Of a DNA stretch of 64,000 bases, positions 1-64,000 are shown piece after piece. The position numbers and the translations under genes were made by a program. Source of the stretch: Methanosphaera sp. ISO3-F5 (GTDB lineage: Archaea; Methanobacteriota; Methanobacteria; Methanobacteriales; Methanobacteriaceae). A model generated the notes under the pieces. That model had not been told where the DNA came from. It ran no database searches and worked only from the letters and a program-made list of their open reading frames with translations. The DNA lies in the NCBI RefSeq assembly GCF_034480035.2, contig NZ_CP118753.2:855001-919000 (forward strand), in the 5' to 3' direction. Numbering within the stretch: the first letter of the stretch is position 1; every line of letters begins with the position of its first letter.

Positions 1-585
<585 letters not shown>

Positions 586-810
586 GATTTTTTCACAAAT
601 TTCATATTAAATATAATTACAAACTAGGCAAAATATCTTAGTTATAAGTTCTATTTTATGCATAACATATTATGATTAATGATTAGTATGTTTTTATGGA
701 ATATTACAAAGTTTCTTATGATTCTTAGTACATTCTAGTTAGGTGTATTCAGTATTTGGCTTTTATGTTTCGTATTTTTTTCTGGATATTTACATTTATC
801 GATTTTATCT

Positions 811-934
811 GGTACGGCGACCAAAGCGATAGGGTCACATCTGATCTCGTCTCGATCTCAGTAATAAAGTCTATCTACGTTCTGTTTTGTACTATAGGTG
901 GTAAGCTTATGGGAATTTCGGAAAGTTGCCGGCC
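811..934 (+). rRNA. 5S ribosomal RNA
   Basis: About 225 bases after the 23S end there is a typical archaeal 5S gene. The start GGTACGGCGACC pairs with the end GTTGCCGGCC (7 bp plus 3 bp around a bulged A), closing helix I. Inside are the expected elements: a GGTCACATCTGATCTCGT-like loop B/C segment, then a TCTACGTTCTG...GTACTATAGG segment near 872-899. The order 23S-5S matches an rRNA operon. Ends are set from helix I and may be off by one or two bases. Confidence 0.9.
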
Positions 935-1318
935 TTTAACTTTTATTTACTTGCTTGTTTTGTTTATTGTTTGTTTGGAATTTATTATGTAGTTTTTTCT
1001 GATTTTTGTAATGAGTTCATGCTTCTAATTTTTATCCTTTTTACTTGTAATTAGTTAAATATTTTGTTTACTTGTTTTTATTATACTAATTATCTTTTTT
1101 TCATGTTTTAGCTCTTGTTTTATTTTTAATTTATAGGATAATCTTTTATTTGTTAATATTCTATTTTTAAGATTTTCTGTATTTGCTTTACGAAAAAAAT
1201 TAGATTAACATAATATTTTGCATCGAAAATAAATATATACACTTTTGTTATATCTAAATAACTTAATATATTTTGTGATATTAATTAGTAATGTCTAAAT
1301 ATTTTTTTTGGTGAAAAA
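935..1318. other. T-rich intergenic stretch after the rRNA operon
   Basis: This holds runs of T directly after the 5S gene (about 934-965), which is the usual archaeal terminator signal for a + strand transcript. No coding potential, tRNA or convincing repeat was seen up to the insertion sequence end at 1319. Confidence 0.5.
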
Positions 1319-3037
1319 TGTCAATGCTGTCTATTTAAGTAGTTATCATTTTATTAGTTTATTTTTATTTTAGATTATTTTTTGATTTTTATTTTTATTA
1401 TTTTCATTAATTTTTCTTTGTTTTAATTTATTTTTACTTTTATTATTGTTATAGTTGTTATTATTAGTGTTTATTTTTTTAATTGTTGTTTTAATTATTA
1501 ATTAGGGTTATATTTATATATTACTTTTTATATATATTTTATTAGTGAATATGATTTCTATACTTTTTTGAATTTTGTTATGAGTTTATTGTATTCATTT
1601 TTATTTGAATTTATCTTATTTGTGGTGTTAATTTATGAATTTTATGGTTGAGGTTGAGAATTCTATTTGTAGGATTGAGGACTATAATGATTATAAGTAT
1701 TGGTATGGACGTAAAGCTTTTACTCGTGTTCGTAAATGGAGTTTTATGGATTATGTACTTTTTGTTTTAGTCAATAAAGGTCGTAGTAGTTCTATTGAGA
1801 TTGAAGAGTACGTTAAAGAACGTTGGGATGATGAATCTAAAATCATTTCTAAACAGGCTTTATCAAAGCAACGACTTAAAATTAAACCTAAAATCTTTAA
1901 AGACATGAATCTAGACTTTATAAAAGATGTATTTAATAGTTCTGAATTTGAACATGATTTTAAAGATTATACAATACTTTTAGTTGATGGTTCTGATCTT
2001 CAATTACCTAATATTAAAATTACCAAAGAAGAATTTAATGTTGCACCAGATACCATAGTGTACACCCAGGCACCAAGTGTTAAAGCTTCTATGTTGATAG
2101 ATGCTAAATATAACCTTGTAGTTGATGCTATCTTAGGTGATTTTAAATCAAATGAAAGGGAATTAGTTAAACAACACATATCCAATATTGAAGATAAAAT
2201 AAATTTAGAAAAAACAATAATAATCTTTGATAGGGGTTATATATCACTTGAATTAATGTTATTCCTTGAAAACAAAGGTATTAAATATTTATTCAGATCC
2301 AATGAAAGATACTACCAAAACGAAATATTAACTATGAAATCTCGTGATGAAACAGTACAATTAGAAATCAATACCAACAGAACTCAAAACATCAAAGACA
2401 AAAACATAAAAAAACAAGCATTAAACCTAGAATATTATCAAACAAGAATAAGCAAACCATTATTAGACAATGGAGTTACAGAAATACTATTTACTAACAT
2501 CACTGAATCAGAAGCAGACATTCACAAACTCAAAGAATTATACAAAATGAGGTGGGAAATCGAATTAAATTACGAAAAAATCAAAAATAAGATACGAATA
2601 GAAAATTTCTCTGGAAAAAGAAGAACCATAATTGAACAAGACTTCTATTCACAAATATACATCTTCAATTTACAAATGGCAATACAAAACAAAGCACAAA
2701 AAGAACTAGAACCAGAAAACAAAGAATTACGAGAAAAACACGATAAAGAAAAACGACCAAACACCAACCTGGGAATAGGACGTCTCAAAAACAAACTAAC
2801 CCAAATACTATTAAAACCATTAAACGAAATAAAAAGAATCTTAAACAATTTAATCATCAAATCCATCAAATTCACAACAGATTACAAATTCAACCGACCA
2901 TCAACAAACAGAAAAACCAAAAGACACGTAAAATACCCCTACAATCTAAGAAGAAGCTTTTAAACAAAATATTTTTTTTTCATAGAAAAAACATTATCAA
3001 ACAAAACAAATCAAAAATTAAGTTGACAGTATTGGGA
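1319..3037 (+). mobile_element. IS4-type insertion sequence with imperfect terminal repeats
   Basis: A transposase gene is flanked by candidate terminal inverted repeats. The left one is 1319-1338 and the right one 3018-3037; the reverse complement of the right end matches the left at 15 of 20 positions, sharing the core CAAT-CTGTC. The span is 1719 bp, a normal size for this family. I could not find a convincing target-site duplication. About 300 T-rich bases separate the left end from the transposase start. It sits between the rRNA operon and the next gene without breaking one. Confidence 0.6.
1635..2963 (+). CDS. IS4-family (DDE_Tnp_1) transposase
   Basis: This is a 442-residue DDE transposase that should cut and join the ends of the surrounding element. 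The first catalytic Asp lies in LLVDGSDLQLP (about residue 118), the second in IIFDRGYISLE (about 200), and the Glu in the IS4 signature YKMRWEIELNYEKIK (about 310-325), which has the Y-x2-R-x3-E-x6-K pattern. The C-terminus is strongly basic, as usual for DNA contact. The frame is open throughout, so it may be active. ATG at 1635 or 1644 could be the start. Codon use shifts from T-rich to A-rich along the gene, a strand-composition pattern also seen in other genes here. Confidence 0.9.
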   Translation: MNFMVEVENSICRIEDYNDYKYWYGRKAFTRVRKWSFMDYVLFVLVNKGRSSSIEIEEYVKERWDDESKIISKQALSKQRLKIKPKIFKDMNLDFIKDVFNSSEFEHDFKDYTILLVDGSDLQLPNIKITKEEFNVAPDTIVYTQAPSVKASMLIDAKYNLVVDAILGDFKSNERELVKQHISNIEDKINLEKTIIIFDRGYISLELMLFLENKGIKYLFRSNERYYQNEILTMKSRDETVQLEINTNRTQNIKDKNIKKQALNLEYYQTRISKPLLDNGVTEILFTNITESEADIHKLKELYKMRWEIELNYEKIKNKIRIENFSGKRRTIIEQDFYSQIYIFNLQMAIQNKAQKELEPENKELREKHDKEKRPNTNLGIGRLKNKLTQILLKPLNEIKRILNNLIIKSIKFTTDYKFNRPSTNRKTKRHVKYPYNLRRSF

Positions 3038-3521
3038 TATTTTATTAAAAAATAGTACTTTTTTTTGTTAAAGGGGAACATTAATCATTTTTTTCTTCTA
3101 AAAAAATAATTTTTAGTATGACATGAAGATTAATGTTCCTTGTTTTGATATAAACTTATATTATTTAATATTGTTTGTTATAAACAAACAATTATTATAT
3201 ACTCTTTTATAATATATGAATGTTATTAATGTTTGTTTAGCCTAAATCTGTTGAGTCATACTCTTTTTTAAGATTTTACTAAAAAATTTTTTGTTTAATT
3301 AATTTCTTTATAAAAATAGTTTTTTTGATAAAGGTTACAAAGACAGAAAAATTATGGAAATTTCTACTTTATAACCTATTTCTTAATGAATATATTTATG
3401 TATCATTATAATACATTGATTAATAAATATTAATCAATTATATTTTTGTTTAAACTTTATTATATACTTTGCATATTAATCTATTTTAGTAAGATTATCC
3501 TATATATTTATAGGTGTTGAT
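3038..3521. repeat. Intergenic stretch with three inverted repeats
   Basis: No gene was seen. It holds an inverted repeat with 12-bp perfect arms GGAACATTAATC (3075-3086) and its complement (3128-3139), a tight dyad TGTTTGT-TATAA-ACAAACA (3172-3190), and a hairpin with 9 of 10 paired bases GGTTACAAAG (3333-3342) with 3367-3376. A TATA-like ATTATATAC near 3460-3470 may serve the gene at 3522. The repeats could be remains of a small mobile element or a short RNA. Confidence 0.45.
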
Positions 3522-4091
3522 ATGAAGACTGATAAAAAGAAAAAATTGGAGATTTTATTTATTGATGATATAAGATCTCTTCATAATAATTTATTATCCG
3601 ATAAGTCAAATCATTATCTTCAGAATATGTTGTTTAATTTAAGACTTTTATTTAGGTATAATAATCGTGATCTTGATGATTTGATTGACTTTTATTATTA
3701 TGTTGAGGATATATTGAATAATAAGATTTTATTGGATTTTGATGAGCTGAAGATTCTTATTTATAGGGTTACTGATTTGGTTGTTAACTTGGATGATTAT
3801 GATGTTCGGGGCAATACTTTAATCACGGAGTCTTGTTCTAGTCTTTTACAGTCTTTGTATCTTGAGTTGGAAACGTACAGGTTGGCTGATAAAACTAGTG
3901 AATCTAGTGCATGGAAGAATATTCTTGTAAATCAACTTAAGAATCAGGTTGTTGATTTCGAGTTGCTAATACGTATTTTGGAATTGTCTAATGATGATGA
4001 TGTTAAGGGTATTGTTCTAGAAATTTTGGAGAATAATTATCCATTTGAGTTTGCCACTTATAAGGCTCGTAATGGTATTTTAATTGTGTAG
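3522..4091 (+). CDS. Unknown helical protein, 189 residues
   Basis: I do not recognise this family. The product is acidic, rich in Leu, Asp and Asn, and predicted to be almost entirely alpha-helical, with repeated Leu-spaced segments such as LDDLIDFYYYVEDILNN that suggest a helical-repeat or dimerising fold. No signal peptide, membrane segment or metal motif is visible. The start ATG follows a good site, AGGTGTTGAT. It ends 11 bases before the aldo/keto reductase start, so the two are probably co-transcribed and it may be an accessory protein of that enzyme. Its codons are T-ending, like the downstream gene. Confidence 0.75.
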   Translation: MKTDKKKKLEILFIDDIRSLHNNLLSDKSNHYLQNMLFNLRLLFRYNNRDLDDLIDFYYYVEDILNNKILLDFDELKILIYRVTDLVVNLDDYDVRGNTLITESCSSLLQSLYLELETYRLADKTSESSAWKNILVNQLKNQVVDFELLIRILELSNDDDVKGIVLEILENNYPFEFATYKARNGILIV

Positions 4092-4102
4092 GTGTTATTT
4101 TT

Positions 4103-5323
4103 ATGGAGTATAGGGTTTCAGGTAAGACTGGTGATAAGATTTCATTGTTGGGTTTTGGTGCTATGCGTTTAAAATCTAGTGGTGGTCGTGTTGATATGGA
4201 TTTAGCTACTGATTTGTTAAGGTATGCTATTGATAATGGTGTTAATTATATTGATACTGCTTATTTGTATGGTAATGGTTCTGGTTCTAATGAACGTGCT
4301 ATTGGTATGATTCTTGAAAGTCTTGGCTATCGTGATAAGGTTTTTATTTCTACTAAGATGAACAGGTTAGCTATTCATTCTCGTGAGGATATGGATGTAA
4401 TGTTTTCTAATCAGTTGGAGAATTTATGTACTGATCGTATTGATTATTATTTTATTCATAATGTTATTTGTTATGATGATGTTGTTTCATTGATTGATAT
4501 GGGCTTGTTTGATTTTATTAATGAGAAAAAGTCTAGTGGTCAGATTGTTAATATGGGTTTTTCTTATCATGGTTCTTTGGATGATTTTAGGAAGATTTTG
4601 GATCTTTATGATTGGGATGTTACATTGTTGCAGTATAATTATTTTGATGATAGTATGCAGGCGGGTATTGAGGGTATTCGTTTAGCTTATTCTAGGGGTA
4701 TGGCTGTTGTAATTATGGAGCCTTTGAAGGGAGGTCTTCTTGCCGGTAATATGCCCCTTGAGGTTCAGGATTTGATTGATGCTTCTTCATCTACTAGGAG
4801 TAATGTTGATCTTGCTTTTTCATGGATTTTTGATACTCCTGAGGTTACATGTGTTCTTAGTGGTATGAATTCCATGGATATGTTGGAGGAGAATATTGAT
4901 ATTGTTAATAGGCATGTTGATTCTTCTTTGAGTGATGATGAGGTTGCTTTGATTGGTGAGGTTAAGGATGTTCTTCATCGTTTGAATAAGATTAATTGTA
5001 CTGGATGTAATTATTGTATGCCTTGTCCTAGGGATATTAATATTCCTTCTATTTTCAAGTTGTATAATGATAAGTTCTTGTTTCCTCAAGATAAGGTTGC
5101 TGGTGTAAATAACAATTCATTACTTTATGTGGGTAATATATTGGGTGTTACGGGTAGTCCTCATGATGCTTCATTATGTGTTGATTGTGGATTGTGTGTT
5201 AGTAAATGTCCTCAACAGTTGGATATTCCTGGTTTGATTCGTTTAGTTGATAAAGATTTTCATGGTAAGCTTTTCAGACCGTTTATTCCAGTGATTAAGA
5301 GGGTTATGAAGTTTGTATTATAA
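4103..5323 (+). CDS. Aldo/keto reductase with C-terminal ferredoxin domain
   Basis: The 406-residue protein has an aldo/keto reductase barrel (about 1-290) followed by a domain with two 4Fe-4S motifs. The family start is seen in LGFGAMRL, the catalytic Asp/Tyr region in YIDTAYLYG (about 49-57), and the His in YYFIHN. The first cluster motif is CTGCNYCMPCP (about 300), the second CVDCGLCVSKCP (about 354). This architecture is common in methanogens and anaerobic bacteria and is thought to reduce unknown carbonyl substrates with electrons from ferredoxin or NAD(P)H; the substrate cannot be told. A small ferredoxin is encoded convergently just after it (5362-5583), a possible electron partner. 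Confidence 0.9.
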   Translation: MEYRVSGKTGDKISLLGFGAMRLKSSGGRVDMDLATDLLRYAIDNGVNYIDTAYLYGNGSGSNERAIGMILESLGYRDKVFISTKMNRLAIHSREDMDVMFSNQLENLCTDRIDYYFIHNVICYDDVVSLIDMGLFDFINEKKSSGQIVNMGFSYHGSLDDFRKILDLYDWDVTLLQYNYFDDSMQAGIEGIRLAYSRGMAVVIMEPLKGGLLAGNMPLEVQDLIDASSSTRSNVDLAFSWIFDTPEVTCVLSGMNSMDMLEENIDIVNRHVDSSLSDDEVALIGEVKDVLHRLNKINCTGCNYCMPCPRDINIPSIFKLYNDKFLFPQDKVAGVNNNSLLYVGNILGVTGSPHDASLCVDCGLCVSKCPQQLDIPGLIRLVDKDFHGKLFRPFIPVIKRVMKFVL

Positions 5324-5361
5324 AAAAAAGTTATTAATGGGGGAGGGTATTGTTTGAAGAT

Positions 5362-5583
5362 TTAATCTTCTTCATATACTTCTATGCATTCACCGGTACA
5401 GTTTTCTTCTGCTTCTTCGTATATTGAAGCATCTTCTACTTTTAATTCGTCGGTGTTATCGTCTCTTTCTGCTCCAATTAATGTTGCTTTGTCATCATCA
5501 TCGAATGTGAATTTTGTTTCGTCTATTTCTACGCAGTGTCCGCACATTGTGCAGTCGTCTCTTTCTAATATAACTTCATACAT
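5362..5583 (-). CDS. Small single-cluster ferredoxin
   Basis: A 73-residue acidic protein with CTMCGHC (residues 11-17) and a later Cys near residues 62-66 (ENCTGECIEVYE), the pattern of monocluster 4Fe-4S ferredoxins; a second late Cys could form a disulfide as in Thermotoga ferredoxin. It should carry single electrons between cytoplasmic enzymes. The ATG follows a very strong ribosome binding site, AAGGAGG, suggesting high expression. It faces the aldo/keto reductase, sharing only a short gap, so both ends may form a common termination region. No frameshift or odd codon use is seen. Confidence 0.88.
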   Translation of the reverse strand: MYEVILERDDCTMCGHCVEIDETKFTFDDDDKATLIGAERDDNTDELKVEDASIYEEAEENCTGECIEVYEED

Positions 5584-5704
5584 ATTTTTTTTCCTCCTTA
5601 ATTAAAAAAAATATATTTAGTAGGTATAGTATCGGTTGTATTTATAATTTTGTAACTTTTTAAGTAAATTTTAGAATAAGTTAAGGGGAGTGGAGATTAT
5701 TGTT

Positions 5705-6736
5705 TTATTGGAGTGTTGGGTACAGTTTTATTCTTTGTATGTTGCTTACTTCAATGTTGCTTATTTTTAGGCTTAGTGTGTCAAATCCCAGGAATAGTTT
5801 TGTGTTTATTAGTGTGTTTGCTGTTCCTATTATGTGGTTTAGCTGGTCGTAGCAGGTTGCTGCTATTTTTATGTTATGGTATTTGTCGGGGTTTTTTATT
5901 CTTATTTCACCCACTATCTCTATGTCAAAGTCAGATTTTACCAGTACTGACGTGTTTGTTATTGTCATTCCTATTTTTCGTTCAATATCTTGTAGTTGTT
6001 CGATGAAAATATTGTTTGCTTCATGGGATGTTTCATATTTTTCATAGTTGGTAATGATTATATCATCTTTTGGTTCTTCCTTATCCTGTGTGTCATACTG
6101 TATCATTTCTGGTAAGATGATTATTATCGCTGTCTTTGTAACATCAATGTTTAGGCTAATATCAAATGTATTGAAGTTTCCATGATCCACGTTTATAATT
6201 GTTTTATTTTTTGTTAGCTGTGCCTTGTTTTCATCATAGGATATTGCTGATAGTTGGACGCTTTTATTGTCTAGTTTATCGTTTGTTGTGATTTCTCCCA
6301 TTATTTCCAGGGGTCCGTTAAAATCATCCAGTATAACATCAATATTTCTGAGTATTAATCCCATGTCTGCTTCTAATTTTTTGTTTCTTCTTAGTTTTCC
6401 CTTAATCTGTGTTTCTAGCTGTATTAATTCTTCGTCTCGTTCAGTGTTTTCTTCATCGTTTGTATTGACGTATAATTCTTCATCATCAAGGAATGTTGGT
6501 TTTTCGTTTTTTTCTCCCAGTAGTTCTCGGGTTATTTCATCTATATCATCATCAAATAAGTTGTTAGTGTTTGAATCAATTATTTCTCTTGCTAGACTGT
6601 CTGCGTATAAGTGATCCATTTTTATGTCATTGTTTGTTGAGTTATTGTCTACTTGTATGTACATTATTTCGCCACAGTATGCACAGTAGTCGTATGAATC
6701 ATCATTTAATTCTCCACAATTTGAACATCTTTGCAT
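5705..6736 (-). CDS. Zinc-ribbon protein with FxLYD-like beta domains
   Basis: The 343-residue product starts with a zinc ribbon, CSNCGELNDDSYDYCAYCG (residues 4-22), followed by a long acidic linker (about 40-110) with no fixed structure, then two similar beta-rich units (about 125-205 and 255-343). Both units hold a run like GEI-N-D/K...IKIAATCYD...IIGTANT, the look of FxLYD-type domains in archaeal and bacterial surface or stress proteins. No membrane segment is present, so it may be cytoplasmic. Function unknown. The ribosome binding site before the ATG is weak (GGGGAT). It is one of three zinc-ribbon proteins in the window (also 46523 and 49112). Confidence 0.7.
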   Translation of the reverse strand: MQRCSNCGELNDDSYDYCAYCGEIMYIQVDNNSTNNDIKMDHLYADSLAREIIDSNTNNLFDDDIDEITRELLGEKNEKPTFLDDEELYVNTNDEENTERDEELIQLETQIKGKLRRNKKLEADMGLILRNIDVILDDFNGPLEIMGEITTNDKLDNKSVQLSAISYDENKAQLTKNKTIINVDHGNFNTFDISLNIDVTKTAIIIILPEMIQYDTQDKEEPKDDIIITNYEKYETSHEANNIFIEQLQDIERKIGMTITNTSVLVKSDFDIEIVGEIRIKNPDKYHNIKIAATCYDQLNHIIGTANTLINTKLFLGFDTLSLKISNIEVSNIQRIKLYPTLQ

Positions 6737-6856
6737 TGTTTTTATCCCCTTATATATTTTGATGCTTTCTTATAATATTTTATAATTGATATGCTTAATA
6801 AATTTTAGGAAGGTATAATTAGTTGTTTTTGGTATATTAATTATTAGGTGATAATG

Positions 6857-7273
6857 ATGACTGAAAGAGAAGAAGTTTTTGATTATTTGCAAAAGGCTGG
6901 CGTATTATTTTTAGCTACTGTTAAGGGTGATAAACCAAAGAATAGGCCTATAGGTTTTAAGATGCTTGTTAATGACCAGATTTATTTCTTAACGGGTGAA
7001 TCTAAGGATGTTAATGCGCAGATGATTAAAAATACTAATGTTGAATTTGTTGGCAGGTTTGATGAGGGCTTTATTCGTTATTATGGTAGGGTTGTTTTTG
7101 ATGAAGATTCTGATGGTGAGCTATTAGGTAAGGCTTTTGAATTAATGCCTATGCTTGAAAAACTTTATGGTGAAGGTTCTGAAGATACTGCAGTTATTTT
7201 CCATGTGGGTAAAGCTACTGCAGAAATTAGGGACATGTTTGGTATTAAAAAAGCTTATAATTTCTTAAATTAA
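6857..7273 (+). CDS. Pyridoxamine 5'-phosphate oxidase-like FMN-binding protein
   Basis: This 138-residue protein belongs to the split-barrel flavin-binding group: FLATVKGDKPKNRPIGFK near the N-terminus and IYFLTGESKDVNAQM are characteristic. Such proteins bind FMN or F420 and act as small oxidoreductases or flavin stores; the substrate is unknown. AGGTGAT at 6846-6852 is the ribosome binding site, so I prefer ATG 6857 over the upstream GTG 6848, which lies inside that site; ATG 6854 is an alternative. A broken paralogue lies at 12549-12954 and shares the C-terminal pattern A-T-[AV]-E-[IF]-R-[DN]-M-F. Confidence 0.85.
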   Translation: MTEREEVFDYLQKAGVLFLATVKGDKPKNRPIGFKMLVNDQIYFLTGESKDVNAQMIKNTNVEFVGRFDEGFIRYYGRVVFDEDSDGELLGKAFELMPMLEKLYGEGSEDTAVIFHVGKATAEIRDMFGIKKAYNFLN

Positions 7274-7299
7274 TAAAAAAAAGTTTTGTTATGGGGATT

Positions 7300-7650
7300 T
7301 TATAATAGTTTTTCTTCCCATTCTTTTTCTTTAAAACCGGTTAGTATAACGTTTTCTGTTATTATTAATGGTCTTTTTACTAGCATTCCATCTGTTGATA
7401 GTATTTCTATTTGTTCGTCTAGTGTCATTTCAGGTAGTTTGTCTTTTAGTTTTAGTTCTCTGTATTTTTTGCCGCTTGTGTTGAAGAATCTTTTTATGGG
7501 CAGTTCTGATTTTTCTATCCATTCTTTTAGTTCGTCTTTTCTTGGATTGTCTTTTATGATGTCTCGGTCTTCATATTCTATGTTGTGTTCGTCTAACCAT
7601 TTTTTTGCTTTTCTGCAGGTACTGCATCTTGGATATTCTATTATCAGCAT
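7300..7650 (-). CDS. ArsC/Spx-family thioredoxin-fold protein
   Basis: 116 residues with YPRCSTCRKAKKWLDEH at the N-terminus: the CxxC pair of the ArsC/Spx/YffB family, then the long middle segment KRFFNTSGKKYREL and the conserved LIKRPLI-like VKRPLII (about residues 92-98). Members are glutathione- or thioredoxin-linked arsenate reductases or redox regulators; with CSTC rather than a lone Cys it more likely exchanges disulfides or acts as an uncharacterised reductase. An arsenic role cannot be shown, as no ars genes are nearby. GAGAGGAAAAAAGC precedes the ATG. It is divergent from the TACAT array and AbrB-TIR genes. Confidence 0.8.
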   Translation of the reverse strand: MLIIEYPRCSTCRKAKKWLDEHNIEYEDRDIIKDNPRKDELKEWIEKSELPIKRFFNTSGKKYRELKLKDKLPEMTLDEQIEILSTDGMLVKRPLIITENVILTGFKEKEWEEKLL

Positions 7651-7724
7651 GCTTTTTTCCTCTCTAGTTTTATGTTATTATCTTTTTTCTGTTTTTTGTT
7701 ATTTATTTTTTTATATTATTCATG

Positions 7725-7783
7725 TACATTATGTACATTAAATACATTTCATACATATCATACATAATGTTGTAAATGTACAT
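7725..7783 (+). promoter_or_regulatory. TACAT array with exact 9-nt period
   Basis: TACAT occurs at 7725, 7734, 7743, 7752 and 7761, exactly 9 bases apart, and again at 7779, two periods later; the skipped position, 7770, reads TTGTA. The array ends directly before a TATA-like box (TTTTATATA, about 7785-7793) for the gene at 7818, which is nearly leaderless. The position is that of an operator or activator array. The AbrB-like product of the first gene is an obvious candidate binder, but this is inference. Confidence 0.65.
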
Positions 7784-7817
7784 AATTTTATATATTAACA
7801 ATTATAAATATAATCTC

Positions 7818-8009
7818 ATGAAAGATTACACAGTAAAAGCAAGGCAACGACAAGGAACCAAATCCATTGACTTAACATTACCTGCTGATATTAGTAAAGA
7901 ATACTCTATTTCTAGGGGAGACATCTTTAAAATAGATACTGTGTTTGAAAACGACACTTTAAAATTAGAATACACATTAATATATCAAAGAAATAAAAAA
8001 GAGGACTGA
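7818..8009 (+). CDS. AbrB/MazE-like swapped-hairpin DNA-binding protein
   Basis: The 63-residue product has the AbrB-type pattern: basic start VKARQRQGTKSIDLTLPADI, then ISRGDIFKI, then a final strand pair LKLEYTLIYQ. Such dimers bind DNA as transcription factors or as antitoxins. I use the internal ATG 7818 rather than an upstream frame extension because the TATA box at about 7785-7793 puts the RNA start near this codon. It is followed after one base by the TIR-like gene, with GAGGA inside its end serving that gene, so the pair is translationally coupled. It may repress its own operon through the TACAT array. Confidence 0.7.
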   Translation: MKDYTVKARQRQGTKSIDLTLPADISKEYSISRGDIFKIDTVFENDTLKLEYTLIYQRNKKED

Positions 8010-8010
8010 A

Positions 8011-8487
8011 ATGTATCAAAATAAAATAACACATAATCTTTTCATCAGTTACTACCATGTTGATCGATACTTTAGAGACAAACTAAGTAAAATATTAGAA
8101 AAAAACTTTAAAACACATTCATCCCCACATAATTATGCAATATGCCATAACTTTGAAAGATACACCGAAGAACTAAGAAAATCCACATCACAAGAGGATA
8201 TATTCATAGTTCTTGTGGGAAATGAAACATATAAATCACGAAATGTGGATTGGGAAATAGATTTTGGACTTCATGAAAATGCATGCATGATGGGATTATG
8301 CTTACCAACAAACGATGATTACCTAAAAAAAGAAATTAATCCTAAAATAATACCTAAAAAACTGGCAACTAACATATACTCAGGTTATGCATCATACTTT
8401 GACTGGACAGAAAATTACGAAGCAATACAATCATATATAGAACATGCCATAAAAAATAAGATAAACAAACATGCATTATTCATCTAA
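8011..8487 (+). CDS. TIR-like protein of the ThsB / MTH538 (DUF1863) type
   Basis: 158 residues fit the ThsB_TIR (DUF1863) fold: NLFISYYHVDRYFRDKLSK at the start (strand A and helix), IFIVLVGNETYKSRNVDWEI in the centre with the near-invariant LVG..T..S..VDWEI, and a C-terminal helix. In Thoeris defence systems ThsB makes a cyclic ADP-ribose signal from NAD after phage infection and activates ThsA. No ThsA is seen next to it, so it may act alone, with an unlinked effector, or have another role. It is coupled to the AbrB-like gene and followed by an unknown gene with its own promoter. Family call fairly sure; role inferred. Confidence 0.75.
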   Translation: MYQNKITHNLFISYYHVDRYFRDKLSKILEKNFKTHSSPHNYAICHNFERYTEELRKSTSQEDIFIVLVGNETYKSRNVDWEIDFGLHENACMMGLCLPTNDDYLKKEINPKIIPKKLATNIYSGYASYFDWTENYEAIQSYIEHAIKNKINKHALFI

Positions 8488-8566
8488 AATTATTCCCGTA
8501 AACATTTAATATTAAGTACAATATATTACACTTATATATTTAATGTATTAAAATATAGGTGAAAAA

Positions 8567-9091
8567 ATGGCAGATAATAAACATCCACATAAAAATGTAA
8601 TCGATAATTATGAAAACATATACCCAATGGTAACATTAATAGATCAATCAAAAACAACATATGTACGTGAAAACTTACCAATACACTTACATGCAAGTCA
8701 AATAAAACTATTGAAAGAAGCAAACAAACACCAGAAACCACACCATAAAGCAGTTAGAATAAACCAATACAAAAAACTCAAAGAATCAGGAAAAGAAGAT
8801 AAACTATTTGAATTACACACAGAATTATACATAAAAAAATATGAAAAACTAGAAAATAAAGGTTTACTAACAGTTAATACAGATACTGATGAACTTCCAT
8901 TTGATGCAATTCTAACAGAAAAAGGTGAAGAAATACTAAATCAAATAAATGAATTAGAAGCACAATGGGAAGAAGTAGTACTTGAAGGTGTTGAAGATAA
9001 AGAAAAACTACTTGAACAAATAAAAATAGTAGCAAATAATGCTTTACCAATCAACTATAATCATAAAAAACAACAGAAATTCGTATTCTAA
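8567..9091 (+). CDS. Unknown protein, possibly winged-helix
   Basis: 174 residues, family not recognised. The C-terminal half (KYEKLENKGLLTV..., then FDAILTEKGEEILNQINELEAQWEEVV) resembles the wing and last helix of MarR/PadR-type winged helices, where a T-E/D-x-G motif precedes a long helix. The N-terminus (about 1-60) is rich in His, Lys and Asn and lacks a clear fold. No membrane segment. AGGTGA sits 8 bases before the ATG and a TATA-like CTTATATATTT lies near 8530, so it has its own promoter although it follows the TIR gene by 80 bases. Confidence 0.6.
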   Translation: MADNKHPHKNVIDNYENIYPMVTLIDQSKTTYVRENLPIHLHASQIKLLKEANKHQKPHHKAVRINQYKKLKESGKEDKLFELHTELYIKKYEKLENKGLLTVNTDTDELPFDAILTEKGEEILNQINELEAQWEEVVLEGVEDKEKLLEQIKIVANNALPINYNHKKQQKFVF

Positions 9092-9226
9092 TTAAAACAT
9101 CATCACCCTCTTTTCGATTTCTTTTTTTCTAATAAACCTATTTCTAAAATGATTATTTTCATCCGGGTCATATCCAATAATTTAATACTATCTAAAAGTA
9201 TACATTTATATAATGGTGGTATTAAA

Positions 9227-9775
9227 ATGGTTGCATATAAAATAGATGTAAGGTTAGATATTAATTCAGAAATTAAAAGAACAGTAATTATACCAGGAAA
9301 CATTACCTTTAAAAAATTACATGAAATCATATGTATACTATTTAACTTAAATAACAATAAAAAATATAAGTTCATATTTGAAGATTTAGACTTAATAATC
9401 CATGATACGGGTAGTCTAAATATTGATACTATTGATGCCAGGTTTGAATTAATAGACGCATACTTCTTAAGATATACAAGTATAAAATATGTAAATGACA
9501 TATGGAACATTAAAATAAACAACACAAAAACAAAATATGAAAAAGAATATCCCCAACTACTGGAAATCAAAGGAAACCTCAACCCAACAAACAAAATTAA
9601 ATCAACAAAGGAATATTTAACATCAATAAAACAAAAAGATAAAAACCTTAACGAAATAAGACAATTAAAAACTCAGTCAGAACTAATATCATTATTTAAT
9701 ATTCCACACACTATAGAAAATAACCAGATAACAATACTAAATGAAGATGAAACACTAGAAAAATATATAAAATAA
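9227..9775 (+). CDS. pRiA4b ORF-3-like protein
   Basis: The 182-residue product opens like the plasmid pRiA4b ORF-3 family: YKIDVRLDINSEIKRTVIIPGNITFKKLHEIIC, i.e. a strand pair followed by the R-x-V/I-x-V/I-P...T-L-x-x-L-H-x-I pattern. The rest is more diverged. Function of the family is unknown; members are common near mobile and defence genes. I choose ATG 9227, preceded by GGTGGT, over the longer frame from 9149. The C-terminal third is Lys- and Asn-rich. It stands between the TIR-like and CARF-HEPN genes, which fits an accessory region. Confidence 0.65.
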   Translation: MVAYKIDVRLDINSEIKRTVIIPGNITFKKLHEIICILFNLNNNKKYKFIFEDLDLIIHDTGSLNIDTIDARFELIDAYFLRYTSIKYVNDIWNIKINNTKTKYEKEYPQLLEIKGNLNPTNKIKSTKEYLTSIKQKDKNLNEIRQLKTQSELISLFNIPHTIENNQITILNEDETLEKYIK

Positions 9776-9955
9776 CCTACTTTTAATCAAATACTAAAAC
9801 CCCTGATATAAAATTATTATCAAATAAAAACTTGTCCATTTTATAATAAATAAATAGTTTCCATAATATATTTTTTTTTACTTATTTTTATATAATTCAG
9901 AGCATAATACATAATTTAAACCAAAATTTATAAATAATTATAAAATAATTAATTA

Positions 9956-10048
9956 ATGAATAATTATATATACATCTTAGAAGTTATTAATATTAGCGAT
10001 AATCAAGTATACCTAAAAAATTATGAAAAGTACATCAATTCAAAATAA
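9956..10048 (+). CDS. Possible 30-residue peptide upstream of the CARF-HEPN gene
   Basis: A short ATG frame with the product start MNNYIYILEVINISDNQVYL ends 21 bases before the start codon of the CARF-HEPN gene. The beginning looks vaguely like the first strand of a GIY-YIG nuclease (Y-x-Y-I-L-E), so it may be a gene remnant, but the match is too short to name. It could also be a leader peptide. No clear ribosome binding site precedes it. Confidence 0.3.
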   Translation: MNNYIYILEVINISDNQVYLKNYEKYINSK

Positions 10049-10069
10049 ACTCATAGGGAGGTGAAATAC

Positions 10070-11266
10070 ATGAAAAAAGTATTAATGATATTATGTGACA
10101 AAATAAATCTACAAAAAGAAGAATTCATAAAATATCTATCATCAATCGTATATGATGATCAAGTAGACACAGCAGTACTAGTAGGAACAAAAGAAATACT
10201 TGGATTAATAAGAGAAATAAAAGAATACTATAACCATGAATACTCTCAGGAAATAAACATAAATGTTCTGATACTTCAGAACATGGAAGATACAGATTAC
10301 ATATTCAGCAGATTTAAATTTAAAATTAAAGAATTCCCATACGCACAAATATTAATAAACATTACACATGGTTCAAACAAACTATCAGCAATATCCATGT
10401 TAGTATCAAAAATGTACGGTCTAAGGATACAAGATAGGTTACACATCGAAGATTCATCAAAATTCGAAAACTTTGATGTAATAGAACAAAATGAAAAAAA
10501 TAGCAACAAGCCCATGTATTATATAAAGAAACTATTTAACAATTATGACTACAAACTAGCAAAAGAAGTATTATATGATAATTATGATACAATGGACAAG
10601 ACAGAACAAATGTTTGAAACAATAATAGAAATATATGAAAAATGGGACTCATTTGACTACGAACGATATGATTTTAATAAAATAGAATCATACTTCTCCA
10701 ACCTTAAAGAGATAAAAAATAATTATGAAGCAATAACAATATTAACTGATCGAAATAATGACAAATACAATTCATACCGAATAGCAGATTTAATAAATAA
10801 TGCAAAAAGACGTATAGATGAAGAAAGATATGATGATGCAATAATAAGATTATACAGAGTTCTAGAGCTTATAGGAGAATCAGAATTACAGGAAAAATAT
10901 GGTATAAGAAAGGATGATATACACTTAGATGATATAAATGGATTAAACATAGATAAAACTGCTAAAATCAATATTAAAAAACGTTTAGACTTCAAATATC
11001 CACGATATCAAATACCATTAACAACAACATACTTCATACTTCAAAAATTATATGATAAAGTAGGATTATATTATTCAAGAAACAAACAAAAGTATCAGGA
11101 ACTCTTCCAGAAAAGAAACGTCTCAGTATTAGTTCATGGAAATCATAAATATGAAACATCAGAAATTAAGGAAATGCTACAAAGAGTAACTGATTTAGCA
11201 GGAGTATATGATGAAAATATTCAAACAATCATGTTAAAACTTGATTTTCCAAAATTTAAAATATAA
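10070..11266 (+). CDS. CARF-HEPN ribonuclease, Cas02710 (TIGR02710) type
   Basis: 398 residues. The N-terminal 130 residues fit a CARF Rossmann-like domain: MKKVLMILCDK start, VDTAVLVGT, then ILINITHGSNKLSAISML, the glycine-rich T-G-G-T-K-like loop that binds cyclic oligoadenylate. The C-terminal half is helical and ends with KRNVSVLVHG (about residues 348-357), an R-x6-H motif of HEPN RNases. The family normally degrades RNA when a type III CRISPR complex makes cyclic oligoadenylate. No Cas10, csm/cmr gene or CRISPR array is in the window, so it is a stand-alone effector here. GGGAGGTGA precedes ATG 10070, which I prefer over GTG 10061 lying in that site. Confidence 0.75.
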   Translation: MKKVLMILCDKINLQKEEFIKYLSSIVYDDQVDTAVLVGTKEILGLIREIKEYYNHEYSQEININVLILQNMEDTDYIFSRFKFKIKEFPYAQILINITHGSNKLSAISMLVSKMYGLRIQDRLHIEDSSKFENFDVIEQNEKNSNKPMYYIKKLFNNYDYKLAKEVLYDNYDTMDKTEQMFETIIEIYEKWDSFDYERYDFNKIESYFSNLKEIKNNYEAITILTDRNNDKYNSYRIADLINNAKRRIDEERYDDAIIRLYRVLELIGESELQEKYGIRKDDIHLDDINGLNIDKTAKINIKKRLDFKYPRYQIPLTTTYFILQKLYDKVGLYYSRNKQKYQELFQKRNVSVLVHGNHKYETSEIKEMLQRVTDLAGVYDENIQTIMLKLDFPKFKI

Positions 11267-11388
11267 TCTCCTAATAAAATATTCCTTTTTTTTAAACAAT
11301 TTTTTCAAGAATTATATTAACTTTATTATGGAAAATAAATTAAACTATTAAAAACTAATATAATCTTAACAAGATAAGGTAAAATAAT

Positions 11389-12522
11389 ATGAAAAAACAA
11401 ATAATACGTTTGATATTAATAATAATACTTATTCTGTCATGTTTACAAACTGCAACGGCAGCAAGTGTATTTCTAACATCAGACCATATTGGTACAGATG
11501 ACAATGACTTAAATATGCTGAATTCTGTAAAGAAATACATTGAAGAACTAAGTAATGGTGAAATAAATGTAATAATCGATCCATATGCACCCAGTCCCGG
11601 AGAAGGTACAAGAGCATTAGAAAGTAGTGCTGATGTGAGTGTGAACTTCGCAGCCAGCGACCCGGGTAACTTCCTATTATTGGCAAAAGCAGCAAGTAAT
11701 ATAAATAAACAAATAATCTTTGTAAACACAGGAAATTTTGACTTGGATGAAGCTAATTTTATTAGAAGAGCATGGGATGATAATTACTCCACTGCTTCAT
11801 TTGCAGGAATAAATACTCCCGGCGAATTTCTAAAAAAAGCAGGCATAGAATATGTACAACCATTAAAACAATATTCAACAGGTGATGATTCTTATACTAC
11901 TAGTAAGGATGAAATAAACAGGTACATAGCAGAACAAATAGTAGAAAAAATCAATAAACAATCAAGCAGCCCAGTTTATGATGAAAATCTTGTAGTAACA
12001 CATAAGATGCATCCATCAAAAATGGCACAGGCAAGCAGTGAACTAGTAGCAAGCAATGACACATCCTACAAAGGAAATTATGGAGGATACACAGCATCAC
12101 AATTACTATACCTGACAAGCTCATACCTCAATGGGAACGGACTTGAAGAACCAAAAAATTATGATCTTCCAGATTCACCATTAGAAACATCAATACTAGC
12201 AAAAGAATCATACTCAACATATGATTACATGAAAATGGGAAGCCTAGTGAAAAAGTATATGGATGAAAATGGACGAGCACCAAACTATATAAATTACGAG
12301 GGAGCATACCTAGCATATCCTGATGTAATGTACAATTTTGCAAGAATCACAGAAAACCATACTAGTTCAAGTCACATGGACTTCGCAACACATTACAGGT
12401 TTGATAAAGTAAACAGTTCATTACTTATGGACGCATTACCATTCATTCTAATAGGATTAGTACTTTTAGTACTGTATGCTTTAATAAGAAAAATCAGAAA
12501 CAAAAATAAAAGAAGAAGATAA
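11389..12522 (+). CDS. Secreted, C-terminally anchored surface protein with pseudomurein-binding-like repeats
   Basis: 377 residues: signal peptide (about 1-25, ending TATAA), an extracytoplasmic body, a membrane helix near 350-368 (LPFILIGLVLLVLYALI) and a basic tail RKIRNKNKRRR. The section GSLVKKYMDENGRAPNYINY (about 285-305) and the preceding YTASQLLYLTSSYL look like pseudomurein-binding repeats, in which N-G-R-x-P-N-Y-I/V is typical. The N-terminal half (ADVSVNFAASDPGNFLLLAK, IIFVNTGNF) looks like a Rossmann-like domain of unknown role. This points to attachment to the pseudomurein wall of a Methanobacteriales cell. Possible roles are wall turnover or adhesion. Confidence 0.7.
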   Translation: MKKQIIRLILIIILILSCLQTATAASVFLTSDHIGTDDNDLNMLNSVKKYIEELSNGEINVIIDPYAPSPGEGTRALESSADVSVNFAASDPGNFLLLAKAASNINKQIIFVNTGNFDLDEANFIRRAWDDNYSTASFAGINTPGEFLKKAGIEYVQPLKQYSTGDDSYTTSKDEINRYIAEQIVEKINKQSSSPVYDENLVVTHKMHPSKMAQASSELVASNDTSYKGNYGGYTASQLLYLTSSYLNGNGLEEPKNYDLPDSPLETSILAKESYSTYDYMKMGSLVKKYMDENGRAPNYINYEGAYLAYPDVMYNFARITENHTSSSHMDFATHYRFDKVNSSLLMDALPFILIGLVLLVLYALIRKIRNKNKRRR

Positions 12523-12548
12523 TAAAAAAAATATAAGGGATGATAATA

Positions 12549-12954
12549 ATGTCAGACATAGAAAAAGTAGATAAATACTAACAGAAGTAGGAATGTTCTT
12601 CCTGGCAACAGTAGATGAAGACCAACCAAAATGCAGACCATTAGGTTTACATATACTATATGAGGATAAAATATACTTCGGAGTAGGAGACTTCAAAGAT
12701 GTTTATAAACAAATGATAGCAAATCCTAAAATTGAAATAGTTGCCACAAGAGGAGAAGATATTCTCAGATACTATGGAATAGCTAAGTTTGAAGATAACA
12801 AAGCAGTTCTAGAAAAAGCTGCAGAAATCTTACAGACTTAAAAGAAGTATATGAAGAAAATGGGTGGAAGATGAAATTATTCTATGTTGATGAAGCTACA
12901 GTTGAATTTAGAAACATGTTCCAGGTAGAAGAAACATATAATTTCAATTATTAA
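12549..12954 (+). pseudogene. Broken FMN-binding split-barrel gene (paralogue of 6857)
   Basis: The ATG at 12549 gives only MSDIEKVDKY before a stop; the next frame continues with LTEVGMFFLATVDEDQPKCRPLG to 12841 and a third frame with KEVYEENGWKMKLFYVDEATVEFRNMFQVEETYNFNY to 12954. Joined, these give a protein like the intact neighbour at 6857-7273, with the same FLATV..D.PK.RP.G and E-F/I-R-x-M-F motifs. Two frameshifts, near 12580 and 12838, are needed to restore it. Unless these are sequence errors, the gene is dead. Confidence 0.8.
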
Positions 12955-12990
12955 TCCCCCATTTTTTCTCATAATCATTTATTTTTTCTT

Positions 12991-14445
12991 TTAGTACAAG
13001 TATTTTTCATAACGGCGTGTAAGAAACTTGTTTATCTCATTTTTGCTGAACTTTAATTCATAGAGAATGCATGCTTCAATAAGGCATTTTAATAATGTTC
13101 CAGCATATTCAAGGTCATTCTTGTTAATAATGTCATTATAATCATCGATTTGTGGGTGTGTATAATAATTACGAGTGTTACGTAACAGTTTTGAAATAAA
13201 CATTATCTTCTCAGTGTATATTGAATCCTCTTTTGAGAGGAAGTAATAGTTTTCATATAACTTTTCCACTAGTTTAATGATAATGTCAATCTTAAAATTC
13301 TCTAATAATATGATGAACATACCCTTTGTTGAAGGGATTAGGTCATGATTATAATTATTTTCCTTAAACAAGTCTTTAACATCATAATTGTTCTGATTTT
13401 TGTTACGTTTAGCCCATTTACTGTCATCTTTAACAATAAAGTTTTCTGATAATTTAAAACTAATGTTCATTGGATTATTTGTATTTGAAACAAAAAATTC
13501 TAATGATTTAACATAGTTTATAAACACTAGTTCTGGATGATTGTCAAGATCGGCAAGTGATGTGTACAGTATTAGCATGGTGTAAAACTTGTTATAGAAT
13601 GAAAACCAAGTATTGAAGAATGCGTTTGCATCTTTGAGTTCATTAACATAGAATAGTGGTTTGTTATCTGTATCTGATTTTTCAGGCATATCTGGAAGTA
13701 TTACTTCTGTTAAGCTACCGTCATGTAATGAAGGGTATTCATTTAGTTTAGAGCTGATTTTATATAATTCTACCTTGTTGAATAAGAGGTATATGAGCAT
13801 TTTTAAACAGTTCATATCCTTTACAAATTCGTTGTAATCTACCTTATTTTTATATTTAAGTGAAATCATTGGTTCTTGTTCCAGGAAGTATGGTAATGAA
13901 CTGTTGGTTTTCTTAAATGTATGATATCTGATATATAATGATAGGTTTAAGTTTCTGCGACTGATTGTCATGTTGGAGAAGATTTTATTGAATGATTTTA
14001 TTCTTCCAACTAATTCATCTGTGTTGTTCTTGTTTGATAGGAAGTTCACATAACTAACATAGTCTATGTTTTTTGTGAATTTCTTGTTGTCTAAACTGTA
14101 CCATTTTAGAAGGTTATTGAAGTGGAGGGACATGTTGTTTACTTTTAATTCCTTAATGTTGTTGTATGTTCCCTCGAATATTCTGTTAATATGGTATTCG
14201 CATTTTATATCATTATAGTATTGGGACATTTGTATGTTGAATGCTTTTTTGAATACGCTGAATGTATAGTTTTTTCCGTTAATTTTTGTATGAACGAAGT
14301 CGTATTCGCTTGTAACGGGTAAATCCCATATAAATCTGTCAACTTTTAAAACATATAAGTTTTCTTCATTTTTTTCTAAATAGCCTATATGTTCATCTTT
14401 TGAGTTTCCCGTATAGAAACGACATATTTGGTTAGTAAAATTCAT
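12991..14445 (-). CDS. ApeA-like HEPN anti-phage protein
   Basis: 484 residues with the layout of ApeA-type proteins: a beta-rich N-terminal domain (about 1-250, e.g. ICRFYTGNSKDEHIGYLEKN) and a helical C-terminal HEPN domain. The HEPN motif is LLRNTRNYYTHPQ (about 421-432), containing R-N-Y-Y-T-H, an R-x4-H site. In ApeA systems the HEPN RNase halts translation of infected cells. It is transcribed toward the FMN-protein pseudogene and lies next to a TIR-like and a CARF-HEPN gene, so the neighbourhood supports defence. The N-terminal match is by eye and weaker than the HEPN call. No ribosome binding site stands out. Confidence 0.6.
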   Translation of the reverse strand: MNFTNQICRFYTGNSKDEHIGYLEKNEENLYVLKVDRFIWDLPVTSEYDFVHTKINGKNYTFSVFKKAFNIQMSQYYNDIKCEYHINRIFEGTYNNIKELKVNNMSLHFNNLLKWYSLDNKKFTKNIDYVSYVNFLSNKNNTDELVGRIKSFNKIFSNMTISRRNLNLSLYIRYHTFKKTNSSLPYFLEQEPMISLKYKNKVDYNEFVKDMNCLKMLIYLLFNKVELYKISSKLNEYPSLHDGSLTEVILPDMPEKSDTDNKPLFYVNELKDANAFFNTWFSFYNKFYTMLILYTSLADLDNHPELVFINYVKSLEFFVSNTNNPMNISFKLSENFIVKDDSKWAKRNKNQNNYDVKDLFKENNYNHDLIPSTKGMFIILLENFKIDIIIKLVEKLYENYYFLSKEDSIYTEKIMFISKLLRNTRNYYTHPQIDDYNDIINKNDLEYAGTLLKCLIEACILYELKFSKNEINKFLTRRYEKYLY

Positions 14446-14586
14446 GAAATCACTGTATTTTTTGATAAAAATAGTTTTTATTATCTTTCTATTATTATAT
14501 TATTATTTTTTCTTTTGTTAAGTTTTTCGATTTTTCAATAATAATAATAGTTTTAGTATATAAAGTATTATATGGGGTTGATATTA

Positions 14587-14835
14587 ATGGTTAATAATGA
14601 TTTGGAAAGTAAAGAAAAAATTACTGTAGATATTCAGAAGCTTGAAAGAAATCTTAAACAGGTTGAGGATATTACTTTTGTTGGTAAAGAAAAGGAAGTT
14701 TATGATAGGGCTGTGGATTATATGAATGATTCTAAGTATTATCTTGAAAAGGAGGATATGCGCACAGCTTTTGGTTGTATTGAGTATAGTCATGGATTGC
14801 TTGATGCTCTTAGGATGATACATGGATTAATATAA
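14587..14835 (+). CDS. DUF357 protein
   Basis: 82 residues, helical: EKITVDIQKLERNLKQVE, then VYDRAVDYMNDSKYYLEKEDMRTAFGCIEYSHGLLDALRM. This matches the archaeal DUF357 family, whose E-D-x-x-x-A-F-x-x-I-x-Y-A/S-x-G-x-L-D-A motif is nearly universal in methanogens. It forms a helical hairpin; function unknown. GGGGTTGAT at 14575-14583 places the start at ATG 14587 rather than 14572. Its stop codon abuts the convergent acetyltransferase end with no spacer. Confidence 0.85.
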   Translation: MVNNDLESKEKITVDIQKLERNLKQVEDITFVGKEKEVYDRAVDYMNDSKYYLEKEDMRTAFGCIEYSHGLLDALRMIHGLI

Positions 14836-15390
14836 TTAATTTTTGTATTCTTTTTTTAGTATGGAGTATAAGTCTAGGTTACTGTATGTGTTATCAGTAT
14901 TTTTTTGTCCTTCTCTTAGTTTTCCTTCGTAAATCATGTCTAGTTTTTTCATTACTTTTTTTGATGCGGTGTTGTCTTCGTGGCATGATGCGTAGATTCT
15001 GTTGAATTTTGCTTTGTTGAATGCGTAGTCGAGTACTGCTTTTGCTGCTTCGGTCATGATTCCTTTTTTCCACCATTGGCTTCCTAAACTGTATCCTAGT
15101 TCTCCTGAGTTGTTGTTTTCGTCTACGTTGAATATTGCTATTGATCCTACTATTTGGTTGTTGTAGGTTATTGTCCATGAGTAGTGTAGTGGGTTGTCCT
15201 GGTATTCTTTTATGTTGTATTCTATGAATTTTTCACATTTTTCTGGTGTGTTGCATGGTATCCATGAGATGTATTTTGTTATTTTTTTGTCACTTCCATA
15301 GTTTTGGTATACTTCTGTTGTGTCTTCTTTTTTGAATTGTCTTAGGGTTAGGCGTTTTGTTTTTATTTCTTGTGTTCCTATTTTTTCCAT
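14836..15390 (-). CDS. GNAT acetyltransferase, RimJ/RimL type
   Basis: 184 residues with the Acetyltransf_3 layout: TKRLTLRQFKKEDT at the start, IVGSIAIFNVDENNNSGELGYSLGSQWWKKGIMTEA in the centre (acetyl-CoA loop Q-W-W-K-K-G-I-M-T-E-A), and ASCHEDNTASKKVMKKLDM near the end. It should acetylate an amino group of a protein N-terminus or small molecule; the substrate is unknown. A stretch of T/A-rich DNA upstream (15391-15500) carries no gene. It meets DUF357 end to end. Confidence 0.9.
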   Translation of the reverse strand: MEKIGTQEIKTKRLTLRQFKKEDTTEVYQNYGSDKKITKYISWIPCNTPEKCEKFIEYNIKEYQDNPLHYSWTITYNNQIVGSIAIFNVDENNNSGELGYSLGSQWWKKGIMTEAAKAVLDYAFNKAKFNRIYASCHEDNTASKKVMKKLDMIYEGKLREGQKNTDNTYSNLDLYSILKKEYKN

Positions 15391-15504
15391 TTTTTTTCAC
15401 TTTTCATGTTTTTTTTATATTTTATTTTTATTTTATTTGTTTATTATATTTTTCAATGTTGTTTGTTTGTTTTTCTTTGTTTTTTTAGTTTTTTGGGCGA
15501 TTGT

Positions 15505-15554
15505 TTTATATAGTTTGTTTTCAAAATATAAATATACCCATAGGGGTATAGGTA
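15505..15554 (+). promoter_or_regulatory. Metal-type promoter: TATA box plus dyad operator
   Basis: TTTATATAG (15505-15513) is followed after 19 bases by TACCCATAGGGGTATAGGTA (15535-15554), placing the operator over the expected RNA start, the position for a repressor. The same operator, reversed, recurs before feoA (24440-24461) and twice more at 24734 and 25198. The feoA link suggests control by iron or another metal through a DtxR/MntR- or CsoR-like repressor; the regulator itself is not in the window. Confidence 0.6.
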
Positions 15555-15579
15555 TAATAAATTTAAGAGGTACAAAAAA

Positions 15580-15681
15580 ATGAACGAAATCATCCTAAAC
15601 AACATATCATTCATATTCATAATGACACTAGTACTGATAAGCTTCATACTAGTAGTAAAAACAAGCAATAAACCATATTAA
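15580..15681 (+). CDS. 33-residue single-span membrane peptide
   Basis: MNEIILNNISFIFIMTLVLI begins a peptide with one hydrophobic helix (about 9-26) and a short basic tail KTSNKPY. AGAGGTA lies 10 bases before the ATG, and the promoter upstream shares its operator with feoA, so it is likely a real, metal-regulated small protein. It could be a small subunit of a ferrous-iron or other metal transporter encoded elsewhere; this is inference. Its size and lack of motifs prevent a family call. Confidence 0.55.
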   Translation: MNEIILNNISFIFIMTLVLISFILVVKTSNKPY

Positions 15682-15914
15682 CAACACACTCCTTTTTTAA
15701 ACTATTTTTTTAAAAACAACTAATAACAGCCACACACAAAAAAGAATTATCATTCAAATTTATTTTAATAAAAAACAAAAACATAGAAAAAATTAGTATA
15801 CTTTAAATACTTTGATTTCCTATACTATAATTAATGATAACAATCTTAACAAAACAAAAAAAATTAAAAGATTGGAATCAAAAAAATGATAAAAACACAA
15901 AGGAGACGATAATT

Positions 15915-16085
15915 ATGGCCCAACATGATAAAATTGTTTTAAAAAATACAGACGAAAACAACATGTCAACAACAATAGAACTAGACAATCTAAACAAAAC
16001 AAGCGTTAAATGGGGATTAGATCCAGAAAAAACAGAATATGTTGGGAAAGTAAACATAAAAGACCTGGAAGAAAAAGAAGAATAA
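15915..16085 (+). CDS. Unknown 56-residue soluble protein
   Basis: The product, MAQHDKIVLKNTDENNMSTT onward, is a small charged protein with a likely beta start (KIVLKN, TTIELDN) and an acidic end KDLEEKEE. Family not recognised. I choose ATG 15915 because AGGAGA lies at 15901-15906, the right distance; the frame is open further upstream but lacks a site there. About 45 bases later come the T-run-free end and the convergent SpoIIM gene. Confidence 0.6.
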   Translation: MAQHDKIVLKNTDENNMSTTIELDNLNKTSVKWGLDPEKTEYVGKVNIKDLEEKEE

Positions 16086-16146
16086 CTTCCACTTCCTCCC
16101 CTCCCTAAACTATTTAAATAACACCCACATAATTACTCATTTTAAA

Positions 16147-16734
16147 CTAAACAAAGACAACTGACTTAACAAGTGCAATAATCAACACAACTACTAAAAT
16201 AATAGTAACAGTTAAAATCAAATCCTTAAAAGGAACCTTAATCCTAGAAGCAATACTCCTCCAACTAAAAGAACTAACTTCCAAAATAAAACGAACTTCA
16301 ATCTTAGCAACCAACAATGATCCAACCAACACAAACACATCATTAACCATATGAATTAAACTAATAACACTAGGAGCATTACCAATTCCCACCTCATTTG
16401 CAACAACAAACAAGATAGACAAAACAGAAAACGACAAACCAAGTAACATAGTATATAAACTATAAACAATATTTTTAACAAAAATCACAACAAAACTACC
16501 AGTTATGTCACCCGGTAAGAACATATACAAGTTCAAAGAACTGTTAACAAAACTTAAAAACCCAGTATTAACATTACTATGATTAAAGCCAGTGTAAAAA
16601 GACAATAAAATTAAACAAATACTAATAATGAAAAAAAGTTTGTTTCTCTTAAAATAATCCTTAAAATTACCTTTATTATAAACATCTTTAAAAAATTTTC
16701 TAATAATAACCACCCTTTTTACAAGATAATACAT
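16147..16734 (-). CDS. SpoIIM-family (DUF95) membrane protein
   Basis: 195 residues with about five membrane helices: LFFIISICLILLSFYTGF (about 33-50), then GSFVVIFVKNIVYSLYTMLLGLSFSVLSILFVVANEVGIG with the family F-x-x-N-x-x-x-x-x-x-x-x-G-x-x-x-G...N-G/E-x-x-x-G pattern, then two C-terminal spans. The family includes SpoIIM and many archaeal relatives of unknown role, thought to act in membrane shaping or wall enzyme complexes. The N-terminal VKRVVIIRKFFKDVYNKGNFKDYFKRNK is basic and cytoplasmic. The start is not certain; ATG 16734 is used. Confidence 0.75.
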   Translation of the reverse strand: MYYLVKRVVIIRKFFKDVYNKGNFKDYFKRNKLFFIISICLILLSFYTGFNHSNVNTGFLSFVNSSLNLYMFLPGDITGSFVVIFVKNIVYSLYTMLLGLSFSVLSILFVVANEVGIGNAPSVISLIHMVNDVFVLVGSLLVAKIEVRFILEVSSFSWRSIASRIKVPFKDLILTVTIILVVVLIIALVKSVVFV

Positions 16735-16898
16735 AATATGTAAAAGATATCTATTAAAATTTTACTATAATATATATGAATCAACAAAACAACTTATTTT
16801 ACAAAAAAAATAATTGAAAAACATTAATTTGATAAAAAAAAGAATATCAAATAATATAATAAAGAAAATAACAAACAATAACTAAAAGAGAAAATATT

Positions 16899-17711
16899 AT
16901 GAAAATATTATACTTAACAGACCTATACTATGAAGCCAAAGGAAGAAAATACTACGAAGAAGACTTATATATAACATCAATACTAAAAAATAAATTTAAC
17001 CTAGTACTATGCCACCCTTTAAACTCAAAAAGCTTCGAAGAAGATGTAGACTTAATAATATTCAGAAACACAGGATCAGTAATAGGATACAAAGAAGAAT
17101 ACAAAAAATTTATAAACAGAATAAAAACAAAAAATATCCGGACATTCAATGAATTCAATGGAAAAGCAGACATGCAAGGAAAACAATACTTACTAGAACT
17201 AACAAAAGCAAACTATCCAGTAATACCCACAATTAACTCACAAAAAGATTTATCATCATTACATGACGTGGAAGAATATGTAATAAAACCATTAGATGGT
17301 GCTGATTCAATAGGTCTTGAATATGTGACAAAAAAAGAATTAATTGAAAAAGAATTATCTGATAAAATGTTAATTCAGCCACGCATAGATTTTGAATATG
17401 AAGTATCATTCTATTATATAAACGATAAATTTGAATACGCACTCTATGCACCAAATAAAGAAAAAAGATGGGAATTAGAACAATATAAACCAACAAAAGA
17501 AGACTTAGAATTTGCTGAAAAATTCATAAAATGGAATACAATAAAAAAAGGAATACAAAGAGTCGACGCATGCAGAACAAAAGACGGTAAATTATTACTT
17601 GTAGAATTAGAAGATTTAAATCCGTATTTATCATTATCTAGTTTGGATGAAGAAACAAAGAACCAGTTTATGGAAGATTTTATAAAAACAATACAATCAT
17701 ATGATGATTAA
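16899..17711 (+). CDS. ATP-grasp enzyme
   Basis: 270 residues with an ATP-grasp layout: an N-terminal pre-grasp domain (MKILYLTDLYYEAKG), the ATP-binding strands EYVIKPLDGADSIGLEYV (about 128-146) and MLIQPRID, then YEVSFYYIND and the metal-binding end LLLVELEDLNPYLSL (E and N pair). The family joins a carboxylate to an amine or thiol using ATP, as in glutathione synthetase or RimK. The substrate cannot be inferred. It ends 7 bases before the convergent transporter-like gene. The promoter region 16735-16898 is A-rich. Confidence 0.8.
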   Translation: MKILYLTDLYYEAKGRKYYEEDLYITSILKNKFNLVLCHPLNSKSFEEDVDLIIFRNTGSVIGYKEEYKKFINRIKTKNIRTFNEFNGKADMQGKQYLLELTKANYPVIPTINSQKDLSSLHDVEEYVIKPLDGADSIGLEYVTKKELIEKELSDKMLIQPRIDFEYEVSFYYINDKFEYALYAPNKEKRWELEQYKPTKEDLEFAEKFIKWNTIKKGIQRVDACRTKDGKLLLVELEDLNPYLSLSSLDEETKNQFMEDFIKTIQSYDD

Positions 17712-17718
17712 ATGAATA

Positions 17719-18153
17719 TTATAAGTTAATAAATATTAAACCAATTATACAAAGAATCATACCTACAATCTGTTTAACACTAATTCCTTCATGAAATAGA
17801 ACAGCACCAATAATGAGCAAAGCTATTGCAAGGCACGTGTTAGCAACCACTGGAGCATTATTTACTTGCCATCCAAGCCTATACGCATAAATATATCCTG
17901 CCTCCAATCCCACTATACAAATTCCCAGAAGAATTGATGACCAGTTAATATTAGACAGTTGCACAACCAGATTCTCTGGTTTAACCATTGAAACGAATAA
18001 GATTGCCGATAATATTGCTGCTGAAACATATGTAACTGTTAAACTGCCAAAAGTATTCACATTACCTGGTATGGTTTTGCTGCAGATATGATATAAACAG
18101 TTGGATAAAACGATTATCAGTATAGGTATGGCCATATTTAACAGTATCATCAA
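17719..18153 (-). CDS. EamA-like half-size transporter
   Basis: 144 residues with five hydrophobic spans: MMILLNMAIPILIIVLSNCL, FGSLTVTYVSAAILSAILFV, WSSILLGICIVGLEAGYIYAY, VVANTCLAIALLIIGAVLF and VKQIVGMILCIIGLIFINL. The pattern E-G-I-S-V-K-Q-x-x-G-x-x-L/I-I-x-G-x-x in the last part is typical of one EamA/DMT repeat, like small multidrug-type proteins that work as dimers. Substrate unknown. Upstream 18154-18423 contains no gene. Confidence 0.75.
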   Translation of the reverse strand: MMILLNMAIPILIIVLSNCLYHICSKTIPGNVNTFGSLTVTYVSAAILSAILFVSMVKPENLVVQLSNINWSSILLGICIVGLEAGYIYAYRLGWQVNNAPVVANTCLAIALLIIGAVLFHEGISVKQIVGMILCIIGLIFINL

Positions 18154-18423
18154 CCTCCAAACTAGTAGTGTATTATATTTTGTTTTTTGTAAGATTAATA
18201 TTTTTTATTTTAATGAAAAAATAATGAATAATTGGCAGGGATAATTCATGTTTTTGACGAATTGTTTACAATAACAGTTCTGAATTATTATTATGAAATT
18301 AGGTGATACTTAATATCAAATAACACTGTTATAAATCTTTATTTTAACTAAAAAACTATTAATAAACAAAAATCAAATAATAACATATAAGAAAAAATAC
18401 AAGAAATAAGGAGTAAAAAATAT

Positions 18424-19002
18424 ATGAACTACAAAGAACTATCACAAAAACTAAGAGAAAAAATACAAATGGAAAAAGAACCAGTAGCAATAAAAATATA
18501 TGAAACAACAGAAGAAGCAGAAAAAGAACTGCCAAAATATGAAGGACAAGCAAAACACTGCCAACTAGTATCCGATTCCTCAACACAAAAAAAATCATTC
18601 TATGCAACAGCAGAAGAAATAAACTGCCCAAACGGTCAACTAGCACTTGGACTAACAGAAAAAACAACAGACGCATTACCACAAATCCCACCACTCAAAA
18701 AAGCACTAGGATACGCACCCCTAACAGATGCAACATTCCAACCAGACGTAATAGTAATATACGCACTACCATCACAAGCATTCCATGTAGCACAACTATT
18801 TAAAACAAAACTAAAAACAAGATTCGAAGCAAACTTCAACGGAACAGCATCATTATGTGCAGATGCAGTAGCATACCCATACATATCCGGAAAATCAAAC
18901 ATGACACTAGGATGTATGGGATCAAGAAAATTCTCAGACATCAAAGATGAAGAAATGGTCATAGGACTAACCTTCGATGAAGCACAAAAAATAGTAGAAT
19001 AA
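18424..19002 (+). CDS. DUF169 protein
   Basis: 192 residues fitting DUF169: MEKEPVAIKIYETTEEAEKELPKY, a middle Cys-rich segment HCQLVSDSSTQKKSFYATAEEINCPNGQLALGL, and the end DEEMVIGLTFDEAQKIV. The conserved Cys residues (about 41, 62, 139, 159) suggest metal or cluster binding, but no function is established for the family, which is common in methanogens. AAGGAG lies about 13 bases upstream of the ATG. It stands alone with its own promoter. Confidence 0.85.
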   Translation: MNYKELSQKLREKIQMEKEPVAIKIYETTEEAEKELPKYEGQAKHCQLVSDSSTQKKSFYATAEEINCPNGQLALGLTEKTTDALPQIPPLKKALGYAPLTDATFQPDVIVIYALPSQAFHVAQLFKTKLKTRFEANFNGTASLCADAVAYPYISGKSNMTLGCMGSRKFSDIKDEEMVIGLTFDEAQKIVE

Positions 19003-19028
19003 AAAATATTCACCTTTTCTCTTTTTAA

Positions 19029-19637
19029 TTATTTTTTAAGCTTAAACACGTCTAACTTAGCAGAAACCCTATCATTAATCTTTTCCTCACTAAAATTAAC
19101 AGATTTAACTAATTCCAGACGAGTCTCCGTAGGCAAATACAATTTATATTCAACAGTAGAATAATAAAAGAAAATAAGAACATCCCTAGGATTAACATCC
19201 ACAGATTCTTCAATTCTTCTTAAAACCTGCCTAAAAATCTTAGATGAAAAAGGATTAAACAAATAAAAACAATTAGCTTCATCAGGAACATACTTTTCGG
19301 CCTTAGAATGTACAAAAACAACATCCCCTGTATCACCATAACGTTCTAAGTTCTTAAAAGCCATATTAAGTAATCGTTCACTATGGTCAACACCAATAAC
19401 CCTGCAACCAAGCAGTTTATTCAAGAAAAAACCTACACGACCTAATCCACAACCATAATCAACAACAACATCATCTTCACAAATCAAATCCAACTTCACT
19501 AACTCTTCTAAAACAACATACGGTGTAGGATCATAACCATAATTCTGATAATCTTCCTCCAAATAATCAAAAACATCAGTACTAATATTCAATTTAGAGT
19601 CCCATAATAAATCATTAGGATCATTCAATTTTTTCAC
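19029..19637 (-). CDS. SAM-dependent methyltransferase
   Basis: 202 residues with class I methyltransferase motifs: VVDYGCGLGRVGFFLNKLLG (motif I, about 58-77), VIGVDHSERLLNMA (motif II) and CFYLFNPFSSKIF (motif IV with N-P-F). It should use SAM; the target, small molecule or protein, is unknown. AAGGAGG overlaps the GTG at 19637, so the TTG at 19628 might be the true start. It lies downstream of marker protein 5 on the same strand, about 75 bases apart. Confidence 0.8.
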   Translation of the reverse strand: MKKLNDPNDLLWDSKLNISTDVFDYLEEDYQNYGYDPTPYVVLEELVKLDLICEDDVVVDYGCGLGRVGFFLNKLLGCRVIGVDHSERLLNMAFKNLERYGDTGDVVFVHSKAEKYVPDEANCFYLFNPFSSKIFRQVLRRIEESVDVNPRDVLIFFYYSTVEYKLYLPTETRLELVKSVNFSEEKINDRVSAKLDVFKLKK

Positions 19638-19714
19638 TCCTCCTTGTTTAACCGTATCAAAAGCGTATAAACTATTATTATCCTTTGTTTTTAAAAATAT
19701 AAATAATAAAAGTG

Positions 19715-20338
19715 TTAATATTTTTCTAGATAAAAATTATTTACAATACTCCGAAAATCAGCCACAGGCACCTTCTCTTTGAATGGAACACCATCTGTAG
19801 TTAAATTATCCTCATTAGAAACATAATCGGACGGATAAGAATTTAAGTTCTCTAAAAAGGTGTTAGTTCTATCAAAAATATCTATAAGTTCATCCCTATT
19901 TGTAGGATAAGCCATTTCAAGACGAGGTATCTCCTTTTTCCTAATTAAATATAAAAGAAACTTAGGAAAATTACCACTACCCACACCACCATATAACAAG
20001 ATAGTACTATTTAATCTATCATACATCCTTGTTCTATTCTTAGGAGCACGACCTAAAATTATAGCAGCTTCAGCTTCTCGTATAATGTGATCAGCAAGAG
20101 TTAACCTTCCCTTTATACCTGATGGAACTTCAGTACCAACATACTTATTACCCTCTTGTACAAGAGTACCATTTAAATTATATAATGCTGAATCATGATC
20201 AATTACATCATCATCATAAGGATCCTTTTCTCTAGCTTTCTCAGGGGACATATCATACATTTGTACTGGGGTATGACCATTTTTAAAAATTAAATTAGTT
20301 AATAACACGCCTCCCTCAGGAATCAATGCAACTTTCAT
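19715..20338 (-). CDS. Methanogenesis marker protein 5 (DUF2112)
   Basis: 207 residues. The pattern GTEVPSGIKGRLTLADHIIREAEAAIILGRAP and later YLIRKKEIPRLEMAYPTNRDELIDIF matches methanogenesis marker 5, a protein found only in methane-producing archaea and close relatives. Its role is not established, though it is used as a marker of methanogenesis. This is the best single-gene evidence in the window for a methanogen. The C-terminal 40 residues go beyond the usual core. Upstream sequence 20339-20409 has repeated ATAATAATTATTATTAATA. Confidence 0.75.
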   Translation of the reverse strand: MKVALIPEGGVLLTNLIFKNGHTPVQMYDMSPEKAREKDPYDDDVIDHDSALYNLNGTLVQEGNKYVGTEVPSGIKGRLTLADHIIREAEAAIILGRAPKNRTRMYDRLNSTILLYGGVGSGNFPKFLLYLIRKKEIPRLEMAYPTNRDELIDIFDRTNTFLENLNSYPSDYVSNEDNLTTDGVPFKEKVPVADFRSIVNNFYLEKY

Positions 20339-20409
20339 ATAGAACCATCCAATATTAGCATTATGTAATATTTATAATAATAATTATTATTAATAGTAAT
20401 GATAAATTT

Positions 20410-21600
20410 TTAATCAATGATATAAGGATATACCTCATATTTTTCATACTCTATTTTTAACCATCGAGCAAGTAACTTTTCATCAATACTGTACTTATTA
20501 TCTTTTAAACTTATTAAATCAAGATTTTGAAGTTTTTTCAAAGATAAACTAAGAGAACCGCTTGTTACACCAAGACATTCAGCTATTTCTTTTCGCTTTA
20601 ATGGTTTCTCCAGTAAGGATATGAATATGTTTTGTTCCTTATGTGACAATCTGCTCCAAAGATTAATCAAATGAAATATTATACTTGAAATGTTCTTATC
20701 AAAATTTTCAATAACCATTTTCTCATTTAATTCAATGTTTTTTGGTAATAATGTTCCAAATATGTTTATATATGCTGGAACTCCAGAAGTACATTTATAA
20801 AATCTATCAAAAGCAGCTTCCGTAAAAATTAGATCAGGCGCATTCTTATTTAAATAATTTCTAGTAGTTTCTCTGCTAAATGGATCCAATTGAATATTTA
20901 ACATTCTACCACCAAATGCACCATTCTGTGAAGAAATCTTTGGAATTAACTCATCTTGTAAGCTCATAGAACCAGATAATACATATGCTACATTGTTATG
21001 TTTCTGACTATAACTCCTGAAAATCCATAAAAAAGACTCTAAATATTCTCCTAATTCCTTAATAACTTGTATTTCATCAATTAGTATAATAACACCTTTT
21101 ATAACATCATTGTATTCCTTCAAAATTTCATTTGGTAAATTGAATACAAAATCTTTTAATTTTTCAAAATTCTTTTCAGAATTTATTAATGGGATTGGAA
21201 TGTTTCTTAGAGAGATTATATTCTCTATATGAAAATCGTTAGTTTTAAAATATTTCCTGATACTATATTCAAAGTTTACTAATTTTCTTTTTTTACATTC
21301 ATCTATAATTTCTTTATAGTAGTATTCTAATAAACCCATAGGATTCATATTATTTTTCTGATAACATTCTGCATGTGAAAAGTCCATGTATACTACTAGG
21401 AAATCTTTTTCTAGATCTTTTTTGATTTTATTTAAAAATACTGTTTTTCCTACATTTCTAATTCCTGTAAGTAATATTGAAGGGGCATTATTTTGTGCTG
21501 TTAAATTTAGTAATGCTGTAATATTTGCAATTTCTTCTGTTCTGTTATAAAATTCATCTTCATTTAATTCTTGATTATTGACCCATGCAAGATTGCTCAT
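20410..21600 (-). CDS. AAA ATPase (ATPase_2 / STAND-like) with C-terminal winged helix, copy 1
   Basis: 396 residues. FYNRTEEIANITALL begins the ATPase_2 domain; Walker A is LLTGIRNVGKTVFLNK (about 45-60 from ATG 21600), Walker B VIILIDEIQ (about 170), sensor-like SGSMSLQDEL. The C-terminal 90 residues contain a winged helix (KRKEIAECLGVTSGSLSLSLKKL). Such proteins are common in archaea and may act as regulators or NTPase switches near mobile or defence genes; function unknown. GTG 21612 lies in the GGTGA site, so ATG 21600 is preferred. A paralogue follows upstream at 22639-23823. Confidence 0.82.
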   Translation of the reverse strand: MSNLAWVNNQELNEDEFYNRTEEIANITALLNLTAQNNAPSILLTGIRNVGKTVFLNKIKKDLEKDFLVVYMDFSHAECYQKNNMNPMGLLEYYYKEIIDECKKRKLVNFEYSIRKYFKTNDFHIENIISLRNIPIPLINSEKNFEKLKDFVFNLPNEILKEYNDVIKGVIILIDEIQVIKELGEYLESFLWIFRSYSQKHNNVAYVLSGSMSLQDELIPKISSQNGAFGGRMLNIQLDPFSRETTRNYLNKNAPDLIFTEAAFDRFYKCTSGVPAYINIFGTLLPKNIELNEKMVIENFDKNISSIIFHLINLWSRLSHKEQNIFISLLEKPLKRKEIAECLGVTSGSLSLSLKKLQNLDLISLKDNKYSIDEKLLARWLKIEYEKYEVYPYIID

Positions 21601-21662
21601 ATCATTCACCAAATTTATTTCCTATAATAATATGTATTATCTTTGATAATATATAAAATTTA

Positions 21663-21679
21663 TATTATTCCTAATAATA
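21663..21679. promoter_or_regulatory. Dyad upstream of AAA ATPase copy 1
   Basis: TATTATT-CCT-AATAATA is a perfect 7-bp dyad with a 3-base centre, 63 bases before the ATPase start codon. Similar TAATAATA-rich stretches follow to 21740. It could be an operator, but A/T-only arms in an A/T-rich genome are weak evidence. Confidence 0.3.
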
Positions 21680-21776
21680 ACTATTACTTAAAATAATATA
21701 TTTGTATTGTATTACTAATAATAATAAGTATTATATTTAATAATGGAATATAATCTCTTATGTTGTTAATATCTAA

Positions 21777-22019
21777 CAAATTGGTCAATCAAATGATTTT
21801 GAAATAGATTTTATTGCTGAAAAAGATAAACAAATTGTTTATATTCAAGTTTCTTATTTATTATATTCTGAAGAAACGGTTGAAAGAGAGTTTAGGTCAT
21901 TATTGAAAGTGAAGGATAATTATCCAAAATATGTTTTAAGTATGGATCATCTTGATTTTTCAAGAGATGGAATTATTCATCAAAATTTACTAGATTTTTT
22001 AATTAATGTTTTATGTTAA
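21777..22019 (+). pseudogene. C-terminal relic of a DUF4143-type AAA ATPase
   Basis: An open frame without a start codon encodes IGQSNDFEIDFIAEKDKQIV and onward to a stop at 22017-22019. It aligns with the last 75 residues of the intact DUF4143 ATPase at 52734-53954: EIDF, VYIQVSYLLYSEETVEREF against VYVQVSYYLSTEKTVEREF, and the S-M-D-x-x-D-F-S-x-x-G-I end. Only the C-terminal nuclease-like part remains; an in-frame stop lies just before it. It sits between the two ATPase_2 paralogues, suggesting a recombination or deletion site. Confidence 0.75.
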
Positions 22020-22022
22020 AAA

Positions 22023-22368
<346 letters not shown>

Positions 22369-22638
22369 CAAATCACTAAATAATAATTAATTTCAATATA
22401 TTTGATTTATAATGGCTATAATTTAATTTTATGATAAAATAATTATTTATATATTATATGAATGAATATAATTTCTAAGATTTAAGTATATTAATCATAT
22501 ATTTAATATTCCAATGATATTTGTCTCCTTATTTCAGCAGAAAAATCATTATATTTGTAATATTAAATCATCTATTTTTTAAAACATAATATGAGTTAAA
22601 ATTAAATAATAATAATTGAACGTTGAGACTAATTTTTA

Positions 22639-23823
22639 TTAATCTAATCTTAAAGGATAAATTTTATTATTTTCAAATTCTAACTTTAACCACCTTTTAA
22701 GAATTTTATCATTAATATGATAATAATTATTTTCCAATATAATTAATTCTTGATGTTGAAGGTTTATTAAAGGTTTACTTATTGATCCTGTAGTGACATT
22801 TAAAGTTTTAGCAATATCTTTTCTTTGTAAAGGTTCATCAATTAATGATATAATAATATTTTGTTCACGTAGAGTAAGTTTATTCCAAATTACTATTAAA
22901 TGAGTATTTATCACTGTAATTTTTTCTTCAAATTCTCTTATAACATCTTTTTCATTTAATTCTATGTCTTTGGGAAGTAATGTTGCAAATATATTTACGT
23001 ATGAGGGTATACCTGATGTACACTTATAAAATCTTTCAAATCCTTCTTTATTAAAAAGGAGATTGGGAGCTTCTTGATTCAGATAATTTTTTACTGTTAC
23101 TTTATCGAATGGTGTTAAATTTATTGTTAACATTCTTCCACCAAAAGCACCTCTTTGACTGGCTATTTCAGTGATTAATTCGTCTTGTAAACTCATTGAC
23201 CCGGAAAAAATGTATGATACATAGTTTTGATTTTGAATGTAACTTCGTAATTTCCAGAGAAATGATTCTTTATAATCATTTAATTCCTTAATAATTTGAA
23301 ATTCATCAATGAAGATTAATATACCTTTTATTTTATCTGTATTCTTTTCATATATTTTTTCGGGTAATGTTAATACGAAATCAAATAATTTTTCAACATC
23401 TGTTTCATGAGTAAATATGGGTACTGGAAATTTGTCTATTTGAATAAAATCTTTAATTTTAAAATTATTTGTTTTAAATATTTTTTCTATTTTTTTATCT
23501 AATGTGTTTAATTTTTTTTCTTTTGATTCGATGAGAAATTCTCTTAAAAAATATTCCATTAATCCTTTGATGGATAATTTATTTTTCTGATAACATTCTG
23601 CTTTTGAAAAGTTTAAATATACTACCAGATAGTCTTGATCTAATTCGTTTTTTATTCTTTTTAAAAATACTGTTTTTCCAACACCTCTTAGTCCTGTTAA
23701 TAATATTTCAGGAGCATTGCCTTGGGATGTTGTTTCTAAAAGGCTTTTTATATTATTTAATTCTCTTTTTCTATTGTAAAATTCATTGTCTCGTAAATTT
23801 TCTCTAGTTCCCCATGGAATCAT
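22639..23823 (-). CDS. AAA ATPase (ATPase_2 / STAND-like) with winged helix, copy 2
   Basis: 394 residues, clearly a paralogue of 20410-21600 along its length. Walker A is LLTGLRGVGKTVFLKR, Walker B ILIFIDEFQ, then FSGSMSLQDELI, FGGRMLTINLTPF and a winged helix with QRKDIAKTLNVTTGSISKPL. AGGTGA overlaps the GTG at 23832, so ATG 23823 is the likely start. Upstream lie three copies of a TATTCA-N5-TGAATA dyad, different from the dyad of copy 1, so the two genes may be controlled separately. Function unknown; a role as regulator or defence NTPase is possible. Confidence 0.82.
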   Translation of the reverse strand: MIPWGTRENLRDNEFYNRKRELNNIKSLLETTSQGNAPEILLTGLRGVGKTVFLKRIKNELDQDYLVVYLNFSKAECYQKNKLSIKGLMEYFLREFLIESKEKKLNTLDKKIEKIFKTNNFKIKDFIQIDKFPVPIFTHETDVEKLFDFVLTLPEKIYEKNTDKIKGILIFIDEFQIIKELNDYKESFLWKLRSYIQNQNYVSYIFSGSMSLQDELITEIASQRGAFGGRMLTINLTPFDKVTVKNYLNQEAPNLLFNKEGFERFYKCTSGIPSYVNIFATLLPKDIELNEKDVIREFEEKITVINTHLIVIWNKLTLREQNIIISLIDEPLQRKDIAKTLNVTTGSISKPLINLQHQELIILENNYYHINDKILKRWLKLEFENNKIYPLRLD

Positions 23824-23866
23824 CACTGTCACCTATTATTATTTATATTTATAAAACATATAAACA

Positions 23867-23977
23867 TATTCAATATATGAATAAGTAATCAGGTATGAAA
23901 TAAAAATTAAATATATTTCATGTTAAAATATGTATTCATTTATAGAATAACTTAATGATGTATTCATGATGTGAATA
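23867..23977. promoter_or_regulatory. Three TATTCA-N5-TGAATA dyads upstream of AAA ATPase copy 2
   Basis: Perfect dyads lie at 23867-23883 and 23961-23977 and one with a single mismatch at 23933-23949 (TATTCA-N5-AGAATA). All have a 17-base frame and lie 40-155 bases before the ATPase start. This looks like an operator set. The region 23978-24138 contains nothing else recognisable. Confidence 0.5.
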
Positions 23978-24138
23978 AATTATAAGTTAATAGAGATTAA
24001 AGTTTTAATTTATTTAATTATTATAAAAACTATTAAAGTATTATATTAATTGAAATTTTTTTTTATAAAAATAGTATTTTTCTTGGAGTTGATTTTGTAA
24101 AAAGTTATGAAGCGAAGATCATATTGGTGATTAGGTTT

Positions 24139-24363
24139 TTATTCTAGTATGATTGCTTCGGCTTCGTTTTTTCTTAGTGCTAATGAGAATCCTTGTATTC
24201 TTATTTCTACTGGGTAGTTGAGTGGTGCTCTTCTTTCGAGTTTTACTGGTATTCCACTTATTAGTCCCATTTCTCTTAGGTGTTTTCCTAGGGTTCCTTT
24301 TATTTTATGTGATTTTATTATTCCTGTTTCTCCTATTTTTAGGTCATCTACTGTTTTTGGCAT
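24139..24363 (-). CDS. feoA: FeoA-family protein
   Basis: 74 residues with the FeoA SH3-like pattern: LKIGETGIIKSHKIKGTLGKHLREMGLISGIPVKLERRAPLNYPVEIRIQGFSLALRKNEAEAIILE, showing L-x-E-M-G-L-x-x-G, and G-F/Y-x-L-A-L-R-x-x-E-A. FeoA helps the ferrous iron transporter FeoB; no feoB is in the window. A GGAGG site precedes the ATG. The promoter (24440-24491) carries the same operator found at three other places here, so metal control is likely. The two units upstream on the same strand share the promoter design but have no protein. Confidence 0.9.
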   Translation of the reverse strand: MPKTVDDLKIGETGIIKSHKIKGTLGKHLREMGLISGIPVKLERRAPLNYPVEIRIQGFSLALRKNEAEAIILE

Positions 24364-24439
24364 TATGTTGTCCTCCTTTTTTGATGTTTATAAGTTTATA
24401 TTTGTTTTATCTTCATGTCTTTTTTAGGTGATTTAACTT

Positions 24440-24491
24440 TACCTATACCCCTATAGGTATAATATATACTATGCTTTTATTAGTATATAAA
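24440..24491 (-). promoter_or_regulatory. feoA promoter with dyad operator
   Basis: Read on the minus strand, a TATA box (complement of GTATATAAA, 24483-24491) is followed after exactly 21 bases by TATACCTATAGGGGTATAGG (24442-24461), which should cover the RNA start. It differs by one base from the operators at 24734, 25198 and 15533. Confidence 0.6.
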
Positions 24492-24582
24492 TGTTTTTAC
24501 AAATCCGATTCTAAAATTCAAATTAAATATACTTAATTTAAGTTTTTTTAATTTATGAATTTAGTTTATATTATGTATTCTT

Positions 24583-24752
24583 AAAAAAATGTAATGTTTT
24601 TCAACCATTTATATTATATCTGGTTGAATTAGTTTAAATAAACTAAAATAAACATTTCCTTTTTGATTTTATTAAATATGTGATTAAAAATGATATCTTT
24701 TTTTAAGTTTTTATAATTGGAGTCAATTATATTTACCTATACCCCTATGGGT
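24583..24752 (-). ncRNA. Candidate metal-regulated small RNA, copy A
   Basis: A promoter with the feoA-type operator drives a segment of about 170 bases with no conserved reading frame. Near its end is a hairpin TCAACCA / TGGTTGA (24601-24607 with 24621-24627), followed by a T7 run on the minus strand (A7 at 24583-24589), a natural archaeal terminator. Copy B (25031-25216) has the same order of parts. A tiny frame MFILVYLN in this copy is not kept in copy B, so the product is probably RNA. Confidence 0.45.
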
Positions 24753-24785
24753 ATAATATATGATATCATAATCATACTATATAAA
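24734..24785 (-). promoter_or_regulatory. Promoter and operator of small RNA candidate A
   Basis: TATA box (complement of CTATATAAA, 24777-24785), then exactly 21 bases, then the operator at 24734-24755, identical over 21 bases to those at 25198 and 15533. Same spacing as feoA. Confidence 0.55.
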
Positions 24786-24841
24786 GATTACATCAAAAAA
24801 TATTAAAAAAAGTTAAAAAAACTTCAAAAAAATAGAAAAAA

Positions 24842-25016
24842 CTAAATCTCGATTCTAATATCATCATAAGGACATACTTTGATATGATCATTAATTTCTT
24901 CTATCTGAATGTTATGTGCATGTCCCTGTTCATAATTATCAATAAGTATTACTATGTATAGGTTTATGAAAAGTATTATATTTCTGTAATTGAAATATTT
25001 ACAAAAATTGTTATTT
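24842..25016 (-). pseudogene. Start-less open frame, possible gene relic
   Basis: On the minus strand an open frame without ATG, GTG or TTG in a suitable place ends at 24842. Its last part, LIDNYEQGHAHNIQIEEI followed by NDHIKVCPYDDIRIEI, looks like real protein, with an acidic, beta-like composition unlike random A/T-rich translation. I cannot name the family. It lies downstream of small RNA candidate B, so it may be what is left of a gene once driven by that promoter. Confidence 0.35.
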
Positions 25017-25030
25017 TAAATTAATATATT

Positions 25031-25216
25031 AAAAAAAGTGTTGTGTTTGGTCAACCAATTATTTAGTGGATGTAATAAATTTTGGTTGATCATTAGTCTT
25101 AATAAACTAAAATAAATGTTTTGTTTATTTTATTAAATATGTGATTTTAAATGATATTATGTTTTTGTTTTTATAATTTTTGGAGTTAATTATATTTTAC
25201 CTATACCCCTATGGGT
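25031..25216 (-). ncRNA. Candidate metal-regulated small RNA, copy B
   Basis: This is a diverged duplicate of copy A: the operator, the block TTTATTTTAGTTTATT (25106-25121), the hairpin TCAACCA (25051-25057) with TGGTTGA (25083-25089), and a T7 run on the minus strand (A7 at 25031-25037) occur in the same order. The loop is longer than in copy A. No reading frame is shared. The flanks also match on the far side of the TATA box, so the whole unit was duplicated. Confidence 0.45.
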
Positions 25217-25249
25217 ATAGTATATAGTATGACAACAACACTATATAAA
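25198..25249 (-). promoter_or_regulatory. Promoter and operator of small RNA candidate B
   Basis: TATA box (complement of CTATATAAA, 25241-25249), exactly 21 bases, then the operator at 25198-25219, the same as at 24734-24755. Confidence 0.55.
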
Positions 25250-25311
25250 CATTAACCAAAAATCATTAAAAAATAATTAAAAAACCATAAACAAAAATAG
25301 AAAAAAAAGGA

Positions 25312-26313
25312 TTAACAAATCCTAACAAGAGTCTTACCCTTAGAACCACCATTAAAAACCTTACCAAGAGCATCATTAACATGATCCAAATCAAAAACCT
25401 CATCAACAGAAACATCAACACGATTCTCATCAAAAATACTGGAAACTCTTTCTAACTGATCACCATCAGACTCAACAAACAAGAAATAATACTTCTGATT
25501 ATTCTTACCAGCCAAACGATCATACTTTAACCCAGCAAACTCAAACAACAACCTCTTATACAAAGGCATATTCATCCTAGAAGCAAACTCACCATTAGGC
25601 ATACCCTTCAAAGAAACCAGAGAACCACCCCTTTTAAGAATCTTAAACTCTTTCTCTAACTCACTCTCACCAAGAGTATCAATAACATAATCAACATTAT
25701 CTAAAATCTCAGAATAATCCTCACTCTTATAGTCAATAAACCTATCAACACCTAACTTAGTAACATGATCCTCGTTTCTCTTACTACCACTAGTAATAAC
25801 ATTCAAACCCAAACTCTTTGCAATAGGTATAGCCATCGCCCCAAAACTACCCGTACCACCAGAAATAAACACACTCTCACTCTTTCTAACATTCAACAAA
25901 TCAAATGCCTGAAAAGCTGTAAGAGCAGTTAAAGGAACACAAGCAGCCTCATCAAAATCCAAATAATCAGGAATCATTGCAACAGCATTTTTATCCACAC
26001 TAACAAATTCAGCAAATGCACCAATATTATCCAGTGGAAGCCTACAATACACCCTATCACCAGGTTTAAATTCGCTAACATCACATCACACTTCTTCAAC
26101 AATACCCGAACATTCATTACCTAATACTAATGGCAGATTATATGGTGTTATAAGTTTAACTTCACCTCTTATTATCATATTATCAAGAGGGTTTACTCCT
26201 GCATATTTTACTTTAATCAAAACATCATCATTACCAACAAGGGGTGTTGCTACTTTATCTATTCTAAGTTCACATCCATTCTTATCATACTTATCTAATA
26301 CAGCGGCTTTCAA
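25312..26313 (-). pseudogene. Zinc-type alcohol dehydrogenase / quinone oxidoreductase with in-frame TGA
   Basis: The frame is a 333-codon medium-chain dehydrogenase: KYAGVNPLDNMIIRGE (N-terminal catalytic fold), LVLGNECSGIVEEV, then a TGA at 26086-26088, then DVSEFKPGDRVYCRLP, NAD(P) loop SGGTGSFGAMAIPIAKSLG (about 155-173), and the end GKTLVRIC. The family normally has Gly at the stop (EVG-x-V-x-x-F-K-x-G-D), so a GGA to TGA change explains it; both sides stay in one frame. Zinc ligands are absent, fitting a quinone-oxidoreductase subtype. Unless read through or mis-sequenced, it is inactive. Confidence 0.85.
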
Positions 26314-26548
26314 AATATTTCACCAATAATCATTAATCATAATCTTCATATGATAAATATTTTACAATATATTCATAATACTCTGTTAATATGGGAAATA
26401 AATACTTTAAAACATTAAAACAAGGATAATACTTCATAGGGATACTCTTAATAATCATATATAAAAAAGAATTAATCTTATCCCACTAAAAATATAAATA
26501 ATTAAGTCAACCCTAGAAAACAAGATAGAAAATGAATAAATGGGGGGG

Positions 26549-27466
26549 TTATAACCAGTTTTTTCTCCGGAAAAAGTATAAAATCAGAATACTAATCATT
26601 ACACTTATAATGAATAATGTAGGATAACTCCACGTGTAATCTAGTTCGGGCATATACTTAAAGTTCATACCATACCATCCAACAATAAACATCAACGGAG
26701 TGAAAATTGTTGTAACCATAGTAAGAATGGTCATAATATGGTTCTGCTTAATATCCAAGTGAGTTTTATATATATCACGAATCTGTTTCGTATAATCTCT
26801 TATAGAGTTAGATGTATCACGTAATCGTTCAACCCTGTTAATAAATAATCTGAAGTAACGAAGGTTGTATTCCTTAAAGAATTGATTCTCATTTTCCTCA
26901 AATACTTCTCCCAAGTCAAGTAACTGTTCATAATGATTCTTCAAATCCCTGTTATCTATCCTGATTTCATTAACTCGTTTGGATGTTAATGAATCGTTAT
27001 CATTAATTATTTTACTTTCCATATTGTCAAGTTCATCCTCATATCTTTCAAGTATGCGAAAATCGTCCTTAATAATTTCATTAAGAAAATCATATATGAA
27101 CCGTTCAAGACTGGGAAGTCTCCATTTTTTTGTTCTCTGTATCTTTTTAATAATCTTCCTTGATGCTCTTGTATCATCAATGAATACAATTCCCTTTTCA
27201 TCTAAAGCAAAGGCAAACTTATCTTCTTCAGATTGTAAATCTTTTCTTTTTGGTATGAAAAAGGTGCCGGTTATAGAATCATAGTTTTCTTCTGCTTTTG
27301 TTACGCGTATATCTGTAGTTTTTGGTTCAAAATCTATACCCATCTTAAATAGATGTTTTTCATCAGTCCATTCCTTCGATGTAAGAAGTGCAACATATTG
27401 TTTATTCGTATTTGATAATTCTTCTTGGGTGCATTCTTTTAATCTTTCACCTATTAAATAATACAT
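26549..27466 (-). CDS. corA: CorA-type magnesium/cobalt transporter
   Basis: 305 residues: a cytoplasmic alpha/beta domain, a long helix (about 150-250, RILERYEDELDNMESKI, ERLRDTSNSIRDYTKQIRDI), then two C-terminal membrane spans. The signature YGMNF in FIVGWYGMNFKYMPELDY (about 272) follows the first span, and the final span ends in RRKNWL. CorA forms a pentameric Mg2+ or Co2+/Ni2+ channel. GGAAGTGAT precedes ATG 27466, so I prefer it over 27490. A gap of 235 bases to the next gene upstream has no features. Confidence 0.92.
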   Translation of the reverse strand: MYYLIGERLKECTQEELSNTNKQYVALLTSKEWTDEKHLFKMGIDFEPKTTDIRVTKAEENYDSITGTFFIPKRKDLQSEEDKFAFALDEKGIVFIDDTRASRKIIKKIQRTKKWRLPSLERFIYDFLNEIIKDDFRILERYEDELDNMESKIINDNDSLTSKRVNEIRIDNRDLKNHYEQLLDLGEVFEENENQFFKEYNLRYFRLFINRVERLRDTSNSIRDYTKQIRDIYKTHLDIKQNHIMTILTMVTTIFTPLMFIVGWYGMNFKYMPELDYTWSYPTLFIISVMISILILYFFRRKNWL

Positions 27467-27779
27467 GTTATCACTTCCTACCATATACAATTATATAGTT
27501 AATATTAGTTTGTTTTATTTAATTAATAAGTTCTTTTATGTTGTTGGAAAAGGAAAATATGTTATATTAACATTTTTTTATAATAAAACAAAGGTAGAAT
27601 AGATATTATTTTAAACTAATATATTAATTCCAATGAAATTTTTCATACAATTAGAAAAAAACGATAAATTAATAATCTGGGAATATTTAGCTATTTTTTA
27701 GAAATTATATTAACATTAAAAAATAAAATTCAAAGTATAGTATTCAATTTTGTTAAAAAAGAGGACAGGACTTGATAGG

Positions 27780-28172
27780 ATGAGTAATGTAAAAATCACA
27801 TCTAACGAAACATTAAATGATGAGCAGAAAAAAGTTTTAGAACAGTTTGAAAAATTTCAGCAAGCCATGATTGATAAGGATGAAGAAAAATTACATGAAA
27901 TAATACTTGATGGATATACATTAACGCATATGTCTGGTAAAACTCAGACAAAGGAGGAGTTTATCGGGGAAATCATGGGTAATACATTAAATTATTATGA
28001 ATCAACAATCCAAAATCCGAGGATAAAAGTTATGGGAAATCATGCTCAATTAGTAGCTGATGTAACTCTTGATGCAAAAGTATATGGTATGAAGGGTGTA
28101 TGGACATTACATACGGTAGCAGATTTTGAACTGGTTGATAACACATGGTTATTCGGAAAATGGGATAATTAA
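27780..28172 (+). CDS. NTF2-like (DUF4440) protein
   Basis: 130 residues with a cone-shaped NTF2-like pattern: EQFEKFQQAMIDKDEEKLHEIILDGYTLTHMSGKTQTKEEFI, then NPRIKVMGNHAQLVADVTLDAKVYGMKGVWTLHTVADFELVDNTW. Members bind small ligands or act as enzymes such as isomerases; the role here is unknown. I prefer ATG 27780 after GATAGG; the frame extends to 27750. It ends two bases before the convergent YczE-like pseudogene. Confidence 0.75.
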   Translation: MSNVKITSNETLNDEQKKVLEQFEKFQQAMIDKDEEKLHEIILDGYTLTHMSGKTQTKEEFIGEIMGNTLNYYESTIQNPRIKVMGNHAQLVADVTLDAKVYGMKGVWTLHTVADFELVDNTWLFGKWDN

Positions 28173-28174
28173 TA

Positions 28175-28820
28175 TTATTTTAAAAACTGATCTAAGTAAT
28201 AACCGAGGTGGATTCTCATAACTCTGAGTATAGGTCCAATGATTAGTGCGGATATGATTGTTCCTTCACGTACACCTGCAAGATAACCTAAAAAGGCTAC
28301 TGATAGTATTGCAGCAGTTATAACAAATGATGTGTCTATGAAAGGCTTTACTTTACCAAATTCTTTTACTAACTTCACTTATGGCTACAATAATACCGTC
28401 ACCTGGCAGATAAACTACTTCTGTTTTAATTTCAAGTAAAACACCAAATGCCATGACAATACAATTGGTGGGTAATAGTAATAATTGTGATATGTAATCA
28501 GTGGGATTAATTGGACTTACTAGCATTAATGTAAAATCTATAAATATGCTGAAAATTGTTCCTATTAGTATTTGTAAGTATTGTCTTTTATGAAAGTCTT
28601 TTCTTAAAAGTAGTGTTTGTAGAAAAATTAGCAGGATATTAAATATGAAGCTGGTAGTGCCTACACTTAGTTTTGTAATTAAACTTGAAACATATGGTAT
28701 GCAAATTAGTGGTGAGGTTCCTAGATTGGCTTTGATTGATAAGGAGGCACCTAGTGAAATAATGAATAGTGAGAGTAAATAAACGCCATATCTTTTATAA
28801 TTTATTGTCTTAATATTCAT
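28175..28820 (-). pseudogene. YczE-like membrane protein, frameshifted
   Basis: The first frame (28820 to 28353) gives an N-terminal set of spans, YLLSLFIISLGASLSIKANLG TSP-type, ending DGIIVAISEV then a wrong tail. The second frame (28378 to 28175) continues with KLVKEFGKVKPFIDTSFVITAAI and GVREGTIISALIIGP, the usual C-terminal half of YczE/DUF6198-type proteins (L-G-T-S-P at the start, G-x-G-T-x-x-x-A at the end). A single base indel near 28365-28378 separates them. The intact form would have five or six spans and unknown substrate. Confidence 0.8.
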
Positions 28821-29038
28821 ATTATATTGGGGTATGGTTTTATAATTGTTTCTATTTTTATAATTTAATAGTTTATCTGGGGTTCTTGTTGTGTATTTTT
28901 TTGGGGTGTGAATTTGGTAGTTAGTGTAATATTTTTTCTTAGAATTAGTAATATTTTGTTTTTTTGGGATAAACTAAATAAAAGGGTGTTGATGTTTTTA
29001 AAGTTAAAGAATTCATGTCTCTTTAACTATCAGGGATT

Positions 29039-29726
29039 TTATTCTATTTTTAGTATTTTATCAAATCCGGATAATGAGAAGTTGTAATCTTTTATTACTT
29101 CTTGGCTGGAAATTGCTAACATGTAATCTTGTAATTCGAATAATTTAAATTTTATGTTTTCTAGTTTTATATTTCTGTCTTTGTTTTTTTGTTTTTTTCT
29201 TATTTTTTAGTATTACATTTATATGTTCTTCTTGTAAGTCTATGTTAAATTCATCAAGGTTAATATTAAAGCCTAGGCTAGTATATTTCATGAAACTTTC
29301 CTTTAAGACCAGTATTTATAGAATTCTTTTGCTTTGTTTTTTGATTGGATGATGTTTTTGTATTCGTTGTTATAGAAGTAGTGTTTGGCTATGTTTAGGT
29401 CAATGTTTTTATCAATGTATTCTATGTCGATTCCTATTGGTTTGTCTGATATTGCACAGGCTACCATTTCTTTGCTATGGCTTATGTTGAATTCTATTTT
29501 GTGGTTTTGTATGTATGGTTTTTTATAGAAATCTTCTTTGTATATGGGGTGGGTTATTTTTTCTTCTTGTAATAAGTGGTTAAGTAGTAGTTCTGCTCCA
29601 CAGGATAGTTTTTTTATCTTTCATGAAATGGTATTTGTTTATTTTTTCTTGTCGTTTTTGTGAGACTTTTTTTATTGCTTTTTCTAGTTTTAAGTCTTTT
29701 ATGTTACATATGGCTATTTTTATCAT
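29039..29726 (-). pseudogene. Sfp-type 4'-phosphopantetheinyl transferase, multiply frameshifted
   Basis: Joining frames on the minus strand gives a complete Sfp-like enzyme: MIKIAICNIKDLKLEKAIKK, ITHPIYKEDFYKKPY, EFNISHSKEMVACAISDK, PIGIDIEYIDKNIDLNIA (the G-I-D-I-E magnesium site), FYKYWS-x-KESFMKYTSLG (W-x-x-K-E-S), and a C-terminal FELQDYMLAISSQE ending at 29041. Frame changes are needed near 29605, 29310 and 29190. The enzyme would load carrier proteins with phosphopantetheine. No carrier or synthase gene is nearby. The stretch 28821-29038 before it holds nothing recognisable. Confidence 0.75.
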
Positions 29727-29815
29727 GGGTTTGTACCTTTAGTTTTGTTGAAGATCTTTTTAGTAGTATAATATTAGTTATTCTTTTTATTGGGTTAATT
29801 TATTTATGATTATTT

Positions 29816-29940
29816 GTATTACTTTACGAATAATATTTATGCTTAGTAATACAAAAGTATTACTTTTTAGTAAATTCATTTAAATACTAGTATTACAAAA
29901 GTATTACTTGTAAGCAAATTTATTTAAATAGGAGTAATAC
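29816..29940 (+). promoter_or_regulatory. Repeated operator in front of the metal P-type ATPase
   Basis: A perfect dyad AGTAATAC-AAAA-GTATTACT (29845-29864) and a near copy AGTATTACAAAAGTATTACT (29889-29908) lie 44 bases apart, each followed by a TATA-like ATTTAAATA (29877-29885 and 29922-29930). Half sites occur at about 29816-29823 (GTATTACT) and 29933-29940 (AGTAATAC), the latter next to the GGAG site, 2 bases before the ATG. The lay-out suggests a metal-responsive repressor. Confidence 0.6.
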
Positions 29941-29942
29941 TT

Positions 29943-31922
29943 ATGCAAATAACAAAAATTATAAAAACCCTTGAAGGGCTAAAAATGACAATAATAGGAG
30001 GAATATTCTTACTAATGAGCCTAATACTAGTACTAACAGGAACATCAGTACCAATATACCTCGATCCGGCGTGGATGACCATAATAATATGTGGAATACC
30101 ACTAGTATACCTAGCACTAACCAGACTCATATACGAACACTGGGTATCATCAGCACTACTAATAGTAATGGCAATGGTAGCATCAATATTCATAGGCGAA
30201 ATATTCGCAGCAGGAGAAGTATGTTTCATCATGGCACTAGGAGCACTCCTAGAAGACTACATAGTAGAAAGATCAAAACAAGGACTAAAAGACCTAATTA
30301 ACCTAAAACCACAACAAGGAAGATTAATAATAAACAACAACGGAGAAACACAAGAAAAAATAGTAAAAGCAGAAGAAATAAAAATAAACGACTACCTACG
30401 AGTACTACCAGGAGAAGTAATACCAGTAGATGGAACAATAATTACTGGAGACACATCCGTAGACCAATCAATCATGACTGGAGAATCATTACCATTAGAC
30501 AGAACAGTAGGCGATGAACTATTCGCAGGAACCCTAAATCTATACGGAGCAATAGACATAAAAGCAACCAAAGTAGGAAAAGATTCATCACTAGAAAAAC
30601 TCATAAGGATGGTAGAAGAAGCAGATGAAAAACAAGCACCAACTCAGAGAATAGCAGACAAATGGGCAACCTGGCTCGTACCAATAGCATTACTAATAGC
30701 AATAGGAGCATACGTAGTAACATGGAACATAGAAAGAGCAGTAACCATACTAGTAGTATTCTGTCCATGTGCATTAATACTAGCAACACCAACAGCAATA
30801 ATGGCAGCAATAGGACAAGCAACCAAACAAGGAGTACTAATCAAATCAGGACAAGCACTAGAAACAATGGGAAATGTAGATACAATAACCTTCGATAAAA
30901 CAGGAACCCTAACCTACGGAAACCTAGAAGTATCAGACATAATATCATTCGACAACAAAATATCCGAACAAGAACTACTAAAACAAGTAACAATATCCGA
31001 AGTCAAATCAGAACACCCAATAGGAAAAGCAATAGTAAACCATGCAAAAAAAGAAGGATACACATATAATGACCCAGACGAATTCACAATGATACCAGGA
31101 AAAGGAGTAAAAGCAGTATACAAAAACAACACAATATACTCCGGAACAATAAAATTCATGAACGAAAACAATATGCAAATAACCAAAGAAGAAACAGAAA
31201 AACTAGACAAACTAAGAAACGAAGGAAAAGTATCAATCATAGTAGCATTAAACGAAAAAATAATAGGAATCATAGGACTATCAGATGTACTAAGAGAAAA
31301 CGCAAAACCAGTAGTAAACTCACTAGAAAATGACCTAAATACTAGTGTAGAACTCCTCACAGGAGACAATCATAAAGCTGCAAACTACTTTGCAAACAAA
31401 ATAGGAATAAAAAACATACACTCAGAACTACTACCAGAAAACAAAGTTGAACTAGTAGAAGAATTAAGAAACTCTGGAAAAACGGTGTGCATGGTAGGAG
31501 ATGGGGTAAACGATGCACCAGCACTAAAAACTGCAAATGTAAGTGTAGCAATGGGTGGAATGGGCAGTGACATAGCAATAGAAGCAGCAGACATAGCACT
31601 TCTCGGAGATGACATAGAAAAATTACCATACCTTAAAAAACTATCCAACTCAACACTATTCATAATACATTTAAGTATAACCATATCCATGATGATAAAT
31701 GCAGTAGCAATAATATGCTCAGTACTTGGATGGCTAAACCCGATTACAGGAGCACTAGTACATAACATAGGATCATGTGCAGTAGTACTGCTAGCAGCAT
31801 CACTATATAACAGGGACTTCTCCGATTATATTAAAAAATCAAAAGCAGATACAAAAATAGAATATGAAAAACCAAAACAATCACATACTGTAGCATCAGT
31901 AGCTACCGTATTTGATGAATAA
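29943..31922 (+). CDS. Heavy-metal P1B-type ATPase
   Basis: 659 residues, no N-terminal metal-binding domain. Phosphatase motif TGES (about 179-182), membrane metal site CPC (274-276, in VVFCPCALILATPTA), phosphorylation site DKTGT (318-322), SEHPIGKA with the HP pair (358-359), and GDGVNDAPALK near 498. About six to eight spans are present. CPC is the P1B-1/P1B-2 ion site, so it should export Cu+, Zn2+, Cd2+ or similar; the last span motif N-x-x-x-x-x-N-x-x-x-A/S-x-x-x-x-x-A/S cannot be settled by eye. A MarR-type gene lies convergently just after. The tail (about 640-659) is acidic and Thr-rich. Confidence 0.9.
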   Translation: MQITKIIKTLEGLKMTIIGGIFLLMSLILVLTGTSVPIYLDPAWMTIIICGIPLVYLALTRLIYEHWVSSALLIVMAMVASIFIGEIFAAGEVCFIMALGALLEDYIVERSKQGLKDLINLKPQQGRLIINNNGETQEKIVKAEEIKINDYLRVLPGEVIPVDGTIITGDTSVDQSIMTGESLPLDRTVGDELFAGTLNLYGAIDIKATKVGKDSSLEKLIRMVEEADEKQAPTQRIADKWATWLVPIALLIAIGAYVVTWNIERAVTILVVFCPCALILATPTAIMAAIGQATKQGVLIKSGQALETMGNVDTITFDKTGTLTYGNLEVSDIISFDNKISEQELLKQVTISEVKSEHPIGKAIVNHAKKEGYTYNDPDEFTMIPGKGVKAVYKNNTIYSGTIKFMNENNMQITKEETEKLDKLRNEGKVSIIVALNEKIIGIIGLSDVLRENAKPVVNSLENDLNTSVELLTGDNHKAANYFANKIGIKNIHSELLPENKVELVEELRNSGKTVCMVGDGVNDAPALKTANVSVAMGGMGSDIAIEAADIALLGDDIEKLPYLKKLSNSTLFIIHLSITISMMINAVAIICSVLGWLNPITGALVHNIGSCAVVLLAASLYNRDFSDYIKKSKADTKIEYEKPKQSHTVASVATVFDE

Positions 31923-31988
31923 AAACTTTTAACCTCCCTCCATATCAATATTTTTTTTATAATAGTTAATTGAATGAAAAATATGAGA

Positions 31989-32435
31989 TTACTGTTCATT
32001 CACCATTTTAAACAATGCATTTTTAACAATTTTATAATCATCATCACTAATATTTCTGCTAACTTTTTCTTCCCATTGGTCAACTAGTGACATAATTTCT
32101 TCCATTTTCTGTATACCCTTTTCTGTTAGGGTCACTATCTTTTTTCTTCTATTATTAGGATCTTCTCGTCTTGAAATTAATTCTTTGTCTTCAAATTTTC
32201 TGAGTAATTTTGCAGTGTAACCTTCACTAACGTTAAACATTTCAGCTAGTTCTTGTTGATTACTATTCTCTGAAAAGCCTATTCGGATAAAAAAGGGACA
32301 TTCGGTTAGTGAGATGCCTGTTTCTTCAATTAATGGTTCCATGTGGGATTTATAACTAACAACTAATTCTTCTACATAATGGTATATGCGGATATTTTCT
32401 ATATTTTCTTCTTTAAATTGTTCTGGAAGTTTCAT
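31989..32435 (-). CDS. MarR-family transcription regulator, copy 1
   Basis: 148 residues with a winged helix: NQQELAEMFNVSEGYTAKLLRKFEDKELISRREDPNNRRKKIVTLTEKG (about 63-112), the D-x-x-N-R-R-x-x-x-x-x-L-T-x-x-G wing of MarR, then a long C-terminal dimerisation helix. It should repress genes and respond to a small ligand or oxidation. It converges with the P-type ATPase; whether it controls it is unclear. A second MarR gene lies at 34591. Confidence 0.88.
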   Translation of the reverse strand: MKLPEQFKEENIENIRIYHYVEELVVSYKSHMEPLIEETGISLTECPFFIRIGFSENSNQQELAEMFNVSEGYTAKLLRKFEDKELISRREDPNNRRKKIVTLTEKGIQKMEEIMSLVDQWEEKVSRNISDDDYKIVKNALFKMVNEQ

Positions 32436-32595
32436 ATATTCTTTTTTGTTTGTTAATTTATTTATTTTTTACATGAAAAATTCTAAATATTATCTTTAAT
32501 AGACTATTATTTAATGTAATCTATGGTGTATGGGGTTTCAAAAACTAGGAATATATGATGAATTATTATTTAGTTATTATGTGGGATGATTCAAA

Positions 32596-32826
32596 TTGAA
32601 AATTCGTAAGTTAGATAAGTTATCAAGAATTCAATTACTTGTAACTGGTTCTGCATTTATTTTATTTCTGATTTTTATTATAACTTATATTACTTTTAAT
32701 CCGTTAAATGAAAACAGTTACATATACACTGTTTGTATAATAATTGTTGGTTTGGTATGGATTTACTCATTCTATAGAAACTTGAACAGACATAAATTCT
32801 ACAAAAATAGTATTAAAAAAAGGTAA
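32596..32826 (+). CDS. 76-residue protein with two membrane spans
   Basis: The product has a basic start (MKIRKLDKLSR), two spans (LLVTGSAFILFLIFIITYITF and YIYTVCIIIVGLVWIYSFY) and a basic tail NRHKFYKNSIKKR. Family not recognised. The TTG start at 32596 follows GGGATGAT at a good distance. It converges with the phosphatase-like gene. Probably real because it has a start signal and a proper spacing of charged ends. Confidence 0.5.
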   Translation: MKIRKLDKLSRIQLLVTGSAFILFLIFIITYITFNPLNENSYIYTVCIIIVGLVWIYSFYRNLNRHKFYKNSIKKR

Positions 32827-32853
32827 TCTGATGAATAAAATGATAACTGTTGA

Positions 32854-33501
32854 TTAATCTAGAAAATCTGTTATTTCTTCTGTCTTATTTATTATTTTAA
32901 CTGGGTACTTGTCTTGGTAAACATTTCCTACTCCATATCCCCAGGTAACTAGTATGCAGTCAATGTTGGCATTTTTTGCAGTTTGTATGTCTGTATGTGA
33001 ATCTCCTATGTATATTGTTTCTTCTTTTGTTACGTTTGCTTTTTTTATTATTGTATTTGCTCCGTATGGGTCTGGTTTTGATGGGTTGTAGGATACGTGT
33101 CCTTGTATGTCTATGAATTTTATATTTGGCGTATATTTGTTTAGGAAATGTTTTATTGATGTGGGATCCCGGTTTGAGTTTATAGCTAGGATGTATCCTT
33201 TTTCTTGTAGTTTGTTTAGTGTTTCATGTATTCCTGCATATATTTTAGTGTTTTCTTTTGGGTTGTTATGGTATATTTTTTCGTATGTGCTTTTTACTTC
33301 TTCTATGTTTTCTGGTGTGTTGTTTTCTTTTAGGATTTTTGCTAGGATTTCATCTATGTTTCCGCCCAGTGATTTTTTGTAGAATTCCAGGTTTAGTGCT
33401 TCGTATCCTAGTTTTTGGAATGTTTGGTTGAAGCATGTTGCTACGTCAGGTAGTGTGTCGAATAATGTTCCGTCGAAGTCGAATATGCATAGTTTTTTCA
33501 T
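32854..33501 (-). CDS. HAD hydrolase, phosphoglycolate phosphatase-like
   Basis: 215 residues. Motif I IFDFDGTLFDT (about 5-15) has the two Asp, motif II LAINSNR (about 110), motif III KPDPYGAN, motif IV IYIGDSHTDIQTAKNANI (about 161). The cap (about 16-85) is helical, so it is a class C1 phosphatase of small metabolites such as 2-phosphoglycolate. AAGGAG precedes the ATG. No operon partner. Confidence 0.88.
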   Translation of the reverse strand: MKKLCIFDFDGTLFDTLPDVATCFNQTFQKLGYEALNLEFYKKSLGGNIDEILAKILKENNTPENIEEVKSTYEKIYHNNPKENTKIYAGIHETLNKLQEKGYILAINSNRDPTSIKHFLNKYTPNIKFIDIQGHVSYNPSKPDPYGANTIIKKANVTKEETIYIGDSHTDIQTAKNANIDCILVTWGYGVGNVYQDKYPVKIINKTEEITDFLD

Positions 33502-33693
33502 AGTTTTGCTCCTTTGTATTGTTTGTTATTATTTTTGTTTTTTGGTGTTAATTAATGGGTGTGTTGTATCTTAAAAATTTTATCATTATAAATCATTATA
33601 AATTATCGAAAATTTTATTAATAAAGTCGATGATAACAATTATTAAAAACTATAAAAAAATTATAAAATTTACAATTTGGAGGAAATTATAGT

Positions 33694-34434
33694 ATGGCAA
33701 AAAATGCAATAATAACTGGTGGATCAAGAGGATTAGGAAGAGCAATGGCATTAAAACTAGGCGAACTAGGATATAATGTTGCAATAAACTACAGAAGCGA
33801 CTCATCCAAACAAATAACCGAAGAATTAGTAGAAGAAATTAAATCAGAATATGGAGTAGAAGCAATAGCAGTACAAGCAGATGTAAGTAAATTCGAAGAC
33901 TGTAAAAAACTAGTAGACACAACAATAGAAACCTTCGGTGACACAATCGATGCACTAGTAAACAATGCAGGAATAACCAATAACTGTAACTTCATAGACC
34001 TTCAACCAGAAGAATATGAAAGAGTAATAAACACAAACCTTGTAAGTATGATGCACATGAGTCACCTAGCACTACCATACATGGTAGACCGTGACACAGC
34101 AATCGTATGTACTGCAAGTGTAGGTGGAATGACAGGAGTAATAAACCAAGCAGACTACTGTGCAGCAAAAACAGGAGTAATTGGATTAGTAAGAGCATTA
34201 GCACTAGAATTTGCACCAAGAAAAGTAAGAGTAAATGCTATAGCACCTGGAATGATCATGACAGATATGCTAAGAGGAGTAAACCAGGATGAACTAAATG
34301 CACTGGCAGCAACCATACCACTCGGACGTATAGGTGATGTTGAAGATATTGCAGGTGCACTAGGATACATTCTCGAAGCAGGATACCTAACTGGTCAAGT
34401 AATCTCACCAAACGGTGGATTTGTACTACAATAA
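33694..34434 (+). CDS. Short-chain dehydrogenase/reductase, FabG-like
   Basis: 246 residues with the classical SDR fold: ITGGSRGLGRAMALKLG (T-G-x3-G-x-G, about 6-22), NNAGIT (about 91), catalytic Ser in TASVGGM (about 141), YCAAK (Tyr/Lys, about 156-160), and the C-terminal GQVISPNGGFVLQ. The likely cofactor is NADPH because of the Arg near YRSDS. The closest match by eye is 3-oxoacyl-ACP reductase FabG. Archaea lack a bacterial fatty acid cycle, so the substrate could differ, and the gene may be of bacterial origin. GGAGG lies before the ATG. Confidence 0.9.
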   Translation: MAKNAIITGGSRGLGRAMALKLGELGYNVAINYRSDSSKQITEELVEEIKSEYGVEAIAVQADVSKFEDCKKLVDTTIETFGDTIDALVNNAGITNNCNFIDLQPEEYERVINTNLVSMMHMSHLALPYMVDRDTAIVCTASVGGMTGVINQADYCAAKTGVIGLVRALALEFAPRKVRVNAIAPGMIMTDMLRGVNQDELNALAATIPLGRIGDVEDIAGALGYILEAGYLTGQVISPNGGFVLQ

Positions 34435-34590
34435 ATTCATTCTTTTCGTTAATTCTTTATAGGATTATGATTCATAATCCATTTTAATCTATTTTTTTAC
34501 ACTTAACATTTTTCGTCCACAATATTTCTTTTATTTTCAAATTAAAATTAATAATTTAATACACAAATATAAATATATGGGAGTCGTATT

Positions 34591-35046
34591 ATGGTTAAAT
34601 TTAACTTGGAAGAAGAACTAAAATATTTCACACCATTTACTATGTACATGGAATATATTTTATTAAATTATAACAATTTTCTAAAAAATCATTTAAAAAA
34701 TAAAAATATCACAACTAAGGAATTTTTATATTTATTCAACATTTTCTATAATAAAAACGTATCCCAGAAATATTTGGCAGATTTAATGTATGTTTCTGAG
34801 GCAAATGTTGCTAAGATGCTTAAGAAATTAGAATCAAAAGGTTTGGTTGAAAGACGAAGAGATAAGAATAACAAAAGTAAAAATGTATTGTCACTAACAA
34901 AAGATGGTGAATTAACAGTTTTTAGCTTATTAAAATTTAGTATTGAGTGGGAAACAAAAGTTTCGGATATGATTGATGAAGAGAAATTAGTAGATTTTAA
35001 GGACAGATTATATGAGATTTCTGAAAAATCTGTAGAAATAAAATAA
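34591..35046 (+). CDS. MarR-family transcription regulator, copy 2
   Basis: 151 residues; winged helix VSQKYLADLMYVSEANVAKMLKKLESKGLVERRRDKNNKSKNVLSLTKDGE (about 55-105), then a helix for dimerisation. It precedes two broken genes, a ferritin-like gene and a metallo-beta-lactamase-like gene, on the same strand, so it may have controlled an oxidative-stress set. A gap of 78 bases with GAGGTAATT separates it from the ferritin-like frame. Confidence 0.87.
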   Translation: MVKFNLEEELKYFTPFTMYMEYILLNYNNFLKNHLKNKNITTKEFLYLFNIFYNKNVSQKYLADLMYVSEANVAKMLKKLESKGLVERRRDKNNKSKNVLSLTKDGELTVFSLLKFSIEWETKVSDMIDEEKLVDFKDRLYEISEKSVEIK

Positions 35047-35124
35047 TATTTGTATATTTTGTATACTAAATATTTTAATAGTCTTAACTGAGTTAAGTCT
35101 AAAATATATGTGAGGTAATTAAAC

Positions 35125-35583
35125 ATGGCAAATAAATAAGAAACATTAAAAGTATTACAAATGATAGTAACCGATTTATCATCAAATTCAATGCAACACA
35201 GATTCCAAGCAAAAATATTCGGAGCACAAGGATTCACAAAACTTGAAGAAAAATATCAGGGTCATGCAACAGAAGAAATAGAATTTGTAGAACAATTCAT
35301 GGACAGAATCATGGATTTAGGTGGAATATTAGTACAAAATGAAATGCCTGCACAAAAATTATATGAAGATGTACAAGAATACTTTAAATCCGATTTACAA
35401 GTATCCAAAGATGGAATCAAAGTAATTGTTGACTTAATGGAATCCGGAATATTTGACATAACCACATATGACTTAATGAAAGAATACCTAAAAGATGAAG
35501 AAGAAGACATGTACTGGACAGAATCACAACTTGAACTCATCGAAAAAATAGGTATACAAAACTACTTAAACAATCAATTATAA
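35125..35583 (+). pseudogene. Ferritin-like domain protein with early stop codon
   Basis: ATG 35125, preceded by GAGGTAATT, reads MANK then TAA (35137-35139), then in the same frame ETLKVLQMIVTDLSSNSMQHRFQAKIFG...to 35583. The body is a four-helix ferritin-like fold with Glu and His ligands (KLEEKYQGHATEEIEFVEQF). A CAA to TAA change would explain the stop. Translation could restart at ATG 35161, losing the first dozen residues, which is why I do not call it fully dead. Iron storage or peroxide defence would be the role. Confidence 0.7.
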
Positions 35584-35595
35584 TTACTGATTAAT

Positions 35596-36374
35596 ATGAA
35601 AATTGAAGCAGTAAAATTATATGAAAATGGGTTCATGACACAATCCTTTGCTTTCGGTGGAGAAGAAGGAGTAGATAAGTTTGATCCAACAATTAAATAT
35701 AGGTCAAGCCTACAAAACTATGTGATAGAACTGGTGATGAAATAATTCTAGTAGACACGGGTATGCCAAAAGAAACACCTGAAATTCTGCGTAATGATGA
35801 AGCACCATTATATATGGGGGAAAAAATCACAGACTATGTAACAGCACTGGAAAATCTAGGTTACAAAAAAGAAGACGTGTCAAAAATACTTATCACACAT
35901 AAGCATGACGATCATACCGGTGAAATAAGAAGTTTTCCTGATGCAAAGGTATACATATCTAAAACAGAAGCTGAGGAAATGAAACTTGATGGAGATAATA
36001 TTGTTCCAGTTGAATTTACCAGTGGATCTTATCATAACTTTGAAAAATCAGAGAAAATAGTTGACGGAATTTATCTTATGGAAGCAACAGGACATACAAC
36101 AGGAAATAGTATAGTGATTGTTGAAGATGATGATAAATATGTTATGATTCATGGTGATGTAACATATACTGATGAAGCATTATATGCAAACAAGTTATCA
36201 GTGGTTTTTGAAGATGTTGATAAGGCACGTGAAACTTTGGATAATGTACGTGAATTTATATCAAATAATCCTACGGTTTATCTTTCAACTCACACGTCTT
36301 TAGGTCCTGAAAACCTTGAAAATCAAGCTATTATTGATTTAGATAATGAACCGGAAAGTATTAAACCAGAATAA
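35596..36374 (+). pseudogene. Metallo-beta-lactamase-fold hydrolase, frameshifted
   Basis: The first frame from ATG 35596 gives MKIEAVKLYENGFMTQSFAFGG and ends at a stop near 35745; the next frame resumes with DRTGDEIILVDTGMPKETPEILR, carrying the metal site THKHDDHTGEI (H-x-H-x-D-H, about residue 95), ATGHTTGN and GDVTYTDEALY. A single indel near 35715-35725 breaks it. Intact, it would bind two metal ions and hydrolyse an ester or lactone such as an acyl-homoserine lactone-like molecule. It follows the ferritin-like gene in the same direction. Confidence 0.8.
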
Positions 36375-36459
36375 TTGGTTTAATTATTTTATATTCTTTT
36401 TTTCATTTTTGATTTATTAATTCTTCTTTTATATTAGATTTTTTTTTACCAAAACCTTT

Positions 36460-36810
36460 ATATAACATTGTTATTATAATAATAATTGTGAACAGAAAAA
36501 AATTAACAATAGTTATAAAAAACTAATCAATCACAAAAAAAGAAAACAAAAGGAGGATGAAAATCAAAACAACAAAAAAATAAAGCATTTAATATTATAC
36601 GCCTCATAACATTCTATAAAACATAATATAAATAAAAAGTCATATACTAATCGCCTAAAAAGACTAACACCTAAAAGAAAAATTCTAACCTCCTATACAA
36701 ATGAAAAACATAATATTTAAACACATCAAGGTTATAAATCAACTAAAAAAATCCTTAGAAAGAAAATAGTATCAACAATTAACCTGTTGATACTATCATA
36801 ACCTTAAAAA
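36460..36810 (+). ncRNA. Candidate structured RNA behind a strong promoter
   Basis: A textbook archaeal promoter, AAACCTTTATATAACATTG (36454-36472), is followed by about 320 bases with no reading frame. Near the end are nested stems: AAGGTTAT (36728-36735) with ATAACCTT (36798-36805), enclosing a perfect 11-bp hairpin TAGTATCAACA (36767-36777) with 36785-36795. A second possible pairing joins AGGAGG (36551-36556) and CCTCCT (36689-36694). The rest of 36811-37083 is A-rich with nothing else seen. Confidence 0.4.
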
Positions 36811-37083
36811 TAAAATGATACTTACCCAAATACGTACTTAACATCCTAATTTTTGAAAATAAATAACATCCTAAAAAAAATTTAAAAACATGTATTAAAT
36901 AATACATAAAAAAAACTATTTAAAAAAAAGTAGAATTTTGGAAAGAAAATATAACTACCCATTCCAGTACAAATTACCCTAGAAAAAATAAGGATAATAC
37001 AATACAATGGATAAAATCTTCCCCATAAAAAAATGAAAAAACATTATTCAAAACAACATCTTTCATTTAAGATAAATTATTTC

Positions 37084-37875
37084 TCATTTTTTCTTATTTT
37101 TAATTAAATCTTCCATTTCATCAAATTCACGATCAATATATCTGCGTATCATTGAAACTGATAATGTAGCAGTACCAACTCCGGATAACATAAATCCACC
37201 CCAAGCCAATACTAATGAATCAACTTTTCCAATAACTGAATTTCCTGCAGGATCAAAACTGTTACTTGTAAATGCATTCGTTACCATAACTATTGAATCT
37301 AAAGGAGTTACCTCTTCAACCAGCATAGTAAATAAAAAACTAACCAGTACAATAGTATATAATAACATTATAGTTATACCTAAACCATTATTTTCAGTAT
37401 ATTTTACAAATTTACGATAATATACTCCCATAAAGTAAATGTATCCTATAATGTGGAAAACATCCAACAAACTAATTAATGTAGGTCCAAACAATAAATT
37501 AGTTATTGAACCAAACGGAATCAATAAAAATAAGATAATCTTATCTTTAGAGGATTTCTTATCCAGATTAATTAAAAGATATATGGAAATAATGATATCC
37601 GAAACATATATGTACTGTGAACCAGTCATGTCAAATATCAAGTATAAATCAATCATTAAGAATACTAATATCATTATCAAGTAAAAAACTTGTTTTAAAA
37701 GTAATACTTGTTCATGAGGAAAGTATTCTACAGGATTTAAAAACTTTGAATTTTCAAGACTAGGCATTGAATAAATCTTTTTCACAATATAATTACTTAC
37801 ATATGCTAAAACAGCAAAAATTCCAATAACTGCTACTAATTGAACAATGAGAAAAATTACGGACGAACTTTCCAT
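37084..37875 (-). CDS. Unknown membrane protein of the pore-like pair, second gene
   Basis: 263 residues, about six spans plus a short re-entrant-like segment LDSIVMVTNAFTSNSFDPAGNSVIGKVD (about 195-222) before the last span and a charged tail IRRYIDREFDEMEDLIKNKKK. It is a paralogue of the gene upstream; stop and start overlap by one base (TAATG), so they are translationally coupled and may form a heteromer. The A-F-T-x-x-x-F segment resembles the pore loop of Trk/Ktr K+ transporters, but the family is not recognised. Confidence 0.65.
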   Translation of the reverse strand: MESSSVIFLIVQLVAVIGIFAVLAYVSNYIVKKIYSMPSLENSKFLNPVEYFPHEQVLLLKQVFYLIMILVFLMIDLYLIFDMTGSQYIYVSDIIISIYLLINLDKKSSKDKIILFLLIPFGSITNLLFGPTLISLLDVFHIIGYIYFMGVYYRKFVKYTENNGLGITIMLLYTIVLVSFLFTMLVEEVTPLDSIVMVTNAFTSNSFDPAGNSVIGKVDSLVLAWGGFMLSGVGTATLSVSMIRRYIDREFDEMEDLIKNKKK

Positions 37876-38669
37876 TATTTATCCTCTCCTTCAATTAATT
37901 TCTCCAATTCTTCAAATCTTTTTCTGAAATGCTTAACCAAAATCGCTGCAGTTAATGTTGCAGCACTTGCTCCTGAAATGACATATCCTCCCCATACTAG
38001 AAGTAAACTATTAAGCTTACCAGCTATGCTTTTTCCAAAAATACCATAACCGTTTCCTGTGAATTCATTGGAAATCATCACTAGGGAATCTAATGCATTA
38101 ACATTTTCAGCATATTGGGTAATGAAGAAGCTTAAAAATATTATTAAAAACAATATTATTATAGTCAGTCCAAGACCATTTGAATGAGTATATTCCATAA
38201 ATTTGTCATAATTTACTTTTGCAAAGTATAAGAAGATTAAAACATGTATCACTTGTAGATATATGACTAAATCATGTTTGAATAATAAAAATGATAAAGA
38301 TCCATATGGGATAAGTAACAACCATACTATCTTATTTTTTGTCAGCGTTTTATCAATTATAATTGCAAAGTATAATGAAAGTATTATATCAAATATTGGG
38401 AAATAGATCAGTAGTTCTGTTCCTTCTCCAATCAATGCATAGAAAACGTTAACAATACATAATGCCATCATTATTAAATAAAAAATTTGTCTTAAAGAAT
38501 GTACTTCATCTTCAGGCAATAATTCATTTACATTTATAGATTTCAAATAATTATTTTTTAATTTATTATATATAAACCCACCAATTAGGGTTAAAACTAA
38601 AAAAATAGAAATTACGATAGCAAATTGAAATATTATTTCACTAAATAATTCCAAAATGTTCACCAACAT
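37875..38669 (-). CDS. Unknown membrane protein of the pore-like pair, first gene
   Basis: 264 residues with about six spans and the same C-terminal layout as its neighbour: ALDSLVMISNEFTGNGYGIFGKSIAGKLN (about 196-224), then LLLVWGGYVISGASAATLTAAILV and a charged tail. The G-N-G-Y-G-I-F-G part resembles a cation selectivity filter. No family name can be given. The pair could form a channel or transporter. The start codon context is weak. Confidence 0.65.
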   Translation of the reverse strand: MLVNILELFSEIIFQFAIVISIFLVLTLIGGFIYNKLKNNYLKSINVNELLPEDEVHSLRQIFYLIMMALCIVNVFYALIGEGTELLIYFPIFDIILSLYFAIIIDKTLTKNKIVWLLLIPYGSLSFLLFKHDLVIYLQVIHVLIFLYFAKVNYDKFMEYTHSNGLGLTIIILFLIIFLSFFITQYAENVNALDSLVMISNEFTGNGYGIFGKSIAGKLNSLLLVWGGYVISGASAATLTAAILVKHFRKRFEELEKLIEGEDK

Positions 38670-38828
38670 TCTCTTTTTATATATTAATCTTTATTTTTTA
38701 AATTATATTAACATTTGGTCTCTAATGTTGATAGTTTTTGATTTTATACATTATTTGAATTTTTAATTATTTTCTTTTTTAATTATAAAATTAATATAAG
38801 CTAATTTAATCTATTAATAGAATGATTT

Positions 38829-39395
38829 TTAACAGCAAATATTCCTAGTTGACCGTGCGGGTGATAAAGAAATTATATAAACATTAACAACATTGTCTAA
38901 ATATTTAAAACTTCTAATGAACATGCCACCATTTTTTAGAATAGTTTTTACAGAAGCAATATTGTCTTCATAACTGGACAATTGAACTTCAGATAATCCA
39001 ATCCGTTTAGCAAGAGATAATATCTCACTTAACATGGCACTAGCATAACCTTTTCCACGCTTGGAAGGTCGGACACTATATCCTATATGACCCCATTCTT
39101 TCAGAAAATCATTCAATTTATGTCTAAATGAGATAACACCAACAAATTCGTCTTCTTCAACAGCAAAGAAAATATCTGTCAAAACCCAATCGGGTGAAAC
39201 AGTATCTTTATTGGAATTCCTGTTCACATAATTTATCCATTCACTAAAATCAAGTTTGTCTAGTAGCTCGCCACCACTAATTGTTTCATTATTGGCTAAA
39301 AATTCCTCTTTAAACTTTAATATCTTCTTTTCATATAGTTTTGATGGTCTGATAAGGTAAATAAGATCACTCTCCGACGGTCTGTTTATATACAT
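38829..39395 (-). CDS. GNAT acetyltransferase
   Basis: 188 residues. The acetyl-CoA motif is GYSVRPSKRGKGYASAMLSEIL (about 105-126, R-G-K-G-Y-A), followed by LSSYEDNIASVKTILKNGG (the N-x-A-S pattern). The N-terminal SDLIYLIRPSKLYEKKILKFKEEFL is typical of the DUF-type GNATs that acetylate small molecules. The first 29 bases of the gene overlap the end of the AlgX-like gene upstream on the same strand, so they are co-transcribed and coupled. Confidence 0.88.
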   Translation of the reverse strand: MYINRPSESDLIYLIRPSKLYEKKILKFKEEFLANNETISGGELLDKLDFSEWINYVNRNSNKDTVSPDWVLTDIFFAVEEDEFVGVISFRHKLNDFLKEWGHIGYSVRPSKRGKGYASAMLSEILSLAKRIGLSEVQLSSYEDNIASVKTILKNGGMFIRSFKYLDNVVNVYIISLSPARSTRNICC

Positions 39396-41919
39396 TGCCC
39401 TTGGTGGTACTGGTAGGATCTAAAATAACCTTAACCCTATGTTTTCCATCAGTTATCGTATAAGACGCATCTAAAATGCCATTAATTTCCTTTTTATCAA
39501 TAACTGTATCATCAACAAGTATTTTGCAGGATGATACAACTGGGATATTCCTAAGATCATAGTATGCTATTTTGATGGATAACCGGTTATTGTCTAAAAT
39601 GCATTTCTCAACTTTTCTGGTTATTGGTATGACAAAATTGTCTTCTATTGAGACAAGTTGGTATTGTGCATTCTCAAGTGTACGTTCTCCCCTAATTTCA
39701 AGTACATCTGATGGTTCTAGCCATTCTACTAAATCCTTATTAAAATACCATAAATCCTGATACAAGAACACATCCCTGTAATATGATATCAGTGCTGGAA
39801 TTAATGGTTTAACTGAATCATCACAGAGTACTAACACTTTATTATCTGATATGCTGTTGTTGTTATGGTAGTATTTGCTTTTGGTTGTAGAGAACATTCT
39901 GTATTCTAATGGAATTTCTTCTTCAGCATATTCTCTTGCTTCTTCTTTAAGGGTTAATGACTTGGTATCTATTGCATAAAACTTGTCATGCAATTGTATT
40001 TCATTAGGGTATGACCAGCTGTGCTTAGTAAATAAGTTACCTCTATGCTTATCTTCAACTATATCTAATTTTGATAACATTTCATCATAATATTCTTCGA
40101 AAGTCTTGTTTTTATGCAGATTATTAAGTATGTATGCTACTATTTTAAGTCCTGCACACATAGAAACATTTGTATCATTAATCAGAAAATCCTCTTCGTC
40201 TATTATTTTAATTAAATCAACAAGGTGTTCTGTTAAACTGGTTATTTTACGTAATGGTGGATTATCAAAGGGTAAGAACCTGTTTAATACAACACTTTTG
40301 TCTGGTATTATGTAAATTCCATAATTAACGCCCATGTTTTCAAGATAACTTTTCTTGGAAGATAAACTTTCTAGGAATTTTTTCTGGTTGAACTTTGAAT
40401 TATACATCCTATCATAATGTTGTCTAATCTCATTAGAATTATCGTTAACAATAAAGAATGTGTTGTTCAATCCCTTAAATGTATGTTTCAGGTCTTTAAA
40501 TAGTGGTTCAAGACTTTCTTCATAAACAAAGTCCTGGACTACTTCCCTGTATTTGTATTTGCTTTTAATTTTAAATAGTAGTGTGTGTTCTCCATAATCA
40601 CAATTATTTAATGAATAGTTAAAGTTGTAATATAACTCACTGGATTCTTCTTCACGTATTAGAGTGTCATCAAGGAATGTTTTAATAATTGTTTTTACTG
40701 GTAACTGTCTATAATCCTTTATGAGAATTTGTGCATTTAAAGTGTTTTCATCAATATTAAACTTTTTCATCTGTGCAGATATTGGAAACTTAACTATGTA
40801 TTCATCATTTACTATTTGGTATTGTGGGTTATCAAGGAAGCGTTCGGTTCTAATTTCAAGAACGTCATCCGGTTTAAACCATTCAATTAGTTTATCATTG
40901 AAAAACCAGTGATCCCAATAAAAGAATACTTCCTTATAATAAGCAGTTAATGCATCCATCAGTACTAAAGTTGTGGAATCATGTAATATTACAGCACGCT
41001 TATCTGAGATGCTGTGTTCATTCCTGAAATAATAGGAGTCTCTTCTGGAAATATGTCTGAACACAGGTGGTATACTGTTCAAATTCACTTTTTCTACTGG
41101 AGTATTTAACTCTAACTTATCTGTAGTTATATACTTATTTTCATGAAACATTTCGTCTCGATCATAAGACCAGTTTTGGATATTGAAAAGATCACCTAAA
41201 TGTTCGTCTTTCTTAAAATGTGTACATTCATCTAACTGTTCTAGTATGATTTCGTGAGAAGTATTATGTAATGTTGATATGATATGGGCCACAATCTTGG
41301 GGGATGATCTGCTTGATATGTGGGTATCGTTTTTATAAAAGTCATTACTTGAAATAACATTACTTAAATCATGCAGGGTGTCCTTTAATTTATCTGTGTG
41401 GCGTTCTGGTGTATCTGTCTTGAATGGTAATTTGTTTCTAAGTATGATGCTCTTATCAGGTACAACAAATAGTCCATACTTTATGCCTTTCTTGTTAAGG
41501 TAATTTTTCTTTGTTTCTGTGCTGTGTCTGAATTTATTTATGTCAAGGTTGCATTCGTAGTTTTTATCGTAGTGTTGTCTGATTTCTTCGTTTCTATCAT
41601 TTATGAGGAAGAATGTGTTATCTTTTCCGAGTATTGTTTTCTTAAGATTTTTAAAGTAATCTTTTAAGTCTCTGTTAACTGATTTATATATGAATTTGTC
41701 CTTTGTTTCTGCTTTTATATTGAATTTGCTGATGTAAGTGTTTGAAATATCCTCTTTAATTTTTATTTTTTTATCATTGCTTTTTGTTATGATGCTATTG
41801 TTTAAGTATATGGTACATTCTTGGTTTGTATTGTTAATTATTGTGAATTCTAGTGTGTCTTCTTGTATTTCATTGTTTTCTATTTTTAGAGGATATTTGT
41901 TTAGGTTTTCTTGAGACAT
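39367..41919 (-). CDS. Tandem AlgX/AlgJ-like SGNH protein
   Basis: 850 residues with two copies of an AlgX-like unit (about 90-370 and 470-760) separated and ended by beta-rich linkers. Each unit has FFLINDRNEEIRQHYD or FFIVNDNSNEIRQHYD, Y-G-L/I-F/Y-V/I-V/I-P-D-K-S, a D-T-H or D-T-N site and a H/C-D-D-S near PDVLEIR-ER. Unit 1 keeps D203, H205 and S320 (numbered from 41934), unit 2 has D587, N589 and S707, so His is lost. AlgX/AlgJ relatives O-acetylate polysaccharides. No signal peptide is visible, which is odd for them. ATG 41919 is preferred over 41934 because GTGAT precedes it. Confidence 0.7.
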   Translation of the reverse strand: MSQENLNKYPLKIENNEIQEDTLEFTIINNTNQECTIYLNNSIITKSNDKKIKIKEDISNTYISKFNIKAETKDKFIYKSVNRDLKDYFKNLKKTILGKDNTFFLINDRNEEIRQHYDKNYECNLDINKFRHSTETKKNYLNKKGIKYGLFVVPDKSIILRNKLPFKTDTPERHTDKLKDTLHDLSNVISSNDFYKNDTHISSRSSPKIVAHIISTLHNTSHEIILEQLDECTHFKKDEHLGDLFNIQNWSYDRDEMFHENKYITTDKLELNTPVEKVNLNSIPPVFRHISRRDSYYFRNEHSISDKRAVILHDSTTLVLMDALTAYYKEVFFYWDHWFFNDKLIEWFKPDDVLEIRTERFLDNPQYQIVNDEYIVKFPISAQMKKFNIDENTLNAQILIKDYRQLPVKTIIKTFLDDTLIREEESSELYYNFNYSLNNCDYGEHTLLFKIKSKYKYREVVQDFVYEESLEPLFKDLKHTFKGLNNTFFIVNDNSNEIRQHYDRMYNSKFNQKKFLESLSSKKSYLENMGVNYGIYIIPDKSVVLNRFLPFDNPPLRKITSLTEHLVDLIKIIDEEDFLINDTNVSMCAGLKIVAYILNNLHKNKTFEEYYDEMLSKLDIVEDKHRGNLFTKHSWSYPNEIQLHDKFYAIDTKSLTLKEEAREYAEEEIPLEYRMFSTTKSKYYHNNNSISDNKVLVLCDDSVKPLIPALISYYRDVFLYQDLWYFNKDLVEWLEPSDVLEIRGERTLENAQYQLVSIEDNFVIPITRKVEKCILDNNRLSIKIAYYDLRNIPVVSSCKILVDDTVIDKKEINGILDASYTITDGKHRVKVILDPTSTTKGNVYKQTVGE

Positions 41920-42165
41920 AAAATCACATATCATTTATTATAGTATTATATCTATAATTTTTTTGTTAATAATTTTTAAGGTCAGATTTTGTTATTTTTT
42001 AATGCTTTTATTTTTTCTTATTTATTCCATTTTGGGTATTTTTTGAAGAATATATTATGTATTGCAGATATTTTTCCAGATTTTTATAAGTGTCTTTGAT
42101 ATTTTATGTTCGTATTGGAATAATTTTTTAGAAAAGTTTATATACTTTTTATTCCAAATAGTATA

Positions 42166-42495
42166 TTAGAAGTTTAATATCGGTATCATCTCAAAAAAAA
42201 ATAATGTTTATTAAACTTCGATAAGGGATGTAATTTCTATAGATTTCTTATTATTTAATAAAATGAAGCTCCTTAAAACTTTACATTACTAAAAAATCTA
42301 TGGGAATGGGGAACCACTAACAAAAAGTTAAATTATATTATATCCGGAAGAAATAGTGGTCAGAGGGAGAGATAAGTTCTTATTTAAACTAAAAAAAGAT
42401 TATGTTCATGTTTAATCATCTCTATGTGTTCATTTTAATTCATCTCTCAAACAGAACGGGTTTAAGAACTTATCCATTTTTTCTATTTTTTTTTA
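42166..42495 (+). ncRNA. Candidate 325-nt structured RNA with promoter and terminator
   Basis: A strong promoter box AAAAGTTTATATAC (42132-42145) sets the RNA start near 42166. Four stems follow: GAAGTTTAATA (42169-42179) with 42209-42219; ATAGATTT (42239-42246) with 42294-42301; ACCACT (42313-42318) with 42355-42360; GATAAGTTCTTA (42371-42382) with 42463-42474. A T-run (42477-42493) ends it. No reading frame is found. It lacks the conserved parts of RNase P RNA and SRP RNA I looked for. Confidence 0.5.
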
Positions 42496-42631
42496 AAATT
42501 CTTCTCAGAAGAAATAATTTTATATCATATGATATTATTATATATCCACTAAACTAATAATTCATAAAAAAAAATTAACCTATTCTTAAATAACAATAAA
42601 AAGAAAAATAATAATAATATAGGTGAAAAAA

Positions 42632-43237
42632 ATGAAAGTACTACTAGTAAATGGAAGCACAAGAAAAGAAGGATGTACATACACAGCACTAAAAGAAATA
42701 GAAACAATCCTAAAAGAAGAAAACATAGAAACAGAAATATTCTGGATAGGAAATGATGCAGTATACGGGTGCATAGCATGCCACGCATGTAGAAAACTCG
42801 GAAAATGTGTATATGATGACGTGTCAAACAAACTAGCACAAAAAATGCAGGAAGCAGATGGAATAATACTTGGAAGCCCAGTATACTATGCAAACATAAA
42901 CGGATCCTTTGCAGCAGCATTAGACAAAGCATTCTACCAGAACAGCCAAGCATACGAAAACAAGATAGGAGCAGCAGTAGTAAGCTGTAGAAGAGGAGGA
43001 GCAGGACCATCATTTGACAGACTAAACAAATACTTCACAATCACAAGAATGCCAATAGCATCAGGACAATACTGGAATGCAGTACATGGAAACACACCAG
43101 AAGAAGTAAAACAAGACATTGAAGGAATGCAACAAATGAGAGACCTGGCACGCAGTATGGCATGGATGCTCAAAAACCTGACAAACACAGAAAAACCAGA
43201 AAGAGAACCAAAAACATTCATGAACTTCATACACTAA
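42632..43237 (+). CDS. NADPH-dependent FMN reductase / iron-sulfur flavoprotein, 1
   Basis: 201 residues with a flavodoxin fold: VLLVNGSTRKEGCTYTAL (FMN phosphate loop, about 3-20), then GCIACHACRKLGKCVYDD (Cys-rich, about 45-62), ILGSPVYYANINGSFAAALDKA (about 80-100) and SCRRGGAGPSFDRLNKYF. The C-x2-C-x2-C-x5-C motif suggests a 4Fe-4S cluster, as in archaeal iron-sulfur flavoproteins. AGGTGA lies 6 bases before ATG 42632; the earlier start in the frame is less likely. It is 22 bases from the next flavoprotein gene, so they form an operon. Confidence 0.88.
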   Translation: MKVLLVNGSTRKEGCTYTALKEIETILKEENIETEIFWIGNDAVYGCIACHACRKLGKCVYDDVSNKLAQKMQEADGIILGSPVYYANINGSFAAALDKAFYQNSQAYENKIGAAVVSCRRGGAGPSFDRLNKYFTITRMPIASGQYWNAVHGNTPEEVKQDIEGMQQMRDLARSMAWMLKNLTNTEKPEREPKTFMNFIH

Positions 43238-43259
43238 AAAAAAGTGGAGAAAAAAAATA

Positions 43260-43922
43260 ATGAAAATATACCTGATAAATGGAAGTAACCGTAAAAAATA
43301 CAACACAGCCCAACTACTAGACGCAACAGCAGAAGGCATAACCGATGAACTAGAAAAACAAGACAAAGAAGCAGAATTAGAAATAATAAATCTTTACAAT
43401 CTAAATTATACAGGATGCAAATCCTGCCTTCACTGCAAAAAAATAGACGGCAAATACTATGGAACATGCCCAATAAAGGATGACCTTAACAAGTTACTCC
43501 CAAAACTATGGAACAGTGATGCAATAATATTCGGAAGCCCAATATACTTCGGAAATGTAACAGGACAAATGAGAAGCTTCCTGGAAAGACTAATCTTCCC
43601 AAAATATGTATACGGAGGAGAAACACTGGCAAATCCTAAACCAACAGCATTCATATACAACATGAATGTTACAGAAGAGTACAGTAACCAAATGTACGCA
43701 GACTCCATATATAACTCAGTGGAAGGATACATAGAATACGCATTCGGAAAACCATACTCACTAAAGTCCTATGACACATACCAGTTCAATGATTACTCAT
43801 TATACAAACACGGATTTAATGTGGAAGCAAAAGAAAAACAGAAAAAAGAACAATTCCCAAAAGATTTAGAAGAAGCATATAACATAGGTACACAGATAGT
43901 AAGGGATATATTTGGGAAGTAA
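43260..43922 (+). CDS. NADPH-dependent FMN reductase / iron-sulfur flavoprotein, 2
   Basis: 220 residues, same fold as the neighbour: YLINGSNRKKYNTAQLLDA start, then GCKSCLHCKKIDGKYYGTCPIKDDL (Cys motif, about 53-76), FGSPIYFGNVTGQMRSFLERL and YVYGGETLANPKPTAF. It should bind FMN and perhaps one Fe-S cluster and move electrons to an unknown acceptor. The GTGGAG site precedes the ATG. Both proteins likely act in the same anaerobic redox process. Confidence 0.85.
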   Translation: MKIYLINGSNRKKYNTAQLLDATAEGITDELEKQDKEAELEIINLYNLNYTGCKSCLHCKKIDGKYYGTCPIKDDLNKLLPKLWNSDAIIFGSPIYFGNVTGQMRSFLERLIFPKYVYGGETLANPKPTAFIYNMNVTEEYSNQMYADSIYNSVEGYIEYAFGKPYSLKSYDTYQFNDYSLYKHGFNVEAKEKQKKEQFPKDLEEAYNIGTQIVRDIFGK

Positions 43923-44101
43923 ATGACTATTCAACCAGAATATTCCCCTACTTTTCATCACCACTATTTTTTCGGGTAAAAAAAGTTTACCTGTAATTAT
44001 GATTTTTTCAAAATATTTATTCTTGGAATCTCAATATTAATAAATAATATAACACTGTAATATAATATATAAGAAAATATAATGAGTAGTGAAAAAATAA
44101 A

Positions 44102-44767
44102 ATGTTAAAAAACAAATACCCCGAAGGACCAACAGACAAAGCAAAAATAGATTCAACACAATACAACGGACAATTACTGGGAAAAAATGAAACAGGCACA
44201 GTACACATACACGGACCATACGGAAACACAGAATCAGACAACAAAATAGCATACCTGGTAGGAATGCACCCATATGAAAGTAAATCACACAGAGCACTAT
44301 TTGAAACAGTACTGACAAAAACAGATACATTAAACTATTCATACTATATTTATAACATTAATATAAACAAAATAGACAAAAAAACTGAAGGCAGAATGCA
44401 AGGACAAATACTAGCACAGCAATACGTAGCACCACACATAATCACAAACAATTACACATTCTTCGCAGACATTCATTCCAACAAGGGAACAAGAGGACCA
44501 GGCAAATACGAGAAAACAAACTTCATATTCGCACCAGGATTTGATGAAAAATCAGAAAAAATCGTAGAAACATTACTATCAAACCTAAAAGAACTAGACT
44601 ATTATGCACCAGAATACAGGACAAGCCCTGAATACATAACAGTCCCAGTAGCAAAAAGTGGAATACCAACAATAGTATATGAAACATACTCATACGAAGA
44701 TATGACAAAAACATACAATCTAGCAGAAAAATTAGTTAATTCAATAGACAAATTAAACTTTAAATAA
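44102..44767 (+). CDS. M14 carboxypeptidase/succinylglutamate desuccinylase-like protein
   Basis: 221 residues: YLVGMHPYESKSHRALFETVL (about 59-79) with H-x-x-E, TFFADIHSNKGTRG (about 120-133, second His) and VPVAKSGIPTIVYETYSYE with a Glu near the end. These resemble the zinc ligands of M14 carboxypeptidases and aspartoacylases. Methanogens hold uncharacterised members of this kind. It starts a group of four close genes in the same direction (44102-46333), with 20- to 6-base gaps, suggesting one operon. Confidence 0.65.
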   Translation: MLKNKYPEGPTDKAKIDSTQYNGQLLGKNETGTVHIHGPYGNTESDNKIAYLVGMHPYESKSHRALFETVLTKTDTLNYSYYIYNININKIDKKTEGRMQGQILAQQYVAPHIITNNYTFFADIHSNKGTRGPGKYEKTNFIFAPGFDEKSEKIVETLLSNLKELDYYAPEYRTSPEYITVPVAKSGIPTIVYETYSYEDMTKTYNLAEKLVNSIDKLNFK

Positions 44768-44787
44768 AAAAATGGAGGAATCATAAA

Positions 44788-45105
44788 ATGCAAATAACAA
44801 AAATAACATTTGAAGAAATACCAGTAAACCTACAATCGATATTAGACAGTGTAATAAACAAACTAAAAACAGATAACATATATGATACTAATAAAGGATA
44901 CTACATCCTAGAAAACACTGAATTAAACAGGATTTACATCGAAATATATAATCATGAAATATATGATGGTCTAACAATGGAAGAATTAAACACATTAATA
45001 GAACATTTCAAAATAAATGATCCACACATATTCTCTTACCCATACACTCATGAAGATAGCCTAATATGCATTGGAAAAATAGAAGAAAACGAAATAATAT
45101 ACTAA
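44788..45105 (+). CDS. Unknown 105-residue protein
   Basis: The product MQITKITFEEIPVNLQSILD onward is a mixed alpha/beta protein without membrane segments. Family not recognised. A GGAGG site is at a proper distance before the ATG, and it sits in a tight cluster with the peptidase-like and radical SAM genes, which argues for a real gene. No cysteine motif except one C. Confidence 0.6.
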   Translation: MQITKITFEEIPVNLQSILDSVINKLKTDNIYDTNKGYYILENTELNRIYIEIYNHEIYDGLTMEELNTLIEHFKINDPHIFSYPYTHEDSLICIGKIEENEIIY

Positions 45106-45121
45106 AAGGAAAATTAAGGCA

Positions 45122-45949
45122 ATGCATTTTACAAGCACAGTAATAAGACCACCATACGAGGCACGAAGCACATATTTACAAGTAACAAGTGGTTGCAACC
45201 ATAACAAATGTAAATACTGTTCCTATTACAAGAATGTCTCATTTAACATTTCATCAAATAAAGAAATACAAGAAGACATAATAGAATTAAAAAATAGAGG
45301 TTATTCATTTAAACGAATATGGTTACAGGGAGCAAACCCATTCCTACTCTCTGCACAAAAACTGGGACAGATAGCAGAATTAATTCATAGAAATCTTCCA
45401 TTTGTAGAAAGCATAGGAGGATACTCTAGAGTAGATGACCTGGAAAACAAGACAATAACTGACCTTAAAAAGCTGAGACAAATGAAGTATAACTCAATAG
45501 TGCTGGGAGTAGAGTCAGGTGATGATGAAATACTCGACTACATGAACAAGGGATATAAATCCGATGAAATAATTAAACAAGTATCAAAACTGGAACAAGC
45601 CGGGATAAAATACACATTAATCTTTCTATCAGGATTAGGAGGACACAAGTATGGCTATAATCATGCAAAGAAAACAGCACAGGTATTCAACCAACTAAAA
45701 CCAGAAAGAATAATGATAAATCAATTAGAAATAAAAGAAAACACAACACTATACGATGAAGTACAAGATGGCATATTTACTCCATCAAAACCTGAAGAAA
45801 ACAACAAAGAAATAATAACATTTCTAGAAACACTAACTATAAACACGTTCATTGATGCCACAAACAATACAAACAATATTCCATTTTTCGGAAAAATTCA
45901 GGAAAACAAAGAAAACATTATAAGACATCTAAAAGAGAAAACGGGGTGA
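45122..45949 (+). CDS. Radical SAM protein with C-x4-C-x2-C cluster motif
   Basis: 275 residues. SGCNHNKCKYCSYYKNVSF (about 21-38) gives C-x4-C-x2-C for the 4Fe-4S cluster that binds SAM, a spacing known in several anaerobic radical SAM groups with C-N-H-N-x-C-x-F/Y-C. SVILGVESGDDEILDYMNKGY and FLSGLGGHKYGYNHAKKTA (about 160-175) continue the barrel. The reaction is unknown. It is coupled to the gene at 45956 (6 bases). Confidence 0.85.
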   Translation: MHFTSTVIRPPYEARSTYLQVTSGCNHNKCKYCSYYKNVSFNISSNKEIQEDIIELKNRGYSFKRIWLQGANPFLLSAQKLGQIAELIHRNLPFVESIGGYSRVDDLENKTITDLKKLRQMKYNSIVLGVESGDDEILDYMNKGYKSDEIIKQVSKLEQAGIKYTLIFLSGLGGHKYGYNHAKKTAQVFNQLKPERIMINQLEIKENTTLYDEVQDGIFTPSKPEENNKEIITFLETLTINTFIDATNNTNNIPFFGKIQENKENIIRHLKEKTG

Positions 45950-45955
45950 AAGACA

Positions 45956-46333
45956 ATGGATGCATTTGACATGTTTATCATAGGAGACACAGGATCAATA
46001 ATAATAAACTTTGACAATAAACATTTCATACAAAGACTAAACAAATATCATTTATCACGAAGATACATGGTAGATATGATACTGGAAGACGAACCAATAC
46101 GCTATGATACATCAGGACCTGGCCAATACGATGTAGTATACAGGGCACCACAAAACAAGGAATATAAGGAACTTAGAGTAATAATGGCCGCAACAGATAA
46201 TAGGATAGACATACTTACAGTAATACCTGAAGGAAGAACACAAAGACAAAAAAACAAGTATGCTGATAAGAATTATAAAGAATTAGAAAAGAAAAGAAAC
46301 AAAGCATATGCAAAAAGAAAAAAATTATATTAA
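45956..46333 (+). CDS. Unknown protein, possibly DUF4258-like
   Basis: 125 residues. HFIQRLNKYHLSRRYMVDMI..., then RVIMAATDNRIDILTVIPEG resembles the DUF4258 pattern (F-x-x-R-x-x-x-R-x-I-x...V/I-x-x-x...V-V-x-x-x-x...V-x-T-V). That family includes RelE-like folds, so a role as toxin-type RNase is possible but not shown. The C-terminal KNYKELEKKRNKAYAKRKKLY is very basic and could bind nucleic acid. GGGGTGA precedes the ATG. Confidence 0.5.
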   Translation: MDAFDMFIIGDTGSIIINFDNKHFIQRLNKYHLSRRYMVDMILEDEPIRYDTSGPGQYDVVYRAPQNKEYKELRVIMAATDNRIDILTVIPEGRTQRQKNKYADKNYKELEKKRNKAYAKRKKLY

Positions 46334-46522
46334 CCTCCAAAATTTATCATATACTATTTTTCCACAAAAAAAGTTTTTAAAGATTTTATTCATATCTTCT
46401 ACCTATAATCTGCAACTTGTTAATTTTTCATAACAAAAAATCTTACTAATTTAAATATAACTAAAATAATATCTATGAATAACAAACTAATTACAATAAA
46501 ATCCCTATTAAGAGGTTAAATT

Positions 46523-48016
46523 ATGAAGTGTAATAAATGCGGACACCTCAATAAGAGTAATATGTATTATTGTGTAAAATGTGGAAATCCCCTGGACCAG
46601 AGCAGTCCAATAAAAAGATATAAACAATCAACAATAGCAAATCCTACAAACAAGAACATATTTACAAAAACACAGAAATTCATAATTGCACTAGTAATCA
46701 TAGGAATACTTATAGTTGTACTATCGGCAATAACACCACCAGACCTAGAATTACCAAGCTTAGCAGCACCAGGAAATCTTTCAACAGACCAGCCAACAGA
46801 AATAACTGATGAAATAGCAGATAAACTAAATACAACAATACTCGTAGGTGCAGTAAGTTCAAAAACGGGAGAAAGAATAACAGTAAATGCTTATGTAAAA
46901 GATCAGAACGGAAACCCCGTATCGGGTGGAACAACTAGTATCAACCTATTTAATGCAAAGTACTCGGGACAAGTAGAAAACGGTAATGTAAACATAGAAT
47001 TACCCGAACTATCAGAGAACAACTATGAAACAACAATGGTTTATGAAGGAAACGAAAAATACAATCCGTCAGAGACAAAAGTATCAATAGCGGTTAACAA
47101 GGTAAATACTCAGCTAATCGCCGATACAACGGGAAATGACACAATAATCACATTAAAAACTGGTGACAACAGAACAATAATTGGTGCAAAATTAATAATA
47201 ACTACTCTTGATTCACAATACGAAGAACAAACAGATGATAAGGGACAAATAACTATTAAACCAGAAAAGTCAGGAAAACATGAAGTTAAAATCACCTATC
47301 AGGGTAGTGACATGTATAATCCAACAGAAACAACAATAGAAGTTGGACACGACAAAGAAGAAACAAACTTAAACACACAATATAATGAACAAGACAAGAC
47401 AATTACAATAACTTTAACTGATAAGCAGAAACACCCGATACAAAATGCAGAACTGGAAATAATAAACAATTACCATGAAACACATGAAAAAACAGGTGTG
47501 GATGGTAAAGTAATAGTACCATTAAACAAAGGAGAAAACAAAATAACAATCAAATATATGGGCAATGACCAATACCAAGAAACACAAACAACAGCAAACA
47601 TGGATATAGATGACCAAACAAGTGAAAACACAACAGAAAATGAAACACGTAATGATACAAACAATCAAACACGTAATTCAAGTAATGAAACATTTAACAC
47701 CACACAAAATAAAACAGAACAGATAAGGGATAATGATGCCAATATAACATCAGAAACAAGAAATGACACAAAGATACAAGTAGAAAACGAGGAAAACCAA
47801 ACAGATATCATATTATTAACTGATGATAATAAAGTTCTGAGTGGAGAATACATAAAAATAGTATTAGACAATGGAACACAATTAACAGAAAAAACTGATA
47901 GTAACGGTAGGATAATATTGGATATTGACCTTCAAAACATCTATGAAATAAAAGTAATCTATGAAGGAAATACACGGTATAATCCTATGAATAAAACAAT
48001 AAGACTATCTCATTAA
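46523..48016 (+). CDS. Zinc-ribbon membrane protein with Ig-like repeats
   Basis: 497 residues: N-terminal zinc ribbon CNKCGHLNKSNMYYCVKCG (3-21), one membrane span FIIALVIIGILIVVLSAIT (about 52-70), then four or five Ig-like units each ending in a Y-x-G/Y-N-P pattern: MVYEGNEKYNPSETKVSI, ITYQGSDMYNPTETTI, IKYMGNDQYQETQTTA and VIYEGNTRYNPMNKTI. A Thr/Asn-rich linker lies near 375-430. The inside-zinc-ribbon and outside-repeat layout suggests a surface protein with a cytoplasmic sensor or assembly domain, common in Methanobacteriales. GAGG lies before the ATG. Confidence 0.75.
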   Translation: MKCNKCGHLNKSNMYYCVKCGNPLDQSSPIKRYKQSTIANPTNKNIFTKTQKFIIALVIIGILIVVLSAITPPDLELPSLAAPGNLSTDQPTEITDEIADKLNTTILVGAVSSKTGERITVNAYVKDQNGNPVSGGTTSINLFNAKYSGQVENGNVNIELPELSENNYETTMVYEGNEKYNPSETKVSIAVNKVNTQLIADTTGNDTIITLKTGDNRTIIGAKLIITTLDSQYEEQTDDKGQITIKPEKSGKHEVKITYQGSDMYNPTETTIEVGHDKEETNLNTQYNEQDKTITITLTDKQKHPIQNAELEIINNYHETHEKTGVDGKVIVPLNKGENKITIKYMGNDQYQETQTTANMDIDDQTSENTTENETRNDTNNQTRNSSNETFNTTQNKTEQIRDNDANITSETRNDTKIQVENEENQTDIILLTDDNKVLSGEYIKIVLDNGTQLTEKTDSNGRIILDIDLQNIYEIKVIYEGNTRYNPMNKTIRLSH

Positions 48017-48055
48017 ATATTATAATTTTCAACCCCTCAAATTATTTTCTTTTTT

Positions 48056-48925
48056 CTAGAATAAAGTGCTTTGACGAGTTTTTATTTTTCGTGGAAGAGT
48101 ATTCAGGTATTTGAATATTTCTTCAGGATTGTTCATTAGGCCTGCTTTTTGTGTTTTTTCATAGAATATTTTCATTAACTTCTTATTATACGGGCTTTGA
48201 AGAGAATAGTTTTCACCATATTTTTCCTGATATACCTTTTTCAGTCCTGGGAAATGTTTTTCCAGATTTTCATAGTAATATTCACGGTTTCCTTCTCTTA
48301 ATGTCAATCCCATTTCGAAGCAGATTACTCCTTTAACATTATTTGATATGCATGCATCAAGTATGCCTGTAATGTTTTCCTCAGTGTCTGTAATATAGGG
48401 CAGCACGGGTGTTAACCATACAATGGTAGGAATATTTTCTTGGTCTAATTTTTGGAGAACTTTAATTCTTTCATTTGTTGTGGATACATTTGGTTCAATA
48501 ATTTTACTAATTTTGTCATCGGTGCATGTTAGTGTTACTTGTACAACAGCCTTCGTGTTCTGATTTATCTTCTTAAGTAATTCAATATCTCTTAGTATTA
48601 GGTCTGATTTTGTTATGCATGTAAATCCGTGACCATAATTGTATGCTAGTTCTAGTGTTTTCCGGGTGTATTCTATATTTTTTTCTAAGGGGATGTAGGG
48701 GTCGCTCATGGAACCTAGTCCTATCATGCACCTTTCTTTTTTGTTATGTAATGCTTTACGTAACAGTTCATGGCTGTTTTTCTTAACTGCCACGTCCTCG
48801 AAGGGATGATTCATATTGTATACTTTGCTGCGACTGTCACAGTATATGCAGCCGTGAGTACATCCTCTGTAGATGTTCATTCCATTTTTTGCTGATAGTA
48901 TTGTTTTAGCTGTTATGTAATGCAT
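48056..48925 (-). CDS. SplB-like radical SAM protein
   Basis: 289 residues. NIYRGCTHGCIYCDSRSK (about 17-34) holds C-x3-C-x2-C for the radical SAM cluster, as in spore photoproduct lyase-like proteins of archaea and bacteria. The barrel shows GSMSDPYIPLEK and ITKSDLILRDIELLKK and LTPVLPYITDTEENI, and the end contains YSLQSPYNKKLMK. Members are distant from genuine SplB and their substrate is unknown; DNA repair is possible. It converges with the Ig-repeat protein. Confidence 0.88.
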   Translation of the reverse strand: MHYITAKTILSAKNGMNIYRGCTHGCIYCDSRSKVYNMNHPFEDVAVKKNSHELLRKALHNKKERCMIGLGSMSDPYIPLEKNIEYTRKTLELAYNYGHGFTCITKSDLILRDIELLKKINQNTKAVVQVTLTCTDDKISKIIEPNVSTTNERIKVLQKLDQENIPTIVWLTPVLPYITDTEENITGILDACISNNVKGVICFEMGLTLREGNREYYYENLEKHFPGLKKVYQEKYGENYSLQSPYNKKLMKIFYEKTQKAGLMNNPEEIFKYLNTLPRKIKTRQSTLF

Positions 48926-49111
48926 TTATATCATTATTCCTTGGTTGAATTGGTAATTATATTTTTATGTTCATGTTTTTTGTGCAGATTATTTTATTAT
49001 GTGGACATAAATGGTATTGTTTTTCTAGAAAAAATGTGATTGTATAATAAATTATTTAATTAATGAAACAAATATGATTTAATAGAAGTTATAATAGTGT
49101 GATGATTAGCA

Positions 49112-49447
49112 ATGTTTTGTCCAAATTGTGGAAAACCTATCAATGATGAACAGAAATTCTGTGAATCATGTGGTGCAAGTATAAGAAAAGGGAATTCTCT
49201 TGCAAGTAATTTACAGTCAAGTAGTCAACAGTCAAGTAGTCAACAGTCAGAACCAGTGCAGATGAAGCAGTGTGCAAACTGTGGTACATTCAACCCGGCA
49301 AGTGAAGTAATTTGTTCCCATTGTGGTAGAAATGTGAATCAGAGACAAGTATATTCTGATAATAAGGGGGATGATGGTGGAAATGGTTGGATTCTTGGTT
49401 GCTGTTGTCTTTTAATAATTATTATAATAATTATTGCATTGTTATAA
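49112..49447 (+). CDS. Tail-anchored protein with two zinc ribbons
   Basis: 111 residues: zinc ribbon 1 CPNCGKPINDEQKFCESCG (3-21), a Ser/Gln linker built from a repeated 15-base unit (about 49205-49252), zinc ribbon 2 CANCGTFNPASEVICSHCG (about 54-72) and a C-terminal span WILGCCCLLIIIIIIIALL. It should sit with its ribbons in the cytoplasm. Function unknown; similar proteins occur in many methanogens. GTGATGATTAGC precedes the ATG. Confidence 0.75.
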   Translation: MFCPNCGKPINDEQKFCESCGASIRKGNSLASNLQSSSQQSSSQQSEPVQMKQCANCGTFNPASEVICSHCGRNVNQRQVYSDNKGDDGGNGWILGCCCLLIIIIIIIALL

Positions 49448-49462
49448 GTGACATTTTTTTTC

Positions 49463-50245
49463 TTATTCTTCTGCTTTTACACTATTTTTACCCACAAAGT
49501 TCAGCATTATCTTATAAAATATTTTCATTGGAAGCTTCTTAATAATGCTGCATGGAATTCCGGGATAATACTCTGAGTCTAGCATGTTATTTTCTATCCA
49601 GTATTTCTTATCGGCTGGTATATGACCGTTTTTTGCCATTGCTCTCCAAACATTATACATGACCATTGCATTCATACTAGGACTTTTAAGGGTGCCTTTT
49701 TGTATGCTATTATAAAAGCGTATGCTTTCCTTGTCAATCTTCTTTTTAGTATTTAGTGGAAGGTATCCATGTCTGTCATGGCTTACTGTAAACATTAATT
49801 TAAATCTTTCATTGTATCCCCAGTTTCTAAGTGTTTCATCCAAGTATTTGCCAACTTTTTTATGGCCTGCTCCTGCTGTGGAAACTATTATCATTGCTTT
49901 TTTATCAAAAAAGTATGGTCTGTGATAGAAGTATGCAAGATGATCTATGAGGTTTTTAATTAATCCTGTTACATTAAGTGCATATACTGGGCTTGTTATT
50001 ATGAGGCCATCACAGGTTTTCATCTGCTCGGCTATGGGTTGGATTATGTTGGCATGTGGGCATGTATTCTCGCCATGGTTAAAACAGTTATAACATCCTG
50101 TGCATGCTGGTATTTGTGTGTTTATCAGATTTATTTCGGTGAATTGTGTTTTTTCATCGATATTTTTGAGTGTTTGTTTTGCTCTTTCTACTAGTTTCCA
50201 AGTATTTTTTTGTCTTGGACTACCATTTATTATTAAAAAATTCAT
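49463..50245 (-). CDS. Flavodoxin-fold NAD(P)H oxidoreductase
   Basis: 260 residues. NFLIINGSPRQKNTWKLVE (FMN loop, about 2-20), GCYNCFNHGENTCPHAN (Cys motif, about 51-67, C-x2-C-x6-C), ITSPVYALNVTGLIKNLIDHL (about 85-105), then a C-terminal extension. The family is that of NADPH-dependent FMN reductases with an Fe-S-like motif. It is not in an operon with the other flavoproteins at 42632 and 43260 but resembles them. Confidence 0.85.
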   Translation of the reverse strand: MNFLIINGSPRQKNTWKLVERAKQTLKNIDEKTQFTEINLINTQIPACTGCYNCFNHGENTCPHANIIQPIAEQMKTCDGLIITSPVYALNVTGLIKNLIDHLAYFYHRPYFFDKKAMIIVSTAGAGHKKVGKYLDETLRNWGYNERFKLMFTVSHDRHGYLPLNTKKKIDKESIRFYNSIQKGTLKSPSMNAMVMYNVWRAMAKNGHIPADKKYWIENNMLDSEYYPGIPCSIIKKLPMKIFYKIMLNFVGKNSVKAEE

Positions 50246-50422
50246 ATTTTACCCTTAAATAATTCTTTAGTATTATATCTGTTGTTATATGTTCTATATA
50301 ATTATTGATTTTAAAGAATGAGTTGGGGGGTATCATGTGGTATTTAATATTTTGTAAAAATAGTATATATTATTGGGGTTAATATGAAAAAATTTAAAAA
50401 AGAAAGATATAGGATTTTGGTC

Positions 50423-51133
50423 TTATATTTCAGAGTATAATAGACCATTAACCCTATTTGAGAAGAATAGGAAGTAAATTGAAGCAAGACCTGTTACGAT
50501 TGAAGCAATATCTTTGCTAATTGCACCGAAGATTAATTGTAGTATTGCAACAACAATAAATGTTATGACTACAACGGCAAATACGGTTATTAAAACTTTT
50601 GTTATACCGATTGTTTGAAGATCTCCGATTGCTTCTGAAATATTTAATGCGTAATTAAGTTCTTCTGTTTTTGCTAATCTACATACAGCCATTGAAAGTA
50701 CAAATCCGAATAATATAATCAATATGAAAGATATTATTGCTACAATCCAACGTTGTAGGAATAGTGATAATATTACTGCTACTATTATTGGAATTATGAG
50801 ATATACAATTTGTACTATGAATAATTTAATTCCATTAAATAATTGTCTTGTAAGGTCTATGGAAGGACCATAATTGTTTCTATTTATACCTGATTTAACT
50901 ATGTCCAAAGCGTATCCATCAATAATAAAAGAAATTACTAAACATAATGCTATTCCGATTAGTGTTACAATTATTCCTGCACCAGAGTTTGTTCTAGTGG
51001 TTAATACTGCACTGACACCGGTGAATATGGCGATTAGTGCTGCTATAAATGATAGTGCAAAGTATAACACTAATGACATTATATTATTGAATGGGAATCT
51101 TAGGGCATCATTAATTATTTCGCTGATTTCCAT
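50423..51133 (-). CDS. DUF4013 membrane protein
   Basis: 236 residues with about six spans in three helical pairs, e.g. MSLVLYFALSFIAALIAIFTGV, AGIIVTLIGIALCLVISFIIDG, LFIVQIVYLIIPIIVAVIL. The pattern RFPFNNIMS at the start and IDGYALDIVKSGI with GPSIDLTRQLFNGIKLFIV match the DUF4013 family, found in Methanobacteriales in many copies. Function unknown. AAGGTGA precedes ATG 51133, so I prefer it over 51148. A second member starts at 63723. Confidence 0.85.
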   Translation of the reverse strand: MEISEIINDALRFPFNNIMSLVLYFALSFIAALIAIFTGVSAVLTTRTNSGAGIIVTLIGIALCLVISFIIDGYALDIVKSGINRNNYGPSIDLTRQLFNGIKLFIVQIVYLIIPIIVAVILSLFLQRWIVAIISFILIILFGFVLSMAVCRLAKTEELNYALNISEAIGDLQTIGITKVLITVFAVVVITFIVVAILQLIFGAISKDIASIVTGLASIYFLFFSNRVNGLLYSEI

Positions 51134-51378
51134 TTTTTTCACCTTCATTCATAAAAGAATGTTCATCTTTTCGTTTTATATAATTATTTTTTCTTTTAAT
51201 GAATATATATCTTACTATTATTAATTTTTCATCATTTAATAGTTTAATAGTTATTTGTTTTAAAGATATATGTTTAAAAATGTTGTGAATGGTTTTTAGC
51301 TTTCTGAATGGTGGTTGTTCAGAATCCGGTTGATGTTTGTTTCTGATTTTTCTTTTTTGTGTTTGAAGTTGTGTGTTT

Positions 51379-52412
51379 TTAGAGTGTATGATTGGGTTTA
51401 TTTATAAAAAAGAGTGTGTTTTTTTTTTGTTTCGTTTTGTTTTTATTGTTGTTTGTTGTTTTGTGGTTTTGAGAGTGGGTTATTGTGTGTAGTTGATTAG
51501 GAGTTAATCCATAGTATTTTTTAAATGATTTAATAAATTTACTTTCATCCATGTATCCGACATGATGCGAAACATCAGCAACTGTCAAGTCATTGTTTTT
51601 AAGTAAAATTGATGCCATATTTAATCTATATTCTCTTCTCCAAGTAATTAATGCTTTACCATAAATTGTTTTAAAATAAGTTTTAATTGTGGTTTTACTG
51701 ATATTATACTTTAAGGACAAATCATCCAATGTAATATTTTCATCAATATTACAAATTAAATAATTTCTAATTTCCTTAATTTTTTTTACATTCTCCACTT
51801 TCAAAGTAGGAAATTTATCTGTAATACTCTTAATATCTGAATTACTTATAAATAAGAGCAATTCAAGAACTTTAAGTTTATAGTAACTTCTTTTAATATT
51901 TTCTTCCACATGATATAATTCACTGATAACATGATCTATTTCAATAGTTGAACGAATGACTGCAAATCCGTATTTATTAACTCATTGCTTAATTTACGAA
52001 TGTCCAGAATATTTGATCCTATTATTTTATCAATACTTTTCTGAGCAGTTTTTAAGTTAATTAAAATCTGTAATCCATTATAATAGCCTAATGGAAAATC
52101 ATGCATATAATGTTTTGCTCCTGATGAAAATACTATATCGCCTTCAGATAAATAAATATAATTATTTTTGTAAATCGTTTCAAAACGACCCTTATTACAA
52201 TGATTAATGATAATATAATCACTGTAATTAATGGATGAAACTAACTGGTTACATTCATCACAATTAAAAACATTGAATATTAAATCTATACCTTCAAAAA
52301 GATGATAAATGTTCATATAGCCATTACCACTTTCATGATTAAACTGATATCTTGTAACAAAGGGAGTGTCTTTTAAAACAGTTGTTATTTCCTTATTAAA
52401 ATTATCTTTCAT
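51379..52412 (-). pseudogene. AraC-family regulator, frameshifted
   Basis: The N-terminal frame (to 51936) gives MKDNFNKEITTVLKDTPFV, then a cupin-like sensor. The C-terminal frame (from 51909, bridging by VIRSTIEIDHVISELYHVEE) gives ISKTTIKTYFKTIYGKALITWRREYRLNMASILLKNNDLTVADVSHHVGYMDESKFIKSFKKYYGLTPN, two helix-turn-helices of AraC. A single indel near 51940 separates them. AraC regulators are rare in archaea, so it was probably gained from Firmicutes-like bacteria. It lies in the transposon-like region. Confidence 0.85.
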
Positions 52413-52577
52413 AATCAATCAATCTACATATCTTATTTATTGAAAAATCATCCATTAACATGTTCTTTAGTATGCTATTTAATATAATCATTGAATTATT
52501 TGCTTAATTTGTATTATATAAGAAATTATATAATAATTTTCAGTTGAATGAAAAATCAATATAAAAATACATATTGT

Positions 52578-52736
52578 GTACTGTATGTAATACTTTAGAC
52601 AGTACAAGGATAAATGTGTTTTATATAAAAATTTTTAATTATTTTTTGTTATATAGTGCTTTCTATAGGAAGCATTATATATGTATGTATTTATATTATT
52701 ATATAAGTTAAATATTCTTGGAGGAATTATATCTTG
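52578..52736 (+). promoter_or_regulatory. Promoter region with two dyads ahead of the DUF4143 ATPase
   Basis: Dyads GTACTGT (52578-52584) with ACAGTAC (52599-52605), and TGCTTTC-TATA-GGAAGCA (52657-52674, one G-T pair) lie ahead of a TATA-like TTATATTATTATATAA (about 52691-52706). GGAGG (52720-52724) precedes the TTG start. Either dyad could be an operator, perhaps once bound by the AraC-type protein. The rest of 52419-52577 holds nothing recognisable. Confidence 0.4.
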
Positions 52737-53954
52737 ATTAAAAGAGAATCCTATTTAAAACAAATTGATGCTTTGATGAATACAGATTTTATAAAAATAA
52801 TAATAGGAATACGTCGCTGTGGAAAAACATTCTTACTTAAGAGTATTATCGAAGAACTCAAAAATAAAGGAGTCAATGAAGAAAATATAATTTATATTTC
52901 CTTTGAATCAAACAAATATAAAAATATATTTACACAAGAAGAATTAGATGAACTCATTCTGAATTTAACAAATAACATTAGTGGTAAAATATATATACTT
53001 TTTGATGAAATTCAACAAGTCAATGGATGGGAAAAATCTGTAAATGGATATCGTGTAGATTTAGATTGTGATATTTATATTACTGGATCAAACTCCAAAC
53101 TATTATCAAATGAATTAGCAACACTATTATCAGGTAGATATATAAAAATCAATTTATATCCTTTTTCATATAAAGAAGTATTGAAATATAAACAAGAATA
53201 TTATAATATAGAATTAAATTATGAAAATAAGAGAAAAATATTCCATGAATACCTCCTGTTTGGTGGAATGCCCGGAATTCTTGGTATCCCAGATGATGAT
53301 ACTAAGATAAATGCTCTTCAAGATATATATGATTCGATTATTGTTCATGATATTTTATCAAGATATACCATAAATGATGTTGATTTATTCAAACGTTTTA
53401 GTCATTATTTAATGAATTCAACAGGACAAACATTCTCTAAAACAAGTATTACAAACTACTTAAAAAATGAAAATAGAAAAACTACCCGTAACACTATATC
53501 GAACTTTACTATTTATCTTCAAGAATCTTTGTTTTGTAAAAAAGTTAGACGTCAAGATATATTGGGTAAAAAAATATTAAAAACAGGAGAAAAATATTAT
53601 TTGGCTGACCAAGGATTTCATCATGCACTTGTAGATGATAATACTAACTGGATACCAAGAGTACTTGAAAATATAGTGTATAATGAACTAATAAGAAGAG
53701 GTTACTCAGTTAAGATTGGAAAAATTAAAAATAAGGAAATAGATTTTGTATGTCAGAAATATGATAAGAAAATATATGTGCAGGTAAGTTATTATCTATC
53801 GACTGAAAAAACTGTTGAACGAGAATTTTCACCATTACTTGATGTGCCAGATAAATATGATGCATATGTAATAAGTATGGATGAATTTGATATGTCTTAT
53901 AATGGTATTAAACATAAAAACATTATTGAATTTTTATTAGATGACGAAATTTAA
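52734..53954 (+). CDS. AAA ATPase with DUF4143 domain
   Basis: 406 residues. Walker A IGIRRCGKTFLLK (about 23-35), Walker B IYILFDEIQ (about 84-92), sensor ITGSNSKLLSNELATLLSGRY, then the DUF4143 part with a nuclease-like KNKEIDFVCQKYDKKIYVQVSYYL (about 331-353; E-x-D and Q-V-S in place of E-x-K). The start is TTG 52734, after GGAGG. Function unknown; such ATPases are common in archaea and anaerobes and are linked with mobile regions. A relic of a second copy lies at 21777-22019. It is intact inside the 4.7-kb transposon-like region. Confidence 0.88.
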   Translation: MIKRESYLKQIDALMNTDFIKIIIGIRRCGKTFLLKSIIEELKNKGVNEENIIYISFESNKYKNIFTQEELDELILNLTNNISGKIYILFDEIQQVNGWEKSVNGYRVDLDCDIYITGSNSKLLSNELATLLSGRYIKINLYPFSYKEVLKYKQEYYNIELNYENKRKIFHEYLLFGGMPGILGIPDDDTKINALQDIYDSIIVHDILSRYTINDVDLFKRFSHYLMNSTGQTFSKTSITNYLKNENRKTTRNTISNFTIYLQESLFCKKVRRQDILGKKILKTGEKYYLADQGFHHALVDDNTNWIPRVLENIVYNELIRRGYSVKIGKIKNKEIDFVCQKYDKKIYVQVSYYLSTEKTVEREFSPLLDVPDKYDAYVISMDEFDMSYNGIKHKNIIEFLLDDEI

Positions 53955-53993
53955 TTTAAAAAAAACTTTATTTAAAAAAAGAGGTAAATATGG

Positions 53994-55744
53994 GGCACTG
54001 TTCAGAATCTATGGGGATGTTGGTTTTTTGGGATTGATTTTGAAGAAGTTGTTGATGGGTTTTTTGTTTTGTAGTACGTTTCTGTGGATCCATCGTATTC
54101 TTGCACTTTTTAGTCTTCTTTTTAGTCCTCGTATTGTTCTGTATCTTCTTTTTAGTTGACGTGGAAGTGTTGTTTTGAAGTATAATTCTATTATGTTGTT
54201 GGTTTTTGGTATTGCTTCGTTGTTTAGGTATTGTGTTAGTTCGTTGAAGTTATTTTTAATTCTTTTGATGCTAGTTGCTACTGAATCTGGTAAAAACTGT
54301 ATATTGTTGGTTAAGTGTGATAGGCGTCTTTTTGCTAGTTTTATGTTTTCTGCTTTGAATATGTTGGATATTCTTTCAAGGTAGTTGTTTAGTTCTTTGA
54401 TCTGTTTTTTGTTGTGTTTTATTTGTTTTTTTTATGTTTTTGATTTCTTTTTCTAGTGTTTTGATGTCATCGTGTAGTTTTTTTATCTGTTATTGGTCCC
54501 ATGTGTGGTTTGTATTTTTCTAGTTTTTTATGTATTTTTTCGTTGATTTCTTCTAATTTATGGTATTTTCCATTCTTTTTACGTGTTATTCTTCGGATAA
54601 CTGGATATACTTCCATTCCTACGTTGTACATCATGTGGAACACGCATCTTTGTTGTATCATGTTAAATTCTTCTATTATAGAAGGATAAGCTGAATATCC
54701 ATCAGTTATCATTATTTCATGTGGTATATCATCCAGTATTTGGTGGAAATATTTTTCAATAATTTCCGTGTCAAATAGTGTTGCATATTCCAGAAAATCT
54801 TCATAAGGATATTGGGTATTTGCATCAATAATCATTAACCGTGACATATATTCTCCATTTTGAGATGGAAATTGCTCATCATAGTGATACGTGCCACTAT
54901 CTTTAAGATTTTCTTTTTCTACTAGTTGTTCTACTTGTTTTTCTTTTTCTTCAAGGTATGAATCTGCAGTATTATTTTCATGATAAAAAAGCGTAGATTT
55001 TGGTAAATGTATATCAAAAAGTGATTCAAACAATTCAGACTTCTTTTCATATGATTCTTCACCAATCTCAGATAATTTAACACCCCACTCTTTAACAGTA
55101 GAAGTATAAACAGAATAATTATCAATAAATTCATTAAAATTAGTTACAATTCGATTACCACATTCTTGACAGGAATAATCTTTAACACTAACAGGAATGC
55201 CATTAGGTTTACGAGTATGATAACCTTTAGAATGTAATTTACAACCACAATCACCACATACTTCATCAGTAAGAACATAAGTAACCTTAAAATCAAGTAA
55301 ACCCATCATTTTAAAGATTAATAAAAAATCAGGAGATAAACAATCAGGAAAAATAATTTCATCAATATCACTAGAAACGATATCTTTAAGACAAGTTAAA
55401 TCTAATATATTATTGGTAAGAGTTTTATTCGACTTCATAATAATATATATTACTCTTACCACTATTTATAGACTTATACAAACTTAAAATCAAGAATAAA
55501 AAACAGAACAAAATCCATACAAATAATCAAGTTGATAAATATCAGATATTAACTAAAACAGTACATATAACACAGTATAATAAATAAAACAAATAATCAC
55601 CAATTTAAACAAACATATAAGAATATAACTACTTTTAATTAAATAACAACACTCATTTAATCAATAAAAAATAAAACTAATTTATTCTATCAAATATTTT
55701 AAGAAAAGAAGTGAAAATCATCCCCATGAATATTAGACAGTGCC
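53994..55744 (-). mobile_element. Nested insertion sequence with 26-bp terminal repeats
   Basis: The ends 53994-54019 and 55719-55744 are inverted copies matching at about 20 of 26 bases, with GGCACTGT outermost and ATGGGGATG innermost. They contain a broken transposase, whose stop codon lies in the left repeat. The element begins 40 bases after the DUF4143 stop. No convincing target duplication was found. The size of 1751 bp suits one transposase gene plus ends. The IS family is not identified. Confidence 0.65.
54009..55438 (-). pseudogene. DDE transposase with zinc ribbon, two frameshifts
   Basis: Frame 1 (55438 to 54467) has a helical start, a zinc ribbon CGDCGCKLHSKGYHTRKPNG to CQECG (about 77-110), the first Asp in YHYDEQFPS, the second in IMITDGYSAYPS. 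Frame 2 resumes with LHDDIKTLEKEIKNIKKTNK; frame 3 from near 54390 with LNNYLERISNIFKAENIKLA and ends TNNIIELYFKTTLPRQLKRR YRT-type with the likely Glu. Indels lie near 54480 and 54400. It resembles unclassified (ISNCY-like) archaeal transposases. Without repair it cannot move. Confidence 0.75.
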
Positions 55745-56007
55745 ATAATCGGGAGTATATTATATAATAAAGATGGTATATCTCGGATTATTAAAATTTA
55801 AGGTTAATACATTCTTTTTATATCAATTAAACATTTATAGAATCTATTTAATTAAAAGTATCTTAAAACTATTAATTTAATTAATCAAGCTTTTATTTTA
55901 ATTAATTTTAGAAAAAAGAAGTTTATCATTTTTTTATATATTAAATAAAAACTAAATAATTATTTAATTTAAATTTAAGAATATTTAAATTGTTGTTTTA
56001 AAAAAGT
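55745..56007. other. A/T-rich stretch between IS and outer repeat
   Basis: No gene, tRNA or clear repeat was seen between the nested element and the right outer repeat. From 56033 to 56185 a TATA-like TATTAATTATATACTATG (about 56085-56103) probably drives the nicotianamine-synthase-like gene. Confidence 0.4.
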
Positions 56008-56185
56008 ATCAGCCGGATTCTGAACAACCACCTGAATGTGTTATTTTTTAATTTTTTTCTGTTTTAATAAAAATTTTATATTGGGGTATTAATTATATAC
56101 TATGTTTTACAAAGTATTAACAGTTATAAATAATCTTAATTTAATAAAATAAAATTGATTAATTTAAAAAAGTCACGTGGTGGAT

Positions 56186-56992
56186 ATGAGCTCAAAAAAT
56201 TATTGGACAAAAATACGAGAAATAGCAATTGAATTAAATAAGATAGGGAATGAACACCTGGATGAAACAAGCTTGGACCAGTTAGTACCAATTCTTGATG
56301 AAATAGAAAAAATAGCACATAATGATAGTATTGACTATGATTCAGCAAAACTAATTTTATCTGATGAGGGGATGGTGAATTCACTGGAAACTATCAGGGA
56401 CTTTTATATATACATTGGTGCAAGGCTTGAAAGAGAGAATGCTTATGAAATTATTCAGGGCGGGGAGAATGCATGGGATGTACTTGATACTTTCCACTTC
56501 TATGAAAGATATGAAGGACTTTTAAGGAATGAATCAGAATTGGTGCCATTTGATGAGAAGACTAAACTTGTTTTTATAGGAAGTGGGCCACTGCCATTAA
56601 CATTAATAATGTTCAACAAGCTATTTGGATGTAAATGTGTGGGAATTGAGGTACAGCCGAGTGTTGCAAAACTTTCTCGTCATATTATTAGAAGACTTGG
56701 GTTGGCTGATGACATAGAAATAGTTATTGGTGATGAAAGATATGTTAAATACTTGGATTATGATGTGATAATGGTTGCAGCGTTTGCTATACCTAAGAGT
56801 AAGGTTTTCGGTAATTTGTGGGAAATAGTTGATACGGATACGCCGATTCTTTATAGAACGTATTCTGGTATGCGGCAAATGCTTTATGAACCTGTGAAGG
56901 ATGTGGATTTAAGAGGTTTTCATCAGGAGGGTTTAATGTTACCTAAGGGTAATGTTAATAATACATCGGTGCTGGTAAAAAAAATAGTTTAG
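56186..56992 (+). CDS. Nicotianamine-synthase-like protein
   Basis: 268 residues, the same length as the characterised Methanothermobacter enzyme (MtNAS). LVFIGSGPLPLTLIMFNKLFGCKCVGIEVQPSVAKLSRHI (about 128-167) is the SAM-binding Rossmann region with the NAS signature I-G-S-G-P-L-P-L-T, and the N-terminal part is the helical cap. NAS-like proteins join aminocarboxypropyl groups of SAM, with glutamate in the archaeal enzyme, giving a nicotianamine-like metal ligand. A role in nickel or iron handling is plausible in a methanogen. ATG 56186 is preferred over GTG 56177. The gene stands alone at the edge of the transposon-like region. Confidence 0.85.
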   Translation: MSSKNYWTKIREIAIELNKIGNEHLDETSLDQLVPILDEIEKIAHNDSIDYDSAKLILSDEGMVNSLETIRDFYIYIGARLERENAYEIIQGGENAWDVLDTFHFYERYEGLLRNESELVPFDEKTKLVFIGSGPLPLTLIMFNKLFGCKCVGIEVQPSVAKLSRHIIRRLGLADDIEIVIGDERYVKYLDYDVIMVAAFAIPKSKVFGNLWEIVDTDTPILYRTYSGMRQMLYEPVKDVDLRGFHQEGLMLPKGNVNNTSVLVKKIV

Positions 56993-57019
56993 TTTGTTTT
57001 TGAAGAAATTTGTTTTGAT

Positions 57020-57132
57020 GATAAAGAATACAGGGCATAACAGGTTAAACAAGATAATTTCCCCGTTATTATTTTAGGGGATTATGACTTATCTTGCTAA
57101 ATAGTTATGCATTACTTGTTGTATTCGTTATC
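57020..57132. other. Long nested hairpin between convergent genes
   Basis: Four nested stems stack: GATAAAGAATACA (57020-57032) with 57120-57132 (one mismatch), GCATAAC (57035-57041) with 57104-57110, CAAGATAA (57050-57057) with 57089-57096, and TCCCC (57060-57064) with GGGGA (57077-57081). It lies between the ends of the nicotianamine synthase and the SpoIIE gene. It could end both transcripts or be an RNA or small repeat element. Confidence 0.55.
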
Positions 57133-57183
57133 TTATCCTTTTTTTATTAATATTTATTGTTGTAGTCTACATGTGGTACATGT

Positions 57184-59074
57184 TTAATGGGATATTTTCA
57201 GATGAACCAGTGTCATATCATCATATTGAGCCTGATTACCACAGTAATCATTAATATTATATATCAAGTCTTTAATAGTGTTATTATTATTTTCACTATT
57301 TAAGAAGTTAATCATTCTTTCAACACCATATAACTCATTCTCATCATTCCGTGCATCAGTAATACCATCAGTATACAACAATAATTCATTATCTAAGATA
57401 ATTTTCTCATTTTTATACTCAAAATTTTCATAAATACCTAATACAAGACCTGACTCAATGTTAAGCTCTACAAATTTATCATCCTCTTTAACTAATGGCG
57501 GATTATGTCCGGCATTACTAAACAATAATTCATGAGTATTTTTATTATAAATACCAATCCACAATGTAATGAACATAACCTCAGTATTCTTCTTACAAAC
57601 ATTATTATTAATTGAATATAACATTTTTGCAGGATCCTTTTCATACGGACTGAGCTGTTCTATAAAGTTTTGAATAATTGTTGAGAAAATCGCTGCAGGA
57701 ACTCCTTTACCCGAACTATCACCAATCACTATCAATACCCGTTCATCATCTAGTTCATAATAATCATAAAAGTCTCCACCAACCTCTTTTGCAGGCTGAC
57801 TGAAACCGGTCAGACAATAATTATCATTTTTTATAGATTCTGTAGGTAATATGGAATTCTGTATATTACGAGCAATCTTTAATTCAGTTTTAATCCTCTG
57901 TTTTTCGGTTTCAATATTTTTAATGTTTTCAATATAATCATTATTATATTTCACCAAATCAATGTAACTACGTGATAACATACTTATCTCATTATCTTCT
58001 TCTGTGTACTTTGAATATATTTCCAGTAAGTCATTTGATTCAATTATTTCACCATGCTTTATGCGTGATTCTATTTTTGAAAATGATATTAATGGTTTTA
58101 CAATAGTTTTTTCAATATATCTGATAATAAAATATGTTGGTATAAAGAATATGGCAACTAACACATCCAATATTAATAACAGATAAAGGTAAACAGTATC
58201 CTTTGAAATATACTTCACAGTATTTAATATAATGTTATCTATCGGGAGGAACACATCAAGTAACGCTATAATTATTATTATAAATGTAATTCCCAGGAAT
58301 CTGTCAATGATTCTTTCAGGAATCGAAATGAAAGATACCTCATCAACCTTTTTAATAGGCTTAGTACAGTATATTGCCATTAATGACATTATAAGTATTA
58401 CTTCGAAGAGATTTACAAAATAATTCTTTGTTACCATATGGTCTGCAATTATAACACACGGAATAAATATTAACATGATAATATCAATTATCGTATATAA
58501 TCTTGGATTAAATTCTTTTTTAGCAATAGGTGGCATGTCCACAAAATCATAATAACGTGTAATCCATATGCCTATTGTACTAAAAATTAATGAGAAATTC
58601 ACAAAATTAACAAAATATTTTAAACCCATATCATAATATAAACCAATTGTATGCGGATAGAAAATATATGTAATCTTAGTAGCTAATAATGAATATAAAA
58701 TTCCACAAATTATAACGATTAAGAAAATACTGACAAGTTATGAGTATTATTTAATCTTAAACGAGTAATCAGGTTTTCTTCCTGATACTTAGTGTACCAT
58801 AATTTATATCCCAAATATATTACTAAAAGCCCGTAATTTCTGAAGCAATAGATGATTCAATTGAATAACCATTAATTAGATCACATATGAAGTTAGCACT
58901 TGTAGAACCAATTGCACCATAAACTCCGAAGAACATTGAAGAAATAAATAATACTCCAAGGTATGGTGAAAGTTCCATTCCGAAAGGTTTTGTCGGAAGT
59001 AATGTATACGTACCTAAATTAATTATAACCATCAATATGAATGGTATTATAAAATTCTTTATTTTAGTCTTCAT
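57184..59074 (-). pseudogene. Membrane sensor with SpoIIE phosphatase domain, two frameshifts
   Basis: Frame 1 starts at 59074 (MKTKIKNFIIPFILMVIINL, about two to three spans, to 58823), frame 2 near 58822-58735 gives LVIYLGYKLWYTKYQEENLI, frame 3 runs from about 58735, SIFLIVIICGILYSLLATK, through ATG 58629 to 57184. Frame 3 has more spans, a linker helix (about residue 180-245 from 58629), and a PP2C-type SpoIIE domain with GGDFYDYYELDDERVLIVIGDSSGKG and ELLLYTDGITDARN. It would dephosphorylate an anti-sigma-antagonist-like partner. The part after 58629 might still be made as a 481-residue protein. Confidence 0.75.
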
Positions 59075-59075
59075 A

Positions 59076-59456
59076 CTACTTCACTTTTTTAGTTATTATT
59101 AAATGATTTTCAGTATCATAATTATATTTTATCGAATCTGCAAGATTTGTAACAAAATGAATACCTAACCCACCAATTTCAGTTTCTTCAATAGTATCCG
59201 GAGCAACATGATCCTCTTTTTCAAGTGGATTAAATTTAACACCATTATCAATAAATTCCAAGCATAAAAGTTGGGTTTCATTATTAAAATCTGCTGAGAT
59301 TTTAATGTAATCTGCATCAGAATAATTAATTATGTTAACAAATATCTCTTCAGTAATAAGTGTAACTTCAAAATCCTCTTTTTGAATAATCTCCTGAATA
59401 AATCTATTGATAGTATATAGTTCTTCTAATTTTGGATCTACTTTGATTAATTTCAT
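59076..59456 (-). CDS. RsbW-like anti-sigma-type ATP-binding protein
   Basis: 126 residues of the HATPase_c_2 fold: ITEEIFVNIINYSD (N-box, E-x-x-x-N), LEFIDNGVKFNP (G1, D-x-G-x-x-F-x-P), EIGGLGIHFVTNLADSIKY (G2, G-G-L-G-I). These are the motifs of RsbW and SpoIIAB serine kinases that work with SpoIIE-type phosphatases. Its stop is one base before the start of the SpoIIE gene, so they are an operon. The partner STAS protein is not seen here. Archaea have no sigma factors, so the target is different. Confidence 0.85.
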   Translation of the reverse strand: MKLIKVDPKLEELYTINRFIQEIIQKEDFEVTLITEEIFVNIINYSDADYIKISADFNNETQLLCLEFIDNGVKFNPLEKEDHVAPDTIEETEIGGLGIHFVTNLADSIKYNYDTENHLIITKKVK

Positions 59457-59706
59457 ATTATCAACTTAACTATCAGTATGTGACTATAATCCTTGATAAT
59501 TGTAATGATTAAAACAATATTCTTGTATATTAGGCTAATGATTATTTATAATTATTTTATAATACATAATTATATAATATTTTTATTCGATACTATTCCT
59601 GAATGATTTTGTAATTAATTTTTATCCTATTATATGAAATTGGTCTATTATAGTTTCATTTTTTAAGAGACTTAATATTAAATTCAATAGATAAATATAA
59701 TATTAT

Positions 59707-60342
59707 ATGAATCAAAATCAGTATAATAAAACAGAAGTATATGCATTACTTACAGGCATAGCAACTGCAAGTCTGATAATAAGTAACATTTTAGCCTTTA
59801 AAACTTTCACAATGCTTGATATAGTATTGCCTACTGCAGTAATAATATTTCCCGTAATATACATAGTTAATGATGTACTTGCAGAAACATATGGATTTCA
59901 GAAAGCTAGACAAGTAATTCTTCTAGGATTTATAATGAATTTCCTAGCAGTAATATTATACAATATTGCCATAATATTGCCCGCACCAGTATTTTTTGAA
60001 GGAGCAGAAGCATTTCAAATGGTGTTAAGTAATAGTTTAAGAGTACTGGTAGCTAGCTTTTCAGCATATCTTATTGGAAGCTTAGTAAATGCTTACGTAA
60101 TGGTATACCTTAAGAAAAAATTTGACAAATACCTCTTTGCACGTTGTATACTATCAACAATATGTGGGGAAGGATTAGATGCAATAATATTCATAACAAT
60201 AGCATTTATTGGTACAATGCCAATAGGAGTCCTATTAACCATGATAATAGCTCAAGCAGCTTTTAAAACAGTATATGAAATAATTGTTTATCCATTAACC
60301 AAAATGATTATAAGCAAGATAAGATCCTTGCCAGAAAACTAG
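59707..60342 (+). CDS. Queuosine-precursor transporter (YhhQ/Vut_1)
   Basis: 211 residues with six spans and the family motifs: ASLIISNILAFKTF near the start, IIFPVIYIVNDVLAETYGFQKARQVI (about 41-66), and ARCILSTICGEGLDAIIFITIAFIG (about 144-168). YhhQ-type proteins import the queuine precursor preQ0/preQ1 for tRNA modification; in archaea the same precursor is used for archaeosine. The ATG directly follows ATAATATTAT, so the RNA may be leaderless or almost so. No partner in an operon. Confidence 0.88.
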   Translation: MNQNQYNKTEVYALLTGIATASLIISNILAFKTFTMLDIVLPTAVIIFPVIYIVNDVLAETYGFQKARQVILLGFIMNFLAVILYNIAIILPAPVFFEGAEAFQMVLSNSLRVLVASFSAYLIGSLVNAYVMVYLKKKFDKYLFARCILSTICGEGLDAIIFITIAFIGTMPIGVLLTMIIAQAAFKTVYEIIVYPLTKMIISKIRSLPEN

Positions 60343-60470
60343 AACTGGAAGTAAATGATAAAAATTATAATGCCATCATGGAAGAAAACCTTTTTTCAAT
60401 TATTAACAAAATACATTTTTAGAAGGTTAATATGGGATAAAAAATAAATATAGCAAATAGGAGAATAACG

Positions 60471-61514
60471 ATGACAACAATAAGAAATATGAAACTATTA
60501 GAAGAACTCAGTTTAACACCTGCAATATCAGGAAACGAAGAAAAAATGCGTGAAATAATAAGCAGAGAACTGGAAAGTTGCACAGATGAAATAGAAACTG
60601 ATGAAATGGGAAACTTAATCACCACAAAAAAAGGTGAAGAAGGAGCACCAACAGTAATGCTAGCATCACACATGGACGAAATCGGTTTAATGGTAAAATA
60701 CATTGACGACAACGGTTTTATCAAGTTCATAAAAATTGGTGGAATCAACGATCAAATGCTGATAAACCAGGCAGTAATCATACACTCAGCAAACGGCAAA
60801 GTACCTGGAGTAATAGGATCCAAACCACCACATGTAACAAAACCAGAAGAAAGAAACAAAGTAATAAAATACACGGAAATGTTCATCGACATAGGTGCAA
60901 ACAACAAAGAAGAAGCAGAAGAAATGGTATCCATTGGAGATATGATAACCTTCAGAAGTTTCTTCGAAGAATATCCTAACAATAAGGTTATGGGAAAAGC
61001 ATTAGATAACAGGATTGGATGCTATGTGATGATGGAAGTGATGAAAAGAGTTGAAAGTCGTGCAACAATTTATGGAGTTGGAACTGTTCAGGAAGAAGTA
61101 GGACTGAAAGGGGCAAAAGTGTCAAGTTACACATTAAATCCGGACTACGCGTTTGCACTAGACACAACATTATGTGGAGACCACCCTGGAATAACAATAG
61201 AAGAAGCACCATGTAAGATGGGAGAAGGACCTGCAGTAATACTTGCAGACAGGTCCGGGGATGGAATAATCACTCCTAAGGTCATGAAGGACATGATAAT
61301 AAATGCTTCAAAAAAGAATGATATTGGCATACAATTAGAAGTAAGTGATGGTGGAACAACCGATGGAACGGCCATACACTTGAACCGGGAAGGAATTACC
61401 ACTGGTGTGATAAGTGTACCTACCAGGTATATTCATACACCTGTAAGTGTGGCAAGTGCAGAGGATATTGAAAATACCATCGAATTGATGTTAGCAATAC
61501 TAAACAACATTTAA
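60471..61514 (+). CDS. M42 family aminopeptidase
   Basis: 347 residues with M42 motifs: LASHMDEIGLMVKYI (first His/Asp metal ligands, about 64-78), KALDNRIGCYVMMEV (Asp, about 179-193), VQEEVGLKGA (Glu-Glu, about 211-220), FALDTTLCGDHPG (Asp ligand), and RYIHTPVSVASAEDI (last His). These TET-type enzymes form dodecamers and trim peptides released by the proteasome. AGGAG precedes the ATG. It should be cytoplasmic. Confidence 0.94.
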   Translation: MTTIRNMKLLEELSLTPAISGNEEKMREIISRELESCTDEIETDEMGNLITTKKGEEGAPTVMLASHMDEIGLMVKYIDDNGFIKFIKIGGINDQMLINQAVIIHSANGKVPGVIGSKPPHVTKPEERNKVIKYTEMFIDIGANNKEEAEEMVSIGDMITFRSFFEEYPNNKVMGKALDNRIGCYVMMEVMKRVESRATIYGVGTVQEEVGLKGAKVSSYTLNPDYAFALDTTLCGDHPGITIEEAPCKMGEGPAVILADRSGDGIITPKVMKDMIINASKKNDIGIQLEVSDGGTTDGTAIHLNREGITTGVISVPTRYIHTPVSVASAEDIENTIELMLAILNNI

Positions 61515-61598
61515 TCCCCTATTTATAGTTATAATTATGTGAGAACAAGTTTCTCCCATAAATAAATTATATTAAAAAGAAAACTGAAATCAAAGTTA

Positions 61599-62105
61599 AT
61601 GGGAATGATGATTATACAAGCAAATGGCATTAAAAAACTATTAATCTTAGGATTGGTTTTAATGGCAGTAACCTGTACAATGGCAGCAATAAGTGCTGAT
61701 GATGTACCTGTTACTAATAAAACATTCGAAAATGGAGTACTAACCCTTGGTGGTTTACAATTTAAAATTCCAACAGGATATAATCAAGTAGAAGCTGACC
61801 AAGAATCTTCCACAGCAGGAGATGCAGAACACATAGATGGAACAACAGTAGATACAGAAGTTGCAGCAGATTTCGCTAACGGTGCAGACAAACCTGACAT
61901 CAAAGTTGGATACAAAAACAACGGAACAATTGACACAATAAACTTACCTAATGCTCAGAAAAAATCTATTGCAGGAAAAGATGGATATTTCTGGACTGAA
62001 AGTGATGACAGTAAAACAGAATACAATTTTGAATATTTACAAGATGGAAAAATTGTTAAAATAGAAACTTACAATGAAGGAGTAATAAGTCAAGTACTTG
62101 CTTAG
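61599..62105 (+). CDS. Secreted protein, family unknown
   Basis: 168 residues: a signal peptide (about 12-33, LLILGLVLMAVTCTMAAISA) and a mature part DDVPVTNKTFENGVLTLGGL, FKIPTGYNQVEADQESS, DIKVGYKNNGTI, KKSIAGKDGYFWTESDDSK. I recall similar small secreted proteins in Methanobrevibacter and Methanosphaera but know no function. No anchor is visible, so it may be released or bound to the wall. It has no operon partner. Confidence 0.75.
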   Translation: MGMMIIQANGIKKLLILGLVLMAVTCTMAAISADDVPVTNKTFENGVLTLGGLQFKIPTGYNQVEADQESSTAGDAEHIDGTTVDTEVAADFANGADKPDIKVGYKNNGTIDTINLPNAQKKSIAGKDGYFWTESDDSKTEYNFEYLQDGKIVKIETYNEGVISQVLA

Positions 62106-62286
62106 TTTCAATAGGTTTTTTATAATATTGGCCCTGTAGAAATCATATGAATAAAGTGTGAAAAGTAATACTTTTTATCAAAATATTTAAATACTATTAT
62201 CGAATAATTATTAACTATACAATAAGTAATAATTTATTATCTATATTTAATATTTTATTATTTAGTGTATTTTTTTGAAAGTTGTT

Positions 62287-63384
62287 ATGTATAAGAGTTT
62301 TGTTGTTCGTATTTATCCTGATGAGGTTCAGGAGAATTTTTTCACCAATCAGTTTGGTTGTTGTCGGTTTGTTTTTAATACTTTTCTGGATGCCAAAAAG
62401 AAAGTATATGCTGAAAATGGAGTGTATTTGTCTTTTTATGATTGTTCAGCTATGTTAACTGAGCTAAAAAAGTCTAAAACTTGGTTAAAACGAGTTGATT
62501 CCACAGGTTTAATTGAATCATTGAAAAATTTAGAAAATGCATTTAACAGATTTTTTAACCAAATCAGCAAGTATCCACGTTATAAAAGCAAGTATAATCC
62601 TGTACAATCTTATAAAACCCATAATATCAATAACAATATCAGAATTAGGGACAAATTTATTCGTCTTCCTAAGGTAGGTTGGATCCGATTTCGTACCCAT
62701 CAAAAGATAACTGGTCAAATACAATCTGTAACTGTTAAAAGAAAAGCATCAGGCAAATATTTTATTTCTATCTTATGTAAAAATGTTACAAGACATGTTT
62801 ATAAGACTAATAATCGTAGTTGTGGTATAGATTTGGGAGTATCACGTTTTGTCACAATAAACACGGGCAAAATAATACCTTTCCCACAACAAAACAAAAT
62901 CATACAACTACACAATAAAATACGAAGATTACAAAGAAAACTATCCAAAAAAGAATTTAGCAGCAAAAACTACAATAAAATCAAAAAGAAAATAGCACAA
63001 ACATATGAAAAAAGACATAACATACTAGACTATCACTTCTATAAGATAGCACAACAATTAACAGAAAAATACCAAGTAATCTGCATGGAAACACTAAACA
63101 TCAAAGGCATGCTAAAAAACAGCAGACTATCTAAGAGCATACAAGAAAAATCATGGCACATGTTCACAAAAATAATAGAACAAAAAGCATATGAACACGG
63201 AAGAAAACTAATACACATTGACCAATGGTACCCCTCCAGTAAAACATGCAACAACTGCCAATACTACAATGACAAGTTAAAACTAAACAACCGAACATGG
63301 ACATGTCCACAATGTGGAAACACACATGACAGAGACATAAACGCAGCCAAAAACATACAACGAGAAGGATTAAAAAAAATATAA
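62287..63384 (+). CDS. tnpB: TnpB RNA-guided nuclease (IS200/IS605 OrfB)
   Basis: 365 residues. The RuvC-like nuclease is complete: GIDLGVSRFVTINTG (first Asp, about 185), VICMETLNIKGM (Glu, about 265), and THDRDINAAKNI (last Asp, about 345). The zinc finger is CNNCQYYN...CPQCG. The N-terminal WED and REC-like parts (KSFVVRIYPDEVQENFF) are normal. It should use an RNA from the 3' end to cut DNA. No tnpA is present. ATG 62287 is preferred over TTG 62275. It is a full-length, open gene. Confidence 0.9.
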   Translation: MYKSFVVRIYPDEVQENFFTNQFGCCRFVFNTFLDAKKKVYAENGVYLSFYDCSAMLTELKKSKTWLKRVDSTGLIESLKNLENAFNRFFNQISKYPRYKSKYNPVQSYKTHNINNNIRIRDKFIRLPKVGWIRFRTHQKITGQIQSVTVKRKASGKYFISILCKNVTRHVYKTNNRSCGIDLGVSRFVTINTGKIIPFPQQNKIIQLHNKIRRLQRKLSKKEFSSKNYNKIKKKIAQTYEKRHNILDYHFYKIAQQLTEKYQVICMETLNIKGMLKNSRLSKSIQEKSWHMFTKIIEQKAYEHGRKLIHIDQWYPSSKTCNNCQYYNDKLKLNNRTWTCPQCGNTHDRDINAAKNIQREGLKKI

Positions 63385-63404
63385 TTATATAAACAAAGTA
63401 TTTT

Positions 63405-63490
63405 ATATGTGAACCGAGGGTTTCCCGGAGATCGCCTGTACCACTTACTATGCTTAGCATTAGCGGCAATTAGGCAGGAATCAAATGAAA
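63405..63490 (+). ncRNA. Candidate TnpB guide-RNA scaffold (omega RNA)
   Basis: Directly after tnpB the sequence becomes GC-richer and structured: CCGAGGG-TTT-CCCGG (63414-63428) and a stem GCCT / AGGC (63433-63436 with 63472-63475) with an inner hairpin ATGC-TTA-GCAT. TnpB proteins use an RNA from exactly this position. The end is not known; it could extend past 63490 to the element border. Nothing else is seen until 63722. Confidence 0.5.
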
Positions 63491-63722
63491 AATATGATTA
63501 CTCAATATGAGTGAGAATTGTATTATGATGAAGAAAGGAGAATATTGAAATAAAATATTTCCCTCTGTAAAAAAACTATATTTGGGTTATTACTCATATT
63601 TCTCTCAATGCAAGGTTTTCTACAGAGCCATAAACTGTTTTCTTATATATTAATCCAAAAGTCATAAATATATAATGATAACATAAAAGTCATATATATA
63701 AGAAAAATGGGGGGAAAGAAAT

Positions 63723-64000
63723 ATGAAAAATGTAGAAATACTTAAACAATCATTACTATTTCCTATAAGATATTATAAACATTTTGCAATAGTAACATTA
63801 TTATTTCTAATAGCGGAACTAGTTCAGGAACACTTCGCACACCATCACGGCAGTGTAATAATATCAGTTATAGCATTAATATTACCTTTAATAGCTCTTG
63901 GAATTAATCTACAAATTATATTTCATGCAATAAAGGCCAATAAAGGATTTCCAAAATTATCATTAAGAAAAGCCCTTGATGAATCAGTAAAAGACACAAT
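63723..64000 (+). CDS. DUF4013 membrane protein, N-terminal part
   Basis: A frame that runs off the window: MKNVEILKQSLLFPIRYYKH, FAIVTLLFLIAELVQEHFAH, then VIISVIALILPLIALGINLQIIFHAIKANKGFPKLSLRKALDE. It has the same start (LKQSLLFPI) and the two-helix unit seen in DUF4013 proteins such as 50423-51133. GGGGGGAAAG precedes the ATG. Function unknown. The rest lies beyond 64000. Confidence 0.8.
   Translation, partial: MKNVEILKQSLLFPIRYYKHFAIVTLLFLIAELVQEHFAHHHGSVIISVIALILPLIALGINLQIIFHAIKANKGFPKLSLRKALDESVKDT

Follow-up and report, generated by a model that had tools for sequence, protein, structure and literature searches.

What is encoded by two tandem, gene-less units that stand immediately upstream of a feoA gene on the minus strand of the genome of a gut methanogen, Methanosphaera, and what controls them? 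The window in which they lie, meaning the whole 64-kb stretch of DNA that was analysed, had previously been interpreted from its letters alone, and this sequence-only reading described in each unit a TATA box and operator, with a hairpin and T7 run further on. Every one of these elements is present. The explanation developed here is that units A and B would be tandem genes for RNAs of ~150-190 nt, belonging to a Methanosphaera-specific family and governed by a metalloregulator of the CsoR type.

Layout of units A and B and of the feoA promoter

Unit A, on the minus strand like all features of this section, begins with the TATA box TTTATATA at 25242..25249, followed by the CsoR-type operator TATACCCATAGGGGTATAGG at 25200..25219. 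The TATA box is recognised by its sequence and by the TATA-22 nt-operator architecture common to 31 sites in the genus, the operator by its sequence matches and its linkage to the single csoR gene. The predicted small RNA body extends from the operator end to the T7 end (25031..25199), has no conserved frame and contains a match of 34 bits (25155-25032) to R1, a covariance model built from four copies of the family. Alignment of the copies places element E1 (ACTCC) at 25182..25186 and element E2 (ATCATTTAAAATCACATATTTA), mostly unpaired on folding, at 25134..25155. Folding and covariation define hairpin P3, TCAACCA...TGGTTGA, at 25051..25089, with arms at 25089-25083 and 25057-25051. The T7 run at 25031..25037 is a likely transcription terminator, with T7-T9 standing after the hairpin in the aligned copies.

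Unit B repeats this layout, with a TATA box at 24778..24785 (sequence and genus-wide architecture), a CsoR-type operator at 24736..24755 (sequence matches) and a predicted RNA body from operator end to T7 end at 24583..24735, covered by an R1 match at 24694-24583 whose 85 bits come from a copy that was itself used in building the model. The alignment places E1 (ACTCC) at 24719..24723 and E2 (ATCATTTTTAATCACATATTTA) at 24673..24694. Folding, R1 and covariation define a three-helix domain at 24594..24655, in which P1 (ATGTTT/AAACAT) joins 24655-24650 with 24599-24594 and encloses the P2 hairpin (24646-24629) and the P3 hairpin (24627-24601, arms 24627-24621 and 24607-24601); the T7 run follows in the sequence at 24583..24589. 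Each unit thus has its own promoter and U-tract, and the two are 75% identical over 110 nt of their promoter regions and 77-81% in their 3' parts.

The feoA paralogue (24139..24363, 74 aa, PF04023) is itself under a CsoR-type operator, TATACCTATAGGGGTATAGG at 24442..24461, identified by sequence matches, with a TATA box at 24484..24491 identified by sequence and the genus-wide architecture. The other feoA paralogue is preceded not by a CsoR-type operator but by the box TTAGGTATACCTAA (L249-L252, L254, L255, L260), presumably of the form expected of a DtxR-type (iron-type) box. The promoter design that the units had been said to share with feoA is real, while its label of feoA-type should be read as CsoR-type, since the feoA of the window is not the iron-box copy.

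Neighbouring stretches of the minus strand carry further features. Between the units, a short open frame at 24842-24980, ending in LIDNYEQGHAHNIQIEEINDHIKVCPYDDIRIEI, looks like a protein remnant and gave no convincing Pfam match. At 25312-26313, a gene resembling zinc-type alcohol dehydrogenases carries, in this genome, a single in-frame TGA, its frame being uninterrupted in G010, a genome of the same species.

The operator, its repressor and the metal signal

Within the 64-kb window, the operator CCTATACCCCTATRGGTATA matches with zero mismatches at 24442, 24736 and 25200 and, on the other strand, at 15533, against 0.01 such matches expected by chance. The whole genome holds eight distinct sites at up to two mismatches, with none for the reversed-pattern control, and operator sites occur in all 20 Methanosphaera genomes, where the reversed controls give few or none. 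In a search that permitted a spacing of 21-23 nt, the succession of TTTATATA, exactly 22 nt and the 18-nt operator core was found at 31 places in 13 Methanosphaera genomes; the TATA-22 nt-operator unit was absent from the 119 other Methanobacteriaceae genomes searched. The site TATACCCATAGGGGTATA is a C/G-tract dyad with TA flanks, a form that, judged by sequence, is as expected for DUF156/CsoR repressors; the target site of RcnR is TACT-G6-N-AGTA (PMC7055735). In several species, the TATA-to-operator spacer before feoA holds a further CsoR-like dyad, TATACTATAGGGGGTATAG (L034, L036, L039, L253; clearest in the last three), which suggests double operators.

A search with PF02583 returned exactly one protein in 19 of the 20 Methanosphaera genomes, the exception being a genome that is 72% complete. 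The distance from csoR to the operator downstream of it is 96-240 bp in 14 genomes; in two more, G005 and G008, csoR is followed by a variant with one extra G. By this linkage, the operator is assigned to the genome's single CsoR-family repressor, and the earlier proposal that the units carry a metalloregulator's operator is borne out. The csoR gene follows an rpiA-like gene and lacks its own operator (L098/L006, G000:C1:1645750-1646310, and relatives). The operator downstream of it is usually followed by a membrane peptide of 39-46 residues with the motif HIYE.KPIY, and three peptides of this type stand in series behind csoR in G012.

The same linkage bears on the proposal that A and B are an archaeal counterpart of PrrF or RyhB, that is, iron-starvation small RNAs under a Fur- or DtxR-type repressor. 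The tandem arrangement and the position beside a feoA gene agree with that proposal, but it is now very improbable: the operator is tied to the genome's only CsoR-family (DUF156) protein rather than to a Fur/DtxR gene, the DtxR-type box is found at the other feoA paralogue, and the operator is common to efflux ATPases.

Across the genus, operators precede the feoA paralogue, P1B ATPases, an operon of a DUF6110/DUF1490-like gene with a CtpC-like ATPase, and several peptide families of 28-60 residues; the operator of units A and B is common to csoR-linked and efflux genes. Within the window, it recurs at 15533..15552 on the plus strand before a 33-aa membrane peptide ORF starting at 15580. Here, a TATA box and CsoR-type operator precede the peptide MNEIILNNISFIFIMTLVLISFILVVKTSNKPY (15533-15680, plus strand), and similar peptides of 30-34 aa stand behind the operator in G014, G009 and G019. 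On the downstream side of the operator, G005 (L117) and G008 (L126) share another gene-less, operator-driven stretch, AAACTCCATAAAAATCATAA ... TGTG(T)GGGGAACATGG and similar, which so far shows no structural relationship with units A and B.

The alignment of Methanosphaera CsoR with solved CsoR and InrS chains retains the ligand set C34, H59 and C63, has Pro at the position of M. tuberculosis CsoR Tyr35, and presents an N-terminal Cys4 in every complete N-terminus read. Given this Pro and the Cys4, Cu(I) and Ni(II) are both possible signals; ligands alone do not decide the metal of a CsoR-family protein (review, PMC7055735). Since CsoR-family proteins release DNA upon metal binding, the RNAs are expected in metal excess and not in iron starvation, and the known CsoR/RcnR/InrS regulons consist of a metal-derepressed DUF156 repressor with efflux ATPases (PMC7055735). 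Whichever of the two metals acts, the predicted control logic is derepression by its excess. In the absence of excess metal, CsoR would occupy the operator just downstream of the TATA box and over the presumed start, blocking initiation, which would occur inside the operator, 22 nt past the TATA box. A rise in Cu(I) or Ni(II) would cause CsoR to leave the operator, and the RNAs would then be made together with the efflux ATPases, the feoA paralogue and several small membrane peptides. The RNA is probably a metal-stress regulator made in copper or nickel excess.

The RNA family and its structure

The units belong to a family of ~10 copies, seen in seven species among the 20 Methanosphaera genomes. 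Copies lie upstream of feoA in G000, the genome of the window (A, B), G010 (A, B), G015, G014, G007 and G019, and away from feoA in G000 (C), G007, G008 and G019. E-values with R1 reach 1e-12 for the four seed copies, and the same-species B copy scores 84 bits. Copies outside the seed (G007a, G007b, G000C and A) score 34-42 bits, with the two G007 copies and G000C at 39.7-41.9 bits, and the diverged G019b scores 33 bits. Among 139 Methanobacteriaceae genomes, R1 found matches in Methanosphaera only, and Rfam gave no family above threshold for the units, including no PrrF/RyhB family match. The search of related genomes thus points to a real RNA family which, on these comparisons, is lineage-restricted and new and lies inside a CsoR regulon. 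Viral contigs searched for feoA relatives yielded none.

In the aligned copies, E1 (ACUCC, or ACUCA in some) lies ~10-20 nt behind the operator, and E2 is a near-invariant 22-nt segment, AUCAUUU(AA/UU)AAUCACAUAUUUA. The P1 helix, AUGUUU...AAACAU, encloses hairpins P2 and P3 and is followed by at least seven U; the hairpin originally noticed is one arm of this larger structure. The copies of G008 and G019b keep the hairpin and U-tract, with a diverged 22-nt segment. The third and more diverged copy of the window's own genome, G000C (G000:C1:1210171-1210082), has a degenerate operator, TATGCCCTAGTGGGCTTAGG (L020 770-960, minus strand; G000:C1:1210070-1210260), with P2 and P3 replaced and P1 lengthened to ~10 bp.

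Covariation, one of the checks proposed earlier, supports the 3' domain. In the R1-based alignment, a sample of related sequences, 89.2% of cells are paired, compared with 81.1% in shuffles, and nine of 19 pairs changed on both sides against 4.0 in shuffles; these figures lean toward the structure because the alignment was fitted to it. None of 500 shuffles reached the observed pairing or the count of double-sided changes, and sliding the partner by one column reduced pairing to 42-43%. Among the changes visible by eye, the base of P3 switches from A-U to U-A and a pair within P3 from C-G to U-A. Minimum free energy folding of the 3' domain alone gave a common three-way junction in five of the seven copies, with z from -2.7 to -5.5, while P1 pairs otherwise in some full-length folds. 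RNAalifold recovered only P3 from a MAFFT alignment, since that alignment is structurally poor, and the model-based alignment remedied this. E2 is ~67-94% unpaired in six of the seven copies measured. In unit A, P1 is broken, with three of six pairs formed, so that A may be weakened or altered. Selection on the RNA is implied by the compensatory helix changes and by a 22-nt segment that hardly varies between species.

The sequence-only reading had named a peptide frame conserved in related genomes as a refuting finding; such a frame was looked for among the copies, and none is shared. That the units are decayed protein genes or operator duplications devoid of RNA function is hardly credible: a second G014 unit (operator at L036:1201) does look degenerate and P1 is broken in unit A, but no remnant frame is common to the copies. 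Operator conservation, covariation, the U-tract and the missing conserved frame together uphold the view of a gene-less, small structured RNA, and an RNA gene under CsoR-type control is highly probable.

It is considerably less plausible, and on balance improbable, that A and B form a regulated leader or attenuator of feoA, in which transcription usually stops at the T7 runs and reads through when needed. Their position in series directly upstream of feoA would suit such a role, as would the single copy immediately upstream of feoA in G015, G014 and G007 and the presence in the same regulon of a ~390-nt leader before the DUF6110-ATPase operon. Yet a separate TATA box and operator serve feoA, the G008 copy follows a tRNA cluster and has no feoA beside it, and G019a, G007b and G000C also lie elsewhere. 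The existence of copies away from feoA (G008, G019, G000) argues for a free-standing RNA gene.

The ~390-nt leader was at first sight a second gene-less operator unit (G000 1426015; also G010, G014 and G015, with a related unit in G007), a candidate set aside once it proved to precede the DUF6110-ATPase operon. At L271 (G000:C1:1426000-1428500), a CsoR-type operator is followed by the conserved leader (TTACCCCT...AAGGAGTAA...AAGGAGTAA), then by a DUF6110/DUF1490 (PacL-like) gene and a CtpC-like P-type ATPase with YSC in place of the CPC motif. This leader may itself be a regulatory RNA.

Mode of action and relation to known systems

Within the RNA, the 3' three-helix domain would provide stability and termination, with transcription stopping at the hairpin and U-tract, and the largely unpaired 5' half, containing E1 ACUCC and E2, would most likely pair in trans with the ribosome-binding sites of target mRNAs and lower their translation. 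Pairing with start regions is favoured because E2 is conserved and mostly unpaired and its complement, UAUGUGAUUUUAAAUGAU, is shaped like a ribosome-binding site with a start codon, whereas the loops are not conserved; base pairing at ribosome-binding sites is thus plausible from the sequence. The differing loops had earlier suggested that the two units could have different targets, a view that finds no support, as the loops vary freely across species. The 22-nt single-stranded segment is near-identical in A and B, which would probably give them shared targets and a difference in dose or stability.

Searches for targets gave no candidate that passed a control. Matches to the E2 complement were ~2x the reversed control, the complement resembling ordinary ribosome-binding sites, and no gene stood out as common across species; matches to the E1 complement were at or below control. 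The hydrogenase subunit gene mvhD matched in five of five species searched, and hdrC in two. Although the best candidate, mvhD was rejected as evidence for pairing after two controls: its site is equally conserved in species with no detected RNA copy (G005, G009, G018), and its duplex energy with A and B ranked only third of 31. In G009 (L035) and G019 (L143), the operator drives a peptide, MNEYNIFERSRWTQ..., whose leader in G009 carries two elements of the small RNA family, ACTCC and AAATCACATATTTAATAA. Since the 5' module also occurs in this peptide-mRNA leader, part of its conservation could serve a role other than trans pairing.

Metal-induced structured RNAs that bind a protein (e.g. an Lsm protein, a nuclease or a metalloregulator) instead of mRNAs would account for the strong covariation of the 3' domain, an A/U-rich unpaired 5' half suited to a protein ligand and the failure of every pairing target in a control. 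This alternative is nevertheless unlikely: the stretch of highest conservation is linear and unpaired, and its complement looks like a translation start region, features that fit pairing better. The whole explanation, a Methanosphaera-specific small RNA pair under CsoR that acts by trans pairing, is rated as rather probable at the most.

PrrF1/PrrF2 of Pseudomonas and RyhB of enterobacteria resemble the units in being metal-regulated, paired or paralogous, equipped with a terminator hairpin and likely to act on mRNAs. They are repressed by Fur-iron and made in iron starvation, whereas the present units have a CsoR-family repressor and would be expected in metal excess, the opposite polarity; no sequence or structure relationship was found between them. 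Another archaeal small RNA tied to metal, through zinc transporter genes, is s479 of Haloferax volcanii (PMC8155600), which is encoded beside CRISPR-cas with a maturation linked to Cas6; the abstract of that paper mentions neither a metalloregulator operator nor tandem copies. The methanogen small RNA sRNA162 of Methanosarcina mazei (PMC3510493) acts on mRNAs via separate domains and is set apart, by description rather than by sequence, through its other archaeal order and gene context.

The Methanosphaera regulon shares with the CsoR/RcnR/InrS regulons (PMC7055735) the C-H-C ligands, the C/G-tract operator with TA flanks and the efflux ATPases, but extends to non-coding RNA genes, numerous tiny membrane peptides and a feoA paralogue, and its csoR has no upstream operator. 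PacL (DUF1490) with CtpC ATPases in Mycobacterium (PMC9374683) has its parallel here in a small DUF6110/DUF1490-like protein encoded directly before a CtpC-like ATPase, both within the CsoR-type regulon; the present operon differs in being archaeal, with a CsoR-type operator and a ~390-nt leader. The literature search found no CsoR regulon or CsoR-controlled small RNA described for methanogens.

It is proposed tentatively, as a possibility short of probable, that a CsoR-controlled, multi-copy trans-acting small RNA, co-regulated with tiny membrane peptides and efflux pumps, shuts down translation of chosen mRNAs during archaeal metal-excess stress; these may be, for example, those of iron-sulphur or nickel enzymes. 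If true, this would be, to our knowledge, the first CsoR-controlled small RNA in Archaea. For few archaeal small RNAs is any regulator known, and hardly one of them is linked to a metalloregulator. In the present case, sequence yields the regulator and its operator as well as the RNA structure, the paralogues and the co-regulated genes. Several families of peptides of 28-60 residues, unstudied so far and probably metal-responsive, also emerge from the regulon. Methanogens need nickel and iron-sulphur enzymes in their energy metabolism, and their response to excess copper or nickel becomes directly testable.

Follow-up and report, generated by a model that had tools for sequence, protein, structure and literature searches.

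A stretch of 64,000 nucleotides from the genome of a gut methanogen, a Methanosphaera (hereafter the window; G000:C1:855001-919000, in an assembly of 2 contigs and 2.68 Mb) carries what is almost certainly a real, uncatalogued gene for a structured RNA of about 325 nt. The RNA unites a new structured family, an array of anti-start repeats that varies in number, and an operator linking it with an apparent DNA-damage or stress regulon. Judged from these features, it has an even chance of being a trans-acting, stress-induced antisense RNA that would mask translation initiation regions at multiple sites.

At the start of the window lie an archaeal LSU rRNA, of which the 3' end is present, and a 5S rRNA, and the RNA locus is flanked by a minus-strand gene for an 855-aa protein (39367-41934) and by two plus-strand genes for NADPH-dependent FMN reductases (42632-43237 and 43260-43922). 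Gene order around the locus is identical in G010, a Methanosphaera genome of the same species. Comparison of the two genomes showed 95% identity over positions 42115-42493 and far more divergence in the flanking DNA, with 0 to 6 differences per 40 bases inside this block and 9 to 20 in the bins just outside it. Most of the differences lie outside the helices, and one of them, G to A at 42265, turns a G-U pair of an apical stem into an A-U pair. The original prediction had proposed a structured RNA of unknown class at 42132-42495, preceded by a strong promoter, containing four serial stems, ending in a T-run and lacking a reading frame. Its extent closely matches the conserved block, except that the left edge of the block lies further out, at the operator half-site that starts at 42115. 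An archaeal TATA box (TTTATATA), four stems of 11, 10, 7 and 12 bp and the terminal T-run were all found (Table 1). No ORF of consequence lies in the region, the sole listed one being of 51 aa and extending beyond the T-run. Since the minimum free energy is no better than that of shuffled sequences (z = -0.78; 25 of 100 shuffles were as stable), fold stability provides no evidence; the case for a real RNA gene is made by conservation and covariation.

We compared the window with the 4,227 families of Rfam 15, at the gathering threshold and then permissively at E ≤ 10. At the gathering threshold, the window yielded the LSU and 5S rRNAs only, and at E ≤ 10 the RNA region gave only chance matches, the best with E = 1.1. 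Neither archaeal RNase P RNA (RF00373) nor archaeal SRP RNA (RF01857) matched the region, and each is present as one full-length copy elsewhere in the genome (G000:C1:2436084-2436379, 152 bits, and G000:C1:784578-784893, 172 bits, respectively), so that the RNA is neither. The reservation that it might be a diverged housekeeping RNA is thus excluded for these two, and its patchy presence in the genus (5 of 20 genomes) argues against a housekeeping role. As to H/ACA or C/D guide RNAs, judged by Rfam match alone, the match was a chance one to SNORD101 (E = 8.8) on the opposite strand.

The homologs, in G000, G010, G019, G007 and G014, all lie beside FMN-reductase genes: the first reductase (FMN_red 1) follows the RNA on the same strand in the first four genomes, and the second (FMN_red 2) does so in G014. 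Within the genus, BLAST of the whole region returned, past G010, only promoter or AT-rich fragments and nothing full-length; the G019 and G007 homologs were found by reading the regions upstream of orthologous FMN reductases, and that of G014 by an operator search. A covariance model recovered the homologs with E values of 1e-13 to 1e-6, the model having been built from these same five sequences. Pattern and covariance-model searches of the 20 Methanosphaera genomes gave these five homologs and no further ones, and weaker covariance-model matches that were inspected turned out to be coding-like, CRISPR-like or devoid of the layout. Across 138 Methanobacteriaceae genomes, the exact core pattern was genuine in the five Methanosphaera only, inspected matches outside the genus lacking the layout; the family is apparently restricted to Methanosphaera. 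The homologs have in common the operator promoter, P2 with an invariant GCUCCUUAAA in its loop region, the GGGRA motif and the 3' arm, and a terminator or closing hairpin with a T-run was seen in the four looked at (G000, G010, G019 and G014). A CRISPR-like array with the repeat AAAAAATCAGACCATAGTGGAATTGAAAT was observed at about 1380-1700 of L163 (G013:C12).

Table 1. Features of the RNA locus, in window coordinates
Feature	Position	Strand	Basis and remarks
Operator left half-site, TTGGAATA	42115..42122	+	TGGAATA-N27-TATTCCA palindrome, also in other promoters of the genus
TATA box, TTTATATA, within operator	42137..42144	+	Sequence; similar position relative to right half-site in other operator promoters
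Operator right half-site, TATTCCAA	42150..42157	+	TGGAATA-N27-TATTCCA palindrome
ncRNA	42162..42490	+	Conservation block; homologs in 5 genomes; start placed from TATA box (~42162-42170), end from T-run
P1 stem-loop, 11 bp	42169..42219 (42169-42179/42209-42219)	+	Fold; loop carries ATCATCTC at 42185-42192
P2 helix, 10 bp	42237..42303 (42237-42246/42294-42303)	+	Compensatory changes, five genomes; CM R1
Apical stem inside P2	42264-42268/42279-42283	+	Compensatory changes; CM R1
Apical loop CUCCUUAAA(A), anti-Shine-Dalgarno-like	42269..42278	+	Complementarity peak to initiation regions
GGGRA motif after P2	42308..42313	+	In 5/5 homologs
P3 helix, 7 bp	42313..42360 (42313-42319/42354-42360)	+	Covariation
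12-bp helix	42371..42474 (42371-42382/42463-42474)	+	Fold; presents repeat arm as 80-nt loop
Anti-initiation-region repeat 1, TTCATGTTTAATCATCTCT	42405..42423	+	Complementarity; one G010 difference, at last base 42423
Anti-initiation-region repeat 2, TTCATTTTAATTCATCTCT	42429..42447	+	Complementarity; identical in G010
T-run, probable archaeal terminator	42475..42494	+	Sequence; kept in G010
FMN reductase, NADPH-dependent (FMN_red 1), downstream neighbour	42632..43237	+	Pfam PF03358; adjoins RNA in G000, G010, G019 and G007

Comparison of the five genomes revealed compensatory changes in P2. As the helices came out of register when the full core was aligned with MAFFT, modelling was confined to the P2 segment. 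In its alignment, limited to the small number of five sequences, 80% of the cells pair and both sides change in five pairs; covariation was 0.40 compared to 0.21 in shuffles, none of 500 shuffles reached it, and slid controls gave 0.01 to 0.29. The P2 arms, picked by eye, read CUAUAGAUUU/AAAUCUAUGG, CCACA/UGUGG, CACAACA/UGUUGUG and UUCACAU/AUGUGAA, and the CUCCUUAAA loop sequence is identical in all five genomes. P3 is kept in four genomes, G014 having no counterpart at the same place; its covarying arms, likewise picked by eye, are ACCACTA/TAGTGGT, AACTGCTG/CAGCAGTT and AACTATTAATATG/CATATTAATAGTT as DNA, and ACCACUA/UAGUGGU, AACUGCUG/CAGCAGUU and AACUAUUAAUAUG/CAUAUUAAUAGUU as RNA. P1 is poorly conserved beyond the species, and both arms of the 12-bp helix are unchanged in G010.

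The 3' arm carries one to about ten degenerate tandem repeats of the form UUCAUUU-AAUCAUCUCU. G019 has a single repeat, G000 has two, G014 has about three, and G007 has about ten, spaced roughly 30 to 45 nt apart. A regular expression for the repeat found seven units in G007 compared to 0.78 in shuffles (none of 2,000 reached seven); it misses the units of G014 and G019, which were recognized by eye. Each repeat is complementary to the layout of start codon and Shine-Dalgarno (SD) sequence that is usual in the genus, although the repeats have AUCAUCUC where a perfect anti-SD would have AUCACCUC. We scanned 20-nt windows of the RNA against the initiation, upstream and coding stretches of 207 genes, sampled from about 400 kb plus the window, with gene starts picked by our own rule favoring SD motifs, which sharpens the contrast. 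Excess complementarity to initiation regions peaked at repeat 1 (-3.6 kcal/mol), repeat 2 (-3.2 kcal/mol) and the CUCCUU loop (-2.1 kcal/mol), and reached -1.8 kcal/mol at the AUCAUCUC of the P1 loop. When measured against coding sequence, nine repeats, drawn from four genomes, each did better than dinucleotide shuffles of themselves (z of -2.4 to -4.0; 0 to 1 of 100 shuffles better), and UUCAU lay in register on the start codon in 139 to 143 of the 207 duplexes (67 to 69%). Complementarity of the whole RNA was moderate, with a minimum of -3.56 compared to -2.37 (SD, 0.54) for shuffles, the best of which reached -4.19. RNase P RNA, SRP RNA and most intergenic controls scored lower than the RNA, a few intergenic strands coming close, and no individual target stood out among the 207 sampled genes, the neighboring FMN reductases being unexceptional too. 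The gene thus has the sequence signals of an anti-RBS small RNA, that is, a promoter and terminator of its own and no ORF, and it contains segments complementary to initiation regions beyond composition, the whole-RNA test being the weaker one.

The RNA promoter lies within the palindrome TGGAATA-N27-TATTCCA, of which the window holds just one and which is present at the RNA gene in all five genomes, G010 included. In our own count over the genus, made on palindromes with spacers of 10 to 36 and with near-duplicate genomes removed, 12 of about 56 sites had a spacer of exactly 27, compared to about two expected. The operator lies between genes for an XRE-Peptidase_M78 protein (fused or adjacent) and a divergent RNase_T exonuclease in G000, G019 and G009 (there at a contig edge), and in the same arrangement in G007 with one end base changed; the site at the G000 fusion is at C1:1180753-1180793 (L129 3254-3294). 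It is thus common to the regulator's own promoter (XRE-M78 or XRE; G000, G019 and G007), which makes the XRE(-M78) protein the likely binder of the operator. It is also found upstream of HIRAN genes (N27 in G007, N26 in G000 and G014), the gene after HIRAN encoding ARPP-1 in G000 and a protein similar to it in G007, and ahead of a gene for an SprT/YgjP-like metallopeptidase in G007. In the RNA, HIRAN and SprT-like promoters, a TATA-like stretch sits towards the gene-side half-site, which fixes the direction and points the RNA promoter to the plus strand. We infer that the RNA is transcribed from this strand, which is very probably the functional one. Close relatives of the regulator (at least 66% identity) occur in G000, G014, G007 and G019, all of which bear the RNA; G010, an incomplete assembly, gave no close XRE-M78 match. 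The RNA gene is probably a member of the operator regulon, and the operator shared by XRE-M78/exonuclease, HIRAN and SprT-like genes suggests an SOS-like regulon in Methanosphaera. A scan of GTDB contigs for the operator was swamped by chance matches. The operator was also seen before a gene for a protein of about 160 aa in G009 (L127 2367-2407) and before a relative in G019 (L131 3163-3203). In a related subclade, split XRE and M78 genes (G008:C1:80137-81175, G005:C127 and G017:C14) have a TGGAATAT half-site upstream, without the N27 palindrome, in genomes without the RNA.

We propose that an XRE-Peptidase_M78 (IrrE/ImmA-like) stress regulator would bind the operator and, by analogy with related systems, might be inactivated by proteolysis under stress. 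As the RNA promoter lies inside the operator, co-de-repression with DNA-damage-type genes is expected, and the RNA would be made together with the exonuclease, HIRAN plus ARPP-1 and SprT-like genes. It would consist of a folded 5' module (P2 with its CUCCUUAAA loop, GGGRA and P3) followed by the repeat arm, offered in the window's species as an 80-nt loop. Each repeat is predicted to pair with mRNA initiation regions, UUCAU on AUGAA and AUCAUCUCU on the SD stretch, and the CUCCUU loop may do so more weakly. Such pairing would hinder 30S binding and lower the translation of many mRNAs. Given repeats complementary to mRNA start signals and an operator common to probable DNA-damage genes, the RNA probably blocks protein synthesis under stress; from sequence, we infer regulator binding, pairing in the cell and translational repression.

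The repeats could instead be binding sites for an RNA-binding protein that the RNA titrates, much as the GGA-motif repeats of CsrB and RsmZ bind CsrA, in which case the match to start regions would stem from composition or from overlapping mRNA sites of that protein. A widely varying number of short repeats is typical of titrating RNAs, and the repeats here are short and range from one in G019 and two in G000 to about ten in G007. However, they are the complement and not a copy of the initiation region, their order and spacing beat shuffles, and no known candidate protein presents itself, so that we regard titration as unlikely. It is somewhat unlikelier that the RNA acts on one or a few specific targets outside the sampled genes, general complementarity being incidental. 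Methanogen sRNA162 does have specific targets (PMC3510493) and our sample covered about 400 kb plus the window, but the degenerate repeats all fit a generic layout and not one gene.

Its place ahead of an FMN-reductase gene, on the same strand in every genome that carries it, would suit an attenuator or riboswitch acting in cis on that gene. Yet the conserved block stops some 140 nt short of the ATG, at the T-run, and is followed by a diverged spacer; many repeats intervene in the G007 homolog; and pairing with the start region of the adjacent FMN reductase was ordinary, at the 70th percentile. A cis-acting leader is therefore improbable. The reverse complement of the repeats, AGAGATGATTAAAATGAA, resembles an SD sequence plus start, as would be expected if the minus strand carried RBS-like sequences with tiny ORFs, or ribosome decoys. 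This we consider highly improbable, given that the ORFs arising from the repeats are of 2 to 37 aa and differ between genomes and that promoter asymmetry and the T-run indicate the plus strand.

To our knowledge, few archaeal small RNAs have a known mechanism or regulon. By analogy, the multi-site antisense RNA that we propose would be a mechanistic relative of LhrC, the csRNAs and sRNA162 and a member of none of these groups. LhrC1-5 of Listeria monocytogenes are stress induced and, through three redundant CU-rich sites placed in loops and in a single-stranded segment, bind the SD region and block translation (PMC4132741). Stress induction and redundant sites on the SD region are here predicted from sequence; LhrC is bacterial and multicopy, with UCCC motifs and LisRK control, whereas the Methanosphaera RNA is archaeal, its repeats complement the start codon too, and no sequence relation is claimed. 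The csRNAs of Streptococcus pneumoniae have sequences expected to pair with both RBS and AUG, as do the repeats, and act additively (PMC4507080, PMC3091779), but they are 87 to 151 nt long and encoded by five separate genes of the CiaRH regulon, in contrast to tandem repeats in one archaeal RNA under another operator. Methanosarcina mazei sRNA162 is likewise a methanogen RNA with stem-loops, confined to close relatives, in which a variable single-stranded linker masks the RBS (PMC3510493); it differs in its length of 191 nt, its specific targets, its regulon and the lack of described tandem anti-start repeats. CsrB and RsmZ are similar in having short repeated motifs, variable in number, in a noncoding RNA; they differ in that their motifs are GGA, whereas the repeats here read UUCAU/AUCUCU. 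For the regulator, the parallel is the IrrE/PprI-DdrO radiation-response regulon of Deinococcus, in which damage is followed by cleavage of DdrO, an XRE repressor, by IrrE-type proteases (PMC5552922, PMC10904395). Both systems have an XRE repressor, an IrrE-type metalloprotease and a promoter motif common to the regulon genes, whereas the putative one of Methanosphaera is archaeal, has the regulator and protease fused or adjacent, uses another operator and would include an RNA among its targets.

Should the proposal hold, archaea would have in this RNA an equivalent of stress-induced multi-site antisense RNAs, and an SOS-like archaeal response would become testable. More tentatively, and with considerable doubt, an XRE-M78-controlled archaeal SOS-like regulon might use this expandable repeat-array RNA to stop translation globally during DNA damage, which would give the archaeal damage response an RNA-based arm of translational arrest. 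Beside the RNA locus, the 855-aa protein consists of two halves that are alike, without a Pfam match, and has relatives in most Methanosphaera genomes, some of them half-length or broken.
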